Shown here: positions 1 to 64,000 of the stretch, in pieces
Layout: every line of letters begins with the position of its first letter
How positions within the stretch are numbered: position 1 is the first letter of the stretch
Assembly (NCBI GenBank): GCA_902798545.1
Contig: CADBWQ010000009.1
Span: 62,001-126,000, forward strand
Length of the DNA stretch: 64,000 nucleotides
Direction of reading: 5' to 3'
Source: Oscillospiraceae bacterium
Lineage (GTDB): Bacteria; Bacillota; Clostridia; Oscillospirales; Oscillospiraceae
Notes under the pieces: model-generated
Database searches by the model: none
Seen by the model: only the letters and a program-made list of their open reading frames with translations
Told to the model about the DNA's origin: nothing
Made by a program: the position numbers and the translations under genes

Positions 1-915
1 AATGTCGCATGCGACATAGATGCACATGCCGACAGGCGGGGTGACCAGACCGACGCCGATCATGACCGTGACCAGAACGCCGAGAACGATGGGGTCGATG
101 CCGACGGACATCGCGATCGGGAAGATGATGGGCATGAATAGGGTCAGCGCCGCGATGGATTCCATGAACATCGTGACGATGAAGAACAGCAGCAGGATCA
201 TCAGCAGGATGACGGTCGGGTTCGTGCTGACGCCCAGCATGGCTCCAGTGAGCCACTTGTCGAAGCCGGCGGTGGTGAGCATGATGGTGTAGAGCTTGGC
301 ACAGCCGATGACGACGAAGATACGTGCGGAGACGCGGACCGTCTCGGTAAAGCAGAACTTCAGGTCCGCCCACTTGAGCTCACGGTACACAAGGCCGCCG
401 CAGATCAGTCCGTAGACGACCGCGATGGCGCCCGCTTCGGTCGGGGAGACGACACCTGCGGTGATGGTGCCGATGATGATGACCGGCATCAGCAGCGCAG
501 GCCAGCTGCCCTTGAAGGTACGCCAGACTTCCTTGAGCTCGAAATGACCCGGTTCCGGCTGAACCTTTTCCTTCTTTGCGAAGATGTAGGAGATAATCAT
601 CTGGCTCAGGCCGATCAGGATGCCGGGGATGATGCCGCCGAGGAACATCTTGCCGGTGGAGATTGAGCAGATGCCCGCAATGACCACCATCGGGATGGAG
701 GGCGGGATGATGATGCCGACGGTGGAGGACACGCCCGTGACCGTGACCGTCAGTTCCTTGGAATAGCCCTTCTTCAGCATCGTTGGCATGAACATGCCGG
801 AGACGCCAGCCGTGTCAGCCACGGCGGAGCCGGAGATGCCGGCGAAGATCATCGAGGCCAGGACATTCACGTGTGCCAGACCGCCGTAGATGTGGCCGAC
901 AATGGCGTAGATGAA
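1..915 (-). pseudogene. dctM: TRAP transporter large permease (DctM), 5'-truncated, 3' end outside window
   Basis: Read on the minus strand this is the large membrane subunit of a TRAP transporter. Family landmarks are intact: GGLAHVNVLASMIFAG, then SGSAVADTAG, the IIPPSIPM loop, VSPTEAGAIA and TPPVGMC near the window edge. The family is about 425 residues, and the first 85 or so are missing. Just upstream of FIYAIVGH the sequence turns AT-rich, has no start codon, and meets an in-frame stop near position 1017. GC-rich codon use contrasts with the AT-rich neighbour from 916 on. The gene is therefore broken by a recombination junction, or the junction is an assembly join. The 3' end lies beyond position 1 and cannot be judged. 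Confidence 0.8.
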
Positions 916-1232
916 CCATATTTTGTCATTGTCCGAAGGTTGTTTTAGTGAAGAACTATAGATGTTGTTCGATAACAAAACAAAAATAATTAAGAAAATA
1001 AAATAAATATTAAATTAGTGAATATATTGAAAATAAATTAATAATTATGTTATTATAACGCTTGTTGATATACTGGAGAAAAAATATGTTTGTTATAACG
1101 AGTTGAAACTAACAAATAGGAGAAATAATTGGGATTGGAGAGTATTTGCAATTGAAGCTTGTGTAAAATAAACAAAAGTGATGCAAAAAAATTGTTTGTT
1201 TCGACGAAAAATAGAAAAATATAACTAAAATA

Positions 1233-1261
1233 TTGACAAGAAGAAAGACATAAGATAAACT
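1233..1261 (+). promoter_or_regulatory. Sigma-A promoter of the GntR regulator gene
   Basis: TTGACA (1233-1238), 17 bp, TAAACT (1256-1261). The predicted start of transcription falls just before or in the palindrome at 1275-1291, which fits autorepression. Confidence 0.65.
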
Positions 1262-1274
1262 GTAAGCGTACATT

Positions 1275-1291
1275 CATCAGAACATCTGATG
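1275..1291. promoter_or_regulatory. Palindromic operator 1 (probable GntR/FCD site)
   Basis: CATCAG-AACAT-CTGATG is a perfect 6-bp inverted repeat just downstream of the -10 box and just before the regulator gene. It matches 14 of 17 positions of the site at 2025-2041. GntR-family regulators bind such short palindromes. Assignment to this regulator is inferred from position and repetition. Confidence 0.7.
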
Positions 1292-1304
1292 TTTAGGGTT
1301 GAAT

Positions 1305-1964
1305 ATGGAAGAATTAAAGAAAATTGAAAAGAAACCAGCTTCTATGCTAGTTGTTGAATCGTTTAAAGAAGCGATTCAAACCGGAAAGTTTAAAGTCGGT
1401 GATAAAATCCCTAATGAGAGTGATCTATCGCGAGAGTTAGGAGTTAGTAGATCTTCTTTGCGAGAAGGTATGCGAATCTTGGCTGCATATGGCATTGTGG
1501 AGATACGTCAGGGCGATGGCACATATGTCGTAAATAAGTTCGCAGAACATGTTTTCGAATTTATGGGATTTTTACCAACGAAAGAGAATATAAAATATGT
1601 AACTTATCTAAGGCAAGTATTAGAAGTAGGTTGTGTTGCACTTATATATGATAAGTTTAATGAGGAGGAATGTTTAGAATTACGGAAATTGGTAGATAAA
1701 ATAAGTAGTAATGATGATTTAAGCATTAACGCCGATGCTGAGTTCCATAGTAGAATGATTGAAAAGACTAATAATCCTATGATTTGTTCTGTTTACTCTA
1801 TGATGAGAACAATGATTACTGTTTTAATGCGAACAAATATGGCGCAACAGGAAGTGGTTGAGACTGCTAGAGCATCACACATACTATTGTGTCAGGGGTT
1901 CGAAGAAAAGGATTATACTAAAATTCTTGATGGTCTAAAAATGCATTACGATCGAATTTTGTAA
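1305..1964 (+). CDS. GntR-family (FadR/FCD subfamily) transcriptional regulator
   Basis: A 219-residue regulator with an N-terminal winged helix (IPNESDLSRELGVSRSSLREGMRILAAYGIVEIRQGDGTYV in pieces: NESDLSRELGVSR and SLREGMRILAAYGIVE are visible) and an alpha-helical FCD ligand domain in the second half (LRQVLEVG, AEFHSRMIEKTNNP, the region that carries metal/effector-binding Asp and His residues in this family). The ATG at 1305 sits 6 nt after AGGG; an in-frame TTG at 1299 is less well placed. It lies directly upstream of the racemase-like, DUF1593 and TRAP genes in the same orientation. Two copies of one palindrome flank it, so it very likely controls itself and that operon. The effector is unknown but is probably the imported compound or a breakdown product. 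AT-rich codon use matches the island. Confidence 0.88.
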   Translation: MEELKKIEKKPASMLVVESFKEAIQTGKFKVGDKIPNESDLSRELGVSRSSLREGMRILAAYGIVEIRQGDGTYVVNKFAEHVFEFMGFLPTKENIKYVTYLRQVLEVGCVALIYDKFNEEECLELRKLVDKISSNDDLSINADAEFHSRMIEKTNNPMICSVYSMMRTMITVLMRTNMAQQEVVETARASHILLCQGFEEKDYTKILDGLKMHYDRIL

Positions 1965-2024
1965 GTTAACTATATAACTCCTTCATGATTGATATAGTGG
2001 GGGAGTAAAAAAAATAATTAAAAA

Positions 2025-2041
2025 CATCAGATGATTTGATG
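2025..2041. promoter_or_regulatory. Palindromic operator 2 (probable GntR/FCD site)
   Basis: CATCA-N7-TGATG, flanked by A and T so that the arms extend to ACATCA/TGATGT. It is 14/17 identical to operator 1 and ends 3 bp before the -35 box of the structural operon. Confidence 0.7.
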
Positions 2042-2044
2042 TAT

Positions 2045-2073
2045 TTGAAAAGTATCTTTTATCATACTAAAAT
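2045..2073 (+). promoter_or_regulatory. Sigma-A promoter of the racemase-like/DUF1593/TRAP operon
   Basis: TTGAAA (2045-2050), 17 bp, TAAAAT (2068-2073), about 35 bp before the first gene start at 2110. Confidence 0.6.
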
Positions 2074-2109
2074 AGCAGGTATAAGCTTTATTAGCTAATG
2101 GAGGTTAAA

Positions 2110-2760
2110 ATGAAAATAGCACTCGTTTATACTGGAGCAGGAGTTATAACGAATTTGTCGAAAATAGCTAGAGAAATGTATCCAGATAGTGAGATTATGA
2201 ATTTATTGGACGATACTCTTATTGGCGACTGCATGAAGGCCGGTTATATGACAAAAGATGTTGAACTGCGGCTGATAAATATCTTCCAATATGCTTATCA
2301 TGCAGGGGCAGATTATATATTGTTGACATGCTCCTCAGTAGGGGATGCTGCAGATTTGGGAAACAGCCTTGTACCTGTTCCAATTATCCGTATTGATCAA
2401 CCTATGTGTGAAGCTGCAATTTCAACAGCAGAAACGATCGGGGTAGTAGGTTCTCTATCTACTACATTGGAACCAACAAGCAATTTTGTTCAAAAACTTG
2501 CAGACATAAAAGGTAAAAAAATAAATATTGAACGAGGCCTTGCAAAAGGAGCATATGAAGCTGGTGTTGCTGGAAATTTTGTATTACATGATAAACTAAT
2601 AGAAGAAACAGCCATAGAGTTGTCGGACAAATGTGATGCTATTATTCTTGCTCAAGCGTCGATGGCACGTATGGAAGAACGTTTGGCAGCTGTCACAGGG
2701 AAAAAGGTTTTCTCTAGTCCAGTTTCTGGAATAGCTCAAATAAAGAATTATATTTTGTAA
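2110..2760 (+). CDS. Asp/Glu racemase-fold protein lacking the second catalytic cysteine
   Basis: A 216-residue cytoplasmic protein of the aspartate/glutamate/hydantoin racemase superfamily. The first half has the typical ADYILLTCSSVGD with the first catalytic Cys (about residue 74). In the second half the position where active racemases have a Cys reads ILAQASMARM (about 178-187), so the second Cys is replaced. Known family relatives with a single Cys (arylmalonate decarboxylases) are not racemases, so a decarboxylase, isomerase or lyase-like role is possible; this is inference. The start is the ATG at 2110: GGAGG at 2100-2104 lies 5 nt upstream, and an earlier in-frame ATG at 2098 overlaps that site. 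First gene of the island operon, followed by the DUF1593 gene after 38 nt. Confidence 0.82.
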   Translation: MKIALVYTGAGVITNLSKIAREMYPDSEIMNLLDDTLIGDCMKAGYMTKDVELRLINIFQYAYHAGADYILLTCSSVGDAADLGNSLVPVPIIRIDQPMCEAAISTAETIGVVGSLSTTLEPTSNFVQKLADIKGKKINIERGLAKGAYEAGVAGNFVLHDKLIEETAIELSDKCDAIILAQASMARMEERLAAVTGKKVFSSPVSGIAQIKNYIL

Positions 2761-2798
2761 GAATAAGAAAAGTCTTTTATGAAGGAGGTTTCTTGCAC

Positions 2799-4286
2799 AT
2801 GGCTAATAAACTGGTTCTAAAAAAAATATTTGGGGATGAAAAGAAAAGGTTCATTATTCTAACGGACATGGAAAATGAACCGGATGATTCTCAAACGATG
2901 GTTAAGCTGCTCTTGTATTCTAATGAAATTGATATTGAAGGACTTATCGCCGTTACGTCATGTTGGTTGAAAGATGATGTATATCCTGAGTCAATTGTAA
3001 GTAGAATACAGGCATTTGGCATTGTTAGATCTAATCTTATGAAACATGCAAGTGGCTGGCCAACGACAGATTATCTTTTGTCAATAACAGGTGGTGGTCA
3101 GACCGGTTTTGGGATGGAGGCAGTAGGTGAGGGAAAGAGTACACGTGGAAGTGAAATAATCATTCAGGCACTGTTAAAAGATGATCCCCGACCTATTTAT
3201 TTCTCGATCAATGCTGGAGCGAATACTTTAGCACAAGCTCTTTATGATATGAGAAATAGATTGGATAAAGATACTTTACAAGTTTGTCTAAGTAAAATTC
3301 GAGTATTTGATGATTCTGGTCAGGATAATGCTGGGGCTTGGATTAATCAGGAATTTCCGGAAGTATTTTATGTAAGAAACTCTCCTCAAGTTTATAGTTT
3401 AAATGGTCCAGATTTAAATATGGGGCCTCAACCATGGAAGCCTCTCAATCAATTTGAATGGGCTGAAGAAAATGTCCGAAGAAGGCATGGTATTTTAGGA
3501 GAATTGTTTCCGCAGCGAATTATTCGTTTTAAAGGGACCGGTGTCCCGGCTGGTGTGGTCATGCTTATGTATTGGTTTATGGACGGAGGTGGAACGACAG
3601 GAGTATTACATGTCCTTAACAATGGTCTTAATGTTCCTAGTGAAATAACTTGGGGAGGCTGGGGAGGCCGCTTCAAGGATGTAAAAAGAAAAATTTTTGC
3701 TGGGGAAAGTCCACAAGCAGCACAGGATCCTGAATATGCAAAAAACAACGCTGGTGCAGCTAATTCTTCGATTGATGAAAGTGCCTATGAATGGAGTAAT
3801 ATGTATGGCTGCGCAGCAGACACGTGGTTTGACGAAGATGAAAAGATCCTATATGAGAACAATATTTTTGCACCATTATGGCGATTTAGAAAAGATATAC
3901 TTTTCGACTTCCAAGCAAGAATGGACTGGTGTGTAAAAGAATATTGTGAAGCCAATCATCATCCGATTGCAAAGTTATATGAAGATGATGGTGAACGAGC
4001 AATAATGAAAGCAGCAGTTGTAAAAGGAACAGAATATGATGTTGATGCATCTTCTTCTGAAGATCCGGATGGCGATTCTTTGAATTTCCGTTGGTGGATT
4101 TATTCTGAAGCTGGAACATGCAAAAAAACCCCACTTCTTAAGAATGAAAAAAGTGCGGTTGTAACAGTCAGTATTCCAGAGAATGCTCAAAGTGGAGATA
4201 CTATTCATCTTATCCTCGAAGTGTTTGATAATAACGAAATTGTTTCGTTGAAATCTTATCGTAGAATTATTCTTGAAGTTGAGTAA
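2799..4286 (+). CDS. DUF1593 (Sde182-type) nucleoside-hydrolase-like protein
   Basis: About 495 residues. The N-terminal two thirds match the DUF1593/Sde182 nucleoside-hydrolase-like domain: ILTDMENEPDDSQTMV (the Asp-rich calcium/ribose-binding start), GLIAVTSCW, FSINAGANTLAQAL and IRVFDDSGQDNAGAWI. The last 100 residues (VDASSSEDPDGDSLNFRWW) form an Ig/PKD-like beta domain as in other DUF1593 proteins. There is no signal peptide, so it should act in the cytoplasm on what the adjacent TRAP system imports. AAGGAGG at 2783-2789 favours ATG 2799 over an in-frame TTG at 2793. The related fold hydrolyses N-ribosides, but substrates of DUF1593 are unsettled; O-glycoside or nucleoside cleavage is inference. 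Confidence 0.82.
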   Translation: MANKLVLKKIFGDEKKRFIILTDMENEPDDSQTMVKLLLYSNEIDIEGLIAVTSCWLKDDVYPESIVSRIQAFGIVRSNLMKHASGWPTTDYLLSITGGGQTGFGMEAVGEGKSTRGSEIIIQALLKDDPRPIYFSINAGANTLAQALYDMRNRLDKDTLQVCLSKIRVFDDSGQDNAGAWINQEFPEVFYVRNSPQVYSLNGPDLNMGPQPWKPLNQFEWAEENVRRRHGILGELFPQRIIRFKGTGVPAGVVMLMYWFMDGGGTTGVLHVLNNGLNVPSEITWGGWGGRFKDVKRKIFAGESPQAAQDPEYAKNNAGAANSSIDESAYEWSNMYGCAADTWFDEDEKILYENNIFAPLWRFRKDILFDFQARMDWCVKEYCEANHHPIAKLYEDDGERAIMKAAVVKGTEYDVDASSSEDPDGDSLNFRWWIYSEAGTCKKTPLLKNEKSAVVTVSIPENAQSGDTIHLILEVFDNNEIVSLKSYRRIILEVE

Positions 4287-4389
4287 AAAGCTTTTCTATC
4301 TGAGTATTTAGAGAAATTTTGGAGCATGATGTAGATGCACCAACATTTCTTTGAATAAAAAATAAAAAAATATATATTGGAGGAAAAAA

Positions 4390-5394
4390 ATGAAAAAAAG
4401 AATCTTTGCAATGCTTCTGTCGCTCACTCTTGTTTTCGCTCTTTCGGTAGTCTGTTATGCAGATAATGTTACGGTTTTGAAGTACGCACATATGAATACA
4501 GAAGACAATACTTCTGGACAGTATGCAATATGGTTTTCTAATCGTGTCGAAGAATTGACAGGAGGCTCAATACATATTGATATCTATCCAAATTCCCAGT
4601 TAGGTTCTATTCAGGAAATGGCGGAAATGGTATCAGCAGGAACTATTCAGTTGCATCATAACACTTGGGGTGGTTTGTCAGCAATATATGAAAAATTAGA
4701 GTTGCTTGACACTCCTTATCTTTACAAATCTATAGATGATGCTGTTAAAATGAATGATATCACATCATCTCCGATCCTCCAGCAATTCAACCAGGAATTG
4801 ATTGATAATGCTGGCGTAAGAATTCTTTGCTCAATTTATGGGGGAGCAAGAGAACTTACTTGTGTAAAGCCGATTTATTCTCCTGATGATTTGAAAGGTG
4901 TAAAAATTAGAGCGATTCCATCACCTGTATATACTACTGCAGTTGAAGGAATGGGGGCAATTTCTGTGGCAGTTGACTGGGCTGATACACCAGCTGCATT
5001 AGCTACCGGAGTTGCTGATGGTCAAGAGAATCCGCCCGTATCAATCTATACTGCGAATCTTCAGGAAACTCAAAAGTATATGATGGATACAAAACATATT
5101 ATTGCCATAGGCCCTATTGTAATGAATGAAAAAGCTTATCAGGCTCTTACACCTGAGCAACAGGCAGCGATTGATCAGGCAGCATATGAAACCTGGGAAA
5201 AATTCACTGCTTCAAATATAGCAAGTGAAAACGACTACATTCAGAAGCTGATTGATGACGGTGTTACTTTTATTACAGCGGAAGACGGGTTAAAGGTTGA
5301 TGAATTCAAGGCAAGTGTCGATGCCTTAGTTGCGATTAATTACGCGAAATATGCTGATGAATATGCGAAAATAAATGAATTTTTAGGCTACTAA
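4390..5394 (+). CDS. dctP: TRAP transporter substrate-binding protein DctP
   Basis: A 334-residue secreted solute receptor. It has an N-terminal signal peptide (KKR, a hydrophobic core, probable cleavage after CYADN; no proper lipobox). The DctP fold is shown by LKYAHMNTEDNTSG, FSNRVEELTGGSIHIDIYPN, the LKGVKIRAIPS segment with the conserved carboxylate-binding Arg, and NEKAYQALTPEQQAAI. It captures an organic acid outside the membrane and passes it to DctQM, driven by a sodium gradient. A strong GGAGG lies upstream. An intrinsic terminator follows the gene, as is common where the receptor is made in excess over the membrane subunits. The ligand cannot be told from sequence. Confidence 0.93.
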   Translation: MKKRIFAMLLSLTLVFALSVVCYADNVTVLKYAHMNTEDNTSGQYAIWFSNRVEELTGGSIHIDIYPNSQLGSIQEMAEMVSAGTIQLHHNTWGGLSAIYEKLELLDTPYLYKSIDDAVKMNDITSSPILQQFNQELIDNAGVRILCSIYGGARELTCVKPIYSPDDLKGVKIRAIPSPVYTTAVEGMGAISVAVDWADTPAALATGVADGQENPPVSIYTANLQETQKYMMDTKHIIAIGPIVMNEKAYQALTPEQQAAIDQAAYETWEKFTASNIASENDYIQKLIDDGVTFITAEDGLKVDEFKASVDALVAINYAKYADEYAKINEFLGY

Positions 5395-5424
5395 TTGATT
5401 AATGACGTAGAAGAAAGAAATATT

Positions 5425-5458
5425 GGGCGACCTTCATTATGAAGAGTCGCCCTTTTTT
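5425..5458 (+). terminator. Intrinsic terminator between dctP and dctQ
   Basis: GGGCGAC (5425-5431) pairs with GTCGCCC (5446-5452), with an inner stem CTTCA/TGAAG and six T residues after it. It should reduce read-through into dctQM. It also rules out the earlier TTG start for dctQ at 5423. Confidence 0.88.
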
Positions 5459-5494
5459 AAAATCCACTGGGGCATAGAAAGCGAGAGGCATATT

Positions 5495-6001
5495 ATGTCA
5501 ATAATAGATAAATGGTTTCTAAAGATCTTTTCAATATATCGAGTAGTACAGGTTATTTGCATATTATTAATGAGCATATTAGTATTTCTCCAGGTTATTC
5601 TAAGAGAGGTTTTTTCAATAGGAATACAATGGGCATATGAGCTGTCATGTTTTATGCAGATTACAATGGTTTGGCTCGGTATGCCGATACTTCTAATGAA
5701 AGATAGCAATATACAGATTACTCTAATTTATGACAAGAGCCCAGCGACAGTAAAAAGAGCATTGGATTTTTTAAAATATGTAGTATATGTTTGCTGTGCT
5801 ATTTTCCTGACATGGGGATATATTTTGTATGTACAAAATCTTGGCTCTATGAAAAGTGCAGTTCTTAGGTTACCAAATAATATTTTTTATGGTTCGATTT
5901 TGTTCGGAATAATAATGATGATTGCAGTGCTGGTTTTTAAAGCAAAAGTGCTGTTAAGAATAGGTAATTCATCTTTAGATGAAAAATTAAAGGGGATTTA
6001 A
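5495..6001 (+). CDS. dctQ: TRAP transporter small permease DctQ
   Basis: A 168-residue membrane protein with four predicted transmembrane helices (about residues 13-37, 47-66, 85-108 and 124-147) and the family pattern LREVFSIGIQWAYELSCF...WLGMPILLMKDSNIQI. The ATG at 5495 follows GAGAGG. The open frame extends back to 5423, but that part would be the terminator hairpin. It forms the membrane complex with DctM, whose gene begins 7 nt after the stop. Confidence 0.88.
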   Translation: MSIIDKWFLKIFSIYRVVQVICILLMSILVFLQVILREVFSIGIQWAYELSCFMQITMVWLGMPILLMKDSNIQITLIYDKSPATVKRALDFLKYVVYVCCAIFLTWGYILYVQNLGSMKSAVLRLPNNIFYGSILFGIIMMIAVLVFKAKVLLRIGNSSLDEKLKGI

Positions 6002-6008
6002 TAAAAAA

Positions 6009-7289
6009 ATGAATGGAATAATTGGTCTTGTTCTGTTTTTTGTTCTAATCTTCTTAGGAATTCCAGTTGCTTATTCAATGGTTTTTATTGCTGGAATATT
6101 CTTTATGACAAACGGAATGTCAATGATGGTTCTAGTGCAGAAAATGGGGGGTTCTCTCAATTCTGTTACGATGTTAGCTGTTCCGACATTTATTTTTGCA
6201 GGCTGCTTAATGAATAATGGGGGCTTGAGTGATAGTTTATTTAAATCTATTTTAACAACAAAAATAGGGAAACTAAAAGGCGGACTTGCTCATGTTAATG
6301 TTGTTGCAAGTTTGGTGTTTGCGGGTATGTCTGGAGCTGCATTAGCTGATCTAGGTGGTCTAGGGCAAGTTGAAATGAGAGCAATGCGTGAGAACGGGTA
6401 TGATGACTATGATAGCATTGCTGTAACATTAGCGTCATCAGCGATTGGTCCAATTTTCCCTCCATCTATACCTCTTTTGATGTATGCGTTAGTAGCTTCT
6501 GTTTCAGGTATAAAAATCCTTCTCGCGGGTATTATTCCAGGGATACTTTTAATGGGTTCGCTTATGGTGTTTGTGGCTGCATTAGCTAAGAAGAAAGACT
6601 TTCCTTATGGAAACATTAGTATATCAAAAATAGAAAAAAGGAGAATCCAACTTAAAGGAATACCAGCTTTTTTAGCCCCTGTAATATTGCTTGGAGGACT
6701 GTTGTCTGGCGCATATAGTCCAACAGAGCTGGCTTGTGTCGCGGTTGTTTATTCGGTAATTATAGGTATGTTCTTTTATAAGGGGCTGGATGGCAAGCGT
6801 TTGATTGCATCAGCGAAGGAGACATCTGAAACGATGTCAAATACTTTGTTCATTCTCTGTGGGGCGGCAGCGTTTTCCTTTATGTTGACATATGATCAGA
6901 TACCACAAAAACTTCAAGTTATTATTACTTCTATAACGTCTAACAAAATCCTTTTAATTATGTTAGCAAATATAATGCTTCTTATAGTTGGAATGGTTAT
7001 GGATACAGGTATTTCAATAATTATTTTCACTCCTATATTGTTACCGATAATGAAATCTATAGGGATGGATCCTCTGCAGATGGGTGTTATGATGGTCCTT
7101 AATTTAGTAATAGGTTTGTATACTCCGCCATTTGGTACGTGCCTATTTATGGCAACCTCGATGACAAAAAAACCGTTTGAGAGAATAGTAAACGCAATGA
7201 CACCATATTATTTACCACTAATAATAGTACTCTTATTAGTCGCATACATTCCTTTCTTGACAACGTGGCTTCCCAATATTGTATTTTGA
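6009..7289 (+). CDS. dctM: TRAP transporter large permease DctM
   Basis: A full-length 426-residue permease with about twelve membrane segments. Conserved points are GGLAHVNVVASLVFAG, the SSAIGPIFPPSIPLL loop, YSPTELACVAVVY and TPPFGTCLFMATSM. It carries the substrate and coupling ion. It is clearly different in base composition from the truncated GC-rich DctM at the left edge, so the two are not a recent duplication. The transketolase gene starts 20 nt after the stop with its own GGAGG, so the two are probably co-transcribed. Confidence 0.93.
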   Translation: MNGIIGLVLFFVLIFLGIPVAYSMVFIAGIFFMTNGMSMMVLVQKMGGSLNSVTMLAVPTFIFAGCLMNNGGLSDSLFKSILTTKIGKLKGGLAHVNVVASLVFAGMSGAALADLGGLGQVEMRAMRENGYDDYDSIAVTLASSAIGPIFPPSIPLLMYALVASVSGIKILLAGIIPGILLMGSLMVFVAALAKKKDFPYGNISISKIEKRRIQLKGIPAFLAPVILLGGLLSGAYSPTELACVAVVYSVIIGMFFYKGLDGKRLIASAKETSETMSNTLFILCGAAAFSFMLTYDQIPQKLQVIITSITSNKILLIMLANIMLLIVGMVMDTGISIIIFTPILLPIMKSIGMDPLQMGVMMVLNLVIGLYTPPFGTCLFMATSMTKKPFERIVNAMTPYYLPLIIVLLLVAYIPFLTTWLPNIVF

Positions 7290-7309
7290 AACGGAGGAAT
7301 GATGATTTT

Positions 7310-8128
7310 ATGACTGTTGAAGAATTATCGCGTATAGCTAACAGGCTTCGGCTCGATGTAGTGGAGACAGTGCATCTGGCGGGAGACGGGCATCCAGGCC
7401 CGTGCATGTCAATTGCGGATATTATGGCTGTTCTGTTTTTTGAGGAGATGAAGCTGGATCCCGCCAATCCACGCTGGCCGGAGCGCGACCGTTTCGTTCT
7501 CTCCAAGGGTCACGCCTGCCCCATTCTTTACGCCGCGCTTGCGCGCAAGGGCTACTTCCCTCTGGAAGAGCTGAAGGGGCTTCGTTCCCTGGGCTCCTTC
7601 CTGCAGGGTCACCCCGATATGAACAAGATCCCCGGCGTGGATACGGTCTCCGGTTCTCTCGGAAACGGCGTGGCCATCGGCCTCGGCATGGCCCTGGGCT
7701 GCCGGATGCAGGGCATTGAGAACTATGTTTACGCCATCGTCGGCGACGGCGAAGAGGAAGAGGGTATCATCTGGGAGGCCGCCATGGCCGCCGCCAAGTT
7801 CAAGGCCGGCAACCTCATCGTCTTCGCGGATCTGAACAACCACCAGTCCGGCGGCAAGGTCACCGAGCTTTCGAGCCTGTACCCGGTTGCCGACAAGTGG
7901 AACGCCTTCCACTGGCACGTTCAGGAGATCGACGGTCACGACATCACCCAGATTCAGGCCGCCATCGCCGAAGCGAAGAAGGTCACCGACAAGCCGTCCC
8001 TGATTGCATGCAAGACGGTCAAGGGCAAGAACATTCCTTATATGGAAGACAACAACGCCTGGCACAAGAGAGTGCCCACCGATGAAGAAGTCGAGATCGC
8101 GCGCGAAGCGCTCAAGGACAAGATCTGA
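7310..8128 (+). CDS. Transketolase, N-terminal (TPP-binding) subunit
   Basis: The thiamine diphosphate half (272 residues) of a split transketolase: AGDGHPGPCMS, LSKGHACPILYAAL, GSLGNGVAIGLGMAL and the TPP/Mg motif VGDGEEEEGIIWEA followed by LNNHQSGG. It transfers a two-carbon ketol unit between sugars together with the next gene product. The ATG at 7310 lies 12 nt after GGAGG (7293-7297). The first dozen or so codons are AT-rich like the upstream island, and by about codon 50 third positions become mostly G/C. The gene looks mosaic, with a recombination edge inside it. Two-subunit transketolases next to transporters often serve special sugar-acid catabolism (inference). Confidence 0.92.
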   Translation: MTVEELSRIANRLRLDVVETVHLAGDGHPGPCMSIADIMAVLFFEEMKLDPANPRWPERDRFVLSKGHACPILYAALARKGYFPLEELKGLRSLGSFLQGHPDMNKIPGVDTVSGSLGNGVAIGLGMALGCRMQGIENYVYAIVGDGEEEEGIIWEAAMAAAKFKAGNLIVFADLNNHQSGGKVTELSSLYPVADKWNAFHWHVQEIDGHDITQIQAAIAEAKKVTDKPSLIACKTVKGKNIPYMEDNNAWHKRVPTDEEVEIAREALKDKI

Positions 8129-8142
8129 GGGGAGGAAGAAAA

Positions 8143-9078
8143 ATGGCTTTGAAATCTACCAGAGAAGCTGCGATGCTGGCCATTCAGGAGCTGGCCCGCG
8201 AAGATGAAAAAATCGTGATTGTCTCCCCCGACGCCGTTGCCGCCGCCCGCGCAACCAAGTTTCGTGAGGAGTTTCCCGACCGCGTGATCGAGGTCGGTAT
8301 TGCCGAGCAGGACGCGGTGGATCTTGCCGCTGGTCTCGCCACCACCGGGATGAAGCCGATCGTCGTCTCCTATGCCGGCTTCCTGACCATGCGTGCCTGT
8401 GAAATGATCCGCACCTTCATCGCCTATCCCGGCCTGAACGTCAAGCTCATCGGCCTCAACGGCGGTATGCTCGGCGGTGAGCGCGAGGGCGTCACCCACC
8501 AGTTTTATGAAGACATCGGCATCCTGCGCAGCATGCCCGGTGTCAAGATTATTACCCCGGCCGACGGCCAGCAGGCTTATTTTGCCGCAAAGGCCATGAT
8601 GGAGCAGGAAGGTCCCTGCTATCTGCGTCTCGGCTCCGGCCGCGAGCCCGAAGTCTTCCCGGACGGAACGCCCTTCACCTTCGGCAAAGTCCGCGAAGTC
8701 AAAAACTATGGCAATGATGTCGCGATCTTCGCCTCCGGCTTCATCATGGACCGCGCCATTGCCGCCCTCGATGAGCTGCATGAGGCGGGCATCAACGGCA
8801 CCCTGGTGGATGTCTCCACCATCAAGCCCATGGATTCCGAGGGTGTCGCCGCCGTTCTCAGCCGCTGCGGCTGTGCCGTTACGGTCGAGGATCACAACAT
8901 CTACGGTGCTCTGGGCGATGCGATCTGCGAGGTCGCCTGCCGCCTGAATCCCTGCCGCGTGCTCCGCGTCGGCCTGCAGGACAAGTATCCCCGCAGCGGC
9001 AAGGCTGCCGAGCTTCTTGACGCCTACGGTCTGGCTGTCAAGGACATCGTCGCCGCGGCCAGAGAGGCTATGAAATAA
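8143..9078 (+). CDS. Transketolase, C-terminal subunit
   Basis: The pyrimidine-binding and C-terminal domains (311 residues) of the split transketolase: VSPDAVAAARA, the catalytic-glutamate region EVGIAEQDAVDLAAGLA, GVTHQFYEDIGILRSMPG and a C-terminal domain with NGTLVDVSTIKPMD and VTVEDHN. The start is 14 nt after the N-subunit stop, behind GGGGAGGAAG. It works only with the preceding subunit. GC-rich codon use throughout places it in the host-like part. A strong terminator follows. Confidence 0.92.
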   Translation: MALKSTREAAMLAIQELAREDEKIVIVSPDAVAAARATKFREEFPDRVIEVGIAEQDAVDLAAGLATTGMKPIVVSYAGFLTMRACEMIRTFIAYPGLNVKLIGLNGGMLGGEREGVTHQFYEDIGILRSMPGVKIITPADGQQAYFAAKAMMEQEGPCYLRLGSGREPEVFPDGTPFTFGKVREVKNYGNDVAIFASGFIMDRAIAALDELHEAGINGTLVDVSTIKPMDSEGVAAVLSRCGCAVTVEDHNIYGALGDAICEVACRLNPCRVLRVGLQDKYPRSGKAAELLDAYGLAVKDIVAAAREAMK

Positions 9079-9096
9079 ACATTCTGCCCCCCATGG

Positions 9097-9126
9097 GGCG
9101 GCGGTTTCGTGCCGCCGCCTCTTTTT
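9097..9126 (+). terminator. Intrinsic terminator after the transketolase genes
   Basis: GGCGGCGG (9097-9104), 7-nt loop, CCGCCGCC (9112-9119), then TCTTTTT. It separates tkt from ilvD, so ilvD either depends on read-through or has its own weak promoter. Confidence 0.85.
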
Positions 9127-9153
9127 AAAATAAGAGAAAGGATACTGCTTCAA

Positions 9154-10848
9154 ATGTCTCTGAATTCCGAAAAAATCTTTGTCGGCGTGGAACACGCCGA
9201 CGCACGAAGCCTGCTCTACGCCACCGGTCACCTGCAGGAAAACATCGGCCGCAAGCCCCTGATCGGTGTTGTCAACACCTTCAATGAGATTGTCCCCGGT
9301 CACTTTCATCTGCGCGGCATCGCCGACGCGGCCAAGCAGGGCGTCCTGATGGGCGGCGGCGTTCCGGTGGAGTTCCCGACCATCGCCATCTGTGACGGCA
9401 TCACCATGGCCCACAAGGGCATGATGTATCCCCTGCCCAGCCGTGAGCTGATCGCCGACTCCATCGAGAGCATGACCATGGCCCACGGCCTCGACGGCCT
9501 GGTTCTGGTCGTCTCCTGCGACAAGACGGTCCCCGGCGCCATGATGGCCGCCGCCCGTATGAACATTCCGTCCATTGTGATCTCCGGCGGCCCCATGCCC
9601 ACCGGTTATTACAGGAACGATGTGTCGGACTATTCCGCCTGCATTGAGACCGTCGGCAAGGTGCACGCCGGTGAGATGACCCCCGAGGAACAGGAAGAGC
9701 TGACCCAGCACTGCTGCCCGGGCTGCGGCTCCTGCTCCGGCATGTTCACCGCCAACTCCATGAACTGCCTCGCCGAGGCTCTCGGCCTTGCCCTCCCCGG
9801 CAACGGCACCATCCCCTCCTATTACGGCGAGCGTCTCGCTCTGGCAAAGCGCGCCGGCATGCGCGTGGTCGATCTGGTCCAGAACCACATCTGTCCGAAG
9901 GACATCCTGACCGAGCATGCCTTTGAGAACGCGATCCGCGTGGACATGGCGATCGCCGGTTCCACCAACACCACCCTGCACCTTCCCGCCATCGCCAATG
10001 AGCTGGGCCTCCCGCTGCCGCTGAAGAAGTTCGACGAGATCTCAAAGACCACCCCGAACCTCTGCCATATCAGCCCCAACGGGCATCACCACATGGATGA
10101 CCTGTACCGCGCCGGCGGCATCTATGCCGTCATGAGTGAGCTGAACAAGGCCGGTCTTCTCCACACCGACTGCCTCACCGTCGCCGGCAAGACCGTGGGC
10201 GAGCTGCTCCCGGGTCACCGGATCAAGGACACCAGCGTCATCCACACCATTGACAAGCCCTATTCTCCCCAGGGCGGCCTCGCCGTTCTGTTCGGCAACC
10301 TCGCGCCTCAGGGCTGCGTCGTCAAGGCCGCCGCGGTCTGCGAGCAGATGATGAAGCACACCGGTCGCGCCCGCGTGTTCTATTATATGGAAGACGCCAC
10401 CCAGGCCATTCTCCGCGGCGACATCGTCCCCGGCGACATGGTGGTCATCAAGTGCGAGGGTCCCAAGGGCGGCCCCGGCATGCGTGAGATGCTCTCCCCC
10501 ACTGCCGCTATCGTCGGACGCGGTCTGGGCGAAACGGTCTCTCTGCTGACGGACGGGCGCTTCTCCGGCGCCACCCGCGGCGCCGCCATCGGCCATGTAT
10601 CCCCCGAGGCCATGGAGGGCGGTGTGTTCGCCGTCATTGAAGAGGGCGACACCATCACCGTTGACATTCCGAACCGTACCATTACCCTGAACGTGGACGA
10701 CGAGACGATCCAGAAGCGCATTGCCGCCTGGAAACAGCCGCCGCTCAAGGTGAAGTCCGGATATCTTGTGAAGTACTGCAAGACCGTCTCCTCGGCCGCC
10801 AGCGGCGCCGTCACCACGTCGTACGCCGAAGGCGCGTTCGACCGCTGA
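9154..10848 (+). CDS. ilvD: Dihydroxy-acid dehydratase family protein (IlvD-type)
   Basis: 564 residues, normal for IlvD. The Fe-S ligands and Mg site are visible: [35 protein letters not shown], and the C-terminal [12 protein letters not shown] carrying the catalytic Ser. It dehydrates a 2,3-dihydroxy acid to a 2-keto acid. In branched-chain amino acid synthesis that is dihydroxyisovalerate, but no other ilv or leu gene is nearby. Next to transketolase and a PanE-like reductase it could act on a sugar acid (inference). The ATG at 9154 follows GAAAGGA. The longer frame back to 9109 would run through the terminator and is rejected. Confidence 0.88.
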
Positions 10849-10960
10849 GTTCACAGACGACCGTCCCTGCCGCTGCTTCACGACACCGGCGGGGAGGCCG
10901 GATCATCCGGATATTAAAACAGTTAAACAGTAAATTCTGAAATTTGGAGGAAAACAATCT

Positions 10961-11917
10961 ATGAAAATTGCCATGATCGGCTGCGGCGCAGCAGGCAGCT
11001 GCTTCGCCGGATACCTGCGCAAGGGCGGTGCGGACATCACGCTGGTGGACCGCTATCAGGCCCACATGGACAAGGTCGCGAAGGACGGCCTTGAGTTCAT
11101 CATCTACCCCGATACCCACTACCACCTGGACGGCTTTAAGACCGCCTACACCGCCGACGACATCGGCATTATGGACATCGTCATCTTCGTCACCAAGGCG
11201 ACCCAGCTGGAGAACGCCGTGCAGAGCGCGATGCCCTGCATCGGACCGGACACCGTTCTGGTCTCCCTGATTAACGGTCTCGGCAACGACGACATCCTTC
11301 TCCGGCACTTCCCGGCCAACCGCATCCTCTGCGGCTCCGGCGCTCTGGGCACCCAGCTGCGCGAGCCGGGCTGCTGCGTCTCCACCGAGGTCAAGGGCAC
11401 GCTGGTGCACTTCGGCGCGCTGGAAAACGGTCCTGTCACCGACAAGGCCGGCAAGCACCTCGCCGAGGTCTTCACCAAGGGCGGATGCCTTGCCGAGTTC
11501 AACGAGGACGACCGTCCCAACATCTGGAAGAAGGTCATCATCAACTGCACCGTCAACACGGTCTGCGCCCTGCTCCGTCTGAAGATCTTCGAGGTTGCCG
11601 AGGATCCCTACGGCATGGAACTGTTCCGCGGTGTCGTCCGGGAGGCCTGCGCCATCGCCACGGCGAAGGGCGTTCCCTTTGATGCGGTCGAGTTTGAGAA
11701 CACGCATCTCAAGAACTTCATCGACAACATGGGCGACTACTATCCCTCCATGGCCCAGGATATGCTCATCAATCACCGTCAGACCGAGATCGAGGTCCTC
11801 AACGGCAAGCTCTCCGAGTACGGAAAGCAGTTCGGCATTCCGACTCCGGTCAACGATGTTCTCACCGTCATGGTCAAGGCCATCCAGGGCAACTACGACA
11901 AGCAGTATCTGAAGTAA
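10961..11917 (+). CDS. Ketopantoate reductase family (PanE/ApbA) NADPH-dependent reductase
   Basis: 318 residues. An N-terminal Rossmann fold begins MKIAMIGCGAAGSCFAGYL, followed by FVTKATQLENAVQ (the conserved Lys-containing loop) and LINGLGNDD. The helical C-terminal domain holds the catalytic Lys in NIWKKVIINCTVNTVCALL and the closing YPSMAQDMLINHRQTEIEVLNG. The family reduces 2-keto acids to 2-hydroxy acids. Ketopantoate is the classic substrate, but no panB, panC or panD is present here, so it may process the keto acid made by the neighbouring dehydratase. GGAGG stands 8 nt before the ATG. A long bidirectional terminator follows. Confidence 0.87.
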   Translation: MKIAMIGCGAAGSCFAGYLRKGGADITLVDRYQAHMDKVAKDGLEFIIYPDTHYHLDGFKTAYTADDIGIMDIVIFVTKATQLENAVQSAMPCIGPDTVLVSLINGLGNDDILLRHFPANRILCGSGALGTQLREPGCCVSTEVKGTLVHFGALENGPVTDKAGKHLAEVFTKGGCLAEFNEDDRPNIWKKVIINCTVNTVCALLRLKIFEVAEDPYGMELFRGVVREACAIATAKGVPFDAVEFENTHLKNFIDNMGDYYPSMAQDMLINHRQTEIEVLNGKLSEYGKQFGIPTPVNDVLTVMVKAIQGNYDKQYLK

Positions 11918-11952
11918 GCGCACACTTTTTCCGCATATCACTCCTGTACAGA

Positions 11953-11990
11953 GAGACAGTGGATTTCGAAACCCCGAAGTCCACTGTCTC
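11953..11990. terminator. Bidirectional terminator between panE-like gene and galT
   Basis: A 16-bp stem with one wobble pair (left arm 11953-11968, right arm 11975-11990) and a 6-nt loop, placed between convergent genes. The T-rich flanks are modest. Confidence 0.8.
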
Positions 11991-12051
11991 TTCATTCTGC
12001 TCTTCGCTGTTATTCCTGTTGATCCCTGTCCGGATCCGGAAGAATCCTTCC

Positions 12052-13551
12052 TTATCCGTTCACCCTGTCCAGGAAGCGGCGGAAGGCCGCCCGGCCTTTC
12101 TCGTCACGCTTGAAGACGCCCGCATCCTCCAGCACCTTCTCAAACACGACGCCGACTTCCTCCTGCAGGACCTGTTCTGCGTTTTCTTCGTTGACGGGGC
12201 GTCTTGCGAGGATCTCCTCCGCCCAGTCGGCGTGCGCGGCGGTCTGCTCGTCTGCACGGAGGTCCGCACCGCTCAGCATCGCCTTTTTCACTGCGTCCAG
12301 TTCCGTCAGAAGCCTTGCCGGAAGCACTGCGAGACCCATGACCTCGATCAGGCCGATGTTCTCCTTCTTGATGTGGTGCAGTTCCTGATGCGGATGGTAC
12401 ACACCGAGAGGGAATTCGTCCGTCGTGATGTTGTTGCGCAGCACCAGGTCCAGCTCATAGTCCTCGCCGCGGCGGCGTCCGATGGGAGTGATGGTGTTGT
12501 GCGGCACGCCGTCTGTCTCCGCCAGCACGAAGACGCTCTCGTCGCTGTAGCCGCGCCATTCCGTGAGGACCCGTTCGGCCAGGTCGATCACCCGTCCGGG
12601 ATCCGCCCCACGCAGCCGGAGCACCGACATCGGCCAGCGGACGATCCCGGCCTTCACATCCGGAAAGTCCCGGAAGCTGTACGGTTCTTCCACATCGGCT
12701 CTCGCCATGGCGAACTCATAGTGGCCGCCCTGGAAGTGGTCATGGCTCAGAATTGAGCCGCCGACGATGGGCAGGTCCGCGTTGGAGCCGACGAAATAGT
12801 GCGGGAACTGCGTCAGGAAGCTGAAGAGCTTCTCGAACGCCGCACGGTCGACCTTCATCGGGATATGGCGGCTGTTGAAGACGATGCAGTGCTCGTTATA
12901 GTAGACATAGGGGGAGTACTGGAAGAACCAGTCCTCTCCGGCGATCTTCAGCGGCACCAGCCGGTGGTTGGAGCGTCCGGGGTGGTTCAGCCGTCCGGCA
13001 TAGCCCTCGTTCTCGGCGCAGAGCTGGCACTTCGGATAGTCCGTCTGGGGCAGGAGCTTGGCCGCCGCGATGGCTCTGGGGTCCTTCTCGGGCTTTGAGA
13101 GATTGATGGTGATGTCCAGCGCGCCGTAGGGCCCGTTGTAGATCCACTTCCGGTCTCTCCTGATCCGGTCCCGGCGGATGTAGTTGGTATCGCAGCTGAA
13201 GGCGTAGAACCAGTCTGTCGCCGCAAGAGGGCTTTCCCTATATTTCTCGGCAAAGGTTCTGCGCACCTCGTGCGGAAACGGCGTCACCGCCTCCATCAGC
13301 AGGCTGTCGAAGAGGTCTCGCGTCACGACGCCGTCGGCGATCAGGCCGCGCTCCACCATCGAATCCGTCAGGATCCCCAACAGGTCGGCCAGTGGTGCGT
13401 CCAGTGCCTCTTCCCCTTCATCCGGGGCATCCAGCTGCAGCATCTGCAGCAGACGGTTGTGGCAGTAGGTGCGGTCGCATGCCTCGATCAGGCCCTTTTC
13501 TTCCGCGTAATTCAGGAGTCCCAGCAGGGCGGGATTGACATTCACGCTCAT
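12052..13551 (-). CDS. galT: UDP-glucose--hexose-1-phosphate uridylyltransferase, type 2
   Basis: 499 residues, the length of the Firmicutes type-2 GalT (the E. coli type is about 350). Visible motifs are WIYNGPYGALDITINLSKPEKDP, CQLCAENEGYAGR, YYNEHCIVFN and the active-site region LSHDHFQGGHYEF. It exchanges UMP between UDP-glucose and galactose-1-phosphate in the Leloir pathway. GGAGG lies 8 nt before the ATG. The first codon overlaps the end of galK by 4 nt (ATGA), so the two are translationally coupled. Confidence 0.93.
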   Translation of the reverse strand: MSVNVNPALLGLLNYAEEKGLIEACDRTYCHNRLLQMLQLDAPDEGEEALDAPLADLLGILTDSMVERGLIADGVVTRDLFDSLLMEAVTPFPHEVRRTFAEKYRESPLAATDWFYAFSCDTNYIRRDRIRRDRKWIYNGPYGALDITINLSKPEKDPRAIAAAKLLPQTDYPKCQLCAENEGYAGRLNHPGRSNHRLVPLKIAGEDWFFQYSPYVYYNEHCIVFNSRHIPMKVDRAAFEKLFSFLTQFPHYFVGSNADLPIVGGSILSHDHFQGGHYEFAMARADVEEPYSFRDFPDVKAGIVRWPMSVLRLRGADPGRVIDLAERVLTEWRGYSDESVFVLAETDGVPHNTITPIGRRRGEDYELDLVLRNNITTDEFPLGVYHPHQELHHIKKENIGLIEVMGLAVLPARLLTELDAVKKAMLSGADLRADEQTAAHADWAEEILARRPVNEENAEQVLQEEVGVVFEKVLEDAGVFKRDEKGRAAFRRFLDRVNG

Positions 13552-14729
13552 TCCAGCACCTCCAGCAGCACGCCGCCCACCGGGCGGATCGAGAGCCTGT
13601 GGCAGCTTTTTGCTCCCAGCAGGCGGTCCATCTCCGCGCAGAAAGCATCCACGCGGGTAAGCGGAACAAAGGCCTGGATCGTTCCGGCAAAGCCGCCGCC
13701 GTGAACACGGCAGGCACCTTCACCATCCAGCAGGCGCTCCGCGCAGGCGAGGGCAAAGCTCAGTGCCTGTCTGTCCGTTGTCTTACCGGGGATGATATTC
13801 TGGAGCAGGAGCTGGGAAGACCGGCCGGAGGCTTTGACCTCCCGCAGGAAGGTTTCGATGTCTTCCAGCTTCAGGGCGGCGCGTGCCATATGGACGCGCC
13901 GATTCTCATCATAGATATGCATCGCCCTCAGCACAGCCCTGTCCCCCGCATACCTTCGGACATCCGGGAGCATCTCATAGAATTCCCGCTCATCGATTTC
14001 GCGCAGCACCTTTTTACCAAAGAATTCGCAGACCCTGTGCAGTTCCCTTGGGATGGAAGCATAGTCGTCGGTGAGTCCCGCATGATCTGCCCCGCTGTCA
14101 ATGACGACAAGAGCATATCCGTAGTTTTCGAAGTCCACATCGATGGTCTCGGATACCGGCTCTTTTCCTGGTGCAAAGTCGATGAAGACGACACCGCCGG
14201 AGGCCGCCGCTGCCTGGTCCAGCAGACCGCAGGGCTTCCCGAAAAAGCGGTTTTCGGCCATCTGGCCGATTTTTGCCAGTTCCATTGCCGGCAGGCCGGC
14301 ACCGGTCAGGTGGTTTTCGATCGTGCCGAGAAGGATCTCAAAGGCCGCCGAGGAAGACAGTCCGCTCCCCGCCAGAACATTGGAGCAGACGCAGGCATCG
14401 AAGCCCACCGGCCGGAAGCCCTTTTCGGCAAAGCCTGCCGCCACGCCTCGGATCAGCGCCGGGGTGCTCTCCTTTTCTTCCTCAACGGGGTCCAGCCGGC
14501 TGAGATCGACCTCGCACATCGGATACCCTTCCGAGAGGAGGCGGATCCTTGCGTCATCCCTGGGCCGCACCGCGGCGACCGTCTCCAGATTGATGGACGC
14601 GGCCAGGATCATTCCGCACTGGTGGTCCGTGTGGTTGCCGCAGAGTTCCGCGCGGCCGGGCGCCGAAAACAGCATGGTCGGCGCCGTGCCAAACACATCG
14701 GCAAAGCGCTCTTTCAAAGCTTCATACAT
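13548..14729 (-). CDS. galK: Galactokinase
   Basis: 393 residues of the GHMP kinase family: the sugar-binding signature PGRAELCGNHTDHQCG (most galactokinases have GRVNLIGEHTD), the ATP loop LAGSGLSSSAAFEIL, and a C-terminal RVHGGGFAGTIQAFV. It phosphorylates galactose at C1. The ATG at 14729 is preceded by AGGAGA. A 47-codon upstream extension is possible by reading frame only and would begin upstream of the promoter, so it is rejected. First gene of galK-galT; no galE or transporter is seen next to it. Confidence 0.93.
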   Translation of the reverse strand: MYEALKERFADVFGTAPTMLFSAPGRAELCGNHTDHQCGMILAASINLETVAAVRPRDDARIRLLSEGYPMCEVDLSRLDPVEEEKESTPALIRGVAAGFAEKGFRPVGFDACVCSNVLAGSGLSSSAAFEILLGTIENHLTGAGLPAMELAKIGQMAENRFFGKPCGLLDQAAAASGGVVFIDFAPGKEPVSETIDVDFENYGYALVVIDSGADHAGLTDDYASIPRELHRVCEFFGKKVLREIDEREFYEMLPDVRRYAGDRAVLRAMHIYDENRRVHMARAALKLEDIETFLREVKASGRSSQLLLQNIIPGKTTDRQALSFALACAERLLDGEGACRVHGGGFAGTIQAFVPLTRVDAFCAEMDRLLGAKSCHRLSIRPVGGVLLEVLE

Positions 14730-14802
14730 AGCGATATCTCCTGAATGCAATCGTTCCTGAAGACCGATACCCTTGGTACCGGTCCCGGTTTTGTTCCGTT
14801 TC

Positions 14803-14831
14803 AGAATATCACAGACCCCTCCGCAGGTCAA
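14803..14831 (-). promoter_or_regulatory. Sigma-A promoter of galK-galT
   Basis: On the minus strand TTGACC (14831-14826), 17 bp, TATTCT (14808-14803). The start codon is about 75 nt downstream. Confidence 0.65.
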
Positions 14832-14970
14832 GCGGCTTCTCGCTTTCCTGCGCCCGTATTTCCGGCGCATTCTCTCCGCTTCCTTCCCCGTCTTCCCTGC
14901 ACTTCCGGTGTCTCACGCGGGGATGCGGTGTCGGATCTGCGCCCGGTGCTCTGATCCGGCGCTCTTATTC

Positions 14971-14999
14971 TTGTCTTTTTTTTCGCAATGTGATAGAAT
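14971..14999 (+). promoter_or_regulatory. Sigma-A promoter of the hflK-hflC-like operon
   Basis: TTGTCT (14971-14976), 17 bp, TAGAAT (14994-14999), 33 nt before the ATG at 15032. Confidence 0.65.
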
Positions 15000-15031
15000 G
15001 TGAAAAATACCATCACAAAGGAGGGCTGTAT

Positions 15032-16069
15032 ATGCCTGATTTCAAAGGGTTTCAGGGCCGCGAGTTCCGGGACGGGAAGTTCCGGGATGTTGGTGGAACA
15101 CCTCAGGGCGGTTCCGCTGGAACGCCGCCGCGCCGCGGCAAACCGGATGTAAAAAAAGTCCTGAAGCGTGTGATTGTCGCCCTGCTGGCGCTGCTGATCC
15201 TGACTGCTGTCATGGGTTCTTATTATAATGTCAGCGAGCAGGAAAACGCGGTTGTCACCATGTTCGGCAAAGTGGTCCGCACCGACACCGCCGGCCTCTA
15301 TTTCAAGATTCCCTATCTGCAGCAGGTTCACATGGTGGACATCACCACCCACGGCACCGGCATCGGCTATTCGGTCGGGTCGGGCGGCCAGAACATCACA
15401 AACTCCTTCGACGGGATCATGATCACCAAGGACTTCAACCTCATCAACATCGACTTCTATATGGAGTACAAAGTCAGTGACCCCGTGGCCTATCTCTTCA
15501 ACTCCCACGATCCGGAGCTGATTCTTCACAACATCGCGCTGGCCAGCATCCGCAGCACTGTCATCAACTACACCGTTGATGAGGCCATGACCACCGGCAA
15601 GAGCGCCATCCAGTCCGATGTCAAGGACAAGATCGTCAAGGATCTGCAGGAGCAGGACATCGGCATCCAGATCGTGAACATCACCATCCAGGACGCGGCA
15701 CCGCCGACAAGGGAAATCGTCGCCGCGTTCAAGGAAGTCGAGACTGCCAAACAGTCTGCCGAGACCAAGATCAACCAGGCTCGCAAATATGAAAATGAGC
15801 AGATTCCCGCCGCCGAGGCCCAGGCCGACCGCATCGTCCAGACAGCCGAAGCACAGAAATCCGCCCGCATCGCGGAGGCCGAAGGCCAGGTTGCCCGCTT
15901 CAACGCCATGTATGAACAGTACGCCCAGAACCCCCTGATCACCAGACAGCGCATGTTCTATGAGGCGCTGGAGAGCGTCCTGCCCGATCTGAAGGTGATC
16001 ATCACCGACGGCAGCACCCAGACCATGCTGCCGGTTGAGAGCTTCGTCACCGAAGCGCCCGCGGACTGA
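15032..16069 (+). CDS. hflK: SPFH/Band 7 membrane protease modulator, HflK-like
   Basis: 345 residues: a charged Gly-rich cytoplasmic start, one transmembrane helix (about residues 43-65, RVIVALLALLILTAVMG), then the SPFH domain (NVSEQENAVVTMFGKVVRTDTAGLYFKIPY) and a long coiled coil with ETAKQSAETKINQARKYE. HflK and HflC form a membrane ring that controls the FtsH protease. AAAGGAGGG precedes ATG 15032; the earlier in-frame ATG at 14990 overlaps the -10 region. The hflC-like gene follows 14 nt later. Confidence 0.88.
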   Translation: MPDFKGFQGREFRDGKFRDVGGTPQGGSAGTPPRRGKPDVKKVLKRVIVALLALLILTAVMGSYYNVSEQENAVVTMFGKVVRTDTAGLYFKIPYLQQVHMVDITTHGTGIGYSVGSGGQNITNSFDGIMITKDFNLINIDFYMEYKVSDPVAYLFNSHDPELILHNIALASIRSTVINYTVDEAMTTGKSAIQSDVKDKIVKDLQEQDIGIQIVNITIQDAAPPTREIVAAFKEVETAKQSAETKINQARKYENEQIPAAEAQADRIVQTAEAQKSARIAEAEGQVARFNAMYEQYAQNPLITRQRMFYEALESVLPDLKVIITDGSTQTMLPVESFVTEAPAD

Positions 16070-16083
16070 GAGGAGGAAACGCC

Positions 16084-16959
16084 GTGAATACGAAAAAAGT
16101 CATTGCCCTCGTCCTTGCCATTCTGCTGGTCTTCGTTCTCTACAATTCCCTGTACACCGTCCAGCCGAAGCAGTATGTTGCGGTCCGGCAGTTCGGCAGG
16201 ATCGTGAACGTCGTCGACACCCCGGGGCTTAAGATGAAGGTGCCCTTCATCCAGACCATCCAGCGCATCTCCGCCGCGACAATTCTCTATGATATTCCCG
16301 CTTCCGATGTCATTACCAAGGACAAGAAGTCCATGATCTCGGATAACTACGTGCTCTGGCACGTGACAAATCCCACGCTCTATATCCAGACCCTGAACGC
16401 CATCGAGGCCCGTGCCGCCGAGCGCATCGAAGCCGCGGTCTATAACAGCCTCAAGAAGATCATCTCCGGCATGACCCAGGACGAGATCATCGCCGCCCGC
16501 GGCGAGCGCCTCACCCAGCTCATTACCGACGACGCCAACGGTGACATCCAGGTCTACGGCATCGAGATCATTCAGTCTGAGATCAAGGCGCTGGACCTCC
16601 CCGAGGACAACAAGGCCGCGGTCTTCACCCGCATGATCTCCGAGCGCGAGAACATCGCCGCGGGCTATACCGCGGAAGGCGCCGCCGAAGCCCAGAAGAT
16701 CCGCAACGAGACCGACCGCAAGGTCACCGTCATGAAGGCAGAGGCGGAGAAGGAAGCCGCCACCATCCTTGCCGAGGGTGAGAGCGAGTACATGCGCATT
16801 CTGCAGGATGCCTACAACAACGAATCGAAAGCCGAGTTCTATAACTTCACCCGCTCGCTCGACGCGCTGAAGGCTTCCCTTGCCGGCGACAACAAAACCA
16901 TCATGCTGGACAAGGACTCCGAACTGGCCAGGATCCTCTACGGCAACTTTGAGGACTGA
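16084..16959 (+). CDS. hflC: SPFH/Band 7 membrane protease modulator, HflC-like
   Basis: 291 residues with one N-terminal membrane helix (KKVIALVLAILLVFVLYNSLY), the SPFH core (VQPKQYVAVRQFGRIVNVVDTPGLKMKVPF, SDVITKDKKSMISDNYVLWHV) and a coiled coil rich in Ala and Glu (VMKAEAEKEAATILAEGES). Partner of the preceding HflK-like protein. The start codon is GTG at 16084, with AGAGGAGG 7 nt upstream. A strong terminator closes this two-gene operon. Confidence 0.88.
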   Translation: MNTKKVIALVLAILLVFVLYNSLYTVQPKQYVAVRQFGRIVNVVDTPGLKMKVPFIQTIQRISAATILYDIPASDVITKDKKSMISDNYVLWHVTNPTLYIQTLNAIEARAAERIEAAVYNSLKKIISGMTQDEIIAARGERLTQLITDDANGDIQVYGIEIIQSEIKALDLPEDNKAAVFTRMISERENIAAGYTAEGAAEAQKIRNETDRKVTVMKAEAEKEAATILAEGESEYMRILQDAYNNESKAEFYNFTRSLDALKASLAGDNKTIMLDKDSELARILYGNFED

Positions 16960-17007
16960 CTGCGTTTCGAATCCTTCCCGGATGAGAAACTCCCATAAGT
17001 GTGCTTA

Positions 17008-17038
17008 CCCCGCCGGGAAACCGGCGGGGCAGCTTTTT
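17008..17038 (+). terminator. Intrinsic terminator after hflC-like gene
   Basis: CCCCGCCGG, loop GAAA, CCGGCGGGG, then CAGC and five T residues. Confidence 0.88.
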
Positions 17039-17070
17039 GCAGTTTTTGATCTTCCAATGTCTTTTTGTTC

Positions 17071-17099
17071 TTGTATTTTGCGGCGGAATAGAGTACAAT
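17071..17099 (+). promoter_or_regulatory. Sigma-A promoter of the acyltransferase/acyl-CoA ligase operon
   Basis: TTGTAT (17071-17076), 17 bp, TACAAT (17094-17099), 40 nt before the ATG at 17140. Confidence 0.65.
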
Positions 17100-17139
17100 C
17101 CCTTCAGAATTTTGAATCATCACGATGGAGGATCAGAGA

Positions 17140-18042
17140 ATGTCTGATAAGAAGCACAAGCGCCACTGGGGTGACCGCCGGGACGGCCGCTGGGTGAAGG
17201 ATGTCCCCGGCCTTCAGACGATCATGGGACACATTCTTCCCAACCGCACCGACTGCGAAGTTTTCATGAAGGACAGCTTCGATGTGACGGAGCTGCTCCC
17301 CTACCTGGAGAAGAAGAACGCCTCGCACCCCGACTACAAAACCACGGTCTTTCACGCGCTCATCATGAGTATCGCGCGCATGCTCAAGGAGCGTCCGAAG
17401 ATGAACTACTTCATCCAGGGCCGCCGCATGTACGAGCGCTTTGACATCAGCCTGAGCTTTGTCTGCAAGCGCCGCTTCCAGGACAACGGCGAGGAGGCCC
17501 TCATGTTCTTTGTTCCGAAGGACGATGAGACGCTGGACACCATGAGCTATAAGATCGCCGGCGAGATTCAGGAGACCCGAAAGAGCGAATCTTCCACCGG
17601 CGGCATCGATGCGGTCATCGACGGCTTTGCCAAAATCCCGCGTCTGATTCTGATTCCCGTCATGCGCGTCATCCGCTGGATGGACTTCTGGGGCGTGAAC
17701 CCGAAGGCGCTCACCGACGGCGATCCGAACTACTCCTCGGTCCTGCTCTCCAATCTCGGCAGCATCCAGGCCCCCGCCGTCTATCACCACCTGAACAACT
17801 ACGGCACCAACAGCATCATGGTCACGATCGGCACCATCCACAAGGAAGAGCGCATCATGCCTGACGGCAGCAGGCAGATCCGCGACGTGGTCGACATCGG
17901 CGCCACCCTGGACGAGCGCATCGCCGACGGTTTCTACTTTGCCCGCAGCCTGAAGCTGGTAAAGTATATTTTCGCTCACCCGGAGCTGCTGGATCTGCCG
18001 CTGAACCAGCCGAGCAATTTTGACTACAGCGCAAAGATCTGA
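17140..18042 (+). CDS. 2-oxo acid dehydrogenase E2-like acyltransferase with altered active site
   Basis: 300 residues matching the catalytic domain of 2-oxo acid dehydrogenase E2 / chloramphenicol acetyltransferase, without lipoyl or E1-binding domains and with no E1 or E3 gene nearby. Supporting segments are TTVFHALIMSIARMLKERPKMNYFIQGRR and the C-terminal VLLSNLGSIQAPAVYHHL. The family motif DHRxxDG near the end reads DERIADG (about residues 257-263), so the catalytic His is replaced by Glu while the Asp is kept. Either the chemistry differs or it is a structural relative. GGAGG (17127-17131) supports ATG 17140. It is followed after 22 nt by an acyl-CoA ligase gene, so an acyl transfer from CoA or AMP-activated acids is the likely theme. 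Confidence 0.8.
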   Translation: MSDKKHKRHWGDRRDGRWVKDVPGLQTIMGHILPNRTDCEVFMKDSFDVTELLPYLEKKNASHPDYKTTVFHALIMSIARMLKERPKMNYFIQGRRMYERFDISLSFVCKRRFQDNGEEALMFFVPKDDETLDTMSYKIAGEIQETRKSESSTGGIDAVIDGFAKIPRLILIPVMRVIRWMDFWGVNPKALTDGDPNYSSVLLSNLGSIQAPAVYHHLNNYGTNSIMVTIGTIHKEERIMPDGSRQIRDVVDIGATLDERIADGFYFARSLKLVKYIFAHPELLDLPLNQPSNFDYSAKI

Positions 18043-18064
18043 TTATTACAGGAGAAACTCTGAT

Positions 18065-19801
18065 ATGGAAACCATTACCGCAAAAACACCCTGGGAGAAC
18101 CAGATGGACCAGATTCCCATGCATCTGGAGTACTTCGAGGGATCCATGGTCGACAAGGTCATGCAGATCGCCGAGCAGTACCCCAACAACATCGCCTTTG
18201 ACTTCATGGGCAGGCATACCACTTACCGCCAGATGGTCCGGGAGATCGAGCGCTGCGCCAAGGCGCTCAAGACCATCGGCATCCGCGAGAACGACAAAGT
18301 CACCATTGCGATGCCGAACTGCCCTCAGGCGATCTATATGTTCTACGCCGTAAACATGGTCGGCGCCATCGCCAACATGATTCATCCGCTCTCCGCCGAG
18401 AAGGAGATTGAATTCTATCTGAATGAGTCGGAGTCCGTCACGGCCATCACACTGGATCAGTTCTATCACAAGTTCGAGCACATCCGTGAGAATACCGGGG
18501 TCGTCAACATCATCATCGCCTCTGTCAAGGATGCTCTGTCCAAACCTGTCAGAGCCGGATACATGCTGACCGAGGGCCGCAAAATCAGGAAGATCCCCAA
18601 GGACGCTCCCGTCATCCGCTGGAAGGAGTTCATGCACCTCGCCCAGCACTGCTTCTACAACTACAAGGTGAGCCGTCCCTCCGATGCCCCCGCCGTCATC
18701 CTGTACTCCGGCGGCACCACCGGCACGACCAAGGGAATTGTTCTGACCAACAGAAACTTCAACGCCCTCTCCCAGCAGATCGTCGCCACGAACCCCATGT
18801 TCAAGCCCGGCGACAGGATGCTCTCGGCCATGCCGCTGTTTCACGGCTTCGGTCTCGGCGTCTGCATCCACTCGATGCTGGCCCAGGGCGGGCGCTGCAT
18901 TCTGGTGCCGCGTTTCACCGCCCAGAGCTATGCCAGGCTCATCACCAAGTATCAGTGCAACTTCATCGCCGGCGTTCCCACTCTGTATGAGGCGCTGCTC
19001 CGTCTGCCCAGCATGGACGGCGCAAACCTCAACTGCCTGAAGGGTGTTTTCTCCGGCGGCGACAGTCTTTCCATTGAACTGAAGAAGAAGTTCGACAAGT
19101 TTCTCTACGAGCACAATGCCGTCGTCCAGGTCCGCGAGGGTTACGGCACCACCGAGACCGTTACGGCCTGCTGCCTGACGCCTCCCAACCGCTATAAGGA
19201 GGGCAGCATCGGCATTCCCTTCCCCGATACCTACATCAAGATCGTGGAGCCCGGCACCGACCGTGAGCTTCCCTATGGTGAAGAGGGCGAAATCCTGCTC
19301 GCCGGACCCACGGTCATGAAGGAATATATGAAGCACCCCGATGAAACCGCCCAGACCCTGCGCCATCACGCCGACGGCCTGACCTGGGTCTATACGGGTG
19401 ACCTCGGCACCATGGACGAAGAGGGCTTCATCTACTTCAAGGGTCGCGCCAAACGGATGATCATCTCCTCCGGTTACAATGTCTATCCCGGTCAGCTTGA
19501 GAACATTCTCGACGCCCATGAGAAGGTCCAGATGAGCTGTGTGATCGGTGTCCCCGATCCCTACAAGATGCAGAAAGTCAAAGCCTTCGTAAAGCTCGTC
19601 CCGGGCACGCCCCAGACAGACGAGACGAAAGAAGAGCTGCTCGCCTACTGCCGCAGGCACATCGCCAAGTACGCCATGCCCTATGACATTGAGTTCAAGG
19701 ACGACATGCCCAAGACCCTGGTCGGCAAGGTCGCCTACCGCGTCCTCGAAGAGGAGGAGCTTGCGAAGATCCGGGCGGCCAAACAGGCGTCCGATGAATA
19801 A
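18065..19801 (+). CDS. AMP-forming acyl-CoA ligase (class I adenylate-forming enzyme)
   Basis: 578 residues. The AMP-binding P-loop is YSGGTTGTTKGIVLTNRN; further core motifs are EGYGTTETVTACC, the Asp of YTGDLG, and the hinge GRAKRMIISSGYNVYP, with the C-terminal catalytic Lys in KTLVGKVAYR. It activates a carboxylic acid to acyl-AMP and then to acyl-CoA. AGGAGA precedes the ATG at 18065. The gene lies between the E2-like acyltransferase and a small membrane protein gene that overlaps its stop codon, so the three probably act on one acyl substrate. Chain length and specificity are unknown. Confidence 0.88.
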   Translation: METITAKTPWENQMDQIPMHLEYFEGSMVDKVMQIAEQYPNNIAFDFMGRHTTYRQMVREIERCAKALKTIGIRENDKVTIAMPNCPQAIYMFYAVNMVGAIANMIHPLSAEKEIEFYLNESESVTAITLDQFYHKFEHIRENTGVVNIIIASVKDALSKPVRAGYMLTEGRKIRKIPKDAPVIRWKEFMHLAQHCFYNYKVSRPSDAPAVILYSGGTTGTTKGIVLTNRNFNALSQQIVATNPMFKPGDRMLSAMPLFHGFGLGVCIHSMLAQGGRCILVPRFTAQSYARLITKYQCNFIAGVPTLYEALLRLPSMDGANLNCLKGVFSGGDSLSIELKKKFDKFLYEHNAVVQVREGYGTTETVTACCLTPPNRYKEGSIGIPFPDTYIKIVEPGTDRELPYGEEGEILLAGPTVMKEYMKHPDETAQTLRHHADGLTWVYTGDLGTMDEEGFIYFKGRAKRMIISSGYNVYPGQLENILDAHEKVQMSCVIGVPDPYKMQKVKAFVKLVPGTPQTDETKEELLAYCRRHIAKYAMPYDIEFKDDMPKTLVGKVAYRVLEEEELAKIRAAKQASDE

Positions 19802-19985
19802 GTCTGTCCATATCGGCATTACCATACTGATCATGCTGGTCGTTACAAGATTTCTGATCAGAATTGTTGATGCGACCGTACAGATCGACAATGATATTGG
19901 CATGCTGCTGTTGCTCGTGGTCGCGGTAAATGCGGCCATCGGGCTGATCAGCCGCAGACTGTATCAGCGACGGAGCAGGCGGTAA
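19794..19985 (+). CDS. Small two-helix membrane protein
   Basis: A 63-residue protein whose ATG lies inside the last codons of the acyl-CoA ligase gene (8-nt overlap), a sign of translational coupling. Two hydrophobic helices (about residues 8-24 and 37-53) are joined by a short acidic stretch (IVDATVQIDND), and the tail is strongly basic (SRRLYQRRSRR). I recognise no family. It may anchor the ligase or acyltransferase to the membrane (inference). A terminator follows at 20039. Confidence 0.65.
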   Translation: MNKSVHIGITILIMLVVTRFLIRIVDATVQIDNDIGMLLLLVVAVNAAIGLISRRLYQRRSRR

Positions 19986-20038
19986 GGAGGCCGAGCTGCG
20001 GTGCTTCGTCACGGCAGCTGTCTCATCTCATACAAAGA

Positions 20039-20070
20039 ACACCCCCGGAACTCTGATCCGGAGGTGTTTT
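20039..20070 (+). terminator. Intrinsic terminator after the acyl module
   Basis: ACACC-CCGGA pairs with TCCGG-GGTGT around one mismatch, followed by TTTT. It lies between convergent genes. Confidence 0.75.
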
Positions 20071-20109
20071 CTTCTGCCGTGTCATCTCATGCCTGTTTGG
20101 TTTTTCTTC

Positions 20110-21330
20110 TCATTGCGGACCGGCATCGGGACTACGTGCTGTTCTGACAATGGTATAGGGCGGTGCGTATTCCGGAATATACATCCGGAAGAGCATTTCC
20201 GCATGACGGGTATCGGTGATCTGCTCACCGCTCTCATCCCAGAGTCTTTCCGCGGTAAACGGAATCCCGTCCGTCCCCGGAAGCAGGAGTTCCAGCCGGT
20301 CACCCATGTTGATCTTGTTGCGCTGTTTCAGCAGGGCCATCCCGTTTTCATCACAGACGGAGACAATTGCCACGACCTCCGCCGTCGAACGGTAAAGAGA
20401 GTCCGCATAGTACTGCTGCGGCTGGCCATAGTAAAACCCGGTACAGTACGGACGGTGACTGACGGCATCACACTCCCGAACCGCACGCAGGGGCGGTGTT
20501 TCGCCTCTTCCAAGGGCATCCAGCGCCATGCGGTAGGCGTTTGTAACCGTGCCGGTATAGTAGGCGGACTTCATTCTCCCCTCGATTTTAAAACTGTCAA
20601 CACCGGCTTCCCGGAGTTCTGCCAGATGCTCGATCATACACAGATCTTCGGAGTTCAGAATAAAGGTGCCCCCGTCTTCGGAGACTTCCATGTATTTCCC
20701 AGGGCGGGTTTCCTCCACGAGATGGTATTTCCAGCGACAGGGCTGCGCACATTCGCCATGGTTCGAATCTCTCCCCGTCAGATAATTGGAAAGCAGACAT
20801 CTGCCGGAAAAGGAGACGCACATCGCACCGTGGACAAATGTCTCCAGGCGGAGTCCGGCGGGACTGTGTTCACGGATATCGCGGATTTCCTCCATACTGC
20901 ACTCCCGGGCAAGAACCACGGTATCCGCACCAAGGTCAGACAGGAAAGCAGCGGTTTCACTGTTCAGCACGCCCAGCTGCGTACTGACATGTCTTGCACA
21001 TTTCGGTGCGTAACGCTCTGCCATGCGAAGAAGTCCCAGATCCGCCAGGATCAGTGCGTCCGCTCCCAGGTCCTGCAGGAAAGAAAAGTAGTCCGGGGCG
21101 AGTTCCAGTTCCTTCTCCCGCGGAAGCACATTGCAGGTAATATAAGCCTTTTTCCCCCGGTCGTGGATCAGACGGATTGCCTGCTCAAGATCTGCGTCAG
21201 AAAAATTGACGGATTTTGCGCGCATGCCAAAGAGTCTGCCTGCAAGATATACGGCATCCGCTCCGTAGAGAAGCGCCGTATGCACCCGATCCAGATCCCC
21301 CGCCGGGGACAGCAGTTCCGGTAGATTCAT
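20110..21330 (-). CDS. Peptidase U32-family protein (tRNA/rRNA hydroxylation type)
   Basis: 406 residues. Starts LPELLSPAGDLDRVHTALLYGADAVYL, as in all U32 proteins. The family signature ETFVHGAMC is followed by GRC, GEC and QPCR, giving four cysteines that in characterised homologues (TrhP/RlhA type) hold an iron-sulfur cluster used for prephenate-dependent RNA hydroxylation. Older annotation calls these collagenases. GGAGG is placed 5 nt before ATG 21330; the in-frame ATG at 21345 overlaps that site. Probably co-transcribed with the exonuclease gene 23 nt upstream. Confidence 0.86.
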   Translation of the reverse strand: MNLPELLSPAGDLDRVHTALLYGADAVYLAGRLFGMRAKSVNFSDADLEQAIRLIHDRGKKAYITCNVLPREKELELAPDYFSFLQDLGADALILADLGLLRMAERYAPKCARHVSTQLGVLNSETAAFLSDLGADTVVLARECSMEEIRDIREHSPAGLRLETFVHGAMCVSFSGRCLLSNYLTGRDSNHGECAQPCRWKYHLVEETRPGKYMEVSEDGGTFILNSEDLCMIEHLAELREAGVDSFKIEGRMKSAYYTGTVTNAYRMALDALGRGETPPLRAVRECDAVSHRPYCTGFYYGQPQQYYADSLYRSTAEVVAIVSVCDENGMALLKQRNKINMGDRLELLLPGTDGIPFTAERLWDESGEQITDTRHAEMLFRMYIPEYAPPYTIVRTARSPDAGPQ

Positions 21331-21353
21331 GTTTTCCTCCAGCAATTTGCAAC

Positions 21354-22139
21354 TTACCGCAGCGTTCGGCCCGTCTGCAGGTCATAGGTTCGGATGAAGC
21401 GGTCAATCTCGATCCCCTCGTCCAGATAACGCCGCAGGATCTCGCCGCAGGCGTGGCTGTCACTGCCGGCGTGGTGGTGGTCCAGCTCGATGCCGAGGCA
21501 GTCGCACATGGTGTTGAGACGGTGGTTCTCCGTCTCCGGATGCATCTGCCGGCTCATGCGCACCGTGCAGGCGTATTTCACCCGCACCTGCCAGGGAATA
21601 TCGTAAGCGCGCAGGCATTTGGCCAGCACACCGAGGTCAAAGGTCGCGTTGTGTGCCACGAGAACACCGTTTGCCATGATCGGCTCGATCTTCTCCCAGA
21701 GTTCCGGGAAGTTCGGTTCATTCTCCACCATTGCCGGGCTGATCCCGGTGAGCTGAATATTGAACGGGTCGAAGCGGGTCTCCGGATTTACAAGAGAGTA
21801 GAACTCCTCCGTGATCTCACCGTCCTCGATCACCGTGATACCGATGGCGCTCATGCGGTCGTTCCAGGCGTTCGGCGTCTCCACGTCGAAGGCCACATAG
21901 CGGCCCTTCGGACTGACGCGCGTAAAGCGCCGGAACACATGGCCGTCCCGCTCCACCGTCTCCAGCCACATTTCCGCGGGACGCACCCAGAGTCCATGGC
22001 TGCCGTACAGGGCGCGATACACCACCATCGGCTCCTCTGTCTCTGAATGCCGGGCGATGTCCAGCACCTCATATTCATTTCCCTTGAAATGGCGATACCG
22101 TCCCGGAACGATCTGCCGTTTTGCCTCTTCCAGTGTCAT
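21354..22139 (-). CDS. DUF1653 domain fused to a DnaQ/RNase T-type 3'-5' exonuclease
   Basis: 261 residues with two parts. Residues 1-65 are a DUF1653 domain (GRYRHFKGNEYEVLDIARHSETEE, YRALYGSHGLWVRP). Residues 80-260 are a DEDDh exonuclease: FDVETP supplies the first acidic pair, VAHNATFDLGVL the third Asp, and HHHAGSDSHACGEIL the His and last Asp. The domain combination suggests nucleic-acid trimming with an extra substrate-recognition module. The start at 22139 follows GGAGAAGGA; a 60-codon upstream extension lacks family similarity. Middle gene of ybaK-exonuclease-U32. Confidence 0.86.
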   Translation of the reverse strand: MTLEEAKRQIVPGRYRHFKGNEYEVLDIARHSETEEPMVVYRALYGSHGLWVRPAEMWLETVERDGHVFRRFTRVSPKGRYVAFDVETPNAWNDRMSAIGITVIEDGEITEEFYSLVNPETRFDPFNIQLTGISPAMVENEPNFPELWEKIEPIMANGVLVAHNATFDLGVLAKCLRAYDIPWQVRVKYACTVRMSRQMHPETENHRLNTMCDCLGIELDHHHAGSDSHACGEILRRYLDEGIEIDRFIRTYDLQTGRTLR

Positions 22140-22210
22140 GTTATTTCCTTCTCCGTCAGGGCGTCCGTCCTGCCGGCCTGCCAGTTTTTTGTTTGTTTCC
22201 CATTGGGGGG

Positions 22211-22699
22211 TCAGGCTGCACCATCCACGACCAGATCGGCCGTCGTGAGCTCCGCTGCCCGGATCAGGTCCTGCGGATTCAGCTCCACCTGGGCGCCCAC
22301 CTTCCCCGCGCTGACACACACCGTGTCGAAGAGTTCCGCGGTCTCATCCAGGAAGGACGGGAAGGGCTTCTTCATGCCGATGGGAGAGCAGCCTCCGTGG
22401 ATGTATCCGGTGAGGGGGAGCAGCTCCTTCTGTTTGATCATGACGATGGCCTTCTCCCCGGAGACTCTGGCTGCCTTCTTCAGGTCGAGTTCCTCCTTTA
22501 CCGGGATCACGAACACATAGTACTGTCCGCTCTTTCCCTGTGTGACCAGGGTCTTGAACACCTGGTCCGGATCCTCACCCACAAGCCGGGCAACCTCCAC
22601 GCCGCTGAGACTTGCGTCTTCCTCATAAAAATGGCTGACATACGGGATCTTCAGGCTGTCCAGGACCCGCATGACATTTGTCTTTCCGGTATTTTTCAT
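22211..22699 (-). CDS. ybaK: YbaK/EbsC-type aminoacyl-tRNA deacylase
   Basis: 162 residues. TNVMRVLDSLKIPYVSHFYEED, VFKTLVTQGKSGQYYVFVIP with the catalytic Lys, and GYIHGGCSPIGMKKPFPSFLDETA match YbaK. The protein hydrolyses Cys-tRNA(Pro) formed by misacylation. Start 22699 follows GGAGAA 6 nt away; 32 upstream codons in frame are not family-like. First gene of a minus-strand set with the exonuclease (71-nt gap) and U32 genes. Confidence 0.9.
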   Translation of the reverse strand: MKNTGKTNVMRVLDSLKIPYVSHFYEEDASLSGVEVARLVGEDPDQVFKTLVTQGKSGQYYVFVIPVKEELDLKKAARVSGEKAIVMIKQKELLPLTGYIHGGCSPIGMKKPFPSFLDETAELFDTVCVSAGKVGAQVELNPQDLIRAAELTTADLVVDGAA

Positions 22700-22852
22700 C
22701 GCTGTTCTCCGTGTTCTATCCTTCGTGTGCGCCTCAGATGCTGCCTGTCTTTCGCCGCCGTCTGTCATACGCCCTGCCGGTTTCTGATCTCTCACGCAGC
22801 GGCGGGCTGTGAATGCTTCCGCTTCGGAGATGCGCTTCTCCGCAACGGTTTT

Positions 22853-22881
22853 ATTTTAATCGGAAATGACGGAATTGTCCA
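22853..22881 (-). promoter_or_regulatory. Sigma-A promoter of ybaK
   Basis: Minus strand TGGACA (22881-22876), 17 bp, TAAAAT (22858-22853). Confidence 0.55.
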
Positions 22882-22969
22882 TAAGAATACGAAAGAAATC
22901 TGAGCCTCTCCAATGTTGCGGCAGAACGGAAGGATGATCAGGCTCCGGACGGCATTCCGCAAAGCACCG

Positions 22970-23860
22970 TCAACCTGCCTGCAGTGTCGCCTGCTCCTTC
23001 ACATAGCGCACCACGTAGTCCGCAAAACGCCTCGTGGCGGGGCCGGCACGGCTTCCGGCAGCGATTGCGATGCCGATTGTGCGCCTGGCCTCCGGGATCA
23101 GGGGCAGCGTCAGCAGCCGGTCGTGCCGTCCCTTGAGCAGCAGTTCCGGCATGATGCTCATCCCCAGTCCCTGCTCCACCATGGCGATGATGGCATAGTC
23201 GTCCTTGGTATAAAAGCGCACGTTCGGCTTCACGCCTGCCGCCTCCAACGCACGACGGGCGTCGTGGTCTGAGCTCTTCAGCAGACTGATAAAGGGCTCG
23301 GTCTCACACTCCACCAGGGGGAACTTCGGATAGCTTGCAAACCTGCTGTCCAGAGGGAGAATCGCCAGAAGCCGGTCTTCCATCAGGGGGATGCACTCAC
23401 AGTCCAGCGTGCAGGGGACGTTGACAAAACCGATGTCGATGCTCCCGTCGGAGAGCCATTCCTCCACGTCGTGATAGTCCCCGTTCAGCAGGCGGAAGTC
23501 CACGTTCGGATAGTCATTCTGAAACTCCTTCAGCACGCCCGGCAGCCAGTGGACCGCCACGGAGGTAAAAGCTCCGATGCGAACGGTGCCTGTATCGAGA
23601 CCGCGGATGGAGGATGCCGTCTGCTCCAGCTGTTCGGCGCTGCTGAGAAGGCTTCGCACCGCCGGCATCAGGCGCTCCCCTTCTCCCGTCAGAGAGACCC
23701 CTGCCCGGCTGCGCTTCAGCACCGCAAAACCCAGGTCCTTCTCCAGGCTGTCCAGCGTGTGGCTGACCGCGGACTGGGTCACGTTCATCTGTCTGGCGGC
23801 CTGTGTCAGGCTCCCCTGCTCCACCACGGCCACCAGTGTTTTGTACTTTGTGAGGTTCAT
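22970..23860 (-). CDS. LysR-family transcriptional regulator
   Basis: 296 residues. The N-terminal helix-turn-helix is typical (TLVAVVEQGSLTQAARQMNVTQSAVSHTLDSLEKDLG), and the periplasmic-binding-like effector domain follows (GTVRIGAFTSVAVHWLP to the C-terminal end). It is divergent from a sodium/solute symporter gene, with a 10-bp-arm palindrome between them that covers its own -10 box, so it most likely controls the symporter and itself. The effector is unknown; it may be the transported solute. Confidence 0.92.
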   Translation of the reverse strand: MNLTKYKTLVAVVEQGSLTQAARQMNVTQSAVSHTLDSLEKDLGFAVLKRSRAGVSLTGEGERLMPAVRSLLSSAEQLEQTASSIRGLDTGTVRIGAFTSVAVHWLPGVLKEFQNDYPNVDFRLLNGDYHDVEEWLSDGSIDIGFVNVPCTLDCECIPLMEDRLLAILPLDSRFASYPKFPLVECETEPFISLLKSSDHDARRALEAAGVKPNVRFYTKDDYAIIAMVEQGLGMSIMPELLLKGRHDRLLTLPLIPEARRTIGIAIAAGSRAGPATRRFADYVVRYVKEQATLQAG

Positions 23861-23917
23861 GTGCCGTCCCGTTCCCTCTTATTCTCCGCTTTTAAATGAA
23901 TTATTTTCATGTTTTTA

Positions 23918-23950
23918 TGAGTATAATTACTTCTGTTCCTATTATACTCA
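23918..23950. promoter_or_regulatory. Large palindrome, probable LysR operator
   Basis: TGAGTATAAT (23918-23927), 13-bp spacer, ATTATACTCA (23941-23950): a perfect 10-bp inverted repeat in the divergent lysR/putP region. The right arm contains the lysR -10 box. Confidence 0.7.
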
Positions 23951-23968
23951 AAAAAACGGGATTATCAA
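23941..23968 (-). promoter_or_regulatory. Sigma-A promoter of the lysR gene
   Basis: Minus strand TTGATA (23968-23963), 16 bp, TATAAT (23946-23941), overlapping the palindrome. Confidence 0.6.
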
Positions 23969-23990
23969 GAAAAAACCGTCCCCAGTCCTC

Positions 23991-24018
23991 TTGCCGCTTT
24001 TTCAATTTGGACTATAAT
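23991..24018 (+). promoter_or_regulatory. Sigma-A promoter of the symporter gene
   Basis: TTGCCG (23991-23996), 16 bp, TATAAT (24013-24018), 36 nt before ATG 24054. The palindrome lies about 40-70 bp upstream of the -35, a usual place for LysR-type activation. Confidence 0.65.
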
Positions 24019-24053
24019 TGCGTTTATCGCATAGAAAAGTGAGGGATCCCGCT

Positions 24054-25580
24054 ATGTCTTCATCCAGTATTTTCGTTATTCTCGCCATTATTGTCTATCT
24101 GGTCGGCATGATTCTGATCGGATATCGGCACTCCAAGGGCACCAGCAGCAGTTCCGACTTTTACCTCGGCGGACGAAAGCTCGGCCCCGTTGTCGCCGCC
24201 ATGAGCACAGAGGCCTCGGACATGAGCGCCTATCTGCTGATGGGTGTTCCCGGCCTGGCCCTGTTCTGCGGCGTCGCTGAAGCCGGCTGGACCGCCATCG
24301 GCCTTGCCGCCGGTACTTACCTCAACTGGCTTTTTGTTGCCCGCAGGCTTCGCGTCTATTCCGCGAAGCTGGATGCCATCACCGTTCCGGATTATCTTGC
24401 AAAACGCTTCCGGGACAACACCAGGCTCATCGAGACCATCGGCGCGCTGGTGATCATCATCTTCTTCGTGCCTTATACCGCTTCCGGCTTTGTGGCCTGC
24501 GGAAAGCTCTTCAATACCATGTTCGGCTGGGACTATGTTCCCACGATGATTATCTCCGCCGTCGTCATCGTCGCCTACTGCACCATGGGTGGATTCATGG
24601 CCGCCTCCATTACCAGCCTTATTCAGAGTCTGGTCATGACCTTCGCGCTGATCGTGGTTCTGATCTTCGGCATCAGCTCCGCCGGCGGCTGGAGCGCCGT
24701 GATGGAGAATGCGAAAACCGTCCCCGGCTATCTGAGCTTTACCGCCAACACCAACATTCTCGCGGATACCGCCGGGAAATATGGCCTCCTCGCGATCTTC
24801 TCCACCCTGTCCTGGGGCTTCGGTTATTTTGGCATGCCCCACATCCTGATTCATTTCATGGCTGCCAAAGATGAAAAGAACATCACACTCAGCCGTCGGA
24901 TCGCCGCCTCCTGGGTTGTCATCTCTCTCGGCGTCGCCGTCATCATTGGCATCGTCGGATACGCCCTCGTGAACACCGGCATCATTGAAGGCTTCGCCAG
25001 CAGCTCAGAAGCAGAGTCCGTTCTGGTCCGTGTTTCAAGCGTCATGAGCCAGAAGAACGTCTTCTTCGCCCTCATTGCCGGCATTATCCTGGCCGGTATT
25101 CTCTCCGCCACTATGTCCACCGCTGACGTGCAGCTTCTGGCTGCCGCCTCCGGTATCACACAGAACCTGCTGCAGGATGTATGCGGGCTGAAGCTGGACG
25201 ACAGAAAGAGTCTTCTGATCGCACGTATTGGCGTCATCTGCATCGCCATCGTCGCCGTGTTCTTTGCCCTGAATCCCAACAGCTCCATCTTCCGCGTCGT
25301 CTCCTTCGCCTGGGCAGGTTTCGGCGCCACATTCGGTCCGATTATGCTCTTCTCCCTGTTCTGGAAACGCTGCAACAAGTACGGTGCCATTGCCGGCATG
25401 CTCTCCGGTGCGGTCATGATCTTCATCTGGAAGTTTGGCGTACGCCCCCTGGGCGGTGCCTGGGACCTGTATGAGCTGCTGCCCGCCTTCCTTGTTGGTT
25501 GCATCATGATTGTGGTTGTGAGTCTTGTCACCAAAGAGCCCGATGCCGAAATCGTCAGAGAATTTGAAAGCGTGAACTGA
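24054..25580 (+). CDS. putP: Sodium:solute symporter (SSS family, PutP-like)
   Basis: 508 residues with about 13 transmembrane helices. SSS/PutP features: SSDFYLGGRKLGPVVAAMSTEASDMSAYLLMGVPG at the start, AGWTAIGLAAGTYLNW, FGYFGMPHILIHFMAAK and AGILSATMSTADVQLLAAAS. It imports a solute (proline in the best known members) with sodium. The start ATG 24054 is preceded by GTGAGGGA; an upstream in-frame ATG at 24018 is inside the -10 box. A methyltransferase gene starts 3 nt after the stop. Confidence 0.88.
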   Translation: MSSSSIFVILAIIVYLVGMILIGYRHSKGTSSSSDFYLGGRKLGPVVAAMSTEASDMSAYLLMGVPGLALFCGVAEAGWTAIGLAAGTYLNWLFVARRLRVYSAKLDAITVPDYLAKRFRDNTRLIETIGALVIIIFFVPYTASGFVACGKLFNTMFGWDYVPTMIISAVVIVAYCTMGGFMAASITSLIQSLVMTFALIVVLIFGISSAGGWSAVMENAKTVPGYLSFTANTNILADTAGKYGLLAIFSTLSWGFGYFGMPHILIHFMAAKDEKNITLSRRIAASWVVISLGVAVIIGIVGYALVNTGIIEGFASSSEAESVLVRVSSVMSQKNVFFALIAGIILAGILSATMSTADVQLLAAASGITQNLLQDVCGLKLDDRKSLLIARIGVICIAIVAVFFALNPNSSIFRVVSFAWAGFGATFGPIMLFSLFWKRCNKYGAIAGMLSGAVMIFIWKFGVRPLGGAWDLYELLPAFLVGCIMIVVVSLVTKEPDAEIVREFESVN

Positions 25581-25583
25581 GTC

Positions 25584-26213
25584 ATGGGCCGGATGAGTCC
25601 TGATATTACAGAGAATCTGCTCCCTCTCCTGCATGAGGGGGAGCAGATTCTCGATGTAGGCTGCGGAGATGCTTCCCTTCTGAAGCAGCTCTCCGGTCAT
25701 GGTTTCCACCTTTTCGGCACAGATCCGGCCATCAGGAAGGCAGGGGCAACCAGGCAGACGCTTCCGGGGGTACCCGGGGAAATCACATTGCTCTCCGCCT
25801 CTGCGGAATCACTCCCCTTTGAAGCCGGCTTTTTTGACACCGTGATTCTCCAGTGTGTCTTTTCTCTCTGTCATCCTGAGGAGGCTGCATGTGAAGTCTG
25901 CCGCGTTCTGAAATCCGGCGGACGCCTGATTCTATCCGATCTTTACACCGCAGAAGCCGAGTCGGAAACCGACTTCTCCGGCAGTCCCCTGCTCGCACGC
26001 CTCTGGTCGAAAGATCACCTTGAAGCTTGCCTTTCCGCGCATTTTCTTCTCGCGGCATTTCAGGATCTTACCCCCGCCCTGACGGAGATGATTCTCTCCG
26101 CAATCTGGGATGGGGATGTGGCCGACTGTGTCTCCTGCTCCGATCTTCATGCCCTTCGACGTGCGGGTGCCCGCTACGGACTCTGGATCTGGGAGAAACC
26201 GGCACCCGGTTGA
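25584..26213 (+). CDS. Class I SAM-dependent methyltransferase
   Basis: 209 residues. Motif I is ILDVGCGDASLL, followed by the acidic FGTDPAI loop, ESLPFEAGFFDTVILQ and VCRVLKSGGRLILSDLY, the Methyltransf_11 pattern. The C-terminal part (FQDLTPALTEMILSAIWDG, Cys-containing) is more individual. Acceptor unknown. It is tightly spaced behind the symporter gene (3 nt), which suggests co-transcription but not necessarily a shared pathway. Confidence 0.8.
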   Translation: MGRMSPDITENLLPLLHEGEQILDVGCGDASLLKQLSGHGFHLFGTDPAIRKAGATRQTLPGVPGEITLLSASAESLPFEAGFFDTVILQCVFSLCHPEEAACEVCRVLKSGGRLILSDLYTAEAESETDFSGSPLLARLWSKDHLEACLSAHFLLAAFQDLTPALTEMILSAIWDGDVADCVSCSDLHALRRAGARYGLWIWEKPAPG

Positions 26214-26251
26214 TAATCTTCTCTGTCATACGGCGTTCCAGGCCGGAATAA

Positions 26252-26297
26252 CCTGCAGCCCCCCGGACCATTCCCGGTTCGGGGGGCTGCAGGTTTT
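26252..26297 (+). terminator. Intrinsic terminator after the methyltransferase
   Basis: A perfect 14-bp stem (26252-26265 with 26280-26293) followed by TTTT, between convergent genes. Confidence 0.85.
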
Positions 26298-26381
26298 ATT
26301 CTGTTCCAACGCAGAAATGCGCTTCCCGCGGGATCAGTCCGTCGTCCGTTTCCGCATCTGCCGAAAGCAGAGCGGGTCATT

Positions 26382-27749
26382 TTACCGGCTGGCCTTCAGT
26401 TCCTCGATCCTGGCCAGGATCATCTTCTCATTGTAGAGGAAGAAAAGGCAGGCACCGATCAGGCAGGTCACGGTGGCGACGACCGCGGTGCTGCGATAGC
26501 TGGCAGGGGTCTTGGCCACGGTCATGGAGGTGAACACCACCATGGCAAGCGCCTGGCCCATCTTGAAAGCGAAAGTGCGCGCGGCAAAGAACATGCCGCT
26601 GCGATCCTCGCCCGTCTCCAGGCGGCTGAGTTCCGCGACGTCAGCCACACAGGCCTGCGGCAGAATACCAAGGATCGCCATCGGCACGGAGGCACAGACT
26701 GCCACAATGAAGCCCCAGTAGAGTCCCTTGCCGCAGACGGAGGTGATCAGGAAGACCCCCGCATAGGCGAAGAAGCCTGTGATGATCAGCTTTTTCTTTC
26801 CGAGCTTTGGCGCCAGTTTGTTGACCACCGGATACTGCAGGACGCTGAGGAAGGTCATCGTCGCCGTCAGAACAAAGGTCCAGGTATCTTCGATCTCCAT
26901 GAGTTTGGTCTCATAAAATGCGAGGCCGGTCTGGAACAGCGTCAGTGCAAAGAAGTAGATCACATCGCTGTAGACAAAGCGGCGGAACTGGCCGTTGGAG
27001 AAGGTCTTGAGCAGGGAACTGAAGGCTTTTGTCCTGCTGGGTTTCGAGTCGATATAGTCCCGCTCCTTGATATAGAATGACGGCACCAGCATGGCGATGC
27101 AGGCGATGGTCGACATGATCGCCACTGCGAGGCGAATGGACCCCGCCTGCCCTGCAAAGCCCTCCAGGAATCCCGCCACATTCGGCAGCATGAAGGAAAT
27201 GCTCTGGCCGGCAATAAACGTAAATGAGATATATGTCGAGACATTGATGCGATGTTCCTGGGTATCTCCCAGCTCCGCGATCAGTGCGTTATACGGTGTG
27301 CAGAAGATCGTCATCACCAGGTAGAACAGCAGGAGAAGCACAAACAGCAGCACATCGTTTACAGCCGTGTTCACGGTCTGCGGAATGGTGAACAGTCCGA
27401 TGGTGACCAGCGCAAACGGGATCGCGATTGCCCGCATGAAGGGGATGCGCCGTCCACCCTTGTAGTTGCTGCCGTCTGACCAGCCGGCGATCAGAGGATC
27501 CGTGATCGCGTCGAAAATCCGCCCTACCGCCAGGACAAGTCCAAAGAGCGTCAGCTTAAACAGGATGGGGTTCTGTGTGATACCGGAGGCGAAGATACCC
27601 GTGTTCGGGTTCTGTGCATCGGGGCTGCCGGTGTAGTAATATACCATCCAGTTGGTAACGATTCCTGACAGCAGGCTCCAGCCGAACTGTCCGATGGCAA
27701 AGATCCACAGGAGCTTATTGGTAATCGGTTTCAGTGCTCTTGATCTCAT
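26382..27749 (-). CDS. GPH-family (glycoside-pentoside-hexuronide) cation symporter
   Basis: 455 residues with about 12 membrane helices. GPH features are FGLVLAVGRIFDAITDPLIAGWSDGS, GRRIPFMRAIAIPFALV, FCTPYNALIAELGD and ELSRLETGEDRSGMFFAARTF. It should take up a sugar or glycoside with H+ or Na+. Start choice: AAAAGGA ends 1 nt before an ATG at 27758 but has good spacing (about 10 nt) to the in-frame ATG at 27749, so 27749 is preferred. No glycosidase gene is adjacent, so the substrate is open. Confidence 0.87.
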   Translation of the reverse strand: MRSRALKPITNKLLWIFAIGQFGWSLLSGIVTNWMVYYYTGSPDAQNPNTGIFASGITQNPILFKLTLFGLVLAVGRIFDAITDPLIAGWSDGSNYKGGRRIPFMRAIAIPFALVTIGLFTIPQTVNTAVNDVLLFVLLLLFYLVMTIFCTPYNALIAELGDTQEHRINVSTYISFTFIAGQSISFMLPNVAGFLEGFAGQAGSIRLAVAIMSTIACIAMLVPSFYIKERDYIDSKPSRTKAFSSLLKTFSNGQFRRFVYSDVIYFFALTLFQTGLAFYETKLMEIEDTWTFVLTATMTFLSVLQYPVVNKLAPKLGKKKLIITGFFAYAGVFLITSVCGKGLYWGFIVAVCASVPMAILGILPQACVADVAELSRLETGEDRSGMFFAARTFAFKMGQALAMVVFTSMTVAKTPASYRSTAVVATVTCLIGACLFFLYNEKMILARIEELKASR

Positions 27750-27794
27750 TGCGTTCATGTCCTTTTCTATAGTCTTTCCGGGTTTACGCTGTTT

Positions 27795-27823
27795 ATTGTA
27801 AAGGCAGTGCCGGGAAAAGTCAA
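27795..27823 (-). promoter_or_regulatory. Sigma-A promoter of the GPH symporter gene
   Basis: Minus strand TTGACT (27823-27818), 17 bp, TACAAT (27800-27795). Confidence 0.65.
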
Positions 27824-27939
27824 TGTGTATTTCGGCTGTCATTCAGTCTGTTTTCATGTTCTGCCGCCTCCTCCCCCGCTGTCCTGTTTCCGCGTCCCTG
27901 TGGCTTCTGACCGCTTTCCGTATTTTTACGGATTCTTCA

Positions 27940-27968
27940 TTGAATCAGGACAGATTATCTGTTAGTAT
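27940..27968 (+). promoter_or_regulatory. Sigma-A promoter of the ABM/lipoprotein pair
   Basis: TTGAAT (27940-27945), 17 bp, TAGTAT (27963-27968), 30 nt before the ATG at 27999. Confidence 0.6.
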
Positions 27969-27998
27969 AGGATCATCACCGAATCAGGAGGGAAGAAT

Positions 27999-28289
27999 AT
28001 GATCAAAATCATTGCCAGACGTCTGGTCCGTGAAGAATGTGTGGATGAGTATCTGCGGCTCACCGGAGAGCTTGTTGCTGCTTCCCAGGCTGAGCCCGGC
28101 TGTGTTACCTACACCTTGAATCGCTGTATGGAAAACCCCCGCCAGTTTGCCTTTATCGAGATCTGGAAGGATCAGCAGGCCATTGAGGCCCACAACGCCA
28201 GCGAGCATTTCACCCGGATCGTCCCTCAGCTGGGAAAACTGCTGGAGATCGGCTATCCGGTAGAACATTATATGGAGGTTACACCATGA
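27999..28289 (+). CDS. Antibiotic biosynthesis monooxygenase (ABM) domain protein
   Basis: A 96-residue dimeric alpha-beta barrel protein: MIKIIARRLVREECVDEYL, AEPGCVTYTLNRCMENPRQFAFIEIWKDQQAIEAHNASEHF and a short C-terminus. Relatives include quinol monooxygenases and many proteins of unknown function; no cofactor is evident. AGGAGG is 7 nt upstream. The stop overlaps the ATG of the following lipoprotein gene by 4 nt. Confidence 0.85.
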   Translation: MIKIIARRLVREECVDEYLRLTGELVAASQAEPGCVTYTLNRCMENPRQFAFIEIWKDQQAIEAHNASEHFTRIVPQLGKLLEIGYPVEHYMEVTP

Positions 28290-29212
28290 AACGCTATCAA
28301 AAACTGCTTTCTCTTCTTGTGATTCTCTCTCTCGCAATGTGCCTGAGCGGCTGCAGTGTCATCACCATCACAAAGGCAGTCAAAAACATGAACAGTCTGG
28401 AGAGTGTCAGTGCGGATCTTGCTCTTGACCTCGACATGAGTATGGCCATGATGGATGAGGCCACGGATCTCGACATCACTGTAACCGGTCCGCTTGACGT
28501 GGATCTGGTCAACGAAAAGTGCAGGGCCACTTTTACCGTCGATCTGATGGGCGAAGCCATGGATCTGCTTTTCTACTATGAAAAGGCGGATGGCAAGCAC
28601 ATCACCTATGTATCCTCGGACGGTGGAGAGACCTGGTCCAAAACGGAAACACCCATGGAAGCCGGACAGGAAACCACTTCTTCCGACCTGAAGTCCCTCG
28701 CTCTGCTGAAGAAGCTCTCCGACTCATTTGAAGAATCCGGAACGGAAACCGTCAACGGGAACGAAGTCGTCCTCTACACCGGCAATGTCCGCTGGGAGGA
28801 TCTGGTCGCGGATCTGGACCTCTCCTCGGCGATGGAAACCGCCGAATCTGCTGCCGGTGCCGAGCTTGACCTCAACGCTCTCGATCTGGCCGCTCTGGGC
28901 AGTATCCCTGTTACCATCGGGTATGACAGTGAAAACGCCCTGGTTGTGAAGTTTTCTGCCGACCTCACGGAGACCGTTCAGAACCTGCTTCCCATGATCA
29001 CGAAGATCATCATGCAGTCCATCGCTGCCGAGAGCGGAGAGGATCCTGCCGCAATGGAAAACTTCAGTCTCAGCGATCTCGGCATCGATTTTCAGATTCA
29101 ATCCCTGAAGCTCTCTGCCGATCTGTACAACTTTGACGCTGTCGGTGAAATTGTGATCCCTGCGGAAGCACTCGCCGCCGAAGCTGATACCGTCGGCGCT
29201 GTCGCCGCTTAA
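28286..29212 (+). CDS. Secreted lipoprotein, LppX/DUF6612-like (tentative)
   Basis: 308 residues. A signal peptide ends in the lipobox LSGC (Cys about residue 23), so it should be anchored outside the membrane. The remainder shows alternating beta strands (VSADLALDLDMSM, DLDITVTGPLDVDLVNEKC, LLFYYEKADGKHITYVSSDGGETWSK) as in LolA/LppX-type clam folds found in many Firmicutes lipoproteins. It is rich in Asp, Glu, Ala and Met. Family assignment rests on pattern only. It is translationally coupled to the ABM gene (ATGA overlap). Confidence 0.7.
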   Translation: MKRYQKLLSLLVILSLAMCLSGCSVITITKAVKNMNSLESVSADLALDLDMSMAMMDEATDLDITVTGPLDVDLVNEKCRATFTVDLMGEAMDLLFYYEKADGKHITYVSSDGGETWSKTETPMEAGQETTSSDLKSLALLKKLSDSFEESGTETVNGNEVVLYTGNVRWEDLVADLDLSSAMETAESAAGAELDLNALDLAALGSIPVTIGYDSENALVVKFSADLTETVQNLLPMITKIIMQSIAAESGEDPAAMENFSLSDLGIDFQIQSLKLSADLYNFDAVGEIVIPAEALAAEADTVGAVAA

Positions 29213-29237
29213 CGTTTCCCGCGCCGCGCAATCGTTC

Positions 29238-29282
29238 ATTCCGGCGGCAGAACCTCTCGGTTCTGCCGCCGGAATTTCTTTG
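29238..29282 (+). terminator. Intrinsic terminator after the lipoprotein gene
   Basis: A perfect 17-bp stem (29238-29254 with 29259-29275), TCTC loop, and a T-rich tail. Confidence 0.88.
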
Positions 29283-29413
29283 CCTCCTTTTCAAAAATGA
29301 CGCTTTCTTTTTCTTTTTCACTTTATTATTTGCCGTTTTAATGATATAGTATTTGGATAGAAAATGGATAGAAAACCCATTCTGCACGCTGCGGAAATAA
29401 TGGAGATGATTGC

Positions 29414-30190
29414 ATGCCGGGTTCCGCACTGAAACCAAAGCTGACCGCTGTCAGCATTCTGCATTATGTCCGTCTGGTTTATCGTTCGCTGCTGTTCCTT
29501 GGCTTCCTCGGCCTGTATCTCTACTGCCGGCTGCAAGGCAGTCCTGAGATCTCCGCTGTTCTGGAGCGTCGGCCGCTGATCGTGTCGGTGATCTGGACGG
29601 TGTTCACTGTTGAGATGGTCCTCCGCTTTTTCCCCTCCCGCTATGAAAGCCCCGGCTGTCAGAAACAGTTTGCCCGAAACTATGTAAAAACCGGCCGGAC
29701 GCACATCGATATCCAGGACAACAACGGCGTTGTCCTTGTAGCGCTGATCTGGATCGCTTTCAACGGGGTATTCGGTGCGCTGCACATGTCCGGCATTCTG
29801 GATGACGGCATCATGATCCTGCTCTGTCTCGCCTACTCGGTTTGCGACATGATCTGCATTCTGTTTTTCTGTCCCTTCCAGTCCTGGTTTCTGAAGAACA
29901 AATGCTGCTGCACCTGCAGAATCTATAACTGGGACTACGCGATGATGTTTACGCCGCTGTTCTTTGTGCGCGAATCCTACACCTGGAGTCTGCTGGCGCT
30001 GTCTGTGGCGCTGCTGGCACGGTGGGAAATCACCTTCTACAAGTTTCCTGAGCGTTTTTCCGAGGTGACGAACGGCTACCTCGGCTGCGCCAACTGCTCC
30101 GAAAAGCTCTGCACACACAAAAACCAGCTGAAAAGGCTCTGGTCCCAGATTGCCGCTTTCACCGAACAGCGTGTGCGCAGGCTGCGCTGA
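29414..30190 (+). CDS. Conserved membrane protein of unknown function with Cys clusters
   Basis: 258 residues with about five hydrophobic helices (for example LFLGFLGLYLYC, PLIVSVIWTVFTVEMVL, VVLVALIWIAFNGVFGAL, ILLCLAYSVCDMICILFFC, LLALSVALLAR). Two Cys-rich sites are on one side: KNKCCCTCRIYNWDY and, near the C-terminus, YLGCANCSEKLCTHK, which could bind metal or an Fe-S cluster. I do not recognise a named family. The gene following codes for a zinc-ribbon membrane protein; the pair has the same orientation with a 60-nt gap. Confidence 0.65.
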   Translation: MPGSALKPKLTAVSILHYVRLVYRSLLFLGFLGLYLYCRLQGSPEISAVLERRPLIVSVIWTVFTVEMVLRFFPSRYESPGCQKQFARNYVKTGRTHIDIQDNNGVVLVALIWIAFNGVFGALHMSGILDDGIMILLCLAYSVCDMICILFFCPFQSWFLKNKCCCTCRIYNWDYAMMFTPLFFVRESYTWSLLALSVALLARWEITFYKFPERFSEVTNGYLGCANCSEKLCTHKNQLKRLWSQIAAFTEQRVRRLR

Positions 30191-30250
30191 GGGCATGTAC
30201 CGCTTTCGGTTCCTTATCCCGGTGCCTATTCTTTCAAGGAGGCTTCTGTT

Positions 30251-30733
30251 ATGGCTCAAAACCATTTTGTTTCGTGTCATGTCTGTGGGCAAACGTTCGA
30301 CACGTTCCGCGGTGGGTACTATAATGCCGGCACTGCACAGTATACCTGCAGGAAATGCGGCCGCAGCGCGGATTCCGCTCTTCGCGGCATCCGCATCGGC
30401 ATGAGGCAGTCCGCGGTCGGTATGGTGCTGAAGCTCCTGTTCGGTGCTCTGTTTCTCTCGGTTTCCATGTCCCCCGCCGAGGGTACGGAATGGGATATTT
30501 CGTACTTTTTGGTCTGTGTAGTAATGGGTGCTGCGATGATCGCATGGGCATTGGTCCCGTGGCTGAAAGCCCGCCGGGAGCAGGATTCTCTGTGCGAGCA
30601 GGATGCCAGGGCTGCGGCAAGGCTGGAAGCGCAGCGCAAAAGAGCCGCGCGCGCTGTAAAACCGAAGATCTGCCCCGGCTGCGGTGCAACCGGAACCGGC
30701 ACAGTCTGTGAATACTGCGGCACCAGGCTCTGA
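30251..30733 (+). CDS. Double zinc-ribbon membrane protein
   Basis: 160 residues. CHVCGQTFD with CRKCGRS near the N-terminus and CPGCGATGTGTVCEYCGTRL at the C-terminus are zinc-ribbon motifs. Between them lie two membrane helices (about residues 57-74 and 84-102) and a charged helix (ARREQDSLCEQDARAAARLEAQRKRA). AAGGAGG precedes the ATG. Function unknown; both ribbons probably face the cytoplasm. Confidence 0.72.
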   Translation: MAQNHFVSCHVCGQTFDTFRGGYYNAGTAQYTCRKCGRSADSALRGIRIGMRQSAVGMVLKLLFGALFLSVSMSPAEGTEWDISYFLVCVVMGAAMIAWALVPWLKARREQDSLCEQDARAAARLEAQRKRAARAVKPKICPGCGATGTGTVCEYCGTRL

Positions 30734-30774
30734 TCATCCCGGAGATTTGATTTGGATATTGATTAAGAACCAGC

Positions 30775-30825
30775 AAGAGCAATCGGTCATCCCTGTGCGG
30801 GAGCTGAACCGATTGCTCTTTGTTC
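30775..30825. terminator. Bidirectional terminator
   Basis: A perfect 13-bp inverted repeat (30775-30787 with 30808-30820), 20-nt loop and a T-rich tail on the plus strand. It separates the zinc-ribbon gene from the convergent amidohydrolase gene. Confidence 0.75.
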
Positions 30826-30856
30826 TTTCTCTTTGCCTGTACGATGTTCTCTGTGC

Positions 30857-32437
30857 TCAGCGCTCCTTGAGGATAACTTCCCCGGCTGTGCCGCCGACAT
30901 AACTGCCGTTTTCCAGAACCGGCCTGCCGTTGACATAGACATGGACGATGCCGCCCGGCTTTGCATCCGGCTTTTTCTCATCGACAGAGATGTTTTTCAG
31001 ATCGATGACTGTCAGATCTGCCTTACATCCGGGCTTCAGATAGCCGCGGTCTTTGATTCCGAAGCGGTCTACGGTCGCCCCGGTCATTTTCCGGACGATC
31101 TTCTCCGGCGGAATCCGGTATCGCTTGGCGAGTTCGAAGAACTGCGGGAAAGTCTGAAACGCAGCGATGTTCTGCAGCCCCTTCTCCTCTACCCAGGCAT
31201 CGGTCATGAAGATGGAGAGCTCATCTTCCATCAGGCGGTGGACAATCTCGTCGTTATAATACTTGCCGAGATAAATGCTGCCCTTGCGGTCGGAGAGCTC
31301 CACCAGCTTCAGGTACATGTCCATCTCGGAGAGGCCTTCTTCCGCGGCCGCCTCCGGGATTGTCTTCCCTTCATACTCCGGGTGCTCGTCCGAGATATAC
31401 GCCACAACCATGTCTTCCCAGTCGATGCCCAGCACCTTGCGGTACATCAGGATCGTGAGGGACAGTTTGAAGCGGTTGATGGGTTTTGCCGCCTCTTCTT
31501 TGGAGAGTTCGGCATACCAGGCAGGAAACACCACCGTGATGACCGAGGCACCGTAATGGAACACATAGTTGTCATAGGCGATCTGATAACCCTTTTTCCG
31601 CTCCCGGTAGAAGGTATTCAGCATCTTGTCCAGCAGCTTCCAGCTCCTCTGTCCGGTAAAAATCAGGTGGCTGTATTCCAGCTTGCAGCCGGATTTCTCC
31701 ATGATATCCACAGCTTCGTCAAGGCCCATCTCCAGGTGGGACTTTTTGGTCAGCAGCGGATAGTCTGCGCTCACAATGGAGCAGGCCCGCGGATGAATCG
31801 TGATGATGCCGTCGTATTTTGCGATCTCTTTTGCAAAGGCCAGGACCTCATCCGCCTGCGCGTAGCGGCTGGGCTCATACATGAATCCGAATGAGCCGCC
31901 GAAAGCGCCGCCCTCCATGGCCTCCCGTACATGTCCGAGCTCTTCTTCAATCTGTGCCTTTGTCAGCGGTTCGGAACTGTATCCCGTGAGGCCTGCACGG
32001 ACGGATCCCTGTCCGATCAGCGGCACGAGATTCACATAGAGTCTGCCCTTCGCACGCTCCTTGAACGCCTGGAAACTGCCCGGCTTCACGGCATCGAAGA
32101 GACCGCCGCCGATCTTGTCTTTATACGGCGTATTCTCGTCCACACCGAAAGGAGAAAAGCTGCAGTTGCCCGTGATCTGGGTTGTAATCCCCTGTTCGAT
32201 GAAGGGCTTGTAGAACTTCTCGGCGTCCTCTCGATCATAGAAGAAGTCATTGTGGGAATGCGCATCGATGAAGCCGGGGCAGATCTGAAGTCCGTTCAGA
32301 TCGACTGCCTTATCTGCATCTGCAGAGATCCTTCCTCCGACCTCGAGGATTCGATCGTCCTCGATCAGGATATCTCCGACATAGGGTTTTCCGCCGGTAC
32401 CGTCGATGATAGTGCCGTTCTGGAACAGTGTTTTCAT
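30857..32437 (-). CDS. N-acyl-D-amino-acid deacylase (D-aminoacylase family amidohydrolase)
   Basis: 526 residues. Metal-binding start GFIDAHSHNDFFYD, then ITGNCSFSPFG, ITIHPRACS, CKLEYSHLIFTG, and the C-terminal MTGATVDRFGIKDRGYLKPGCKADLTVID typical of D-aminoacylases and dihydropyrimidinase relatives. It hydrolyses an N-acyl or cyclic amide bond in the cytoplasm, releasing a D-amino acid in characterised members. ATG 32437 follows AGAGG; the 54-codon upstream extension lies over the promoter and is rejected. No racemase or transporter is adjacent on the same strand. Confidence 0.87.
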   Translation of the reverse strand: MKTLFQNGTIIDGTGGKPYVGDILIEDDRILEVGGRISADADKAVDLNGLQICPGFIDAHSHNDFFYDREDAEKFYKPFIEQGITTQITGNCSFSPFGVDENTPYKDKIGGGLFDAVKPGSFQAFKERAKGRLYVNLVPLIGQGSVRAGLTGYSSEPLTKAQIEEELGHVREAMEGGAFGGSFGFMYEPSRYAQADEVLAFAKEIAKYDGIITIHPRACSIVSADYPLLTKKSHLEMGLDEAVDIMEKSGCKLEYSHLIFTGQRSWKLLDKMLNTFYRERKKGYQIAYDNYVFHYGASVITVVFPAWYAELSKEEAAKPINRFKLSLTILMYRKVLGIDWEDMVVAYISDEHPEYEGKTIPEAAAEEGLSEMDMYLKLVELSDRKGSIYLGKYYNDEIVHRLMEDELSIFMTDAWVEEKGLQNIAAFQTFPQFFELAKRYRIPPEKIVRKMTGATVDRFGIKDRGYLKPGCKADLTVIDLKNISVDEKKPDAKPGGIVHVYVNGRPVLENGSYVGGTAGEVILKER

Positions 32438-32495
32438 GGCTTTTTCCTCTCTATGTTGTATTACTCCTGTATGCCTGTATGATAACTCAAACTTC

Positions 32496-32524
32496 ATTGT
32501 ATCGTCCCAGCCCAGCCATGTCAA
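32496..32524 (-). promoter_or_regulatory. Sigma-A promoter of the amidohydrolase gene
   Basis: Minus strand TTGACA (32524-32519), 17 bp, TACAAT (32501-32496). Confidence 0.72.
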
Positions 32525-32608
32525 CCGGGTTTGGAAAAATAATACAAATTTTTTAATCGTTATCCCGCTGTAAAAGCGTCCGCTCACAGCAGACTCCATA
32601 TTTGTTGC

Positions 32609-32636
32609 AAATCCCCCGCCTTTCGGCGGGGGATTT
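32609..32636 (-). terminator. Intrinsic terminator after uraA
   Basis: AAATCCCCCGCC pairs perfectly with GGCGGGGGATTT around a 4-nt loop, 20 nt beyond the uraA stop. Confidence 0.82.
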
Positions 32637-32656
32637 AAAGCAGTTCAGTTCAATTT

Positions 32657-33976
32657 TTACTCTTCGTCTTTCTCCCCGGAGAGCATGAGGTTGGTCAGGA
32701 TACCAAGGATCAGCGCACAGGCAACTGTCCGGATCTCAACCGCGCCGAAGGAGACGACCATGCCACCGACGCCGACGATAAAGATTACAGATGCAACAAA
32801 GAGGTTCCGGTTCTTGTTCAGATCAACCGGCTGCAGCATCTTGAGGCCGCTGGCAGAGATGAAGCCGTAGAGTGCCACGCAGACACCGCCCATGACGCAG
32901 CTGGGGATGGTTTCCAGAAAGGCCACCAGCGGCGTAAGCAGGGAGAAGATGATGCAGGCGATGGCCGCACCCCAGATGCTGATGGTGGAGGCGTTACGCG
33001 TAATGGCAACGGTGGCGATGGACTCGCCATAGGTGGTGTTGGCGCAGCCGCCGAAGAAGGCGCCGACGAATGAGCCGATACCGTCACCCAGCAGGGTGTT
33101 GGTCAGACCGGGATTCTCCAGGAGGTCCACGCCGACGATGGAGCTGAGGTTCTTGTGGTCCGCCAGATGTTCGGCGAAAACGACAAAAGCCACCGGCGCA
33201 TATGCCACGAAAACAGTCAGCAGATACGAGCTGGTAACACCGCTCCAGTCCGCTTTGGTGAAGGAGAACTCCGGCAGGGAGACAAAAGAGCCGACATTGT
33301 GCAGGGCTTCATAGTTGATAACCACCAGAGCATCATTGCCGGTATTCTTGCCGACCAGGGCAAAGACAGAGGCAACAAAATAGCCTGCCAGGATACCGAT
33401 GATGAAGGGAATCAGTTTGATCATGTTTTTGCCGTAGGTGGAGCAGAGCATGGTCACGGCCAGAGTCACCAGGCCGCAGATCAGTGCGACATAGACGGAA
33501 CCGCCTTCCACATTGCTGTGCATCAGGTCGCCGATGGCGTTACCCGCGAGGCTCAGCCCGATGATGGCGACGGTGGGTCCGATGATGACCGGGGGCATCA
33601 GCTTGTCGATCCACTTGACGCCGCAGAACTTGACGACCAGCGCTATAATAACATATACAAGACCGGCGATCAGGGCACCGAGGATCAGGCCGGCATAACC
33701 GATGGATACAGAAGCCGCGCCACCGAAGGCAGAGAACATGGAACCGATAAACGCGAAAGAAGAGCCGAGGAACACCGGGCTGGAGCTTCTGGTGAAGAGC
33801 AGGTACACCATGGTGCCAACACCGGCGCCGAAGAGTGCCGCGGAAGCGCTCATGCCGTTGCCGACAACCGCCGGAACTGCGATCGTCGCCGCCATAATGG
33901 CAAGCAGCTGCTGCAGGGCGAAGAGGACAACCTGGCCGAATTTCGGTTTGTCTTTGATTCCGTAGACAAGATTCAT
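32657..33976 (-). CDS. uraA: Uracil permease (nucleobase:cation symporter-2)
   Basis: 439 residues with 14 expected membrane segments. Family motifs: QQLLAIMAATIAVPAVVG, SSPVFLGSSFAFIG, the substrate-site FAEHLADHKNL, and GDGIGSFVGAFFGGCANTTYGE. It imports uracil with protons. AAGGAGAAATCAGT precedes the ATG. It lies 96 nt behind pyrR and shares its regulated promoter, so it should be repressed when UMP/UTP is high. Confidence 0.92.
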   Translation of the reverse strand: MNLVYGIKDKPKFGQVVLFALQQLLAIMAATIAVPAVVGNGMSASAALFGAGVGTMVYLLFTRSSSPVFLGSSFAFIGSMFSAFGGAASVSIGYAGLILGALIAGLVYVIIALVVKFCGVKWIDKLMPPVIIGPTVAIIGLSLAGNAIGDLMHSNVEGGSVYVALICGLVTLAVTMLCSTYGKNMIKLIPFIIGILAGYFVASVFALVGKNTGNDALVVINYEALHNVGSFVSLPEFSFTKADWSGVTSSYLLTVFVAYAPVAFVVFAEHLADHKNLSSIVGVDLLENPGLTNTLLGDGIGSFVGAFFGGCANTTYGESIATVAITRNASTISIWGAAIACIIFSLLTPLVAFLETIPSCVMGGVCVALYGFISASGLKMLQPVDLNKNRNLFVASVIFIVGVGGMVVSFGAVEIRTVACALILGILTNLMLSGEKDEE

Positions 33977-34072
33977 ACTGATTTCTCCTTCTTTCTGTCT
34001 TTTGAATTCTTTCTTACGAGCTATAGAAAACGGCTGTTACCGTTCGCTATCCACATGCTGTCATCCGGCTCT

Positions 34073-34612
34073 TCAATTCAGGTCCATCAGGAACACGCCG
34101 GTCTCTCCGTCAAACTCCGGCAGCCGAACCTCCACCAGTTCCGTGCGGGCCGTTGGCAGGTTCTTCCCCACATAATCAGCCCGGATCGGCAGCTCCCTGT
34201 GGCCGCGATCCACCAGGATCGCCAGCTGGATGGTTTTGGGTCTTCCACAGCTGAACACCGCCTCAATGGCCGCCCTGGCTGTACGCCCTGTATAGAGTAC
34301 ATCGTCAAACAAAACGACATCCCTGCCGTTCACGTCAAACGGGAGGGAAGCTCTCCGAATCTCGGGGCTCTCCGACACGGTGCTCAGATCGTCCCGATAA
34401 AACTTGATGTCAATGCTGCCGCAGGGTACTTTGACCCCCTCAATCAGGCTGATATTTTCGCAGACCCGTTCTGCAATGGGCTCGCCACGCCGGCGGATTC
34501 CGACAAAAACAAGATTTGCCGCGCCCTTGTTCTTCTCAACAATCTCATGGGAAAGACGCATCAGCGCACGCTTCATCGCGTTTTCGTCCATGATCTGCGC
34601 CTTCTGATGCAT
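34073..34612 (-). CDS. pyrR: Bifunctional pyr operon RNA-binding attenuator / uracil phosphoribosyltransferase
   Basis: 179 residues. PyrR signatures: ISHE-type start MKRALMRLSHEIVEKNKG, VFVGIRRRGEPIAERV, the PRPP loop VVLFDDVLYTGRTARAAIEA, and RPKTIQLAILVDRGHRELPIRADYVGKNLPT. It binds pyr mRNA leaders in response to UMP and can also form UMP from uracil. The start at 34612 has a G-rich site (GGGGGG) upstream. The leader carries an intrinsic terminator directly before the gene, matching the attenuation mechanism known for PyrR. Followed by uraA. Confidence 0.93.
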   Translation of the reverse strand: MHQKAQIMDENAMKRALMRLSHEIVEKNKGAANLVFVGIRRRGEPIAERVCENISLIEGVKVPCGSIDIKFYRDDLSTVSESPEIRRASLPFDVNGRDVVLFDDVLYTGRTARAAIEAVFSCGRPKTIQLAILVDRGHRELPIRADYVGKNLPTARTELVEVRLPEFDGETGVFLMDLN

Positions 34613-34628
34613 CTCTACGCCCCCCAAC

Positions 34629-34653
34629 AAAAAAATCCTGCCGGTTCCGGCAA
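34629..34653 (-). terminator. Leader attenuator terminator of pyrR-uraA
   Basis: On the minus strand CTTGCCGG-AA-CCGGCAGG followed by A and seven T residues, ending 17 nt before the pyrR start. I could not fix the PyrR-binding loop consensus or the antiterminator with certainty in the 100-nt leader. Confidence 0.85.
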
Positions 34654-34756
34654 GATCTCGCATTCTTTCGCAGACGCAGTTTCTATGCGCCTGAATCTAT
34701 CCACGATTTTGCCGGCATCACGGTACCGAAGCTTAAAAATCTTCTTTTCGACCGGC

Positions 34757-34785
34757 ATTATACATCCCCTGCTGAAAAAAAGCAA
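34757..34785 (-). promoter_or_regulatory. Sigma-A promoter of pyrR-uraA
   Basis: Minus strand TTGCTT (34785-34780), 17 bp, TATAAT (34762-34757). It gives a leader of roughly 140 nt. Confidence 0.7.
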
Positions 34786-34873
34786 CAGCTTTTTCTTTCG
34801 TGTTCCACTGTTTGTAGTATTCCCCTGGGCGAGGAGTTCCACATCTTGTCCCCCGGTATACTGTGCCGATAAA

Positions 34874-34903
34874 GACAGGAGCTGCGAAATCGCAGCTCCT
34901 GTC
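34874..34903 (-). terminator. Intrinsic terminator after nifJ
   Basis: A perfect 14-bp stem (34874-34887 with 34890-34903) and a T-containing tail on the minus strand. Confidence 0.82.
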
Positions 34904-34946
34904 AGATACTTTGCTGTTTGGATGTGCCTTCCGGCAGCGGTACAAA

Positions 34947-37900
34947 TTACTCGTACAGGCCTTTCAGCTTCATCAGATGCTCGTAACGGGCCTTGGCATT
35001 CTCTTCATTTGCCTCGAAGAGTCTGTCGGCACGATCCGGGAACTCGCGGGTCAGACGGCTGTAACGCGCTTCGTTCATAAGGAACTCACGGTAACCGCCG
35101 GCCGGCTCCTTGCTGTCGAGAGCGAAGGGCTTCTCGGCATCCGGGTTGAAGCGGAAGAGGTTCCAGTAGCCGCACTTGACAGCCTTGTCCATCTCCTTCT
35201 GGCAGTTCTCCATGCCGCCCTTGATGCTGTGCATCTCGCAGGGAGCATAGCCGATGATGAGGGACGGGCCCTTGTGGGCTTCAGCCTCAGCAATCGCCTT
35301 CAGGGTCTGAACCTTGTTGGCGCCCATGGCAACCTGTGCGACATAAACATAACCGTAGGTCATGGCCATCTCGGCGAGGCTCTTGCTCTTCAGTTCCTTA
35401 CCGGCGGAAGCAAACTGTGCAACCTGGCCGATGTTGGAAGCCTTGGAGGCCTGTCCGCCGGTGTTGGAGTACACCTCGGTGTTGAAGACGAAGATGTTGA
35501 CATCTTCACCGGAGGCCAGCACGTGGTCGACACCGCCGTAGCCGATATCGTAGGCCCAGCCGTCGCCGCCGAAGATCCACATGGACTTCTTGTTGAGGTA
35601 ATCCTTCTTGGCAAGGATCTCAACTGCGAGTTCACAGGCCTGGCAGGTGCAGGTGGTACCGCCGGCGGCCTTCTTCGCCTCAGCTGCAGCCAGAGCTGCG
35701 GGCTGATTGTCGCCATAGATCTGCTTGCCCATGTCGGAGCCGAGGAATGCAATGCAGTCATCGATGGCGGAGACATTTTCTTCCATCGCCTTGATGAGAG
35801 CTGCAGTCGGAGCCTGGTTCTTGTTGCCGTCATCATAGGTCTCGAGCCATGCCTGTGCAGCATCCTTGATCGCCTGGCAGCAGCTGGGAGCTGCGACCAT
35901 GGCCTCAACCTTGGCCTTCAGGTCGTCGCGGATCTTCTTCTGGCCGAGGTAAACACCAAGGCCGTGCTCTGCGTTGTCTTCAAACAGGGAGTTGGCCCAT
36001 GCGGGTCCCTTGCCTGCCTTGTTGACAGTGTATGGAGAAGTGGCAGCCGGGCCGCCCCAGATGGAGGAGCAACCGGTCGCGTTGGAGATGAGCATGTGGT
36101 CGCCGAAGAGCTGGGTGACAAGACGGGCATAGCTGGTCTCGGCGCAGCCTGCGCAGGAGCCGGAGAACTCCAGATACGGCTGAGCGAACTGGCTGAACTT
36201 CACATCGGTTCCGACCATGTCTTCCTTCTCGGAAACCTTCGCGACCATGTAGTCGAAGACTTCCTGCTGCTCGACCTGGCTCTCCATCGGGACCATCTCA
36301 ATGGCGCCGGCCGGGCACTGGGTCACGCAGACGCCGCAGCCCATGCAGTCGAGCGGGGAAACAGCCATGTTGAACTTGTAGACGCCCTTGCCCTTGCCGG
36401 CTTTGATGTCAACAATCTTGGCCTGTGCGGGAGCATTCGCTGCCTCTTCCGCGGTCAGCGCGAAGGGACGGATGGTCGCATGCGGGCAGACAAATGCGCA
36501 CTGGTTGCACTGGATGCACTTCTCGGCATCCCACTTCGGGACGGAGACGGCAATGCCGCGCTTCTCATAGGCGGAGGCGCCAAGCTCGAAGGTACCGTCG
36601 GCGTGATCGACGAATGCGGAAACAGGCAGACTGTCACCGTCCATCTTATCGACCGGATCAAGGATGGTGGTGACCATCTTGACGGTCTTCTCGCGGCCGG
36701 TCTTCTTGGCGACTTCCTTGGTGTCGACAGCGTCGGCCCAGGAGGCGGGAACTTCAACCTTCACATACGCGGTGGCACCGGCATCGATGGCGGCATAGTT
36801 CATGTCGACGACATCCTGGCCCTTCTTCAGGTAGGAGTGAAGGGCGGCGTCCTTCATGTACTGGATGGCCTCTGCCTCGGGCATGACCTTTGCCAGGGAG
36901 AAGAATGCGCTCTGCAGGATGGTGTTGGTGCGCTTGCCCATACCGATCTTCTTTGCCAGGTCAATGGCGTTGATCATATAGAGCTGGATGTTGTTCTTCG
37001 CGATGTAGCGCTTGGAAGCGGCGTCCAGATGATGCTCGAGCTCTGCGAAATCCCACTGGCAGTTGACCAGGAAGACACCGCCGGGCTTGACGTCACGGAC
37101 AATCGGGAATCCCTTCGTGATATAGGAAGGAACATGGCAGGCAACGAAGTCGGCCTTGTTGATGTAGTACGGGCTCTTGATGACCTTGTCGCCGAAGCGC
37201 AGGTGGCTGATGGTGACGCCGCCGGTCTTTTTGGAGTCATACTGGAAGTAGGCCTGGACGTACTTGTCGGTGTGGTCGCCGATGATCTTGATGGAGTTCT
37301 TGTTGGCGCCGACGGTACCGTCACCGCCGAGACCCCAGAACTTGCACTCGATGGTGCCTTCGGCAGCGGTGTTGGGGGCGTGGCTCTCATCGAGGGAGAG
37401 GTTGGTCACGTCATCCACAATGCCAAGGGTGAATACGCGCTTCATGTCGTCCTTCTTCAGCTCGTTGTACACGGCAAAGACGGAGGCAGGAGGCGTATCC
37501 TTGGAACCGAGGCCGTAGCGGCCGCCGATGACCTTGATGTCGGTCTTGCCGGCATTGGCCAGGGCAGTGACAACGTCGAGGTAGAGCGGCTCGCCCTGAG
37601 CGCCGGGCTCCTTGGTGCGGTCGAGGACGGCGATCTTCTTCGCGGTCGCAGGAATCGCGGCGAGGAGCTTGTCCGGACAGAACGGACGATACAGGCGGAC
37701 CTTGACCAGGCCGACCTTCTCACCCTGTGCGGTGAGGAAATCAATGACTTCCTCTGCGACGTCGCAGATGGAACCCATGGCGACGATGACGCGGTCAGCG
37801 TCGGGAGCGCCGTAGTAGTTGAAGAGCTGGTAGTCGGTGCCGAGCTTGGCATTGATCTTGCCCATGTACTCCTCAACGATGGCCGGGACGGCATCATAAT

Positions 37901-38603
37901 ACTTGTTGGAAGCTTCGCGGTTCTGGAAGAAGATATCGCCGTTCTCGTGGGAGCCGCGCATCGTCGGATGCTCGGAATTCAGAGCGCGGTCACGGAACGC
38001 CTGGACAGCGTCCATGTCGACCATATCGGCCAGATCTTCGTAATCCCAGACTTCGATCTTCTGCAGCTCATGACTGGTGCGGAAGCCATCGAAGAAGTTC
38101 AGGAACGGGACTCTGCCCTTGATGGCGGCGAGGTGCGCAACCGGGGAGAGGTCCATGACTTCCTGGACACTGCCTTCGGCCAGCATCGCAAAACCGGTCT
38201 GGCGGCAGGCCATGACGTCGCTGTGGTCACCGAAGATGTTCAGGGTGTGGCTTGCAACCGTACGGGCGCTCACATGGAACACGCCGGGGAGCAGCTCGCC
38301 CGCGATCTTATACATGTTCGGGATCATCAGCAGCAGGCCCTGGGAGGCCGTGTAGGTGGTGGTCAGTGCACCGGCGTTCAGGGAGCCGTGGACAGCGCCG
38401 GCTGCACCGGACTCCGCCTGCATCTCCTGCACCTTGACGGTGTTGCCAAAGATGTTCTTCCGGCCGGCGGCGGACCACTGGTCAACGTAGTCTGCCATCG
38501 GGCTGGACGGTGTGATGGGATAGATCGCTGCGACTTCGGTAAACGCATAGGATACATGGGCGGCTGCGTTGTTACCGTCCATGGTTTTGAAGTGTCTCTG
38601 CAT
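34947..38603 (-). CDS. nifJ: Pyruvate:ferredoxin (flavodoxin) oxidoreductase
   Basis: 1218 residues, the single-chain PFOR of anaerobes. Domain order: pyruvate-binding domain I (AYAFTE-type region YAFTEVAAIYPITPSSPMADYV), domain II, gamma domain with AKKI, two ferredoxin clusters (CIQCNQCAFVCPH and CMGCGVCVTQCP, about residues 680-760), a further proximal cluster Cys (SGSCAGCAETSY) and the TPP domain (GGDGWAYDIGYGG, NTEVYSNTGGQ). It oxidises pyruvate to acetyl-CoA and CO2 and reduces ferredoxin. GGAGTG supports ATG 38603; a TTG 7 codons earlier is less likely. Confidence 0.96.
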   Translation of the reverse strand: MQRHFKTMDGNNAAAHVSYAFTEVAAIYPITPSSPMADYVDQWSAAGRKNIFGNTVKVQEMQAESGAAGAVHGSLNAGALTTTYTASQGLLLMIPNMYKIAGELLPGVFHVSARTVASHTLNIFGDHSDVMACRQTGFAMLAEGSVQEVMDLSPVAHLAAIKGRVPFLNFFDGFRTSHELQKIEVWDYEDLADMVDMDAVQAFRDRALNSEHPTMRGSHENGDIFFQNREASNKYYDAVPAIVEEYMGKINAKLGTDYQLFNYYGAPDADRVIVAMGSICDVAEEVIDFLTAQGEKVGLVKVRLYRPFCPDKLLAAIPATAKKIAVLDRTKEPGAQGEPLYLDVVTALANAGKTDIKVIGGRYGLGSKDTPPASVFAVYNELKKDDMKRVFTLGIVDDVTNLSLDESHAPNTAAEGTIECKFWGLGGDGTVGANKNSIKIIGDHTDKYVQAYFQYDSKKTGGVTISHLRFGDKVIKSPYYINKADFVACHVPSYITKGFPIVRDVKPGGVFLVNCQWDFAELEHHLDAASKRYIAKNNIQLYMINAIDLAKKIGMGKRTNTILQSAFFSLAKVMPEAEAIQYMKDAALHSYLKKGQDVVDMNYAAIDAGATAYVKVEVPASWADAVDTKEVAKKTGREKTVKMVTTILDPVDKMDGDSLPVSAFVDHADGTFELGASAYEKRGIAVSVPKWDAEKCIQCNQCAFVCPHATIRPFALTAEEAANAPAQAKIVDIKAGKGKGVYKFNMAVSPLDCMGCGVCVTQCPAGAIEMVPMESQVEQQEVFDYMVAKVSEKEDMVGTDVKFSQFAQPYLEFSGSCAGCAETSYARLVTQLFGDHMLISNATGCSSIWGGPAATSPYTVNKAGKGPAWANSLFEDNAEHGLGVYLGQKKIRDDLKAKVEAMVAAPSCCQAIKDAAQAWLETYDDGNKNQAPTAALIKAMEENVSAIDDCIAFLGSDMGKQIYGDNQPAALAAAEAKKAAGGTTCTCQACELAVEILAKKDYLNKKSMWIFGGDGWAYDIGYGGVDHVLASGEDVNIFVFNTEVYSNTGGQASKASNIGQVAQFASAGKELKSKSLAEMAMTYGYVYVAQVAMGANKVQTLKAIAEAEAHKGPSLIIGYAPCEMHSIKGGMENCQKEMDKAVKCGYWNLFRFNPDAEKPFALDSKEPAGGYREFLMNEARYSRLTREFPDRADRLFEANEENAKARYEHLMKLKGLYE

Positions 38604-38631
38604 TCTAACTTTCACTCCAGTCAATTTTTAC

Positions 38632-38660
38632 AGTTTACCATTATTTCTGCAAATTGTAAA
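38632..38660 (-). promoter_or_regulatory. Sigma-A promoter of nifJ
   Basis: Minus strand TTTACA (38660-38655), 17 bp, TAAACT (38637-38632). GTTTAC/GTAAAC half-sites frame the promoter. Confidence 0.62.
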
Positions 38661-38777
38661 CAGTTTGAAATGTAAAATTCTCAATAATTTCGTCATTTTC
38701 TTCAACCGTAAAAATGACAATTTGACAAATCGTCCTGAACAGACCCCGCTGAAAGTCCTGCTAGAGGCAAATTTCCC

Positions 38778-38806
38778 TTGTGCTTTTTCTCTTTCCGTAT
38801 TATAAT
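38778..38806 (+). promoter_or_regulatory. Sigma-A promoter of asp23/fakA-like genes
   Basis: TTGTGC (38778-38783), 17 bp, TATAAT (38801-38806), 55 nt before ATG 38862. Confidence 0.7.
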
Positions 38807-38861
38807 ATGCTGATTGGTTTCGGCCCGAAGTCAGTCAGTTTAACAGAAAGGAGTCTGCACT

Positions 38862-39212
38862 ATGATCAATATCACCAATGACAGCGGAAGCATCCGCATT
38901 ACCGATGACGTGTTTACTCTTCTTGCCGGCGACGCGGCGACGAGCTGTTTCGGCGTGAAGGGCATGGCTGGTCGCAGCAAGGACGGCGGTCCGCTGCAGC
39001 TGCTGCGCAGGGAGTCGATGTCCAGAGGTGTTTTCGTCCATTACAATGACGATGAAACCATCTCTCTGGAGCTTCACATCGGCGTGGATCAGGGCGTCAA
39101 CATTGCCGCCGTCTCCCGCAGCATCATCAATGAAGTCAGCTATAAGTTAAAGAAAAACACCGGCGTTCCCGTGAAAGCCGTGGATGTATATATAGACACA
39201 ATCATCGGATAA
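38862..39212 (+). CDS. Asp23/Gls24 family envelope stress response protein
   Basis: 116 residues: GSIRITDDVFTLLAGDAATSCFGVKGMAGR, then the beta strand FVHYNDDETISLELHIGVDQGVNIAAVSRSI and GVPVKAVDVYIDTI. This is the YloU type commonly found immediately before the DAK2/FakA-like gene in Firmicutes, as here (41-nt gap). Cytoplasmic or membrane-associated; function in envelope homeostasis is known only generally. GAAAGGAG precedes the ATG. Confidence 0.9.
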   Translation: MINITNDSGSIRITDDVFTLLAGDAATSCFGVKGMAGRSKDGGPLQLLRRESMSRGVFVHYNDDETISLELHIGVDQGVNIAAVSRSIINEVSYKLKKNTGVPVKAVDVYIDTIIG

Positions 39213-39253
39213 GCAGACCGCACATCTCTCTGCCTGTCCCCGGAGGTGCACTT

Positions 39254-40969
39254 TTGAAAGATTATATTGATGCCGCAGCCTTCAAGGAGATGATTCTCTG
39301 CGCGGATGCGGCTCTGCATAAAAATATCCAGGCCATCAATGACCTGAACGTCTTCCCCGTGCCGGACGGTGATACCGGTACAAACATGGGTCTCACCATC
39401 AACAATGCGGCCGTCGAGCTCCGCAAGAAGGATTTCGACACAATCTCCGCCGCTGCCGACTGTGTTGCCGGCGCAATGCTGCGCGGTGCACGCGGAAATT
39501 CCGGCGTCATCCTCTCCCTTCTGTTCCGCGGGATCTCGAAGCGGCTTAAGGGTCTCGAGACCGCAGGTGCCGCAGAGTTCACAGGCGCCATGACCGACGG
39601 CGTCAATGCCGCCTACAAAGCTGTCATGAAACCTGCCGAAGGTACGATTCTCACCGTCTCCCGTCTTGCCGCCAAGGCCTCTGCCAGAGCCGCAGACAAG
39701 GGCGCCGGCCTCGAGGACGCGCTCGTCGCCGGCATCAAAGCCGGTGAGCTGGCGCTTGAGGATACCGTCAATCAGAACCCCGTTCTGAAGAAAGCCGGGG
39801 TGATCGATGCCGGCGGCAAGGGCTATATGGTGATCCTCAGCGCCATTCTCGCTTCCCTGCGCGGAGAAATGGTCTCCGGCGAGGAAGGAGAGCGGGATTA
39901 TTCCGAGTCTGATCTCTTCACCAATTCCGGCGTCGACCTGATGGAGTCCATCACCTTTGCTTTTGACACTGTCTATGTGGTACGGAAGAGCGCTCCGGAT
40001 GTCGACCTCGACCCGCTGCGCAGGTATCTCTCCAGCATCGGTGATTCTCTGGTCATCAGCGATGACGATGAGATCTTCAAGGTCCATGTCCACACCGACA
40101 TGCCGGGCAATGCGCTGAATGAAAGCCAGAAGTACGGCACGCTCGAGCTTGCCAAGATTGAGAACATGGTCACCCAGGCCGAGCAGCTCAAGGCCGGCAG
40201 GAAAGCCCAGACCACAGATGATCTTGAAGCCATCGACCGGGAGCTCACCGCCATGGAGTCCGCCACCGCCCTCACTGGGGAGGAGGATGAGGACTTTGTC
40301 GCCGAAGCCGAAAAGGATTACGGCATCGTGGCTGTCTGTGCCGGAGACGGGATGGCAGACCTCTTCCGCGAACTGGGCGCTGACAACATTGTCACCGGCG
40401 GCCAGACCATGAACCCCTCGACAGACGACATTCTCAAGGCTGTACAGCACACCCCTGCCTCCACCGTATTTGTTTTCCCCAACAACAAGAACATCATCAT
40501 GGCGGCGGAGCAGTGCATCAGTCTCACGGAGAAAAAAGTCATTGTCATGCCCTCCCGCACTGTCCCGCAGGGCATCAGCGCGCTGCTGAATTTCGATCCG
40601 AATGAGAGTGAAGAGAGCCTGGTCGGCGCCATGGGCGAGGCAATGGGCAATGTCCATACCGCGATGGTCACCTATGCCGCCCGTGATTCGGATTTTGACG
40701 GGCACATCATCCACGCCGGTGAGTATCTGGCCCTGATGGACGGCAGTCTGATCGGCAGCTACACCAATACCAAAACCCTCTTCAAGGAGCTCAGCTGGGC
40801 CCTTGATGATTTCCACCCCGAGTTCATTACCGTGTACTATGGCGAGGATGTCACCGAAGACGAAGCCAACACTGCGGCGAAAACCGTCATCGGGAACTTC
40901 CCCGATGCCGAGGTCAGCGTCGTAAACGGCGGTCAGCCTGTTTACTACTACATGATCTCCGCGGAGTGA
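39254..40969 (+). CDS. fakA: DAK2 domain protein, fatty acid kinase FakA-like (YloV)
   Basis: 571 residues. N-terminal DAK2 kinase domain with LNVFPVPDGDTGTNMGLTI (nucleotide and Mg site), CVAGAMLRGARGNSGVILSLLFRG and GVIDAGGKGYMVI; then the middle DegV-like/FakA C-terminal region (FKVHVHTDMPGNAL, VFVFPNNKNIIMAAEQ, VIVMPSRTVPQGISALL). With a FakB partner (not in this window) it phosphorylates exogenous fatty acids for phospholipid synthesis. The start is a TTG at 39254, supported by GGAGG 7 nt upstream; there is no ATG nearby. Confidence 0.9.
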   Translation: MKDYIDAAAFKEMILCADAALHKNIQAINDLNVFPVPDGDTGTNMGLTINNAAVELRKKDFDTISAAADCVAGAMLRGARGNSGVILSLLFRGISKRLKGLETAGAAEFTGAMTDGVNAAYKAVMKPAEGTILTVSRLAAKASARAADKGAGLEDALVAGIKAGELALEDTVNQNPVLKKAGVIDAGGKGYMVILSAILASLRGEMVSGEEGERDYSESDLFTNSGVDLMESITFAFDTVYVVRKSAPDVDLDPLRRYLSSIGDSLVISDDDEIFKVHVHTDMPGNALNESQKYGTLELAKIENMVTQAEQLKAGRKAQTTDDLEAIDRELTAMESATALTGEEDEDFVAEAEKDYGIVAVCAGDGMADLFRELGADNIVTGGQTMNPSTDDILKAVQHTPASTVFVFPNNKNIIMAAEQCISLTEKKVIVMPSRTVPQGISALLNFDPNESEESLVGAMGEAMGNVHTAMVTYAARDSDFDGHIIHAGEYLALMDGSLIGSYTNTKTLFKELSWALDDFHPEFITVYYGEDVTEDEANTAAKTVIGNFPDAEVSVVNGGQPVYYYMISAE

Positions 40970-40997
40970 AATGATCTTATAGCCTCATAAAGATTAA

Positions 40998-41031
40998 GGT
41001 CCGGGAACAGTTCTGCTCCCGGACCGTTTTT
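40998..41031 (+). terminator. Intrinsic terminator after fakA-like gene
   Basis: GGTCCGGGA, 10-nt loop, TCCCGGACC, then G and five T residues. Confidence 0.85.
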
Positions 41032-41067
41032 CTGTGCTCTGTTTGGAAGAATGTCATTTTGAAGCGC

Positions 41068-41802
41068 TCAGTACCCGATGGTGTTTTCCCGGATCCAGTA
41101 GAGGATCAGGATATGGAGCGGGTAGGCCGCATAGAAGGCATATTTGAGCACCTTTCCCCTGATGAATCCCCGCTTTCCGTTGTACAGGTTGATCGGGATA
41201 AAGGCCAGGCCCGCCGCCCAGCCGCCGGATTCGATACAGGTTCCCACGACAGCCTGCAGGATCTTTTCCTCCCGCAGCAGATACATCACAAGGATTAGCG
41301 CGAATCCGCCGACACCGTAATCCGCCTTCAGGCTCATCGCGACGATCATCAGCACCAGCAGTGACCCCAGCTGCTTCCAGCCATTTTCCCGGAAGAATTC
41401 GATGCAGCAGAGGCCCATATATCCCAGGAACAGAGTGAAAAAGACATTCTGTGCGGCATAGTGCACCGTTCCCGTATGCTCCAGATTCCAGGGGATTTCC
41501 GAGATCAGCGCGAAGATCAGGAGGCTCAGGCCATATTTCTTCCGGTCGTGGGTGTGCAGGAAACCCTCCACCAGCAGGAAGCAATAAATCGGGAAAGCCA
41601 GACGCCCGATCTTCCGCATCACGGTATAGAGCGTCAGCGCTTCCGTGCTCACACGGAGCAGTATGATATTGCTGTTCTTCAGCAGAACAACGGCGATATG
41701 GTCGATGATCATCGTCACAAGTGCGAGGCACTTCAGAGCGCTGCCGCTCAGAATCTTATATTTTTCAGGGATCAGTCCGCTCATTTCGCTTTTCTGTTCC
41801 AT
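41068..41802 (-). CDS. TraX-family membrane protein
   Basis: 244 residues with seven to eight membrane helices. TraX-like segments: LSGSALKCLALVTMIIDHIAVVLL, RKIGRLAFPIYCFLLVEGFLHT, FALISEIPWNL, LKADYGVGGFALILVMYL and the C-terminal KYAFYAAYPLHILILYWIR. In F plasmids TraX acetylates pilin. Chromosomal Firmicutes members are of unknown role and no conjugation genes are present here. AGGAGAAGGA supports ATG 41802. Confidence 0.85.
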   Translation of the reverse strand: MEQKSEMSGLIPEKYKILSGSALKCLALVTMIIDHIAVVLLKNSNIILLRVSTEALTLYTVMRKIGRLAFPIYCFLLVEGFLHTHDRKKYGLSLLIFALISEIPWNLEHTGTVHYAAQNVFFTLFLGYMGLCCIEFFRENGWKQLGSLLVLMIVAMSLKADYGVGGFALILVMYLLREEKILQAVVGTCIESGGWAAGLAFIPINLYNGKRGFIRGKVLKYAFYAAYPLHILILYWIRENTIGY

Positions 41803-41833
41803 GGTTTCTGTCCTTCTCCTGTTCGTCGGTGCC

Positions 41834-41862
41834 ATTTTAGCACGGGAGTTTTTCGCATACAA
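41834..41862 (-). promoter_or_regulatory. Sigma-A promoter of the TraX-like gene
   Basis: Minus strand TTGTAT (41862-41857), 17 bp, TAAAAT (41839-41834). Confidence 0.65.
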
Positions 41863-41897
41863 GAATTATTTCCTTCAAGTTATAAAACCACACGTTA

Positions 41898-41926
41898 TTG
41901 CCTGCTCTCTCCCGCTGTGTTATGCT
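41898..41926 (+). promoter_or_regulatory. Sigma-A promoter of the CYTH gene
   Basis: TTGCCT (41898-41903), 17 bp, TATGCT (41921-41926). Confidence 0.55.
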
Positions 41927-42000
41927 TTCTTTATTCAAATGAGCCGATCAGCGCATACATTCCATTGCGTGCCATGAATGACACAAGGAGGCTTTTTCTC

Positions 42001-42522
42001 ATGAACGTAAACCGTCCCGGTGCTTCGAATCACTTGCCTCTGGAAATTGAGCGCAAGTTTCTGATCCGCTACCCAGACCTGAACTGGCTTCAGCACTGTC
42101 CTGAAGCCCGCTGTACTGAGATCGTCCAGACTTATCTTCTTTCTCGTCCGGGAGAATCCTGTCGTGTCCGCTCCTGGACGGAGAACGGCAGCACCGTGTA
42201 TATCCGTACTTTTAAACAAAGCCTCACCGACCGTACCCGTATTGAGCGGGAAGAGCAGATCTCTCCGGAGGAATATGACATCCTTCTGCAGAAAGCCGAT
42301 CCGGAACGCCGTCCCATAGAGAAAAAGCGGTGGTGCATTCCCTACGGGTCTCACACCCTGGAGATCGACCTCTATCCGTTCTGGTCCGATCAGGCGGTCC
42401 TGGAGGTTGAACTCAAAAGCGAGGATGAGGAATTTCTCCTCCCGCCGGAGCTGGAGGTCATCCGCGAAGTCACCGGCGATCCCCGCTATTTGAACTCTTC
42501 CCTTGCACGGGAGATTCCCTGA
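42001..42522 (+). CDS. CYTH domain protein (triphosphate tunnel metalloenzyme)
   Basis: 173 residues. The family signature is LEIERKFLI (EXEXK at about residues 15-19), followed by alternating charged strands (CRVRSWTENGSTVYIRTFK, RTRIEREEQIS, IEKKRWCIPY, LEIDLYPFWSDQAVLEVELKSEDEEF). Members hydrolyse triphosphates or make cAMP; tripolyphosphatase or thiamine-triphosphatase activity is most common in bacteria. AAGGAGG lies 12 nt before ATG 42001; the much longer upstream frame is antisense to the TraX gene. Confidence 0.85.
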   Translation: MNVNRPGASNHLPLEIERKFLIRYPDLNWLQHCPEARCTEIVQTYLLSRPGESCRVRSWTENGSTVYIRTFKQSLTDRTRIEREEQISPEEYDILLQKADPERRPIEKKRWCIPYGSHTLEIDLYPFWSDQAVLEVELKSEDEEFLLPPELEVIREVTGDPRYLNSSLAREIP

Positions 42523-42540
42523 ATATTTCCTGAATACTGT

Positions 42541-42569
42541 TTGTCTTTCTGATTCCGCTCTGCTATAAT
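42541..42569 (+). promoter_or_regulatory. Sigma-A promoter of glgB
   Basis: TTGTCT (42541-42546), 17 bp, TATAAT (42564-42569), giving a 5' leader of about 85 nt. Confidence 0.7.
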
Positions 42570-42661
42570 TATCAGTACTCTGAAGTCTTGCGTATGATAC
42601 CGCACGCCGACTTCACAGGACCAGTCAGACATCGATTCAGCTGATAAAAAGGAGACTGTTC

Positions 42662-44638
42662 ATGCTTCAGATTTTTGAGCAGGATCGGGCATTGCTCCCG
42701 TTTGAAAAGGATATCAATCTCCGTATGGATAATTACCGGCGCATGCGTTATGCGCTGGTTCAGGACGGAAGTCTGAGCAATTTTGCAAACGCCCATGAAT
42801 ACTACGGTTTCCACCATACGCTGGATGGTTGGGTCTATCGGGAATGGGCCCCTGCCGCCGACGCGCTTTACCTGATGGGGGATTTCAACAACTGGTCCGA
42901 AACTGCGACCCCCATGACCAGACTCGATAACGGCAACTGGGAGCTTCGTCTTCCTGATGAGATGCTCCACGACGGCAGCCGTGTCCGGACCGTTGTCCGC
43001 AACGGTGATCAGCTCAGCAATCACATCCCGCTCTATGCCCGCCGCGTGGTACAGGATCCAGTAAGCTATGACTGGATCTGTGAGGTCTGGGATCCAATCC
43101 GGCCCTTTCCCTGGACGGACGAAAACTTTCATCCGGATGCAGTTCCGCTGATCTATGAATCCCATGTCGGCATGGCGACAGAGGAATACCGCCCGGGGAC
43201 CTATCGGGAATTTGCGGACAATGTTCTGCCGCGCGTAAAGGACCTTGGCTATAACACCATCCAGCTCATGGCGGTCATGGAACACCCGTATTACGGTTCC
43301 TTCGGTTACCAGGTCTCCAGCTTTTTTGCCGCTTCCAGCCGCTTCGGCTATCCGGAAGAACTCAAGTACCTGGTCAACCGCGCCCATGCGATGGGGATCA
43401 CGGTTCTCCTGGATCTGGTCCATTCCCATGCGGTCAAAAACACCGTCGAGGGCATCAACCGTTTTGACGGGACGGACTATCAGTTTTTCCACGCCGGCCC
43501 TGAGGGAGATCATCCAGCCTGGGGTACAAAGTGCTTTGACTACGGCAAGCCGGAGGTTCTGCACTTCCTTCTCTCCAACCTGAAATTCTGGCTGACAGAA
43601 TACCATTTTGACGGGTTCCGCTTTGACGGCGTCACCAGTATGCTCTACCACAATCATGGTCTCGGCGCCGCTTTTACCAACCTTAAGATGTATTTTTCCA
43701 TGAATACCGACACCGAGGCCATCACCTATCTGCAGCTGGCAAACGCCCTGATCCGCGAGGTGCGCCCGGAGGCCATTACCATCGCCGAGGACATGTCCGG
43801 CATGCCCGGTATGTGCGTTCCCATTGAGGGCGGCGGCATCGGCTTTGATTATCGCCTTGCCATGGGTCTGCCGGATATGTGGATCAGACTCATCAGGGAG
43901 AAGAAAGACGAAAACTGGAACCTCAGCTACATCTGGCGCGAGCTCACAGTCCGCATGGCCCCCACGGTTGCTTATGTCGAGAGTCACGACCAGGCGCTGG
44001 TCGGAGACCAGACCATCATGTTCCGTCTGGCCGGTGCCAACATGTACACCGATATGGACAAGATCTGCCATACCCAGACCATCGACCGGGCAATGGCGCT
44101 GCACAAGATGCTCCGGCTTCTTACCGCCTCGGCCGGCGGTACCGCTTACCTCAACTTCATGGGCAATGAGTTCGGGCATCCCGAGTGGATTGATTTTCCC
44201 CGGGAAGGCAACGGCTGGAGCTACCAGTACTGCCGTCGCCAGTGGAGTCTGGTGGAGAACGGCTATCTCAAGTATGGCCAGCTCAACGAATTCGACAAAG
44301 TCATGATCCACGCCGTACGGGAATCCGGTCTTCTCCGAGAGTGGGCACCGGAGCTCCGATTGCTCAATCAGCGGGATCACATGCTGGCCTATGAGCGCGG
44401 CGGACTGGTCTTTGTCTTCAACTTTGACCCGCAGAACACGCACACCGATTACATCATCCCTGTGAGCGCGGGCTGTGACCACGAAGTGCTCTTCACCACC
44501 GATGATGAGGTCTTCGGCGGCTTTGGAAACATCGGCCATGACCCCTGCTCCGCCTTTGTCCCCGGTCTTCAGGGACCTGCCCTCCGGCTGTGCCTTCCGC
44601 CCCGCACCGCGATGGTGCTCCGGCCGGTGAGATCATAA
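42662..44638 (+). CDS. glgB: 1,4-alpha-glucan branching enzyme, eukaryote-like GH13_8 type
   Basis: 658 residues. N-terminal CBM48 (VYREWAPAADALYLMGDFNNW), then the GH13 barrel: region I DLVHSHAVKN, region II GFRFDGVTSML with the nucleophile Asp, region III ITIAEDMSG with the acid/base Glu, region IV YVESHDQALVGD. The wording of these motifs (HSH, FDGVTSM, YVESHDQ) is that of GH13_8, the eukaryotic-type branching enzymes, rather than bacterial GH13_9. It introduces alpha-1,6 branches in glycogen. AAAAGGAGA precedes the ATG. Other glg genes are not in the window. Confidence 0.9.
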   Translation: MLQIFEQDRALLPFEKDINLRMDNYRRMRYALVQDGSLSNFANAHEYYGFHHTLDGWVYREWAPAADALYLMGDFNNWSETATPMTRLDNGNWELRLPDEMLHDGSRVRTVVRNGDQLSNHIPLYARRVVQDPVSYDWICEVWDPIRPFPWTDENFHPDAVPLIYESHVGMATEEYRPGTYREFADNVLPRVKDLGYNTIQLMAVMEHPYYGSFGYQVSSFFAASSRFGYPEELKYLVNRAHAMGITVLLDLVHSHAVKNTVEGINRFDGTDYQFFHAGPEGDHPAWGTKCFDYGKPEVLHFLLSNLKFWLTEYHFDGFRFDGVTSMLYHNHGLGAAFTNLKMYFSMNTDTEAITYLQLANALIREVRPEAITIAEDMSGMPGMCVPIEGGGIGFDYRLAMGLPDMWIRLIREKKDENWNLSYIWRELTVRMAPTVAYVESHDQALVGDQTIMFRLAGANMYTDMDKICHTQTIDRAMALHKMLRLLTASAGGTAYLNFMGNEFGHPEWIDFPREGNGWSYQYCRRQWSLVENGYLKYGQLNEFDKVMIHAVRESGLLREWAPELRLLNQRDHMLAYERGGLVFVFNFDPQNTHTDYIIPVSAGCDHEVLFTTDDEVFGGFGNIGHDPCSAFVPGLQGPALRLCLPPRTAMVLRPVRS

Positions 44639-44685
44639 GCCTTTCAGATACCGCCGGTATTAACCAACAACGGATAGATAAAACC

Positions 44686-44716
44686 GCTCTCTGTGGATTT
44701 CATTTCCGCAGGGAGC
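44686..44716 (+). terminator. Probable terminator after glgB
   Basis: A 12-bp stem with two G-T pairs (44686-44697 with 44705-44716) and a loosely T-rich tail. Confidence 0.5.
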
Positions 44717-44786
44717 AGTCTCTTCTTTGTTCACTTTCTTCCGATGCCGGAGATCTCGGCACGCATGCCCTCATACAGTTGAATGA

Positions 44787-45311
44787 TCATAGAATTTTCT
44801 TTCTTCCCGCTTGTCTGCATGTTATACTGGAAACTGGAATTTGATCTATTACCTTTCCAGAAAAGGGGAAATGCATTTTGTTCCGATTTGTGATGCCTGG
44901 ACTGGATCGAACGATTTGACCGGGAACTGTTTTCATAGTCACCCTATCGTTTCTCAGGCAGTCAATCACCACCTGTCTTCCGGCCTGCGAGCGAAACCAG
45001 TGCTCCGGATCCTGAACCCCGTGTTCCAACAGATGTTCTCGCAGGGACGGGCATCGGCTGAAAAGCAGGGCATTGAGCGGCGGCATGTTTTCTTTTTCCT
45101 CCTGCGGATAACGCGCGAAGCGGTCTACTGTGTTCATCATCTCGTATCCCAGATCCCGGGCACAGAAGGATTTGCGTTCTTCCTCAGTCGCAGTGCGGGA
45201 AAGGGAGAGGAAGGTTTCCGTCTTCGCGCGGTGCAGCTCCATTACCTGTTCGAAATACCGCGGAATGCTTTTTGAGGACATGGATTCCAAGCTGCGCTGC
45301 AGATAGCGCTG
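44787..45311 (-). CDS. Unrecognised reading frame in a decayed region
   Basis: About 174 codons on the minus strand; the middle part looks protein-like (RYLQRSLESMSSKSIPRYF, ATEEERKSFCARDLGYEMM, NALLFSRCPSLREHLLEHG), but the C-terminal 50 residues have biased, shadow-like composition. I recognise no family and no clear ribosome-binding site. It lies between glgB and several gene fragments, so it may itself be a remnant. Confidence 0.3.
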   Translation of the reverse strand, partial: QRYLQRSLESMSSKSIPRYFEQVMELHRAKTETFLSLSRTATEEERKSFCARDLGYEMMNTVDRFARYPQEEKENMPPLNALLFSRCPSLREHLLEHGVQDPEHWFRSQAGRQVVIDCLRNDRVTMKTVPGQIVRSSPGITNRNKMHFPFSGKVIDQIPVSSITCRQAGRKKIL

Positions 45312-45527
45312 CATGATTTTTTCCGAGGTAGAGACCGCCCTGCAGCCCTTGTGGTTGTCGCGGGAATGGAAAAGTCGGTGGATTTGCCGGTGCTGATGAT
45401 CCACGATCCGAATCACAGAGACGGCTTTGGAATTGGCCAGCGCATGGCTTTGAGGCTGAATGATGTATACAATGTCGTGAAATATGCGCTCTGTGCTGAC
45501 TTAAGCGGCGACAGCCTTTGTTCATAA
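45300..45527 (+). pseudogene. Gene remnant, C-terminal fragment without start
   Basis: An open stretch ending at TAA 45525-45527 reads like real protein (RPAALVVVAG, then LPVLMIHDPNHRDGFGIGQR, then LNDVYNVVKYALCADLSGD) but has no start codon with a ribosome-binding site and is antisense to other weak frames. Family not recognised. Between 45528 and 45700 only short debris is seen. Confidence 0.35.
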
Positions 45528-45700
45528 GCTCCTACGATAAATCTGGCAGAAAGAGAGAGAAAAAGATGACACTGAGAAACACCGCGGCGCTTCTGCACCA
45601 TGTGATGCGGAAGAAACCGCACATTAAAAACGTGATCCAGCCGGTTTTCGGCTACTGAAACGATTTGACCCCCTCTCCCGATCGGGGAGGAAATATACAG

Positions 45701-46060
45701 ATGACGGAGACAAGGATTTATGTCGGTCTGAATGATGCAGAGACCAGAGAACAGAAATATGAAAACGAGACCTATGTGGATATTCTGAAGGATGTATGCC
45801 GGAGCCATCACATTGCCTTTTCGCTGGATATTGAAGAGGGCGGATACTATCACGAGGATGGGGAATATACGGAGGAGACGTCGCTCATCCTGATTCTGGT
45901 TGAGGCGGACCCGGACACGGTGCAGGCGATTGCGAAAGATCTGTGCGTCCGCTTCCATCAGGAGTCTGTTCTCATCACAGAGGACCGTGTCTCCGGGCGC
46001 TTCATCGGGCTGGACGACAAACAGCCATCGTCTTCTACAACATCATGCTCTGCCCGATGA
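45701..46060 (+). CDS. Small DUF3574-like protein
   Basis: 119 residues: TETRIYVGLNDAETREQKYENETYVDIL, a central SLDIEEGGYYHEDGEYTEETSLILILVEAD and DLCVRFHQESVLITEDRV. The order and the FHQESVL ending resemble DUF3574 proteins; this is a pattern judgement. GGGGAGG at 45684-45690 fits ATG 45701. The last 13 residues (KQPSSSTTSCSAR) look foreign and another frame continues more protein-like, so the 3' end may be frameshifted. Confidence 0.55.
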   Translation: MTETRIYVGLNDAETREQKYENETYVDILKDVCRSHHIAFSLDIEEGGYYHEDGEYTEETSLILILVEADPDTVQAIAKDLCVRFHQESVLITEDRVSGRFIGLDDKQPSSSTTSCSAR

Positions 46061-46111
46061 TCGTCCGGCTCTGTTCCGGCAAAGCGGAGGTGGCAGCGTG
46101 AAAAACGGTAA

Positions 46112-46735
46112 AAATTTGTACAGAAGGAGGGCGTTGCTGTCAAATCGGCAAATTTCAACTCCATTGCACAACTGCTTGGCCCAGATTCTGCCTACGCAGA
46201 TGCTTTTAACGGCGGAACACTGACCCATACGTTTCTCGATGTGAACGATTATCACAGATATCATTTTCCGGTCAGCGGTACCATTAAGGAGCTTCGAAAG
46301 ATTCCCGCGGTAAACGGCGCCGGCGGTATTACTGTGTGGAATCCGGATACCTGCCGCTACACACTGATTGATGCGATCCCTGGCTGGCAGATGATTGAAA
46401 CCCGTGACTGTGTGATTATCGACACAGAAGGCCATGGGCTTGTTGCCGTACTGCCAATCGGCATGTCACAGATTTGCTCCTGTAACTGGGAGGCGGATCT
46501 TGCAGTAGGTGCCCGTGTTGAAAAAGGAGATCCGATGGGCTATTTCATGTTTGGCGGGAGCGACATCGTTATGGTTTTTCAGGATGGCGTCGACATTGAT
46601 TTTCTCTGTGAAGCCGAAGGCGACGGATTTGCGCATATGTTCATGAGTGAACCCTATGCCAGTCTGATCCCGCGCAGCAGTGAGAATACAGTTCCTTCTC
46701 ACGAAACGCTACCGGATCTGGATCTGGCGGCATGA
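46112..46735 (+). pseudogene. psd: Phosphatidylserine decarboxylase, 5'-truncated and probably frameshifted
   Basis: The 207-codon open stretch encodes the C-terminal part of a PSD-like enzyme: SIAQLLGPDSAYADAFNGG, HTFLDVNDYHRYHFPVSGT with the catalytic His, VIPGWQ-like DAIPGWQMIETRDCVIID, AVLPIGMSQICSCNW and YFMFGGSDIVMVFQ where the GGS motif is the self-cleavage site that forms the pyruvoyl group. No start codon exists in frame before FVQKEGVAVKS, a stop lies at 46109, and the frame just upstream (starting GTG 46098, KNGK) would join smoothly if one A of the run at 46110-46114 were removed. About 200 N-terminal residues are missing. Upstream flanks hold other remnants. Confidence 0.75.
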
Positions 46736-46757
46736 TGGATCTTTAATTTACGGGAAA

Positions 46758-46790
46758 AGCGGCAGCCCGGGTTAATCCCGGGCTGCCGCT
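46758..46790. terminator. Bidirectional terminator
   Basis: A perfect 14-bp stem (46758-46771 with 46777-46790), 5-nt loop, and TTTT on the minus-strand side, between convergent genes. Confidence 0.85.
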
Positions 46791-46805
46791 CATTATTGCG
46801 AGTTG

Positions 46806-48749
46806 CTAAGCCGCATCGGCCAGAGCATACTCCTCCACGATACAGTCATACTCTGCAATGGCATCTTCCAACCGTTGCATGAACTCCTGCATATCATACA
46901 TGCCGTTTTCCCTCAGCTCCAGACCGGAAAAGCAGAGAGGAACAACTGCAGGGGGCCGCTCCAGACCAAGAAGCGGCATTCCCCGAAGCTGTTCTGCCGT
47001 CTGATAAACGAGACTGACTGTACAGTATTCAGTATTGTCCTGCTCACGCCAGCGGCAGAATACCAGTTTGCCGCCGATTGGTGTCCTGCCCTCTATCGCT
47101 CCGGGAAGCTCATATTTCTCAGCGCCGAGGGCCGCCAGAACCGCTCCGATATTTGCGTCATGGCCGCAAAGAAATGTGAAAGTCCTCCCCTCGGTTTCCA
47201 GCTCCGAATGGATTTCCTGCAGGAGAGGATGTGCAGCGTTTGCCGCAATCAGCGGGGCTGTGAAAAGCACATCCCCGTAAACGTCCTTGATTTCCGCGAT
47301 CTGCTTCCACTGCTCTAAGGAAAGCACATGGCCGAAAGCCGCCTTCTCAAGGTCCGCTTCTTCATAGTACTGCAGGATCAGCGCGTCGCTGCCAGAACAG
47401 GCGACCTGTAATGAGCCAGTCATACGCGGCTCTTCATTCAGTTCAAAAATCAGCTCCGTGTCATCTGTGCGCAGCGCCTGCTGCGTGCCGTTTGCCCAGG
47501 CCTCTGACTGATCGAGATCGATTACGTCGGCCAGCAGCCCGTAATTGTCTGCAAGACCGTTCACCGCTTCTGTATACATCTCCCAGATCTGTTTTTCCGC
47601 AGCAACTATATAGTCCTGTGATACAAAGCCAAGCTTCGGATTGAATACCGGATCCATTTCATCAAACTCGGCATGGGTCTCAACGGGGATGTTCGCTGCG
47701 GGCATCAAGCCTGAAACAAAATACTGCGCCGTGGCGATGGTACGCTGTCTGGAATTGGCGTAAATGCGTACAGCGCCTTCCTCGGGGAAATAGTTCTCCG
47801 GAAAGAGGCCTTCAGCTTCCAGCCATTTGCGGAAGTATTGCCCCATCTCGGTCTCCAGAACCCCGCCACGCAGAGAGAGTTCGCCTGGGCCGGCAGACCA
47901 CTCGAACCAGCTGTGCGGCGTGATCACATCCAGCACAGATCCGTTCCTGCTCAGAGGGGCGCGGATATTGTGCCGGCTTAGCACCAATACCTGCTCCAGC
48001 TTGTATCCTTCCTGTGAAAGGCCGTCTGCCGCAGCAGGCCTTTCGGAAGTTTCTTCCTTCTGCTCCATACCCTCGGCGGCAGATTGGTTCGGCTTCTCGA
48101 TGGTGGAATCTTCCGATGACTCCTCTACATACCCGAGTTCGATATAGAGCCTGTAGTACTCGTCATACAGTCCGCAGCAGGCGTCCATGCCCATATTGGA
48201 ACTGAAAGCTTTTTGCAGGACTGTTGTCCATGACCCGTATTTCTCAAACAGCTGGTCCGGCGTCGGACCTTCTTCATGGCCGTAGGTTTCCAGGTTGCTC
48301 TTCTTCGCGTCAGCAAGTCCCTCCGGATTCCCGTCATAGGCCTCAAGGCGCAGGCGGTTCCGCTCTTCCGAAACAGCCCTCGCCATTTTCTCAATGGAGG
48401 CGCCTTTCTCCCTCATCCGGTACAGGATGTCCGTCATGGAATCCATTGATTCATGGTAAGCCCTGCGTTCTGCCTGCGCATTTGCCACGACAGCCGGATC
48501 CGTCCAGTCATAATCAGCAAATGTGCCCAGCCTTTTGGATTCGGGATCCGGAGAAAAACCATAGACCGCATCCGGATTCTCAACAATATCCTTCATTGCC
48601 TCGGGATTGTCCCTGGGATCATGGATGTATGCAAAGGGACGTTGCTCGGGAACCGTGGTCTCCACGGTTTCCGGTTCCGCCTGCTTCCCGCAGGCTGCCA
48701 GCGCAATAATCATGCAGAAAGCCAGCAGCAGGCAGATTATCTTTTTCAT
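46806..48749 (-). CDS. Lipid-anchored histidine-type (acid) phosphatase-like protein
   Basis: 647 residues. Signal peptide with lipobox LAAC (Cys about residue 20). Residues 35-240 form an unassigned, helix-rich, acidic region; the C-terminal 400 residues match the histidine acid phosphatase branch: VLVLSRHNIRAPLS (phosphate-binding RH, usually RHGxRxP) and FTFLCGHDANIGAVLAALG (HD proton donor). Members include phytases and glucose-1-phosphatases, so extracellular release of phosphate from inositol phosphates or sugar phosphates is plausible. The Gly-to-Asn change in the RHG motif is noted. GAAGGA precedes the ATG. Confidence 0.82.
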   Translation of the reverse strand: MKKIICLLLAFCMIIALAACGKQAEPETVETTVPEQRPFAYIHDPRDNPEAMKDIVENPDAVYGFSPDPESKRLGTFADYDWTDPAVVANAQAERRAYHESMDSMTDILYRMREKGASIEKMARAVSEERNRLRLEAYDGNPEGLADAKKSNLETYGHEEGPTPDQLFEKYGSWTTVLQKAFSSNMGMDACCGLYDEYYRLYIELGYVEESSEDSTIEKPNQSAAEGMEQKEETSERPAAADGLSQEGYKLEQVLVLSRHNIRAPLSRNGSVLDVITPHSWFEWSAGPGELSLRGGVLETEMGQYFRKWLEAEGLFPENYFPEEGAVRIYANSRQRTIATAQYFVSGLMPAANIPVETHAEFDEMDPVFNPKLGFVSQDYIVAAEKQIWEMYTEAVNGLADNYGLLADVIDLDQSEAWANGTQQALRTDDTELIFELNEEPRMTGSLQVACSGSDALILQYYEEADLEKAAFGHVLSLEQWKQIAEIKDVYGDVLFTAPLIAANAAHPLLQEIHSELETEGRTFTFLCGHDANIGAVLAALGAEKYELPGAIEGRTPIGGKLVFCRWREQDNTEYCTVSLVYQTAEQLRGMPLLGLERPPAVVPLCFSGLELRENGMYDMQEFMQRLEDAIAEYDCIVEEYALADAA

Positions 48750-48901
48750 GTTTATCCTTCTTTCGTTAATACTGTGACAGTCCTCCTGCGTCTATTGCTC
48801 TGTTTCCTTCCGGCAGGTTTTGAATACCGTTTTCCATCTCCTCATCTCTGTAACAGATTCATTTTTATCCGCACTGCTGCCACACGGAAAGCCGCGATTT
48901 C

Positions 48902-50032
48902 TCAGTCCCGGATGTCCACCGGGACGCCGTTGAGCTCAACGCCGGTATCTGCAGAGATGAGAATGTATTTTTTCCCATCGATGACCCGGGCTTCCACCAG
49001 ATAGCTGAACTTTGGGTTCACGCTGATCTTCACTTCCGGCGTGGCGATCTCCATCCTGCTTGTATTGGTGAGGTTCCCCGGACGCAGTACCGCGTCCTCC
49101 CCCATCGCTTCGGTGCATCCGGCACAGAAGGCCTCGACCTCTTCCGGTGTGGCGCCGCTGTTTTCCAGGATCTCTCCCATCTCCTCGACCGTTACGGTCA
49201 TGGGCTCGGGGTCTTTGGTCTCCTTGTAGACCGCGATGCGCTCGTTGAGCTGTTCATGTACAGCCTGGACCACGTCGAAGGTGCAGCCCTTGTCCAGCGC
49301 GCCGGTGAGAGTCTCGTTGAAGCTCTCCTTCTGACGTCCGGCAGACATGGGCACCGGTGTACGGAACACCGCGTCTACAAAGTCCTGGTGGCTGGCATTG
49401 ATGTTTTTGGAGTAGAAAAGGGCATTATAGATATTCGCCGCGCGCCCATCGAAGGTCGGGAACAGAAAGCCGAGCTCCGGCGCAGCCACGACCTGGCCGA
49501 TGATGGAGCTGCGAAAGCGCTTCTCGTCCGCCACATAGCCCAGCTCTGCCTTGCCCGGTTTTACGGGGCAGATGCTGCAGAGCATATATTTGTATACGTC
49601 TCCCCGGTCGTCATCTTCGCCGTCCTTGCCGTAGTGCGGTACGTCGTAGACATCGTATGCCATCAGGATCAGATAATTCTGGTCCTCCATGTCAATATGG
49701 TCGATGATGCACTGATAAAAGGCTTCTCGTAGTCCTGCATCCGCCAGCTCGCTTTTGCGCAATGCGGACAGCAGCCGGTGCTCCTCGCTGTCCATGACCT
49801 GCTTCGTGGCAAAGGAGATATCCAGCAGGTTCTTTCCCAGTGCGCCGGAGAGCGACTTTTTCAGCAGGCTCAGATATTTCTCTGTCTCCTCCTGGGTCAG
49901 CAGTCCCAGGGGCTCGTCGATGGATGAGACAATTTCCTTATTTGTATTGACATAGCAGCCATAGATATGATGGATGGCGTTATGTTCGGGGCGAATCCGA
50001 CGGCGGATTTCGCCGAGTTCTTTCTGATTCAT
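48902..50032 (-). CDS. DUF4317 family protein
   Basis: 376 residues; a soluble protein of the DUF4317 family found widely in Clostridia. Recognisable stretches: RRRIRPEHNAIHHIYGCYVN, SLSGALGKNLLDISFAT, LILMAYDVYDVP and GFLFPTFDGRAANIYNALFY. No catalytic motif is evident; function unknown. AAGGAGA lies upstream of the ATG. It stands alone between a lipoprotein phosphatase gene and a divergent oxidoreductase gene. Confidence 0.85.
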   Translation of the reverse strand: MNQKELGEIRRRIRPEHNAIHHIYGCYVNTNKEIVSSIDEPLGLLTQEETEKYLSLLKKSLSGALGKNLLDISFATKQVMDSEEHRLLSALRKSELADAGLREAFYQCIIDHIDMEDQNYLILMAYDVYDVPHYGKDGEDDDRGDVYKYMLCSICPVKPGKAELGYVADEKRFRSSIIGQVVAAPELGFLFPTFDGRAANIYNALFYSKNINASHQDFVDAVFRTPVPMSAGRQKESFNETLTGALDKGCTFDVVQAVHEQLNERIAVYKETKDPEPMTVTVEEMGEILENSGATPEEVEAFCAGCTEAMGEDAVLRPGNLTNTSRMEIATPEVKISVNPKFSYLVEARVIDGKKYILISADTGVELNGVPVDIRD

Positions 50033-50323
50033 GGGTTTCGCGTTTCTCCTTGTAAAAATACGCTCCGGCAGACATCGGGTTTCTGTTGCCGGGCAAGAGC
50101 CATATGATTCTAATCGCCGTGGGCGCGAATGTCAACCGGATTCTGCTTTGGGCTTTTTCCGTTTTCCTTCTTTTGTCCGCAGTTAACCTCGTCAAACCGC
50201 ACAAAAACATGTCAGAAATGCCCGTTTTGTATAGTGACTTTTTCCTTTTCTTATGATAGACTCATGACGAGCGTGCTAAATTACACCTTAAAATACCATG
50301 ATTAACACAGAGAGGGGAAAACC

Positions 50324-53029
50324 ATGGCAAGAGAAATCCTGTTTGATCTCGGTAAAATGATTACCGACCGCCTTCCCTACAAGTTCGGCGTTAAGAGGCT
50401 GACCGAAGAAGACCCGGAATATATCATTCTCGACCGCGCATGTTCCAATGACGAGATCGCGGAAGTCATGCTGAAGATGGGCCTTCGTAAGCCGAAGACC
50501 ACCGCGGAGATCGCGAAGCTCACCGGCAAGTCTGAAGCGCGCGTCGTGGAGCTTCTGACCGATGCCGCCAATCATGGCATCGTGGAATACAACTGGGAGA
50601 ATCCCCGGCACGAGAAGCAGTGGTATGTGCAGCTGTTTGTCCCCGGCATTGCCGAGATGACAAACATGGTTCTGGATCAGGTTGAAAAATATCCCGAACT
50701 CGCCGAGAGCTTCAATAAGATGACCTTCCTCCCGCTGGAGGGGAAAACCCACCTGATCCCCCCCGGCGGCAACGGGATTGGCATGCATGTCATTCCCGTG
50801 GAGAAGGCAATCAATTCCGTAAACAAGTCTATCTCCATCGAACACATTTCCCACTGGCTGGACAAGTATGACGGACAGTTCTCCGTCGGATACTGTTCCT
50901 GCCGCAATGCCCGTCGTCTTTATGGCGAGGGCTCCGGTGAGATCCAGGATGACTGCTGCATCGGTCTTGGTGACTTTGCCACTTACCTGGTAGAAACCGG
51001 CAAGGGCCGTCCCATTACCAAGGAAGAAGTGCTCGAAATCTGCCAGAGAGCCGAAGACAACGGTTACGTCCACCAGATCACCAATATTGACGGTGAGGAT
51101 AAGATTTTCGGCCTCTGCAACTGCGATGTCGGCGTCTGTTTTGCTCTTCGTACGAGCCAGTATTTCAACACACCGAACCTGTCCGCTTCCGCTTACCGCG
51201 CCCATGTCAACAAGGATAACTGTGTCGCCTGCGGCAAGTGTGTGGAAGTCTGTCCCGCCGGTGCTGTCAAGCTTGGCCAGAAGCTCTGCACAAAGAACGG
51301 TGATGTCAAATACCCGCAGCAGGAGCTTCCAACCGGTCTCAAATGGGGCAAGGATAAGTGGAACCCGAACTATGTGGTCGACAACCGCAAGAACTGCCAT
51401 GAATCCGGCACGGCTCCCTGCAAGACTGCCTGCCCCGCCCATATCGCCATCCAGGGCTACATCAAGCTGGCGAAAGAAGGCCGCTATCTCGACGCCCTAA
51501 AGCTCATCAAGCAGGACAATCCCTTCCCCTCGGTCTGTGGATATGTCTGCAACCGCCGCTGTGAAGATGCCTGCACCCGTGGTGCGCTGGATAAGGCGCT
51601 TGCCATTGACGAGATCAAGAAATTCATTGCCGAACAGGACCTCAAGAGCGCAGAGCGCTATATCCCTGAGCGTCTGTATCGCCGCCCCATCGACAAGCCC
51701 TATGACCAGAAGGTCGCCATCATCGGTGCCGGCCCCGCGGGTCTGAGCTGTGCCTACTACCTGGCCCGTATGGGTTATGAGAATGTCACCGTCTTTGACC
51801 GCAATCCGCAGCCTGGCGGCATGCTCGTCATGGGTATACCCAGCTATCGTCTGGACCGTGCAGCGCTGAAGGGCGAAATCGAAGTTCTGGAGAAGATGGG
51901 TGTCCACTTCCAGATGAACACTGAAGTCGGCAGGGATGTCACAATCGAAGAGCTCCGTGCCCAGGGCTACAAGGGCTTCTATGTGGCCATCGGCGCACAG
52001 AAGAGCTCCAGGCTGAATATTCCGGGCGAAGAACTGCAGGGCGTGTTCGGCGGTGTGGACTTCCTGCGTGAGGTTAATCTGGGCAATAAACCCGAAGTCG
52101 GAAAGAAGTGTGCCGTCATCGGTGGCGGCAATGTCGCGATGGATGTCTGCCGCACGGCTGTCCGCCTCGGCGCCGAGACCTATGTGATCTACCGCCGTGG
52201 CGAGGACGAGATGCCTGCCGACAGGGAAGAAGTTGCCGAAGCCAGGGAAGAGGGCGTGAAGTTCTGCTTCCTCAACGCGCCGGTCGAGGTTCTTGGCACG
52301 GACGGCAGGGTTTGCGGTCTCAAGGTCGAGCTCATGGAACTGGGCGAGCCGGATGAAAAGGGCCGCCGCAAGCCCGTCGGCACCGGGAAATTTGAGACCA
52401 TCGAAGTCGACTCCGTCATCGCCGCAGTCGGTCAGACCATCGACTGGGGCACGCTGGATGTCGGTGCGCTTGTGACAGGCAAGAAGGGCAACGCTGTTGC
52501 CGATGCCGTCACCTACCAGACCGCGCAGAAAGATATCTTCGTCGGCGGTGACGTTTACACCGGACCGAAATTTGCCATTGACGCGATTGCCGCCGGCCGC
52601 GAGGGTGCCGAGTCTCTGCATCGCTTTGTCAATAACGGCCAGAGTCTGACAGTCGGCCGCAACCTGCGCGAGTTCTACGAGCTCAACAAGGACGATCTGG
52701 TCTTTGGCGTCGACAGCTTCGACCGTCCCGCACGTCAGCCGATCCTGCACGATACGAAGAAGGCCCGCTCTTTCGAACACGACCGCCTCACCTTCACTGA
52801 AGAGCAGGTCAAGACGGAAGCCAGCCGCTGCCTGGGCTGCGGCGTCAGCGTGGTGGACCGGAACCGCTGCATCGGCTGCGGACTGTGCACCACAAAATGC
52901 ATGTTTGACGCGATCCACCTGGAGCGCGATGTACCGGATGGCTCGACCATGATCCGCTGCGAAGATAAGGTTGGTCCTCTGCTTAAGAACGTCGCAAAGA
53001 AGAGCATTAACATCATCCGCAAGAAATAA
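50324..53029 (+). CDS. Multi-domain Fe-S/FAD oxidoreductase (glutamate synthase small subunit-like)
   Basis: 901 residues. Order: a winged-helix-like segment (TTAEIAKLTGKSEARVVELL, about 63-85), Cys-rich region (GYCSCRNAR, DDCCIGLGD, GLCNCDVGVCF), a 4Fe-4S ferredoxin motif CVACGKCVEVCPAG (about 301-314), the Fer4_20 domain (CKTACPAHIAIQGYI, VCGYVCNRRCEDAC), FAD domain IIGAGPAGLSCAYYLARMG, NAD(P) domain VIGGGNVAMDVCRTAV, and a C-terminal ferredoxin CIGCGLCTTKCMFDAI. It probably moves electrons between NAD(P)H and ferredoxin or a partner enzyme; a role like NfnB/GltD is inferred. Monocistronic, with a terminator after it. Confidence 0.88.
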   Translation: MAREILFDLGKMITDRLPYKFGVKRLTEEDPEYIILDRACSNDEIAEVMLKMGLRKPKTTAEIAKLTGKSEARVVELLTDAANHGIVEYNWENPRHEKQWYVQLFVPGIAEMTNMVLDQVEKYPELAESFNKMTFLPLEGKTHLIPPGGNGIGMHVIPVEKAINSVNKSISIEHISHWLDKYDGQFSVGYCSCRNARRLYGEGSGEIQDDCCIGLGDFATYLVETGKGRPITKEEVLEICQRAEDNGYVHQITNIDGEDKIFGLCNCDVGVCFALRTSQYFNTPNLSASAYRAHVNKDNCVACGKCVEVCPAGAVKLGQKLCTKNGDVKYPQQELPTGLKWGKDKWNPNYVVDNRKNCHESGTAPCKTACPAHIAIQGYIKLAKEGRYLDALKLIKQDNPFPSVCGYVCNRRCEDACTRGALDKALAIDEIKKFIAEQDLKSAERYIPERLYRRPIDKPYDQKVAIIGAGPAGLSCAYYLARMGYENVTVFDRNPQPGGMLVMGIPSYRLDRAALKGEIEVLEKMGVHFQMNTEVGRDVTIEELRAQGYKGFYVAIGAQKSSRLNIPGEELQGVFGGVDFLREVNLGNKPEVGKKCAVIGGGNVAMDVCRTAVRLGAETYVIYRRGEDEMPADREEVAEAREEGVKFCFLNAPVEVLGTDGRVCGLKVELMELGEPDEKGRRKPVGTGKFETIEVDSVIAAVGQTIDWGTLDVGALVTGKKGNAVADAVTYQTAQKDIFVGGDVYTGPKFAIDAIAAGREGAESLHRFVNNGQSLTVGRNLREFYELNKDDLVFGVDSFDRPARQPILHDTKKARSFEHDRLTFTEEQVKTEASRCLGCGVSVVDRNRCIGCGLCTTKCMFDAIHLERDVPDGSTMIRCEDKVGPLLKNVAKKSINIIRKK

Positions 53030-53055
53030 TCAATTCTGCGAATAATCCAGAACAG

Positions 53056-53100
53056 AGCACCGCCGGGGAAGTGTGTTTTACTTCTCCGACGGTGCTGTTT
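53056..53100. terminator. Terminator after the oxidoreductase gene
   Basis: AGCACCG and CGGTGCT arms extended by CGG-GAAGT/ACTTC-CCG with small mismatches, then TTTATT; located between convergent genes. Confidence 0.78.
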
Positions 53101-53129
53101 ATTCCAATGACTGACACGCTGTTTTGGTT

Positions 53130-53813
53130 TTACCTTCTTCTGTTGTTCGCTATGCTCAGGAGCCGCAGCAGCTGGACAATCGATGTCACCAGTGAAATGA
53201 AGTACGTCATCCCGGCAGCCACCAGGACCTTCCGTCCGCCGACCTTCTCATCGTCAGTCAGGAGCCCAAGCCGGTCCACCTCCGCAAGCGCCCGTCGGGA
53301 GGCATCCACCTCCACAGGCAGCGTCACCAGATTAAACAGCACAATACCCGAGAACAAAATTGCTCCCAGTGTGATAAGGCCGCTTTTTGAAAGCAAGATA
53401 CCCAGCAGAATCGCAATGTATGACCCCATCGACCCGATGTTGCAGATGGGAACCAGTGATTTGCGCAGCATCAGCAGCGGATAAGATTGGGCATGCTGGA
53501 TGGCGTGGCCGCACTCGTGGGCGGCAACTGCCACTGCGGAGACGTTCTGCCCACCGTAAACCGCCTGCGAGAGGTTCAGTGTCCGGTTCGCGGGGTTGTA
53601 GTTATCTGTGAGAACACCGTTCGTCTGGACGATGGTGACATCCGTAATCCCGTTGGAGCGCAGAATACGCTCAGCCGCCATGGCACCCGTCATACCGTTG
53701 CATGTCCGATCCTTGGCATAGCGGCTGAATCTGCTCTTCACGACACCGGAGCAGATTAGGCTCACAACAAACAGAACCAGCGTGAGAATATAGAAGAAAT
53801 CAGAGTAATACAT
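53130..53813 (-). CDS. yugP: Zinc metallopeptidase, YugP type (Zn_peptidase_2)
   Basis: 227 residues: an N-terminal membrane helix, VAVAAHECGHAIQHAQSYPLL with the HExxH-like zinc site HECGH, two to three further membrane helices (GSYIAILLGILLSKSGLITLGAILFSGIVLFNLVTLPVEVDASRRAL in pieces) and a final helix MTYFISLVTSIVQLL. Membrane-bound protease of unknown target. GAGGG directly abuts the ATG at 53819, while the in-frame ATG at 53813 is spaced 6 nt and is the better start. Confidence 0.88.
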   Translation of the reverse strand: MYYSDFFYILTLVLFVVSLICSGVVKSRFSRYAKDRTCNGMTGAMAAERILRSNGITDVTIVQTNGVLTDNYNPANRTLNLSQAVYGGQNVSAVAVAAHECGHAIQHAQSYPLLMLRKSLVPICNIGSMGSYIAILLGILLSKSGLITLGAILFSGIVLFNLVTLPVEVDASRRALAEVDRLGLLTDDEKVGGRKVLVAAGMTYFISLVTSIVQLLRLLSIANNRRR

Positions 53814-53937
53814 GTTCATCCCTCATTTCTGTATCATTCTGTTGTAATTATACTGTCCGAAGATATTTGCTTCCTGACATTTCTGTGAACATTATACTGT
53901 TTCCCTGCATTGCAGTTAGATTAATTTAATTTCGTTC

Positions 53938-53966
53938 TTGACAAACCGGCAGGGGCGCTATATAAT
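53938..53966 (+). promoter_or_regulatory. Consensus sigma-A promoter of the ZinT-like gene
   Basis: TTGACA (53938-53943), 17 bp, TATAAT (53961-53966): both boxes are perfect, implying strong expression unless repressed. Confidence 0.88.
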
Positions 53967-53973
53967 TTCAATT

Positions 53974-53991
53974 GTTAGTTATCGCTAACTA
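53974..53991. promoter_or_regulatory. Palindromic operator over the transcription start, metalloregulator-like
   Basis: TAGTTA-TCGC-TAACTA (53976-53991), also readable as GTTAG-N6-CTAAC. It starts 7 nt after the -10 box. The TTAG/CTAA pattern resembles DtxR-family boxes; that identity is inferred. Confidence 0.65.
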
Positions 53992-54012
53992 TTTATTATA
54001 CAGGAGGGAACT

Positions 54013-54972
54013 ATGAAGAAGATACTGACAGTTGTCTTCGTAATAGCGATGATGCTCAGTTTGAGTATCGTTGCCGGGGCAGAAGAGAACAAAGTGATCA
54101 CCATCACCACCGCAGAAGAGCTTGCGGGAATGTCTGACGATCTCACCGCAGATTATGTCCTTGATGCGGATATTGACCTTGCGGGGATCGCCTGGACTCC
54201 GATCGGTACGTATAAGCCATCAGGCGAGAGTGAGGAAGAACAGGAGATTCCGGCGTCGGATACAGCCTTCACCGGCACATTCGACGGGCAGGGGCATATC
54301 ATCCGCAACAGTTCTGCGGAAAAAGCCGATGATGAGACAGCGGCTGCCGCAGAAAAGCTTCTGGAAGACGTGAGCGGAACCTATGACGCGCTTTTTCCCG
54401 TAATTACCAGTCCGGAGTATGATCAGATCTGGCTTGACTCCTGCGCGGCAGTTTTGGGAGACGAGGCCGCTCCTGCGGCTGCGGAAGCCCTGAAGGCCGC
54501 CTGCAACAGGACCATTTACGGTCAGGAAGCCATCGACGCGTATGGGGACGGATCGAACGGGGCACAGTTTGACTGCCTCTTCATTAACGGGCCTGCCCAG
54601 ATCGTGTTCAACGGCAGGAAAATCTCCGGTCTGGACAAGAGCGGCGCCACGGTCTTCAGCCATGAGTACAGCTTTGTGGAACCGGCCTCCATCGCAGGCA
54701 TGATGAATGGATATCTCTATCACACAGAGGACGCGGATGCGGGAGAGTTTGAGTACTTTTTCCTGTTGCCCGACACCCCTGGTACAACCTTCCACACCGA
54801 ATTCCGCTATGGCAGTGACCCGGAGGCCATGATGCTCTACAACGACGGTCCCTATGCCTACTGGCTCGCAGCCGGAATCCTGGCGGACCGTGATGAGCAG
54901 ATGGTTCAGGACGTGATTGACCTCTTCTGCACGGAAAACCTCGCCGAGATGAGTGAGGAAGCCGCGGCCTGA
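54013..54972 (+). CDS. Secreted ZinT-like metal-binding protein
   Basis: 319 residues. Signal peptide (KKILTVVFVIAMMLSLSIVAGAEE). Residues 30-105 resemble a short GLUG/beta-helix-type repeat (TAEELAGMSDDLTADYVLDADIDLAG, PIGTY, FTGTFDGQGHII). From about residue 110 the pattern fits ZinT/YodA: GTYDALFPVI, FNGRKISGLDKSGATVFSHEYSFV, FEYFFLLPDTPGTTFHTEFRYGSDPEAM and GPYAYWLAAGI, where ZinT has its metal-binding His and the closing YAYW motif. It may sequester zinc or another metal outside the cell. The consensus promoter with an overlapping palindrome points to metal-dependent repression. GGAGGG precedes the ATG. Confidence 0.72.
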   Translation: MKKILTVVFVIAMMLSLSIVAGAEENKVITITTAEELAGMSDDLTADYVLDADIDLAGIAWTPIGTYKPSGESEEEQEIPASDTAFTGTFDGQGHIIRNSSAEKADDETAAAAEKLLEDVSGTYDALFPVITSPEYDQIWLDSCAAVLGDEAAPAAAEALKAACNRTIYGQEAIDAYGDGSNGAQFDCLFINGPAQIVFNGRKISGLDKSGATVFSHEYSFVEPASIAGMMNGYLYHTEDADAGEFEYFFLLPDTPGTTFHTEFRYGSDPEAMMLYNDGPYAYWLAAGILADRDEQMVQDVIDLFCTENLAEMSEEAAA

Positions 54973-55030
54973 GTCGTATCCTGAGTCAACCGCTCCATCT
55001 GCAAAACAATTTGCCTGTCAGAACGGCAAT

Positions 55031-55078
55031 AGAGAGAAAGCATATCATGTCTTTTTGAGTATGATATGCTTTCTCTCT
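55031..55078 (+). terminator. Long hairpin after the ZinT-like gene
   Basis: A perfect 18-bp inverted repeat (55031-55048 with 55061-55078), 12-nt loop, short T tail. Confidence 0.8.
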
Positions 55079-55083
55079 TTCCA

Positions 55084-55116
55084 ATTTCAATCCACTCGCC
55101 CCATGTGGGGCGAGAC
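55084..55116. CRISPR. Single orphan type I-C-like CRISPR repeat
   Basis: A 33-bp stretch begins ATTTCAATCCAC, continues with the stem CTCGCCCC/GGGGCGAG around ATGT and ends in AC. That is the layout and sequence of type I-C repeats. No second full copy is present at a repeat-plus-spacer distance on either side, and no cas gene lies in the window. It is a solitary repeat, not an array. Confidence 0.7.
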
Positions 55117-55147
55117 TGTAAATCGGTCTTGCCAGAGCTGGTTACAT

Positions 55148-55211
55148 GCTCTTTAAAAGAGCAAGAATTAATTCGGTTTGAACCGAGTCGGTTCAAACCG
55201 AATTAAAGAGC
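55148..55211. repeat. Nested inverted repeats with a perfect 17-bp palindrome
   Basis: GCTCTTT-A-AAAGAGC (55148-55162) is followed by a perfect 17-bp stem with a 3-nt loop (55169-55185 with 55189-55205). The left GCTCTTTAA can instead pair with TTAAAGAGC at 55203-55211, which is followed by TTTT. It probably acts as terminator for the convergent histidine kinase gene and/or the plus strand. Confidence 0.75.
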
Positions 55212-55241
55212 TTTTCTCGCTTGGCGAGACGATAATATGGT

Positions 55242-56717
55242 CTATATTTCACTGCTGTTTTCAAGCACGTCCATCAGCGTCTTTCGCATGGCATCCAAAT
55301 CAATGGGTTTTGTGATATGTCCCTGCATACCCGCGTCCTGCGCCGCTTCTTCATCCTCCTTGAATGCATTGGCTGTCATCGCGATGATCGGAATTTGCGA
55401 GAGCCGCGGGTCCGGCAGTTCCCGAATTGCTCTCGCAGCCTCGTATCCATCCATTACCGGCATCTGGATATCCATCAGAACCGCATTGTAGTAACCTGGT
55501 TCAGACGCTGCAATCATCTTTACGGCACGCTCGCCGTTTTCCGCGTTTTCAATCTGGAATCCCATGTCCGAGAGAATCTCATTGGCGATCTCCCGGTTGA
55601 TCACATTATCCTCTGCGAGGAGGAGACGCATTGTCTTCTTACTGTTCCGGCAGGGGCAGGGGTTGTGACCTGCCTGTTCATGATTCCGTGCTTCTGCAAG
55701 CGGCAATCGCAAAGTGACAATGAACTCTGTTCCTCTTCCCTGTTCTGTAAGGACCGCAATTTCTCCGTTCATCATATCGACAATTTTTTTCGTGATCGCC
55801 ATGCCCAGACCGGTTCCCTGGGTCTTGCTGACCGTGGATGTCCGTTCCCGCTCAAAGGGCTGAAAGATATTCCGGACGAACTCCGGACTCATACCAATCC
55901 CGTTGTCTTTAACACGGATCTCATAACTTCCCGCTTCGCCGTCTGTCCCAGTCTGGTGCAGTGACAGCTCCACCTTTCCGCCCGCAGGAGTAAATTTGCT
56001 CGCATTGCCGAGAATATTCAGCAGCATACGGTCCAGTTGGTTTCCATCACAGAGGACACAGCGGTTTTCCACATTGCAATCGACCGTAAAGCTGATTTCC
56101 TTCTCTGCCATTTGCCCGCTGATCAGCTCTCCGGTCTCCCGTACGGCATCTTCAATATCGATCGGCTCCGGTTGAAGTTCCACCTTCCCGCTCTCGATAC
56201 GGCTCATCTCGAGCACATCGTTGACAATGGCAAGAAGCTGATGCCCGGCCGTATCGATCCTGTGCAGATACTGCCTGACTTCTTCCTGAGGCCGTCCGTC
56301 CTTTCTCGCCAGTGTCGTGTAGCCCAGGATCGCGTTGAGCGGTGTACGGATGTCGTGGGACATATTGGAGAGGAAAACGGTCTTGGCCTGGTTGGCACCT
56401 TCCGCCGCCATAAGCCGGGCTTTCAGCTTTTCATTCTCCTGAATTCTGTCTGCGATCCGACGGATCAGCACCTGCATTACCAGAACAAAGATGCTTCCGC
56501 CGAACAGGATCCCTGATACCAGCAGATCCGGCTTTCCGAAGAAACCTACCGCCAGATAACCGCACAGGAACAGAACCAGAAGCAGGATCGGGAAATTCAG
56601 GATTTTCTGCTCCTGTTCCCATTCTCCACGTTCCCGGATTCTTTTGGCGAATCGGGCATACTGCCATATATTATAGATCATCAGGGCGCTGCCCAGATAG
56701 ACCATGCCATATACCAA
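55242..56717 (-). CDS. Hybrid sensor histidine kinase/response regulator
   Basis: 491 residues. Three N-terminal membrane helices (MVYLGSALMIYNIW, LLLVLFLCGYLAVGFF, LLVSGILFGGSIFVLVMQVL), a coiled coil, the H-box LSNMSHDIRTPLNAILGYT, N-box NILGNASKFTP, G-boxes DNGIGM and GTGLGMAITKKIV, then a receiver domain with LLAEDNVINREIA, LMDIQMPVMDG (phospho-Asp) and ITKPID. No periplasmic sensor domain. Start uncertain: the TTG at 56717 lies far from AAGGAGG, while an in-frame ATT four codons upstream is ideally spaced. No separate response regulator is adjacent. Confidence 0.88.
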   Translation of the reverse strand: MVYGMVYLGSALMIYNIWQYARFAKRIRERGEWEQEQKILNFPILLLVLFLCGYLAVGFFGKPDLLVSGILFGGSIFVLVMQVLIRRIADRIQENEKLKARLMAAEGANQAKTVFLSNMSHDIRTPLNAILGYTTLARKDGRPQEEVRQYLHRIDTAGHQLLAIVNDVLEMSRIESGKVELQPEPIDIEDAVRETGELISGQMAEKEISFTVDCNVENRCVLCDGNQLDRMLLNILGNASKFTPAGGKVELSLHQTGTDGEAGSYEIRVKDNGIGMSPEFVRNIFQPFERERTSTVSKTQGTGLGMAITKKIVDMMNGEIAVLTEQGRGTEFIVTLRLPLAEARNHEQAGHNPCPCRNSKKTMRLLLAEDNVINREIANEILSDMGFQIENAENGERAVKMIAASEPGYYNAVLMDIQMPVMDGYEAARAIRELPDPRLSQIPIIAMTANAFKEDEEAAQDAGMQGHITKPIDLDAMRKTLMDVLENSSEI

Positions 56718-56886
56718 TGTGTTCCTAATGTTCCAGCGCCTCCTTCTCTATCATTTCCACACCGTTGATAAAATGATTCACTGTCATACTGTAATCAACT
56801 ATACTCGTCTTTCTGCGGAAAGGCAATCTTTTTCAGGTAACTTCGTTCATTTACATGTCTTAATCTTCTCGTTATCTCTTTATAGC

Positions 56887-56946
56887 AAAACCGGCCATCC
56901 TCCCGATGCATGAGAATCTCTCATGCATCGGGAGAATGGCTGGTTT
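56887..56946. terminator. Long bidirectional terminator
   Basis: AAAACC-GCCAT-CTCCCGATGCATGAGA pairs with its complement (arms 56887-56915 and 56918-56946) with minor mismatches, giving T-rich ends on both sides. It closes the DUF975 gene on the minus strand. Confidence 0.82.
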
Positions 56947-56996
56947 TCAGGTTATCGATTGATCCGTTTTCAATGAAGCTGCTGGCCGCCGGTTTC

Positions 56997-57677
56997 TTAT
57001 GCTTCGTCCCTCAGCTTCAGATAGAGTGCCGCCTGTGTGCTCTCCATGTAAGGCGAGGTCCAGAAGACAAGGCCAAGGCCAAGCGTCAGAATACCAAGCA
57101 GGATCCAGCCGAGGAAAGACAGATCCATCTTAAACGCCTGCATTTTGTTCCCGTTCATCATCTCGCGGGAACGGGTGATGACTTCGTTCGCGGAAAGTTC
57201 AGGATGCTCTGCCAGAATATAGGGGACCATACGATAGGAATACATCTTAATGATACCCGGTACAATGAACAGAAGCAGCCAAAGCGTCAGGTACAGATCC
57301 CGCAGGAACAGGACCACAAAATTGTGCCCGTAATTCTGGAAGCCTCTCTTGATGGTGCTGAGGGGAGCAGGGCCTGCTTCGGTGTTTTCGACGAAGAAGG
57401 ATGCACCGCCGAGCTCCAGGGGATTCGCCAGAAAGATCTTGATCAGCAGGCAGATGACACCGATCACCGCGAACGCCGACAGGAAGACGAGGATGAATGT
57501 TTTATCACCGCTCTGAACAGCCTGCTGCATTTCCTCCGTGCTGGTGCCGCTTGTTCTTCCGGATGCAGTGGTCGTTCCGGCAAACAGGCTCATCAGCAGT
57601 GCGGCCGCAACGCAGGGCCAGTAGTTTCCTTTAAACGCGGCTTTTCCGCGCTCTTTCATTTCCTGAATCGTCCACAT
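56997..57677 (-). CDS. DUF975 family membrane protein
   Basis: 226 residues with about six membrane segments: CVAAALLMSLFAG, FILVFLSAFAVIGVICLLIKIFL, FLRDLYLTLWLLLFIVPGIIKMYSYRMVPYILAEHPELSANEVITRSREMM (DUF975 signature region, several pieces) and FLGWILLGILTLGLGLVFW. GGAGG supports ATG 57677. Function unknown; common single gene in Firmicutes. Confidence 0.87.
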   Translation of the reverse strand: MWTIQEMKERGKAAFKGNYWPCVAAALLMSLFAGTTTASGRTSGTSTEEMQQAVQSGDKTFILVFLSAFAVIGVICLLIKIFLANPLELGGASFFVENTEAGPAPLSTIKRGFQNYGHNFVVLFLRDLYLTLWLLLFIVPGIIKMYSYRMVPYILAEHPELSANEVITRSREMMNGNKMQAFKMDLSFLGWILLGILTLGLGLVFWTSPYMESTQAALYLKLRDEA

Positions 57678-57816
57678 GATGATTTCCTCCTTTTTTGCTT
57701 TCAATGACTGTCATATATGAAGGTGTTCTTTCCTGCTGCCTGTTTCTCGACATGCAGAAGATAACACTTTATTTGTCACAGAACGATCACACGGATTGAA
57801 ACTGAATAACAGGATC

Positions 57817-58533
57817 TCACACATACTGCAGTGTGATTCGAAACACAGGCCTTTCGCTCTTCTCTCCGGCGAAATAGATCCTGCCCGCGTCCTCCGTCCA
57901 GCGCAGCATCAGAGTATCGCCAAAACGTGCCTCTGTGGTGTATTCGGTGCAGATCTCCTTCAGCAGCTTTCCCTCTGCCGCCATCCCCGCACAGTCCTCT
58001 GCCAGATCGAGATATCTGGTGTTGTTCATATGACCGTTCAGATCAACAAAGCTGTAGGGCACCTCAAAGGCCTTTTCCCGATCACAGTCCTTTTTCCGGA
58101 TCGCTCCTGGCTGTGCGCTCTCTTCGCCGGTCACCACGCCTTCAATCTCCACGCCGCAGCTCTCCGGAAAGACCATTTTTCTTGTTTTCGCATCCACCAG
58201 GCACCAGATGGCACTGGCCTTCAGCAGGGGTTCGCCCGCTTCCGTTTCCAGGCTGTAGTAGCGCGGGAACAGCACGTGCATGGTTTTCCCTGGCCAGCTT
58301 TTCAGTACAATCTCCTCATCATATTCCGGCATCCGGGTTATCTCCGCCTGCTGCATCATCACGACCCAGAGGATTCCTCTGTCCAGTGTCTTCTCCCGTC
58401 CCATGCCGAGCTGCTCGGTATGCCGGATTGAGACTTCCTGCAGCAGCTTGAACAGTTCAGAGCTGCGCAATCTGCGAAACATATCCACATCCCTGCTGCG
58501 CAGTTTCAGGTGTTCCGTATAGATGCCGCTCAT
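57817..58533 (-). CDS. Acyl-ACP thioesterase
   Basis: 238 residues with two hotdog folds. N-terminal half: RLRSSELFKLLQEVSIRHTEQLG and ILWVVMMQQAEITRMPEYDEEIVLKSWP; C-terminal half: VPYSFVDLNGHMNNTRYLDLAED, the plant/bacterial acyl-ACP thioesterase (PF01643) signature with catalytic-region Asn and His. It releases an acyl chain from an acyl carrier protein. The ATG overlaps the stop of the ACP gene by 4 nt, so it acts with that dedicated carrier. Confidence 0.9.
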   Translation of the reverse strand: MSGIYTEHLKLRSRDVDMFRRLRSSELFKLLQEVSIRHTEQLGMGREKTLDRGILWVVMMQQAEITRMPEYDEEIVLKSWPGKTMHVLFPRYYSLETEAGEPLLKASAIWCLVDAKTRKMVFPESCGVEIEGVVTGEESAQPGAIRKKDCDREKAFEVPYSFVDLNGHMNNTRYLDLAEDCAGMAAEGKLLKEICTEYTTEARFGDTLMLRWTEDAGRIYFAGEKSERPVFRITLQYV

Positions 58534-58784
58534 GCCTTGTTCGGCAGGCGCTTATAGATGGCGTCCACAACATCGCCGAGGGTCTGCAGCTTCTTCCACT
58601 GCCGCTCCGGGATCTTCACATCAAACAGCGCTTCCAGCTTGCAGATCACAAGTACGAAGCCCATTGAGTCGATGGCAGTCTCCGTGTTGATTACGCTCCC
58701 CTCAGTGAGACCCTGATCTTTCATATCCGGGAAGCAGTCAAAAATCACTGTCTTCGTCTTTTCGAGCACGTCCTGTCTGGTCAT
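58530..58784 (-). CDS. Acyl carrier protein, dedicated
   Basis: 84 residues: VLEKTKTVIFDCFPDMKDQGLTEGS..., the phosphopantetheine site as TAIDSMGFVLVICKLEALFDVKIPE (Ser in DSMG, about residue 41) and VVDAIYKRL. The helix pattern is normal, but the usual DSL is DSM, so this is not the housekeeping AcpP. ATG 58784 overlaps the ligase stop as ATGA and is spaced 8 nt from AGGA; an ATG six bases earlier is too close. Confidence 0.9.
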   Translation of the reverse strand: MTRQDVLEKTKTVIFDCFPDMKDQGLTEGSVINTETAIDSMGFVLVICKLEALFDVKIPERQWKKLQTLGDVVDAIYKRLPNKA

Positions 58785-60124
58785 ATCCATGTTCCTACTT
58801 TCTGCTGGAGTTCCCAGCGTTTGATTTTGCCGCTGGCCGTTCTTGGCAACGGCTCCCTCGCAAAGATAATTTCCGTGAGCTGCTGACCGCGCGGCAGCTG
58901 CTCCATCATCGGTCTGAGTTTTTCCCAGAGGGCTTTCTTCTCTGCCGCACCGTCATAGACGAGCACCGGCCTGTCCTCCCACAGGGTGACCGCAAGTTCG
59001 GTATTTTCCAGGCATCTCATGAGTTCCGCCTCATACTCCGGCAGGAAGATCTTCGTTCCGTCCCCCAGTACCAGGATGTCCTTTTTCCGTCCGGTGATAT
59101 GCAGCCGCCCGTTCTCGTCAAAATGGCCCAGATCTCCGGTGGAGAGGATGCCGTGCCGCAGTACTTCTTCAGTATACTGCGGCCATTTGTAATACTCCTG
59201 CATCATACAGGTTGGGGCTGCGATCAGGATCTCCCCGTCCTCGGCAATCGTGACGGTGTCGTCCGGGCAGATTTCCATCGCATAGGGGTCGTCGCTCACC
59301 GAGATCGCCACGCCGGAACTGGTCTCCGTCATGCCATACCCGAAGCTCACCCGAATGCCCCTGGTTTTCACCGCCTGAAGCAGCTGCGCCGGGCAATCGC
59401 CCGCTCCGACCAGGACCAGCTTCAGTTCTTCATTGATGCAGTTCTGCCGGAGCAGAAAGCCCAGCAGCCGCGGGACTACCGATACTGCCGTCGGACGGTA
59501 GAAGTCCAGATCGTCCAGATAGTGTCTGGCACCGCGGCCCAGCGCCACAGTCGCTCCGCAGTTCAGTCCCCAGAGCAGTCCGCACACGAAGCCGAAAACA
59601 TGGCCCAGCGGCAGCATGCACAGCAGCCTGTCTTCCGGCTGCAGGGGCAGCATCGCCGAGCCGTTGTAAGCGCTCTGGCAGAGGCTGTGATCCGTCAGCA
59701 CAACGGCCTTGGCTCTTTCCGTCGTTCCGGATGTGAAGAACAGGATCTTCCGCTCTCCGTCGGTCACGCCTTGTGTCAGGTTCCCTCTCAGCTCTGTGCA
59801 GAGTTCCTCGTCCCCCCAGAGCAGATCGATATCTGTGTAGGCAATCAGTCCCCTCAGCACCGACTCCGGCGCAGATTCATCCAGCAGCACCACCTGAAGT
59901 CCGGCGATGTTCGCCGCGAAGAGCTCAATCACACATCCGAGGCTGCCGTCCGAGAGCAATCCAAGACAGGTTTTTCCGCATTTTTTCAGTTCTTCCGCCC
60001 GCTCACGTACGCGTGCGAGCAGTTCGTGGTAACTGCAATCTGCGTGTTCGTATCGCAGTGCGGTCTGATCCGGGCTCTGCGAAGCCCAGTAAGAGAGTAT
60101 ATCCTCAAAGCTGTCAAAGCGCAC
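58781..60124 (-). CDS. AMP-dependent ligase, stand-alone adenylation enzyme
   Basis: 447 residues, shorter than acyl-CoA synthetases. Core motifs: FFTSGTTERAKAVVLTDHS, LLCMLPLGHVFGFVCGLLWGL, FGYGMTETSSGVA, STGDLGHFDENG and the C-terminal Lys in LPRTASGKIKRWE. Immediately followed by an ACP and a thioesterase gene, so it most likely loads an acyl group on that ACP (fatty acyl-AMP ligase-like), by inference. Start GTG 60124 has GGAGG 7 nt upstream; the ATG frame further back contains that site and is rejected. Confidence 0.87.
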   Translation of the reverse strand: MRFDSFEDILSYWASQSPDQTALRYEHADCSYHELLARVRERAEELKKCGKTCLGLLSDGSLGCVIELFAANIAGLQVVLLDESAPESVLRGLIAYTDIDLLWGDEELCTELRGNLTQGVTDGERKILFFTSGTTERAKAVVLTDHSLCQSAYNGSAMLPLQPEDRLLCMLPLGHVFGFVCGLLWGLNCGATVALGRGARHYLDDLDFYRPTAVSVVPRLLGFLLRQNCINEELKLVLVGAGDCPAQLLQAVKTRGIRVSFGYGMTETSSGVAISVSDDPYAMEICPDDTVTIAEDGEILIAAPTCMMQEYYKWPQYTEEVLRHGILSTGDLGHFDENGRLHITGRKKDILVLGDGTKIFLPEYEAELMRCLENTELAVTLWEDRPVLVYDGAAEKKALWEKLRPMMEQLPRGQQLTEIIFAREPLPRTASGKIKRWELQQKVGTWI

Positions 60125-60166
60125 CCATATCCCTCCTTCCCTTTTCATTTGTTTCGTTCTTTCCTG

Positions 60167-60195
60167 ATATAATAATACCATAACCGGTCTGACAA
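60167..60195 (-). promoter_or_regulatory. Probable promoter of the ligase-ACP-thioesterase operon
   Basis: Minus strand TTGTCA (60195-60190) followed 17 bp later by TTATAT (60172-60167), with an alternative TATTAT 2-5 bp nearer. About 45 nt to the GTG start. Confidence 0.5.
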
Positions 60196-60272
60196 AAAAA
60201 GAGATTTTGCAAAATTCATAATTCTTTGACACATCCTCGAAATTATATAGTGAAAAAGCTGCACTTCTGTTG

Positions 60273-60278
60273 TATAAT
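60273..60278 (+). promoter_or_regulatory. -10 box of the flavoprotein operon with a small inverted repeat
   Basis: TATAAT at 60273-60278, with no good -35. It lies inside GTTGT-N9-ACAAC (60270-60288), so an activator or repressor may act here. Confidence 0.45.
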
Positions 60279-60329
60279 TAACACAACTGGGCAAAAATAA
60301 ACTTTGACCTTTATTTACGGAGGAAAAAC

Positions 60330-61718
60330 ATGGACAAAAACATTCGCATCGCAATCATCGGCGGCGGCCCCGCCGGCCTCAGCGCAGGTATGTACCTGGA
60401 GAAGAAAGGCTATGAGAACTACACCATTTTTGAGCGTCTGGATCGCGTCGGCGGCAAGTGCTGGTCTCCGCACTACAACGGACGCCGCTATGAGATGGGC
60501 GCCATCATGGGTGTTCCATCCTACTATGCCGTTCACGACGTCGAGGAGTTCTGCGGTATCACCCACGACGGTCCGCAGCTCAACCGCAACTATAAGGATG
60601 CGAGCGGTAAGGTGATCGAACCCTTTGCCCGCTCTGTCGGCAACATCATCAGGAACCCCTGGCTGCTCAAGATGAAAAAACAGCTCAAGACCTTTGGTGA
60701 ACTGCTGGAAACCAAGTACAAGGGCTATGACCTCAACGGTCACCGCGGTGTTGCCGAGGGTCGTTACGACGGCTACGCCGTGACGCCGGGCCGCGAGAAG
60801 GTCGAGGGCGTAAACCCGAACCTGAAGGATCTTGCTCTGCCGTTCAAGGAATTCTGCGAGAAGAACAAGATTCCCCTGGTTCAGAAGATCTGGATCGGAC
60901 CCTTCACTTCCTTCGGCTATGGTTACTTTGATGAAATTCCCGCTGCCTATGTTCTGAAATATCTGGACTATCAGACCTGCATGAATTTCGTGAAGGTCAA
61001 TCTTTGGACATGGAAAGAAGGCACCCAGTACATCTGGGAACAGCTGAATGATCACCTGAAGCATCCCGCCCTGCTCAACAGCACCATTGACAAGGTCGAG
61101 CGCAAGGATGGCAAGGTCTTCATCACGGTCAACGGCCAGGTTGAGGAGTTTGATAAGGTCATCGTCACCGCTCCGCTCTACATTCCCAATAAACGTGATG
61201 ACGGCCAGAAGGGCATGGTCGAGTACTTCGATGCCCGCGAGGATGAAAAGTCCCTCTTCTCCAAGATCGACTATGAGCGCTATGACGTTCAGGCCTTCCT
61301 CACCAGGCCTGAGGACCACCCCGAAATCTCTTACTACGTGTTTGACAACATGGTTCCCGAGAAGCTCGGCCACCTGATGGTCTATTATCGCCGCTGGAGA
61401 GATCAGATTGACCAGGTCATTACCACCTATGCGCTGCGCAAGCACAAGAACTCCGCCGAGATCCCCTACGATACCTGCCGCCAGATGGTGCAGGATGACC
61501 TCAAGACCATGGGCAACCCGGCCAAGGAGATCATCAATGAATGGTCCGTGTACTACTTCCCCCATGTTTTCACCAAGGACTATGCCGACGGCTGGTATGA
61601 CAAGGTTGAAGCCATGCAGGGCAAGTACGACACCTACTATGCCGGTGAAGTCATGAGCTTCGGCGACATGGATGAGACCGCAGAGTACTCCCGCGAGCTG
61701 GTCGAACGCTTCTTCTGA
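60330..61718 (+). CDS. FAD-dependent oxidoreductase, amine-oxidase/protoporphyrinogen-oxidase-like
   Basis: 462 residues. FAD-binding start IRIAIIGGGPAGLSAGMYLEKKG, then FERLDRVGGKCWS; later FDKVIVTAPLYIP and a C-terminal YAGEVMSFGDMDETAEYSREL closing the FAD site. The central part (NFVKVNLWTWKEG, RRWRDQIDQVIT) belongs to the flavin amine oxidase/NAD(P)-binding class without a named substrate. GGAGG stands 8 nt before the ATG. It is divergent from the ligase-ACP-thioesterase operon and followed, past an intrinsic terminator, by a second flavoprotein gene. Confidence 0.82.
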   Translation: MDKNIRIAIIGGGPAGLSAGMYLEKKGYENYTIFERLDRVGGKCWSPHYNGRRYEMGAIMGVPSYYAVHDVEEFCGITHDGPQLNRNYKDASGKVIEPFARSVGNIIRNPWLLKMKKQLKTFGELLETKYKGYDLNGHRGVAEGRYDGYAVTPGREKVEGVNPNLKDLALPFKEFCEKNKIPLVQKIWIGPFTSFGYGYFDEIPAAYVLKYLDYQTCMNFVKVNLWTWKEGTQYIWEQLNDHLKHPALLNSTIDKVERKDGKVFITVNGQVEEFDKVIVTAPLYIPNKRDDGQKGMVEYFDAREDEKSLFSKIDYERYDVQAFLTRPEDHPEISYYVFDNMVPEKLGHLMVYYRRWRDQIDQVITTYALRKHKNSAEIPYDTCRQMVQDDLKTMGNPAKEIINEWSVYYFPHVFTKDYADGWYDKVEAMQGKYDTYYAGEVMSFGDMDETAEYSRELVERFF

Positions 61719-61728
61719 TCGGCATAAG

Positions 61729-61760
61729 CAGGGGCGGTTAGAATGCCGTCCCTGTTTTTT
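61729..61760 (+). terminator. Intrinsic terminator between two flavoprotein genes
   Basis: CAGGGGCGG (61729-61737) pairs with CCGTCCCTG (61746-61754) with one G-T pair, then six T residues. It lies 40 nt before the next start, so downstream expression may depend on read-through. Confidence 0.82.
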
Positions 61761-61800
61761 CAGTAATCTGCAGTAACCTGTAATACGAAAGGAAACATGT

Positions 61801-63357
61801 ATGAAATTCTACAAAGACCATTACGACGTCGTAATCATCGGCGGTGCACTGGCCGGTATGTCCGCCTGCCTGCAGCTGCAGGCCTGGGGTATCAAGGACA
61901 TCCTGATCCTTGAAAAGCATAACATGCCTGGCGGTCTTGCCACCGACTTCGTGCGCAATGGGTTTGAGATCGAAGCCACCCTGCATGAGATGATGTCCAT
62001 CGGTCAGCCCGGCAAGCGGCTCAAGGTCGGCCAGTTCTTTGACGATATGGGCGTTAATATCGACTGGCTCCCGGTCCATGAGTGCTACCGTGTGGCACTG
62101 CCGAATTCCGGCATTGACAAGATTTTGCACCATGACTACGACGGCAGCTACACAACTGTTGCCAAAGAGATTGACGAAGTCTGTCCCGGGACCTATGAGA
62201 AGGTCCATGAGCTTATGCTTCTCTGCCGCCGTGTCTACGACAGTATGAACGTTCTCTCCGTCACTCCGATGAGCAAGGTGCAGATGCTTCTGAAGCATCC
62301 CGACTTTGTCAAGACCGTCGGTTACACCGCCACGGAAGTGATCAACACCTTTGACCTGCCGAAAAAGGCCGTCGAGATGCTGACCCCGTACTGGATCTAT
62401 GTCGGTAACCGCATGGACGATCTGCCCTTTACGATCTATGCCTTCCTGATGGCCGACTACTTCACCGGCAGCTATGTCTGCCGCGGCTTCAGCCATGAGA
62501 TGAGCATGAAACTCCAGGCCAAGTGTGAGGAGCAGGGCGCACAGTATGAGTTCAATCAGGAAGTTGAAAAGATCCTTGTCCGCGATGGGAAGGTCTACGG
62601 TGTCCGCACCGCCCGTGGAGATGAGATTCACTGCGACTACGTGATCTCCGGTCCCTATCCCAATAAGGTCTATTCCCAGATGATCGAGCCGCTTACCGAG
62701 GTACCTACCGGTGCGATCAAGATGATCAATAACCGCAAGCTCTCCGTGACTCCGGTCTCCGTCATCATGGTCATCGAAGGCACCCCGGAGGAGAACGGCA
62801 TCATCAACTACTCTACCTTCTCCGGCACCACCATGGACACCAACAAGATCTGGGAGAACTATTCCAACATCACCGAGCCCTACAACTATATCACTACCAT
62901 CTGCCTCAATTATGCCAATCCCACCCTGCCGGAGGGGTATACACAGCTCTCCATTACGGCTCTGGTTCCCTCCAAGCCCTTCGAGAATATCCGGGAAGAG
63001 GATTACTTCGATCTCAAGCGCCGCCTCGCCAGCGAGATGATTGACGAATGCATCAAGATCACCAAGGTAGACTTCCGCCCCCGCATCACCGAGATTGAAG
63101 TCACTACCCCGATGACCGTGGCCCACTATGTCGGTGCCTGGAAGGGCAATATTTACGGCTATCTGCATTCCATGGAGGACCATGCGGTCGCCCGTCTCCA
63201 GATGAAGGAGAAAGACCACTTCATCGATGGTCTGGAATTTGCCGGTGCCCACGGTATGAGCGGTGACGGCATGGGTCCGCAGATTACCAACGGCCGTGCA
63301 GCTGCCAAGGCAGTTCGCGAAGATCTTGAGAGAAAGAAGGAGGCCGCGAAGAAATGA
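61801..63357 (+). CDS. FAD-dependent oxidoreductase, phytoene desaturase-like
   Basis: 518 residues: YDVVIIGGALAGMSACLQLQAWG and ILEKHNMPGGLATDF (FAD domain; the phytoene-desaturase class has this PGG), ATLHEMMSIGQPGKRL, a long variable centre, and C-terminal GAHGMSGDGMGPQITNGRAAAKAV for the FAD ribityl site. Such enzymes desaturate or saturate isoprenoid or acyl chains. AAAGGA supports ATG 61801. The stop overlaps the ATG of the next reductase gene by 4 nt, which suggests an electron-transfer pair. Confidence 0.83.
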   Translation: MKFYKDHYDVVIIGGALAGMSACLQLQAWGIKDILILEKHNMPGGLATDFVRNGFEIEATLHEMMSIGQPGKRLKVGQFFDDMGVNIDWLPVHECYRVALPNSGIDKILHHDYDGSYTTVAKEIDEVCPGTYEKVHELMLLCRRVYDSMNVLSVTPMSKVQMLLKHPDFVKTVGYTATEVINTFDLPKKAVEMLTPYWIYVGNRMDDLPFTIYAFLMADYFTGSYVCRGFSHEMSMKLQAKCEEQGAQYEFNQEVEKILVRDGKVYGVRTARGDEIHCDYVISGPYPNKVYSQMIEPLTEVPTGAIKMINNRKLSVTPVSVIMVIEGTPEENGIINYSTFSGTTMDTNKIWENYSNITEPYNYITTICLNYANPTLPEGYTQLSITALVPSKPFENIREEDYFDLKRRLASEMIDECIKITKVDFRPRITEIEVTTPMTVAHYVGAWKGNIYGYLHSMEDHAVARLQMKEKDHFIDGLEFAGAHGMSGDGMGPQITNGRAAAKAVREDLERKKEAAKK

Positions 63358-64000
63358 GTATTAAAGTCAAAGGATTTCTGCAGGACGTCGGCGGAGCCTC
63401 CCGCGTCACAAAACTGAGAGAGCAGAATTTTGCCAACGGCTCCACCATCATTGATCCAAAGGACCCGATCCGTGAGCTGGCGGATAAGCTTCATCCGGAG
63501 CATATGACCTTCAGAGTCGTAGATATCCGCGAAGCCTCCCCGACCTCCCGTATCTTCCGTTTTGAGTCGGCGGACGGTCATATCCCGGTGTTCCAAAGCG
63601 GCCAGTATGTAAACTTCCGCCTGAAGATCGGCGACAGCGTCCTTTCCCGCCCTTATACCATTTCCTCTGCTCCCTATGAGGCCAGGGGCGAGCACCCCTT
63701 CTTTGAGATTACGGTCCGCCGCAATGTTCCATATCTTGTACCGGACTATCTCTTTGAAAACGTGAAGGTCGGCGATGAGCTCCATGGCGCACTTCCTTTC
63801 GGTTTCTTCTACTGGGAGCCTCTTCGGGACAGCAAAGAGATTGTCGCTCTGGCCGGAGGAAGCGGCATCACCCCCTTCCATTCCATGGCTAAAGAGATTA
63901 TGAGCGGCAAGATGAAGGGCTGCAAGCTTACCATTCTCTACGGTTCTGTCAAAGCCAACGACATTGTCCTCAAGGACGAGCTTGACGCCATCGAGAAGGC
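63354..64000 (+). CDS. Ferredoxin/flavodoxin reductase-type FAD-NAD(P) protein (partial, 3' cut by window)
   Basis: 215 residues are visible. After a 45-residue N-terminal extension comes the FNR-type FAD domain: FRFESADGHIPVFQSGQYVNF, LSRPYTISSAP (flavin RxYS/T motif), YLFENVKVGDEL, GALPFGFF, and the start of the NAD(P) domain LAGGSGITPFHSMAKEIM, LTILYGSVKANDI. Its ATG overlaps the stop of the phytoene-desaturase-like gene (ATGA). It likely feeds electrons from NAD(P)H to that flavoprotein or a C-terminal [2Fe-2S] domain outside the window (inference). Confidence 0.88.
   Translation, partial: MSIKVKGFLQDVGGASRVTKLREQNFANGSTIIDPKDPIRELADKLHPEHMTFRVVDIREASPTSRIFRFESADGHIPVFQSGQYVNFRLKIGDSVLSRPYTISSAPYEARGEHPFFEITVRRNVPYLVPDYLFENVKVGDELHGALPFGFFYWEPLRDSKEIVALAGGSGITPFHSMAKEIMSGKMKGCKLTILYGSVKANDIVLKDELDAIEK

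What the first reader, a model, noticed from the sequence alone, without database searches (positions are those of the whole stretch)
57817..64000. Acyl-ligase/ACP/thioesterase operon facing a flavoprotein operon
Three coupled genes would load an acyl chain on a dedicated ACP and release it. Divergently, an amine-oxidase-like protein, a phytoene-desaturase-like protein and a ferredoxin-reductase-like protein provide redox steps. No ketosynthase is present, so the system would modify, not build, a chain: for example desaturation or saturation of an ACP-bound acyl group. I know no described pathway with this set.
Basis: inference. Interest (0 to 1): 0.7.

Follow-up and report, generated by a model that had tools for sequence, protein, structure and literature searches.

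The report
Rumen bacterial polyunsaturated-fat hydrogenation gene cluster
Six neighbouring genes in uncultured gut bacteria, many of them from cattle, sheep, goats and deer, look like a complete kit that picks up polyunsaturated plant fat, moves and then removes a double bond, and lets it go, which could explain at gene level how the rumen turns healthy fats into trans and saturated fats.

Summary
The six genes are real, and the two operons behave as one conserved unit. Of the 80 best PAI relatives kept from a genome scan (335 found), 62 show the same divergent six-gene order; 17 are cut by a contig end; in one the acyl trio lies about 10 kb away. No printed title among the 80 names a non-ruminant host. 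The cluster recurs in another family at 39-59% identity, and that PAI is sister to the characterised C. acnes enzyme. Two blocks co-evolve: CrtI-like protein with reductase (r = 0.97) and ligase/ACP/thioesterase (r = 0.81-0.89). Best reading: polyunsaturated fatty acid biohydrogenation. The ligase loads the acid on a dedicated ACP, PAI makes a conjugated diene (predicted trans-10,cis-12), the CrtI-like flavoprotein saturates one double bond with NAD(P)H electrons from the 2Fe-2S reductase, and the thioesterase releases the product. ACP tethering and the isomer are inferred. PAI homologues in rumen MAGs were already reported (PMC10019597); ten literature searches showed me no description of the cluster.

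The parts
57817..58533 (-). TE: FatA/FatB-type acyl-ACP thioesterase, 238 aa; predicted to release the modified acyl chain from the ACP
   Evidence: Acyl-ACP_TE 78.6 bits and Acyl-ACP_TE_C 35.9 bits; PDB 2own E 6.5e-12; NxHxN motif in 69 of 71 near-full relatives
58530..58790 (-). ACP: dedicated acyl carrier protein, 86 aa, attachment serine in DSM
   Evidence: NCBIfam ACP models, best E 3.4e-11, all below cut-offs; PF00550 20.0 bits against cut-off 20.8; DS[LMIV] in 72 of 72 relatives; the own-genome PF00550 search reported one match, on contig C4, not this ACP
58781..60124 (-). LIG: AMP-binding acyl ligase, 447 aa from GTG 60124; predicted to load a free fatty acid on the ACP
   Evidence: AMP-binding 127.1 bits; among 71 near-full relatives [ST]SGT[TS] in 70, [ST]GD in 71 and the loose pattern G[KR][IVLM] in 71
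60125..60329 (.). Divergent promoter region; TATAGTGA element 19 nt before the TATAAT of an extended -10 (TGTTGTATAAT) on the PAI side
   Evidence: Most shared 8-mer ATTATACA (reverse complement TGTATAAT) in 35 of 73 intergenic regions, mean shuffled maximum 8.4; spacing
60330..61718 (+). PAI: FAD-dependent polyunsaturated fatty acid (linoleate) isomerase family, 462 aa
   Evidence: 2B9W E 4e-132; 53% identity over 416 aa; AF2 model pLDDT 75, best PDB match 2b9w TM 0.85/0.93
61801..63357 (+). FAD2: CrtI/phytoene-desaturase-like flavoprotein, 518 aa; predicted conjugated-diene or enoic-acid reductase (saturase)
   Evidence: crtI_fam 97.6 bits, cut-off 238.1; AF2 pLDDT 86.5, closest solved fold 4rep TM 0.77; RED-like neighbour at 19 of 19 places; co-evolves with RED r = 0.97
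63354..64000 (+). RED: NAD(P)H reductase with FAD, NAD and C-terminal 2Fe-2S domains, 396 aa; leaves the window and ends at about 64544
   Evidence: CX4CX2C in 68 of 68 near-full relatives
50324..53029 (+). GltD/NfnB-like iron-sulfur flavoprotein, 901 aa; not in the cluster here, possible accessory electron donor (relatives join the cluster elsewhere)
   Evidence: ORF, class judged by likeness to the Pfam-scanned L021 and L031 proteins; a relative of this class lies within 1.5 kb downstream of RED in 21 of 63 loci and beside distant PAI relatives in 4 of 5 genomes

Best explanation
The six genes form one pathway for biohydrogenation (isomerisation and reduction) of dietary polyunsaturated C18 fatty acids in anaerobic, mostly ruminant, gut bacteria. 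Predicted steps: (1) LIG adenylates a free PUFA such as linoleic acid and loads it on the dedicated ACP [motifs shown; substrate and acceptor inferred]. [quoted passage not shown] product and mechanism inferred from recalled PAI work]. (3) FAD2 reduces one double bond of the conjugated diene (predicted product trans-10-18:1, possibly 18:0) with electrons from RED (NAD(P)H -> FAD -> 2Fe-2S -> FAD2) [pairing shown; reaction inferred]. (4) TE hydrolyses the acyl-ACP and releases the trans or saturated acid [family shown; substrate inferred]. The benefit would be detoxification of PUFA and an electron sink.
For: PAI-family membership. Conserved divergent six-gene order in 62 of 80 loci, the other 18 accounted for. 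Presence/absence coupling in 37 genus genomes: 22 with both, 1 PAI only, 0 ACP only, 14 neither; Fisher p 2.5e-9, not corrected for kinship. The same cluster in another family (G696), whose PAI is sister to the characterised P. acnes enzyme (64% identity, support 99/96). FAD2-RED r = 0.97 and the trio r = 0.81-0.89 in 58 loci. FAD2-like genes have a RED-like neighbour at 19 of 19 places in 16 of 391 genomes of the class, own included, which argues for NAD(P)H-driven reduction. A CrtI-like ORF overlaps a PAI homologue in Photobacterium sp. DA100. Of 80 titles 31 name a ruminant host, 38 carry RUG and 2 RUI labels, 9 show no host; none as printed (titles are cut) names a non-ruminant host (my count; that RUG means rumen uncultured genome is recalled). 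I see no ketosynthase among the six genes.
Against: No biochemical data. P. acnes PAI expressed in E. coli or L. lactis converts linoleic acid without the other five genes (PMC2885616), so a private ACP is not intrinsically required. The rumen-type PAIs carry two insertions (about 26 and 10 residues) and substitutions such as Tyr335 where P. acnes has Gly, so the isomer may differ. FAD2 is below the cut-offs of all 24 NCBIfam models it matches, so its substrate is not fixed by homology. The ligase could make acyl-CoA. PAI relatives at about 30% identity sit beside a GltD-like gene without a FAD2/RED match, so the wider family may do other reactions. Nearly all loci are MAG contigs; G016 has a broken PAI and no trio found, G496 only a PAI remnant.
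Confidence: 0.72

Rival explanations
1. Biohydrogenation acts on free acids: PAI and FAD2-RED convert free linoleic acid and CLA, while LIG/ACP/TE handle fatty acids separately (for example making acyl-ACP for membrane lipids and adjusting the pool), co-localised because both respond to incoming PUFA.
For: P. acnes PAI works on linoleic acid when expressed alone (PMC2885616, abstract start in the listing, passages). Arg86, matching the P. acnes residue recalled to bind the carboxylate, is conserved in the PAI clade (Gln in the distant Photobacterium protein). The two blocks evolve partly independently (cross-block r 0.41-0.55). Of 16 genomes of the class with FAD2-RED pairs, 13 show no PAI match in the fetched stretch.
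Against: A ligase plus a hydrolase on the same private ACP is a futile cycle unless something happens between them (logic, not a test); no genus genome has the ACP without PAI.
Confidence: 0.25
2. Same machinery, other outcome: the isomerase gives a different conjugated isomer (for example cis-9,trans-11 or a linolenate-derived one), so the cluster belongs to the trans-11 rather than the trans-10 pathway.
For: Insertions and substitutions against P. acnes PAI; trans-11 isomers are usually the major rumen intermediates (PMC6037716, passages).
Against: 53% identity to the P. acnes trans-10,cis-12 enzyme, in one strongly supported clade with it.
Confidence: 0.2
3. The flavoproteins act on another unsaturated lipid (isoprenoid, carotenoid or a plant secondary compound), with the PAI homology reflecting fold ancestry only.
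For: CrtI-family fold of FAD2; FAD2-RED pairs occur next to varied genes.
Against: PAI is over 50% identical to a fatty acid isomerase; the FatA/FatB-type thioesterase, ACP and acyl ligase all point to fatty acyl substrates.
Confidence: 0.08

Closest known systems
PAI, polyunsaturated fatty acid (linoleate) isomerase of Cutibacterium (Propionibacterium) acnes, PDB 2B9W-2BAC
   Same: Sequence (53% over 416 aa), predicted fold (TM 0.85/0.93), FAD motif, and the residues aligned with P. acnes Arg88, Phe168 and Phe193 (roles recalled)
   Different: Here 462 aa with two insertions and embedded in a six-gene cluster; PAI has been studied as a single enzyme on linoleic acid
Rumen biohydrogenation by Butyrivibrio fibrisolvens (linoleate isomerase; octadecadienoate / CLA reductase)
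   Same: Predicted chemistry: isomerise, then reduce
   Different: A genome paper found no linoleate isomerase gene in Butyrivibrio (PMC6249431 passages); the B. fibrisolvens CLA reductase sequence (Fukuda 2007, seen only as a reference) could not be compared here; no ACP involvement seen in the passages read
CrtI-type phytoene desaturases, carotenoid isomerase CrtISO and animal retinol saturase (the last recalled)
   Same: Fold family of FAD2; retinol saturase is a recalled precedent for saturation by this family
   Different: FAD2 is below every model cut-off (97.6 against 238.1 bits for crtI_fam) and has a 2Fe-2S NAD(P)H reductase gene beside it at every place examined
Lactobacillus plantarum CLA-HY/DH/DC/ER pathway (recalled)
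   Same: Multi-enzyme saturation of linoleate by gut bacteria
   Different: Works through hydroxy and oxo fatty acids (recalled); none of the six genes here is of those families by Pfam
Acyl-ACP synthetase (AasS) type ligases
   Same: Adenylation domain, possible loading of exogenous fatty acid on ACP
   Different: Closest named matches are MenE and long-chain acyl-CoA ligases, far below cut-offs; the acceptor is untested

Membership tests
P. acnes-type PUFA isomerase (PAI) | Full-length homology to PAI above any other solved flavoprotein | tested here: met
   E 4e-132 against 2.6e-08 for the next chain; 53% over 416 aa
P. acnes-type PUFA isomerase (PAI) | Three-domain PAI fold | tested here: met
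   AF2 model pLDDT 75.3, Foldseek best 2b9w TM 0.85/0.93, next TM 0.70
P. acnes-type PUFA isomerase (PAI) | Residues aligned with P. acnes Arg88, Phe168, Phe193 (channel and carboxylate contacts, roles recalled) | tested here: met
   R86, F195, F220 identical in A2; also in G696
P. [quoted passage not shown]
   Needs enzyme assay
Phytoene desaturase (CrtI) family TIGR02734 | Score above the curated cut-off | tested here: not met
   97.6 against 238.1 bits; fold shared (4rep TM 0.77), so a distant relative only
Acyl-ACP thioesterase (PF01643) | Score above cut-off and NxH motif | tested here: met
   78.6 against 23.7 bits; motif in 69 of 71 near-full relatives
Acyl carrier protein (PF00550) | Phosphopantetheine serine and score above cut-off | tested here: inconclusive
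   Serine present, DS[LMIV] 72 of 72; score 20.0 against 20.8
AMP-binding acyl ligase (PF00501) | Adenylation core motifs and score above cut-off | tested here: met
   127.1 against 29.9 bits; three patterns in at least 70 of 71 near-full relatives
Acyl-ACP synthetase (rather than acyl-CoA ligase) | Uses holo-ACP as acceptor | not testable with these tools
   Only suggested by the gene overlap and co-evolution with the ACP
2Fe-2S ferredoxin-type NAD(P)H reductase | FAD, NAD and 2Fe-2S domains | tested here: met
   CX4CX2C 68 of 68
Rumen PUFA biohydrogenation system | Isomerase plus reductase activity on C18 PUFA in a rumen organism | not testable with these tools
   Ruminant origin supported by titles of relatives; activity unknown

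The most novel reading that the evidence does not exclude
A private carrier-protein cycle for fatty acid biohydrogenation: PUFA are captured on a dedicated ACP, isomerised and saturated there by two flavoproteins, and released. It is spread among uncultured ruminant gut bacteria of several families (partly by exchange of modules) and supplies the missing genes of the rumen trans-10 pathway linked to milk fat depression. The well-known P. acnes isomerase would be a lone offshoot of this pathway.
Probability: 0.42. Interest if true: 0.9.

Novelty: new variant of a known kind. Interest (0 to 1): 0.78.

Why it matters
Ruminal biohydrogenation sets how much trans and saturated fat reaches milk and meat, and trans-10 intermediates are tied to milk fat depression. 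[quoted passage not shown] A conserved set naming candidate isomerase, reductase, electron donor, carrier, loader and releaser makes the question testable with six recombinant proteins and gives marker genes for metatranscriptomes. It also raises a new enzymological question: is biohydrogenation ACP-bound?

Tried and rejected
Idea that the roughly 26-residue insertion of rumen-type PAI is an ACP-docking element: not supported, because G696 has the full ligase/ACP/TE trio with a PAI lacking nearly all of that insertion and all of the other.

Idea that L100 (Lachnospiraceae UBA6987) lacks the trio: rejected, it lies about 10 kb upstream of PAI on the same contig.

Worry that stop codons in 22 of 76 ligase matches mean broken genes: in 19 the stops lie only in the leader before the likely start; in L097 and L099 only beyond the C-terminus; in L110 one lies near residue 471 of 483, not resolved. 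For the mirror-tree such letters were set to X.

Search of flanks for a universally conserved seventh gene: none found; one recurrent related neighbour is the GltD-like iron-sulfur flavoprotein, 21 of 63 downstream of RED. A pattern scan of viral contigs found no PAI relative. Plasmid search for a cultured rumen carrier: only hits under 60% identity, none in Butyrivibrio among those listed. Whether P. acnes has the other five genes was not tested. VIA-align was not available. The genome-contig scan kept the best 80 of 335 places, so weaker PAI relatives outside ruminants may be unseen. The mirror-tree r values are not corrected for shared phylogeny. Host counts were made by eye.
Full report
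What is there. The window is a stretch of contig C9 of a 3.03 Mb genome in 50 contigs. The reported region holds two divergent operons. On the minus strand are an AMP-binding ligase (58781-60124, 447 aa from the likely GTG start), an ACP (58530-58790) and a FatA/FatB-type thioesterase (57817-58533), with 10- and 4-nt overlaps. On the plus strand are two FAD proteins (60330-61718 and 61801-63357) and a reductase (from 63354) that runs out of the window and ends at about 64544. The reductase has FAD, NAD and C-terminal 2Fe-2S domains. Family assignments are from Pfam and NCBIfam and PDB sequences.

The first FAD protein is the key. By phmmer its best solved relative is 2B9W, the P. acnes polyunsaturated fatty acid isomerase PAI, at E 4e-132; the next chain is at 2.6e-08. 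Aligned, they share 53% identity over 416 residues, with insertions of about 26 and 10 residues in the present protein. An AlphaFold2 model (pLDDT 75.3) matches 2b9w at TM 0.85 (query) and 0.93 (target), with the next fold at 0.70. P. [quoted passage not shown] The residues aligned with P. acnes Arg88, Phe168 and Phe193 are conserved; that these line the substrate channel is recalled from the structure paper, which I did not read.

The second FAD protein is a distant CrtI-family member (crtI_fam 97.6 bits against a cut-off of 238.1; closest solved fold 4rep, TM 0.77). Its partner is the 2Fe-2S reductase. A Ligilactobacillus plasmid has a similar pair behind a TetR gene (similarity to FAD2 and RED). 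An NAD(P)H-2Fe-2S donor in an anaerobe argues for reduction, not desaturation (inference).

Conservation of the two operons together. In 37 genus genomes (own included), ACP and PAI occur together in 22, PAI alone in 1 (G016, where PAI is broken and no trio was found), ACP alone in 0 and neither in 14 (Fisher p 2.5e-9, not corrected for kinship). Among the 14, G005 has a thioesterase orthologue (73%) and G020 and G022 have FAD2 and RED orthologues (71-91%) without PAI or ACP; each of these matches is cut by a contig end. In G002 the trio and PAI lie on different contigs. A scan of genome contigs with a PAI alignment found 335 places encoding relatives; the best 80 were kept. Of these 80, 62 show the order TE- ACP- LIG- PAI+ FAD2+ RED+; 17 lack one or more genes where the contig ends; one (L100) has the trio about 10 kb further out on the same contig. 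Inserts between LIG and PAI were seen in L063 (7.3 kb), L096 and L111 (1.2-1.4 kb). Motifs are kept in the near-full relatives: ACP DS[LMIV] 72 of 72, ligase patterns at least 70 of 71, TE NxHxN 69 of 71, RED CX4CX2C 68 of 68. Stop codons in 22 of 76 ligase matches lie, in 19, only in the leader before the start.

Two co-evolving blocks. In 58 loci with all six genes near full length, distance matrices correlate at 0.97 for FAD2-RED and 0.81-0.89 within LIG/ACP/TE, but 0.41-0.55 across blocks and with PAI (not corrected for phylogeny). In L042, L053 and L062 the PAI (88-91%) and trio resemble those of the window's close relatives while FAD2 and RED are both of a 51-56% type, as if swapped as a pair. 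PAI is the slowest-evolving member (mean distance 0.14 against 0.30-0.47). So separate modules are held together by position.

Where it occurs. Of the 80 titles, 31 name a ruminant (roe deer, red deer, goat, sheep, dairy cattle, water buffalo, yak), 38 carry RUG and 2 RUI labels, and 9 show no host; none, as printed (titles are cut), names a non-ruminant host (my count; that RUG stands for rumen uncultured genomes is recalled). Titles assign loci to Oscillospiraceae/Ruminococcaceae, Lachnospiraceae, Mogibacterium, Coriobacteriaceae/Coriobacteriales and unclassified Clostridia. Close PAI relatives are rare elsewhere: 2 of 397 other genomes drawn from the phylum reach E <= 1e-40, both at about 30% identity. 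A second version was found in G696, of another family of the class: the full six-gene divergent cluster with PAI at 59% (aligned residues; 54% by BLAST), FAD2 and RED at 56%, LIG and TE at 44% and ACP at 39% identity to the window's. In the tree (27 rows) the P. acnes enzyme is sister to the G696 PAI (64% identity, support 99/96), and this pair is joined to the rumen clade at 100/100 (the outgroup branches are long). The characterised isomerase therefore falls inside the clade whose other sampled members sit in this cluster. Independently, in Photobacterium sp. DA100 a CrtI-like ORF overlaps a PAI homologue (29% identity) by at least 28 nt, judged by its nearest in-frame start.

Accessory electron carrier. 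A roughly 900-aa GltD/NfnB-like iron-sulfur flavoprotein lies within 1.5 kb downstream of RED in 21 of 63 loci with enough flank, on the TE side in several others, and beside distant PAI relatives in 4 of 5 genomes. The window has one at 50324-53029, about 5 kb outside the cluster. It may supply electrons from ferredoxin or NADPH (inference).

How it most likely works. LIG captures a free PUFA (toxic, abundant after plant lipid hydrolysis) and loads it on the private ACP; PAI isomerises it to a conjugated diene; FAD2, fed by RED from NAD(P)H, saturates one double bond; TE releases the product. Shown here: gene families, catalytic motifs, linkage, co-evolution, host habitat by titles. Inferred: substrates, the order of steps, the ACP-bound state during the flavin steps, the isomer. 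The strongest argument for ACP-bound chemistry is logical: a loader and a releaser on the same private carrier are a futile cycle unless a modification happens between them, and the conserved modifying enzymes nearby are PAI and FAD2-RED. The strongest counter-argument is that P. acnes PAI works on linoleic acid when expressed alone.

What is known. PMC10019597 (abstract, passages and methods section 2.6 read) searched rumen metagenomes by BLASTp (at least 40% identity) and reported PAI homologues in 7 of 228 MAGs (two Lachnospiraceae, one Oscillospiraceae, four unclassified); [quoted passage not shown] So PAI-type genes in rumen MAGs are not new. PMC7339423 (passages) states that rumen bacteria forming trans-10 intermediates are not unambiguously identified and that the relevance of C. 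acnes is questionable because of its very low abundance. PMC6249431 (passages) found no linoleate isomerase gene in B. fibrisolvens INBov1 or the other Butyrivibrio species. PMC4478896 (passages) depicts a fatty acid oxidoreductase in butyrivibrios from biochemistry. In ten literature searches I saw no paper describing an isomerase/CrtI-like/reductase cluster or an ACP-linked biohydrogenation route; I judged by listings and the passages read, and subscription journals are mostly not held.

Verdict. Observation confirmed; interpretation partly supported and sharpened. I rate it a new variant of a known kind: a known isomerase family and a known process, but a cluster and a carrier-protein logic that I did not find described. 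Confidence that it is a PUFA isomerisation-reduction pathway is about 0.8; with the ACP-tethered mechanism as written, lower.

Noticed in passing
window 50324-53029 (+): 901-aa GltD/NfnB-like iron-sulfur flavoprotein with an extended N-terminal part; relatives recur beside some FAD2-RED pairs and PAI relatives
   Followed up: partly
L015 8890-11668; L031 3145-8639 and 8999-11783: Paralogous CrtI-like + 2Fe-2S reductase pairs (about 31-42% identity) in the same genus, in L031 with a GltD-like gene between two pairs: possibly saturases for other unsaturated lipids
   Followed up: partly
L144-L146, L148-L150, L155: TetR- or GntR-type regulators lie next to many FAD2-RED pairs (class judged by eye from sequence; annotated as TetR/AcrR in L155), suggesting fatty-acid-responsive control
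   Followed up: no
L152 3556-4179; L153 2721-4361: A PlsY-like acyltransferase (judged by eye, not searched) and an acyl ligase (28% to LIG) lie next to FAD2-RED pairs in two other families, hinting at a general acyl-lipid role
   Followed up: no
L157, L163-L166: PAI relatives at about 30% identity in other genomes of the phylum have a GltD-like gene nearby (4 of 5 genomes) with no FAD2/RED match found in the fetched stretch: an unexplored subfamily
   Followed up: partly
L154 7310-10167 (Photobacterium sp. DA100 plasmid pDA100): CrtI-like ORF overlapping a PAI homologue by at least 28 nt in a gammaproteobacterium
   Followed up: partly
L159 7191-9501 (G016); L144 10458-10736 (G496): Broken or remnant PAI genes, suggesting loss of the pathway in some lineages or assembly error
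   Followed up: no
window 60125-60329 and 72 related intergenic regions: TATAGTGA element 19 nt upstream of the TATAAT of an extended -10 (TGTTGTATAAT) on the PAI side, seen in several of the relatives; may be a tandem promoter or an operator
   Followed up: no
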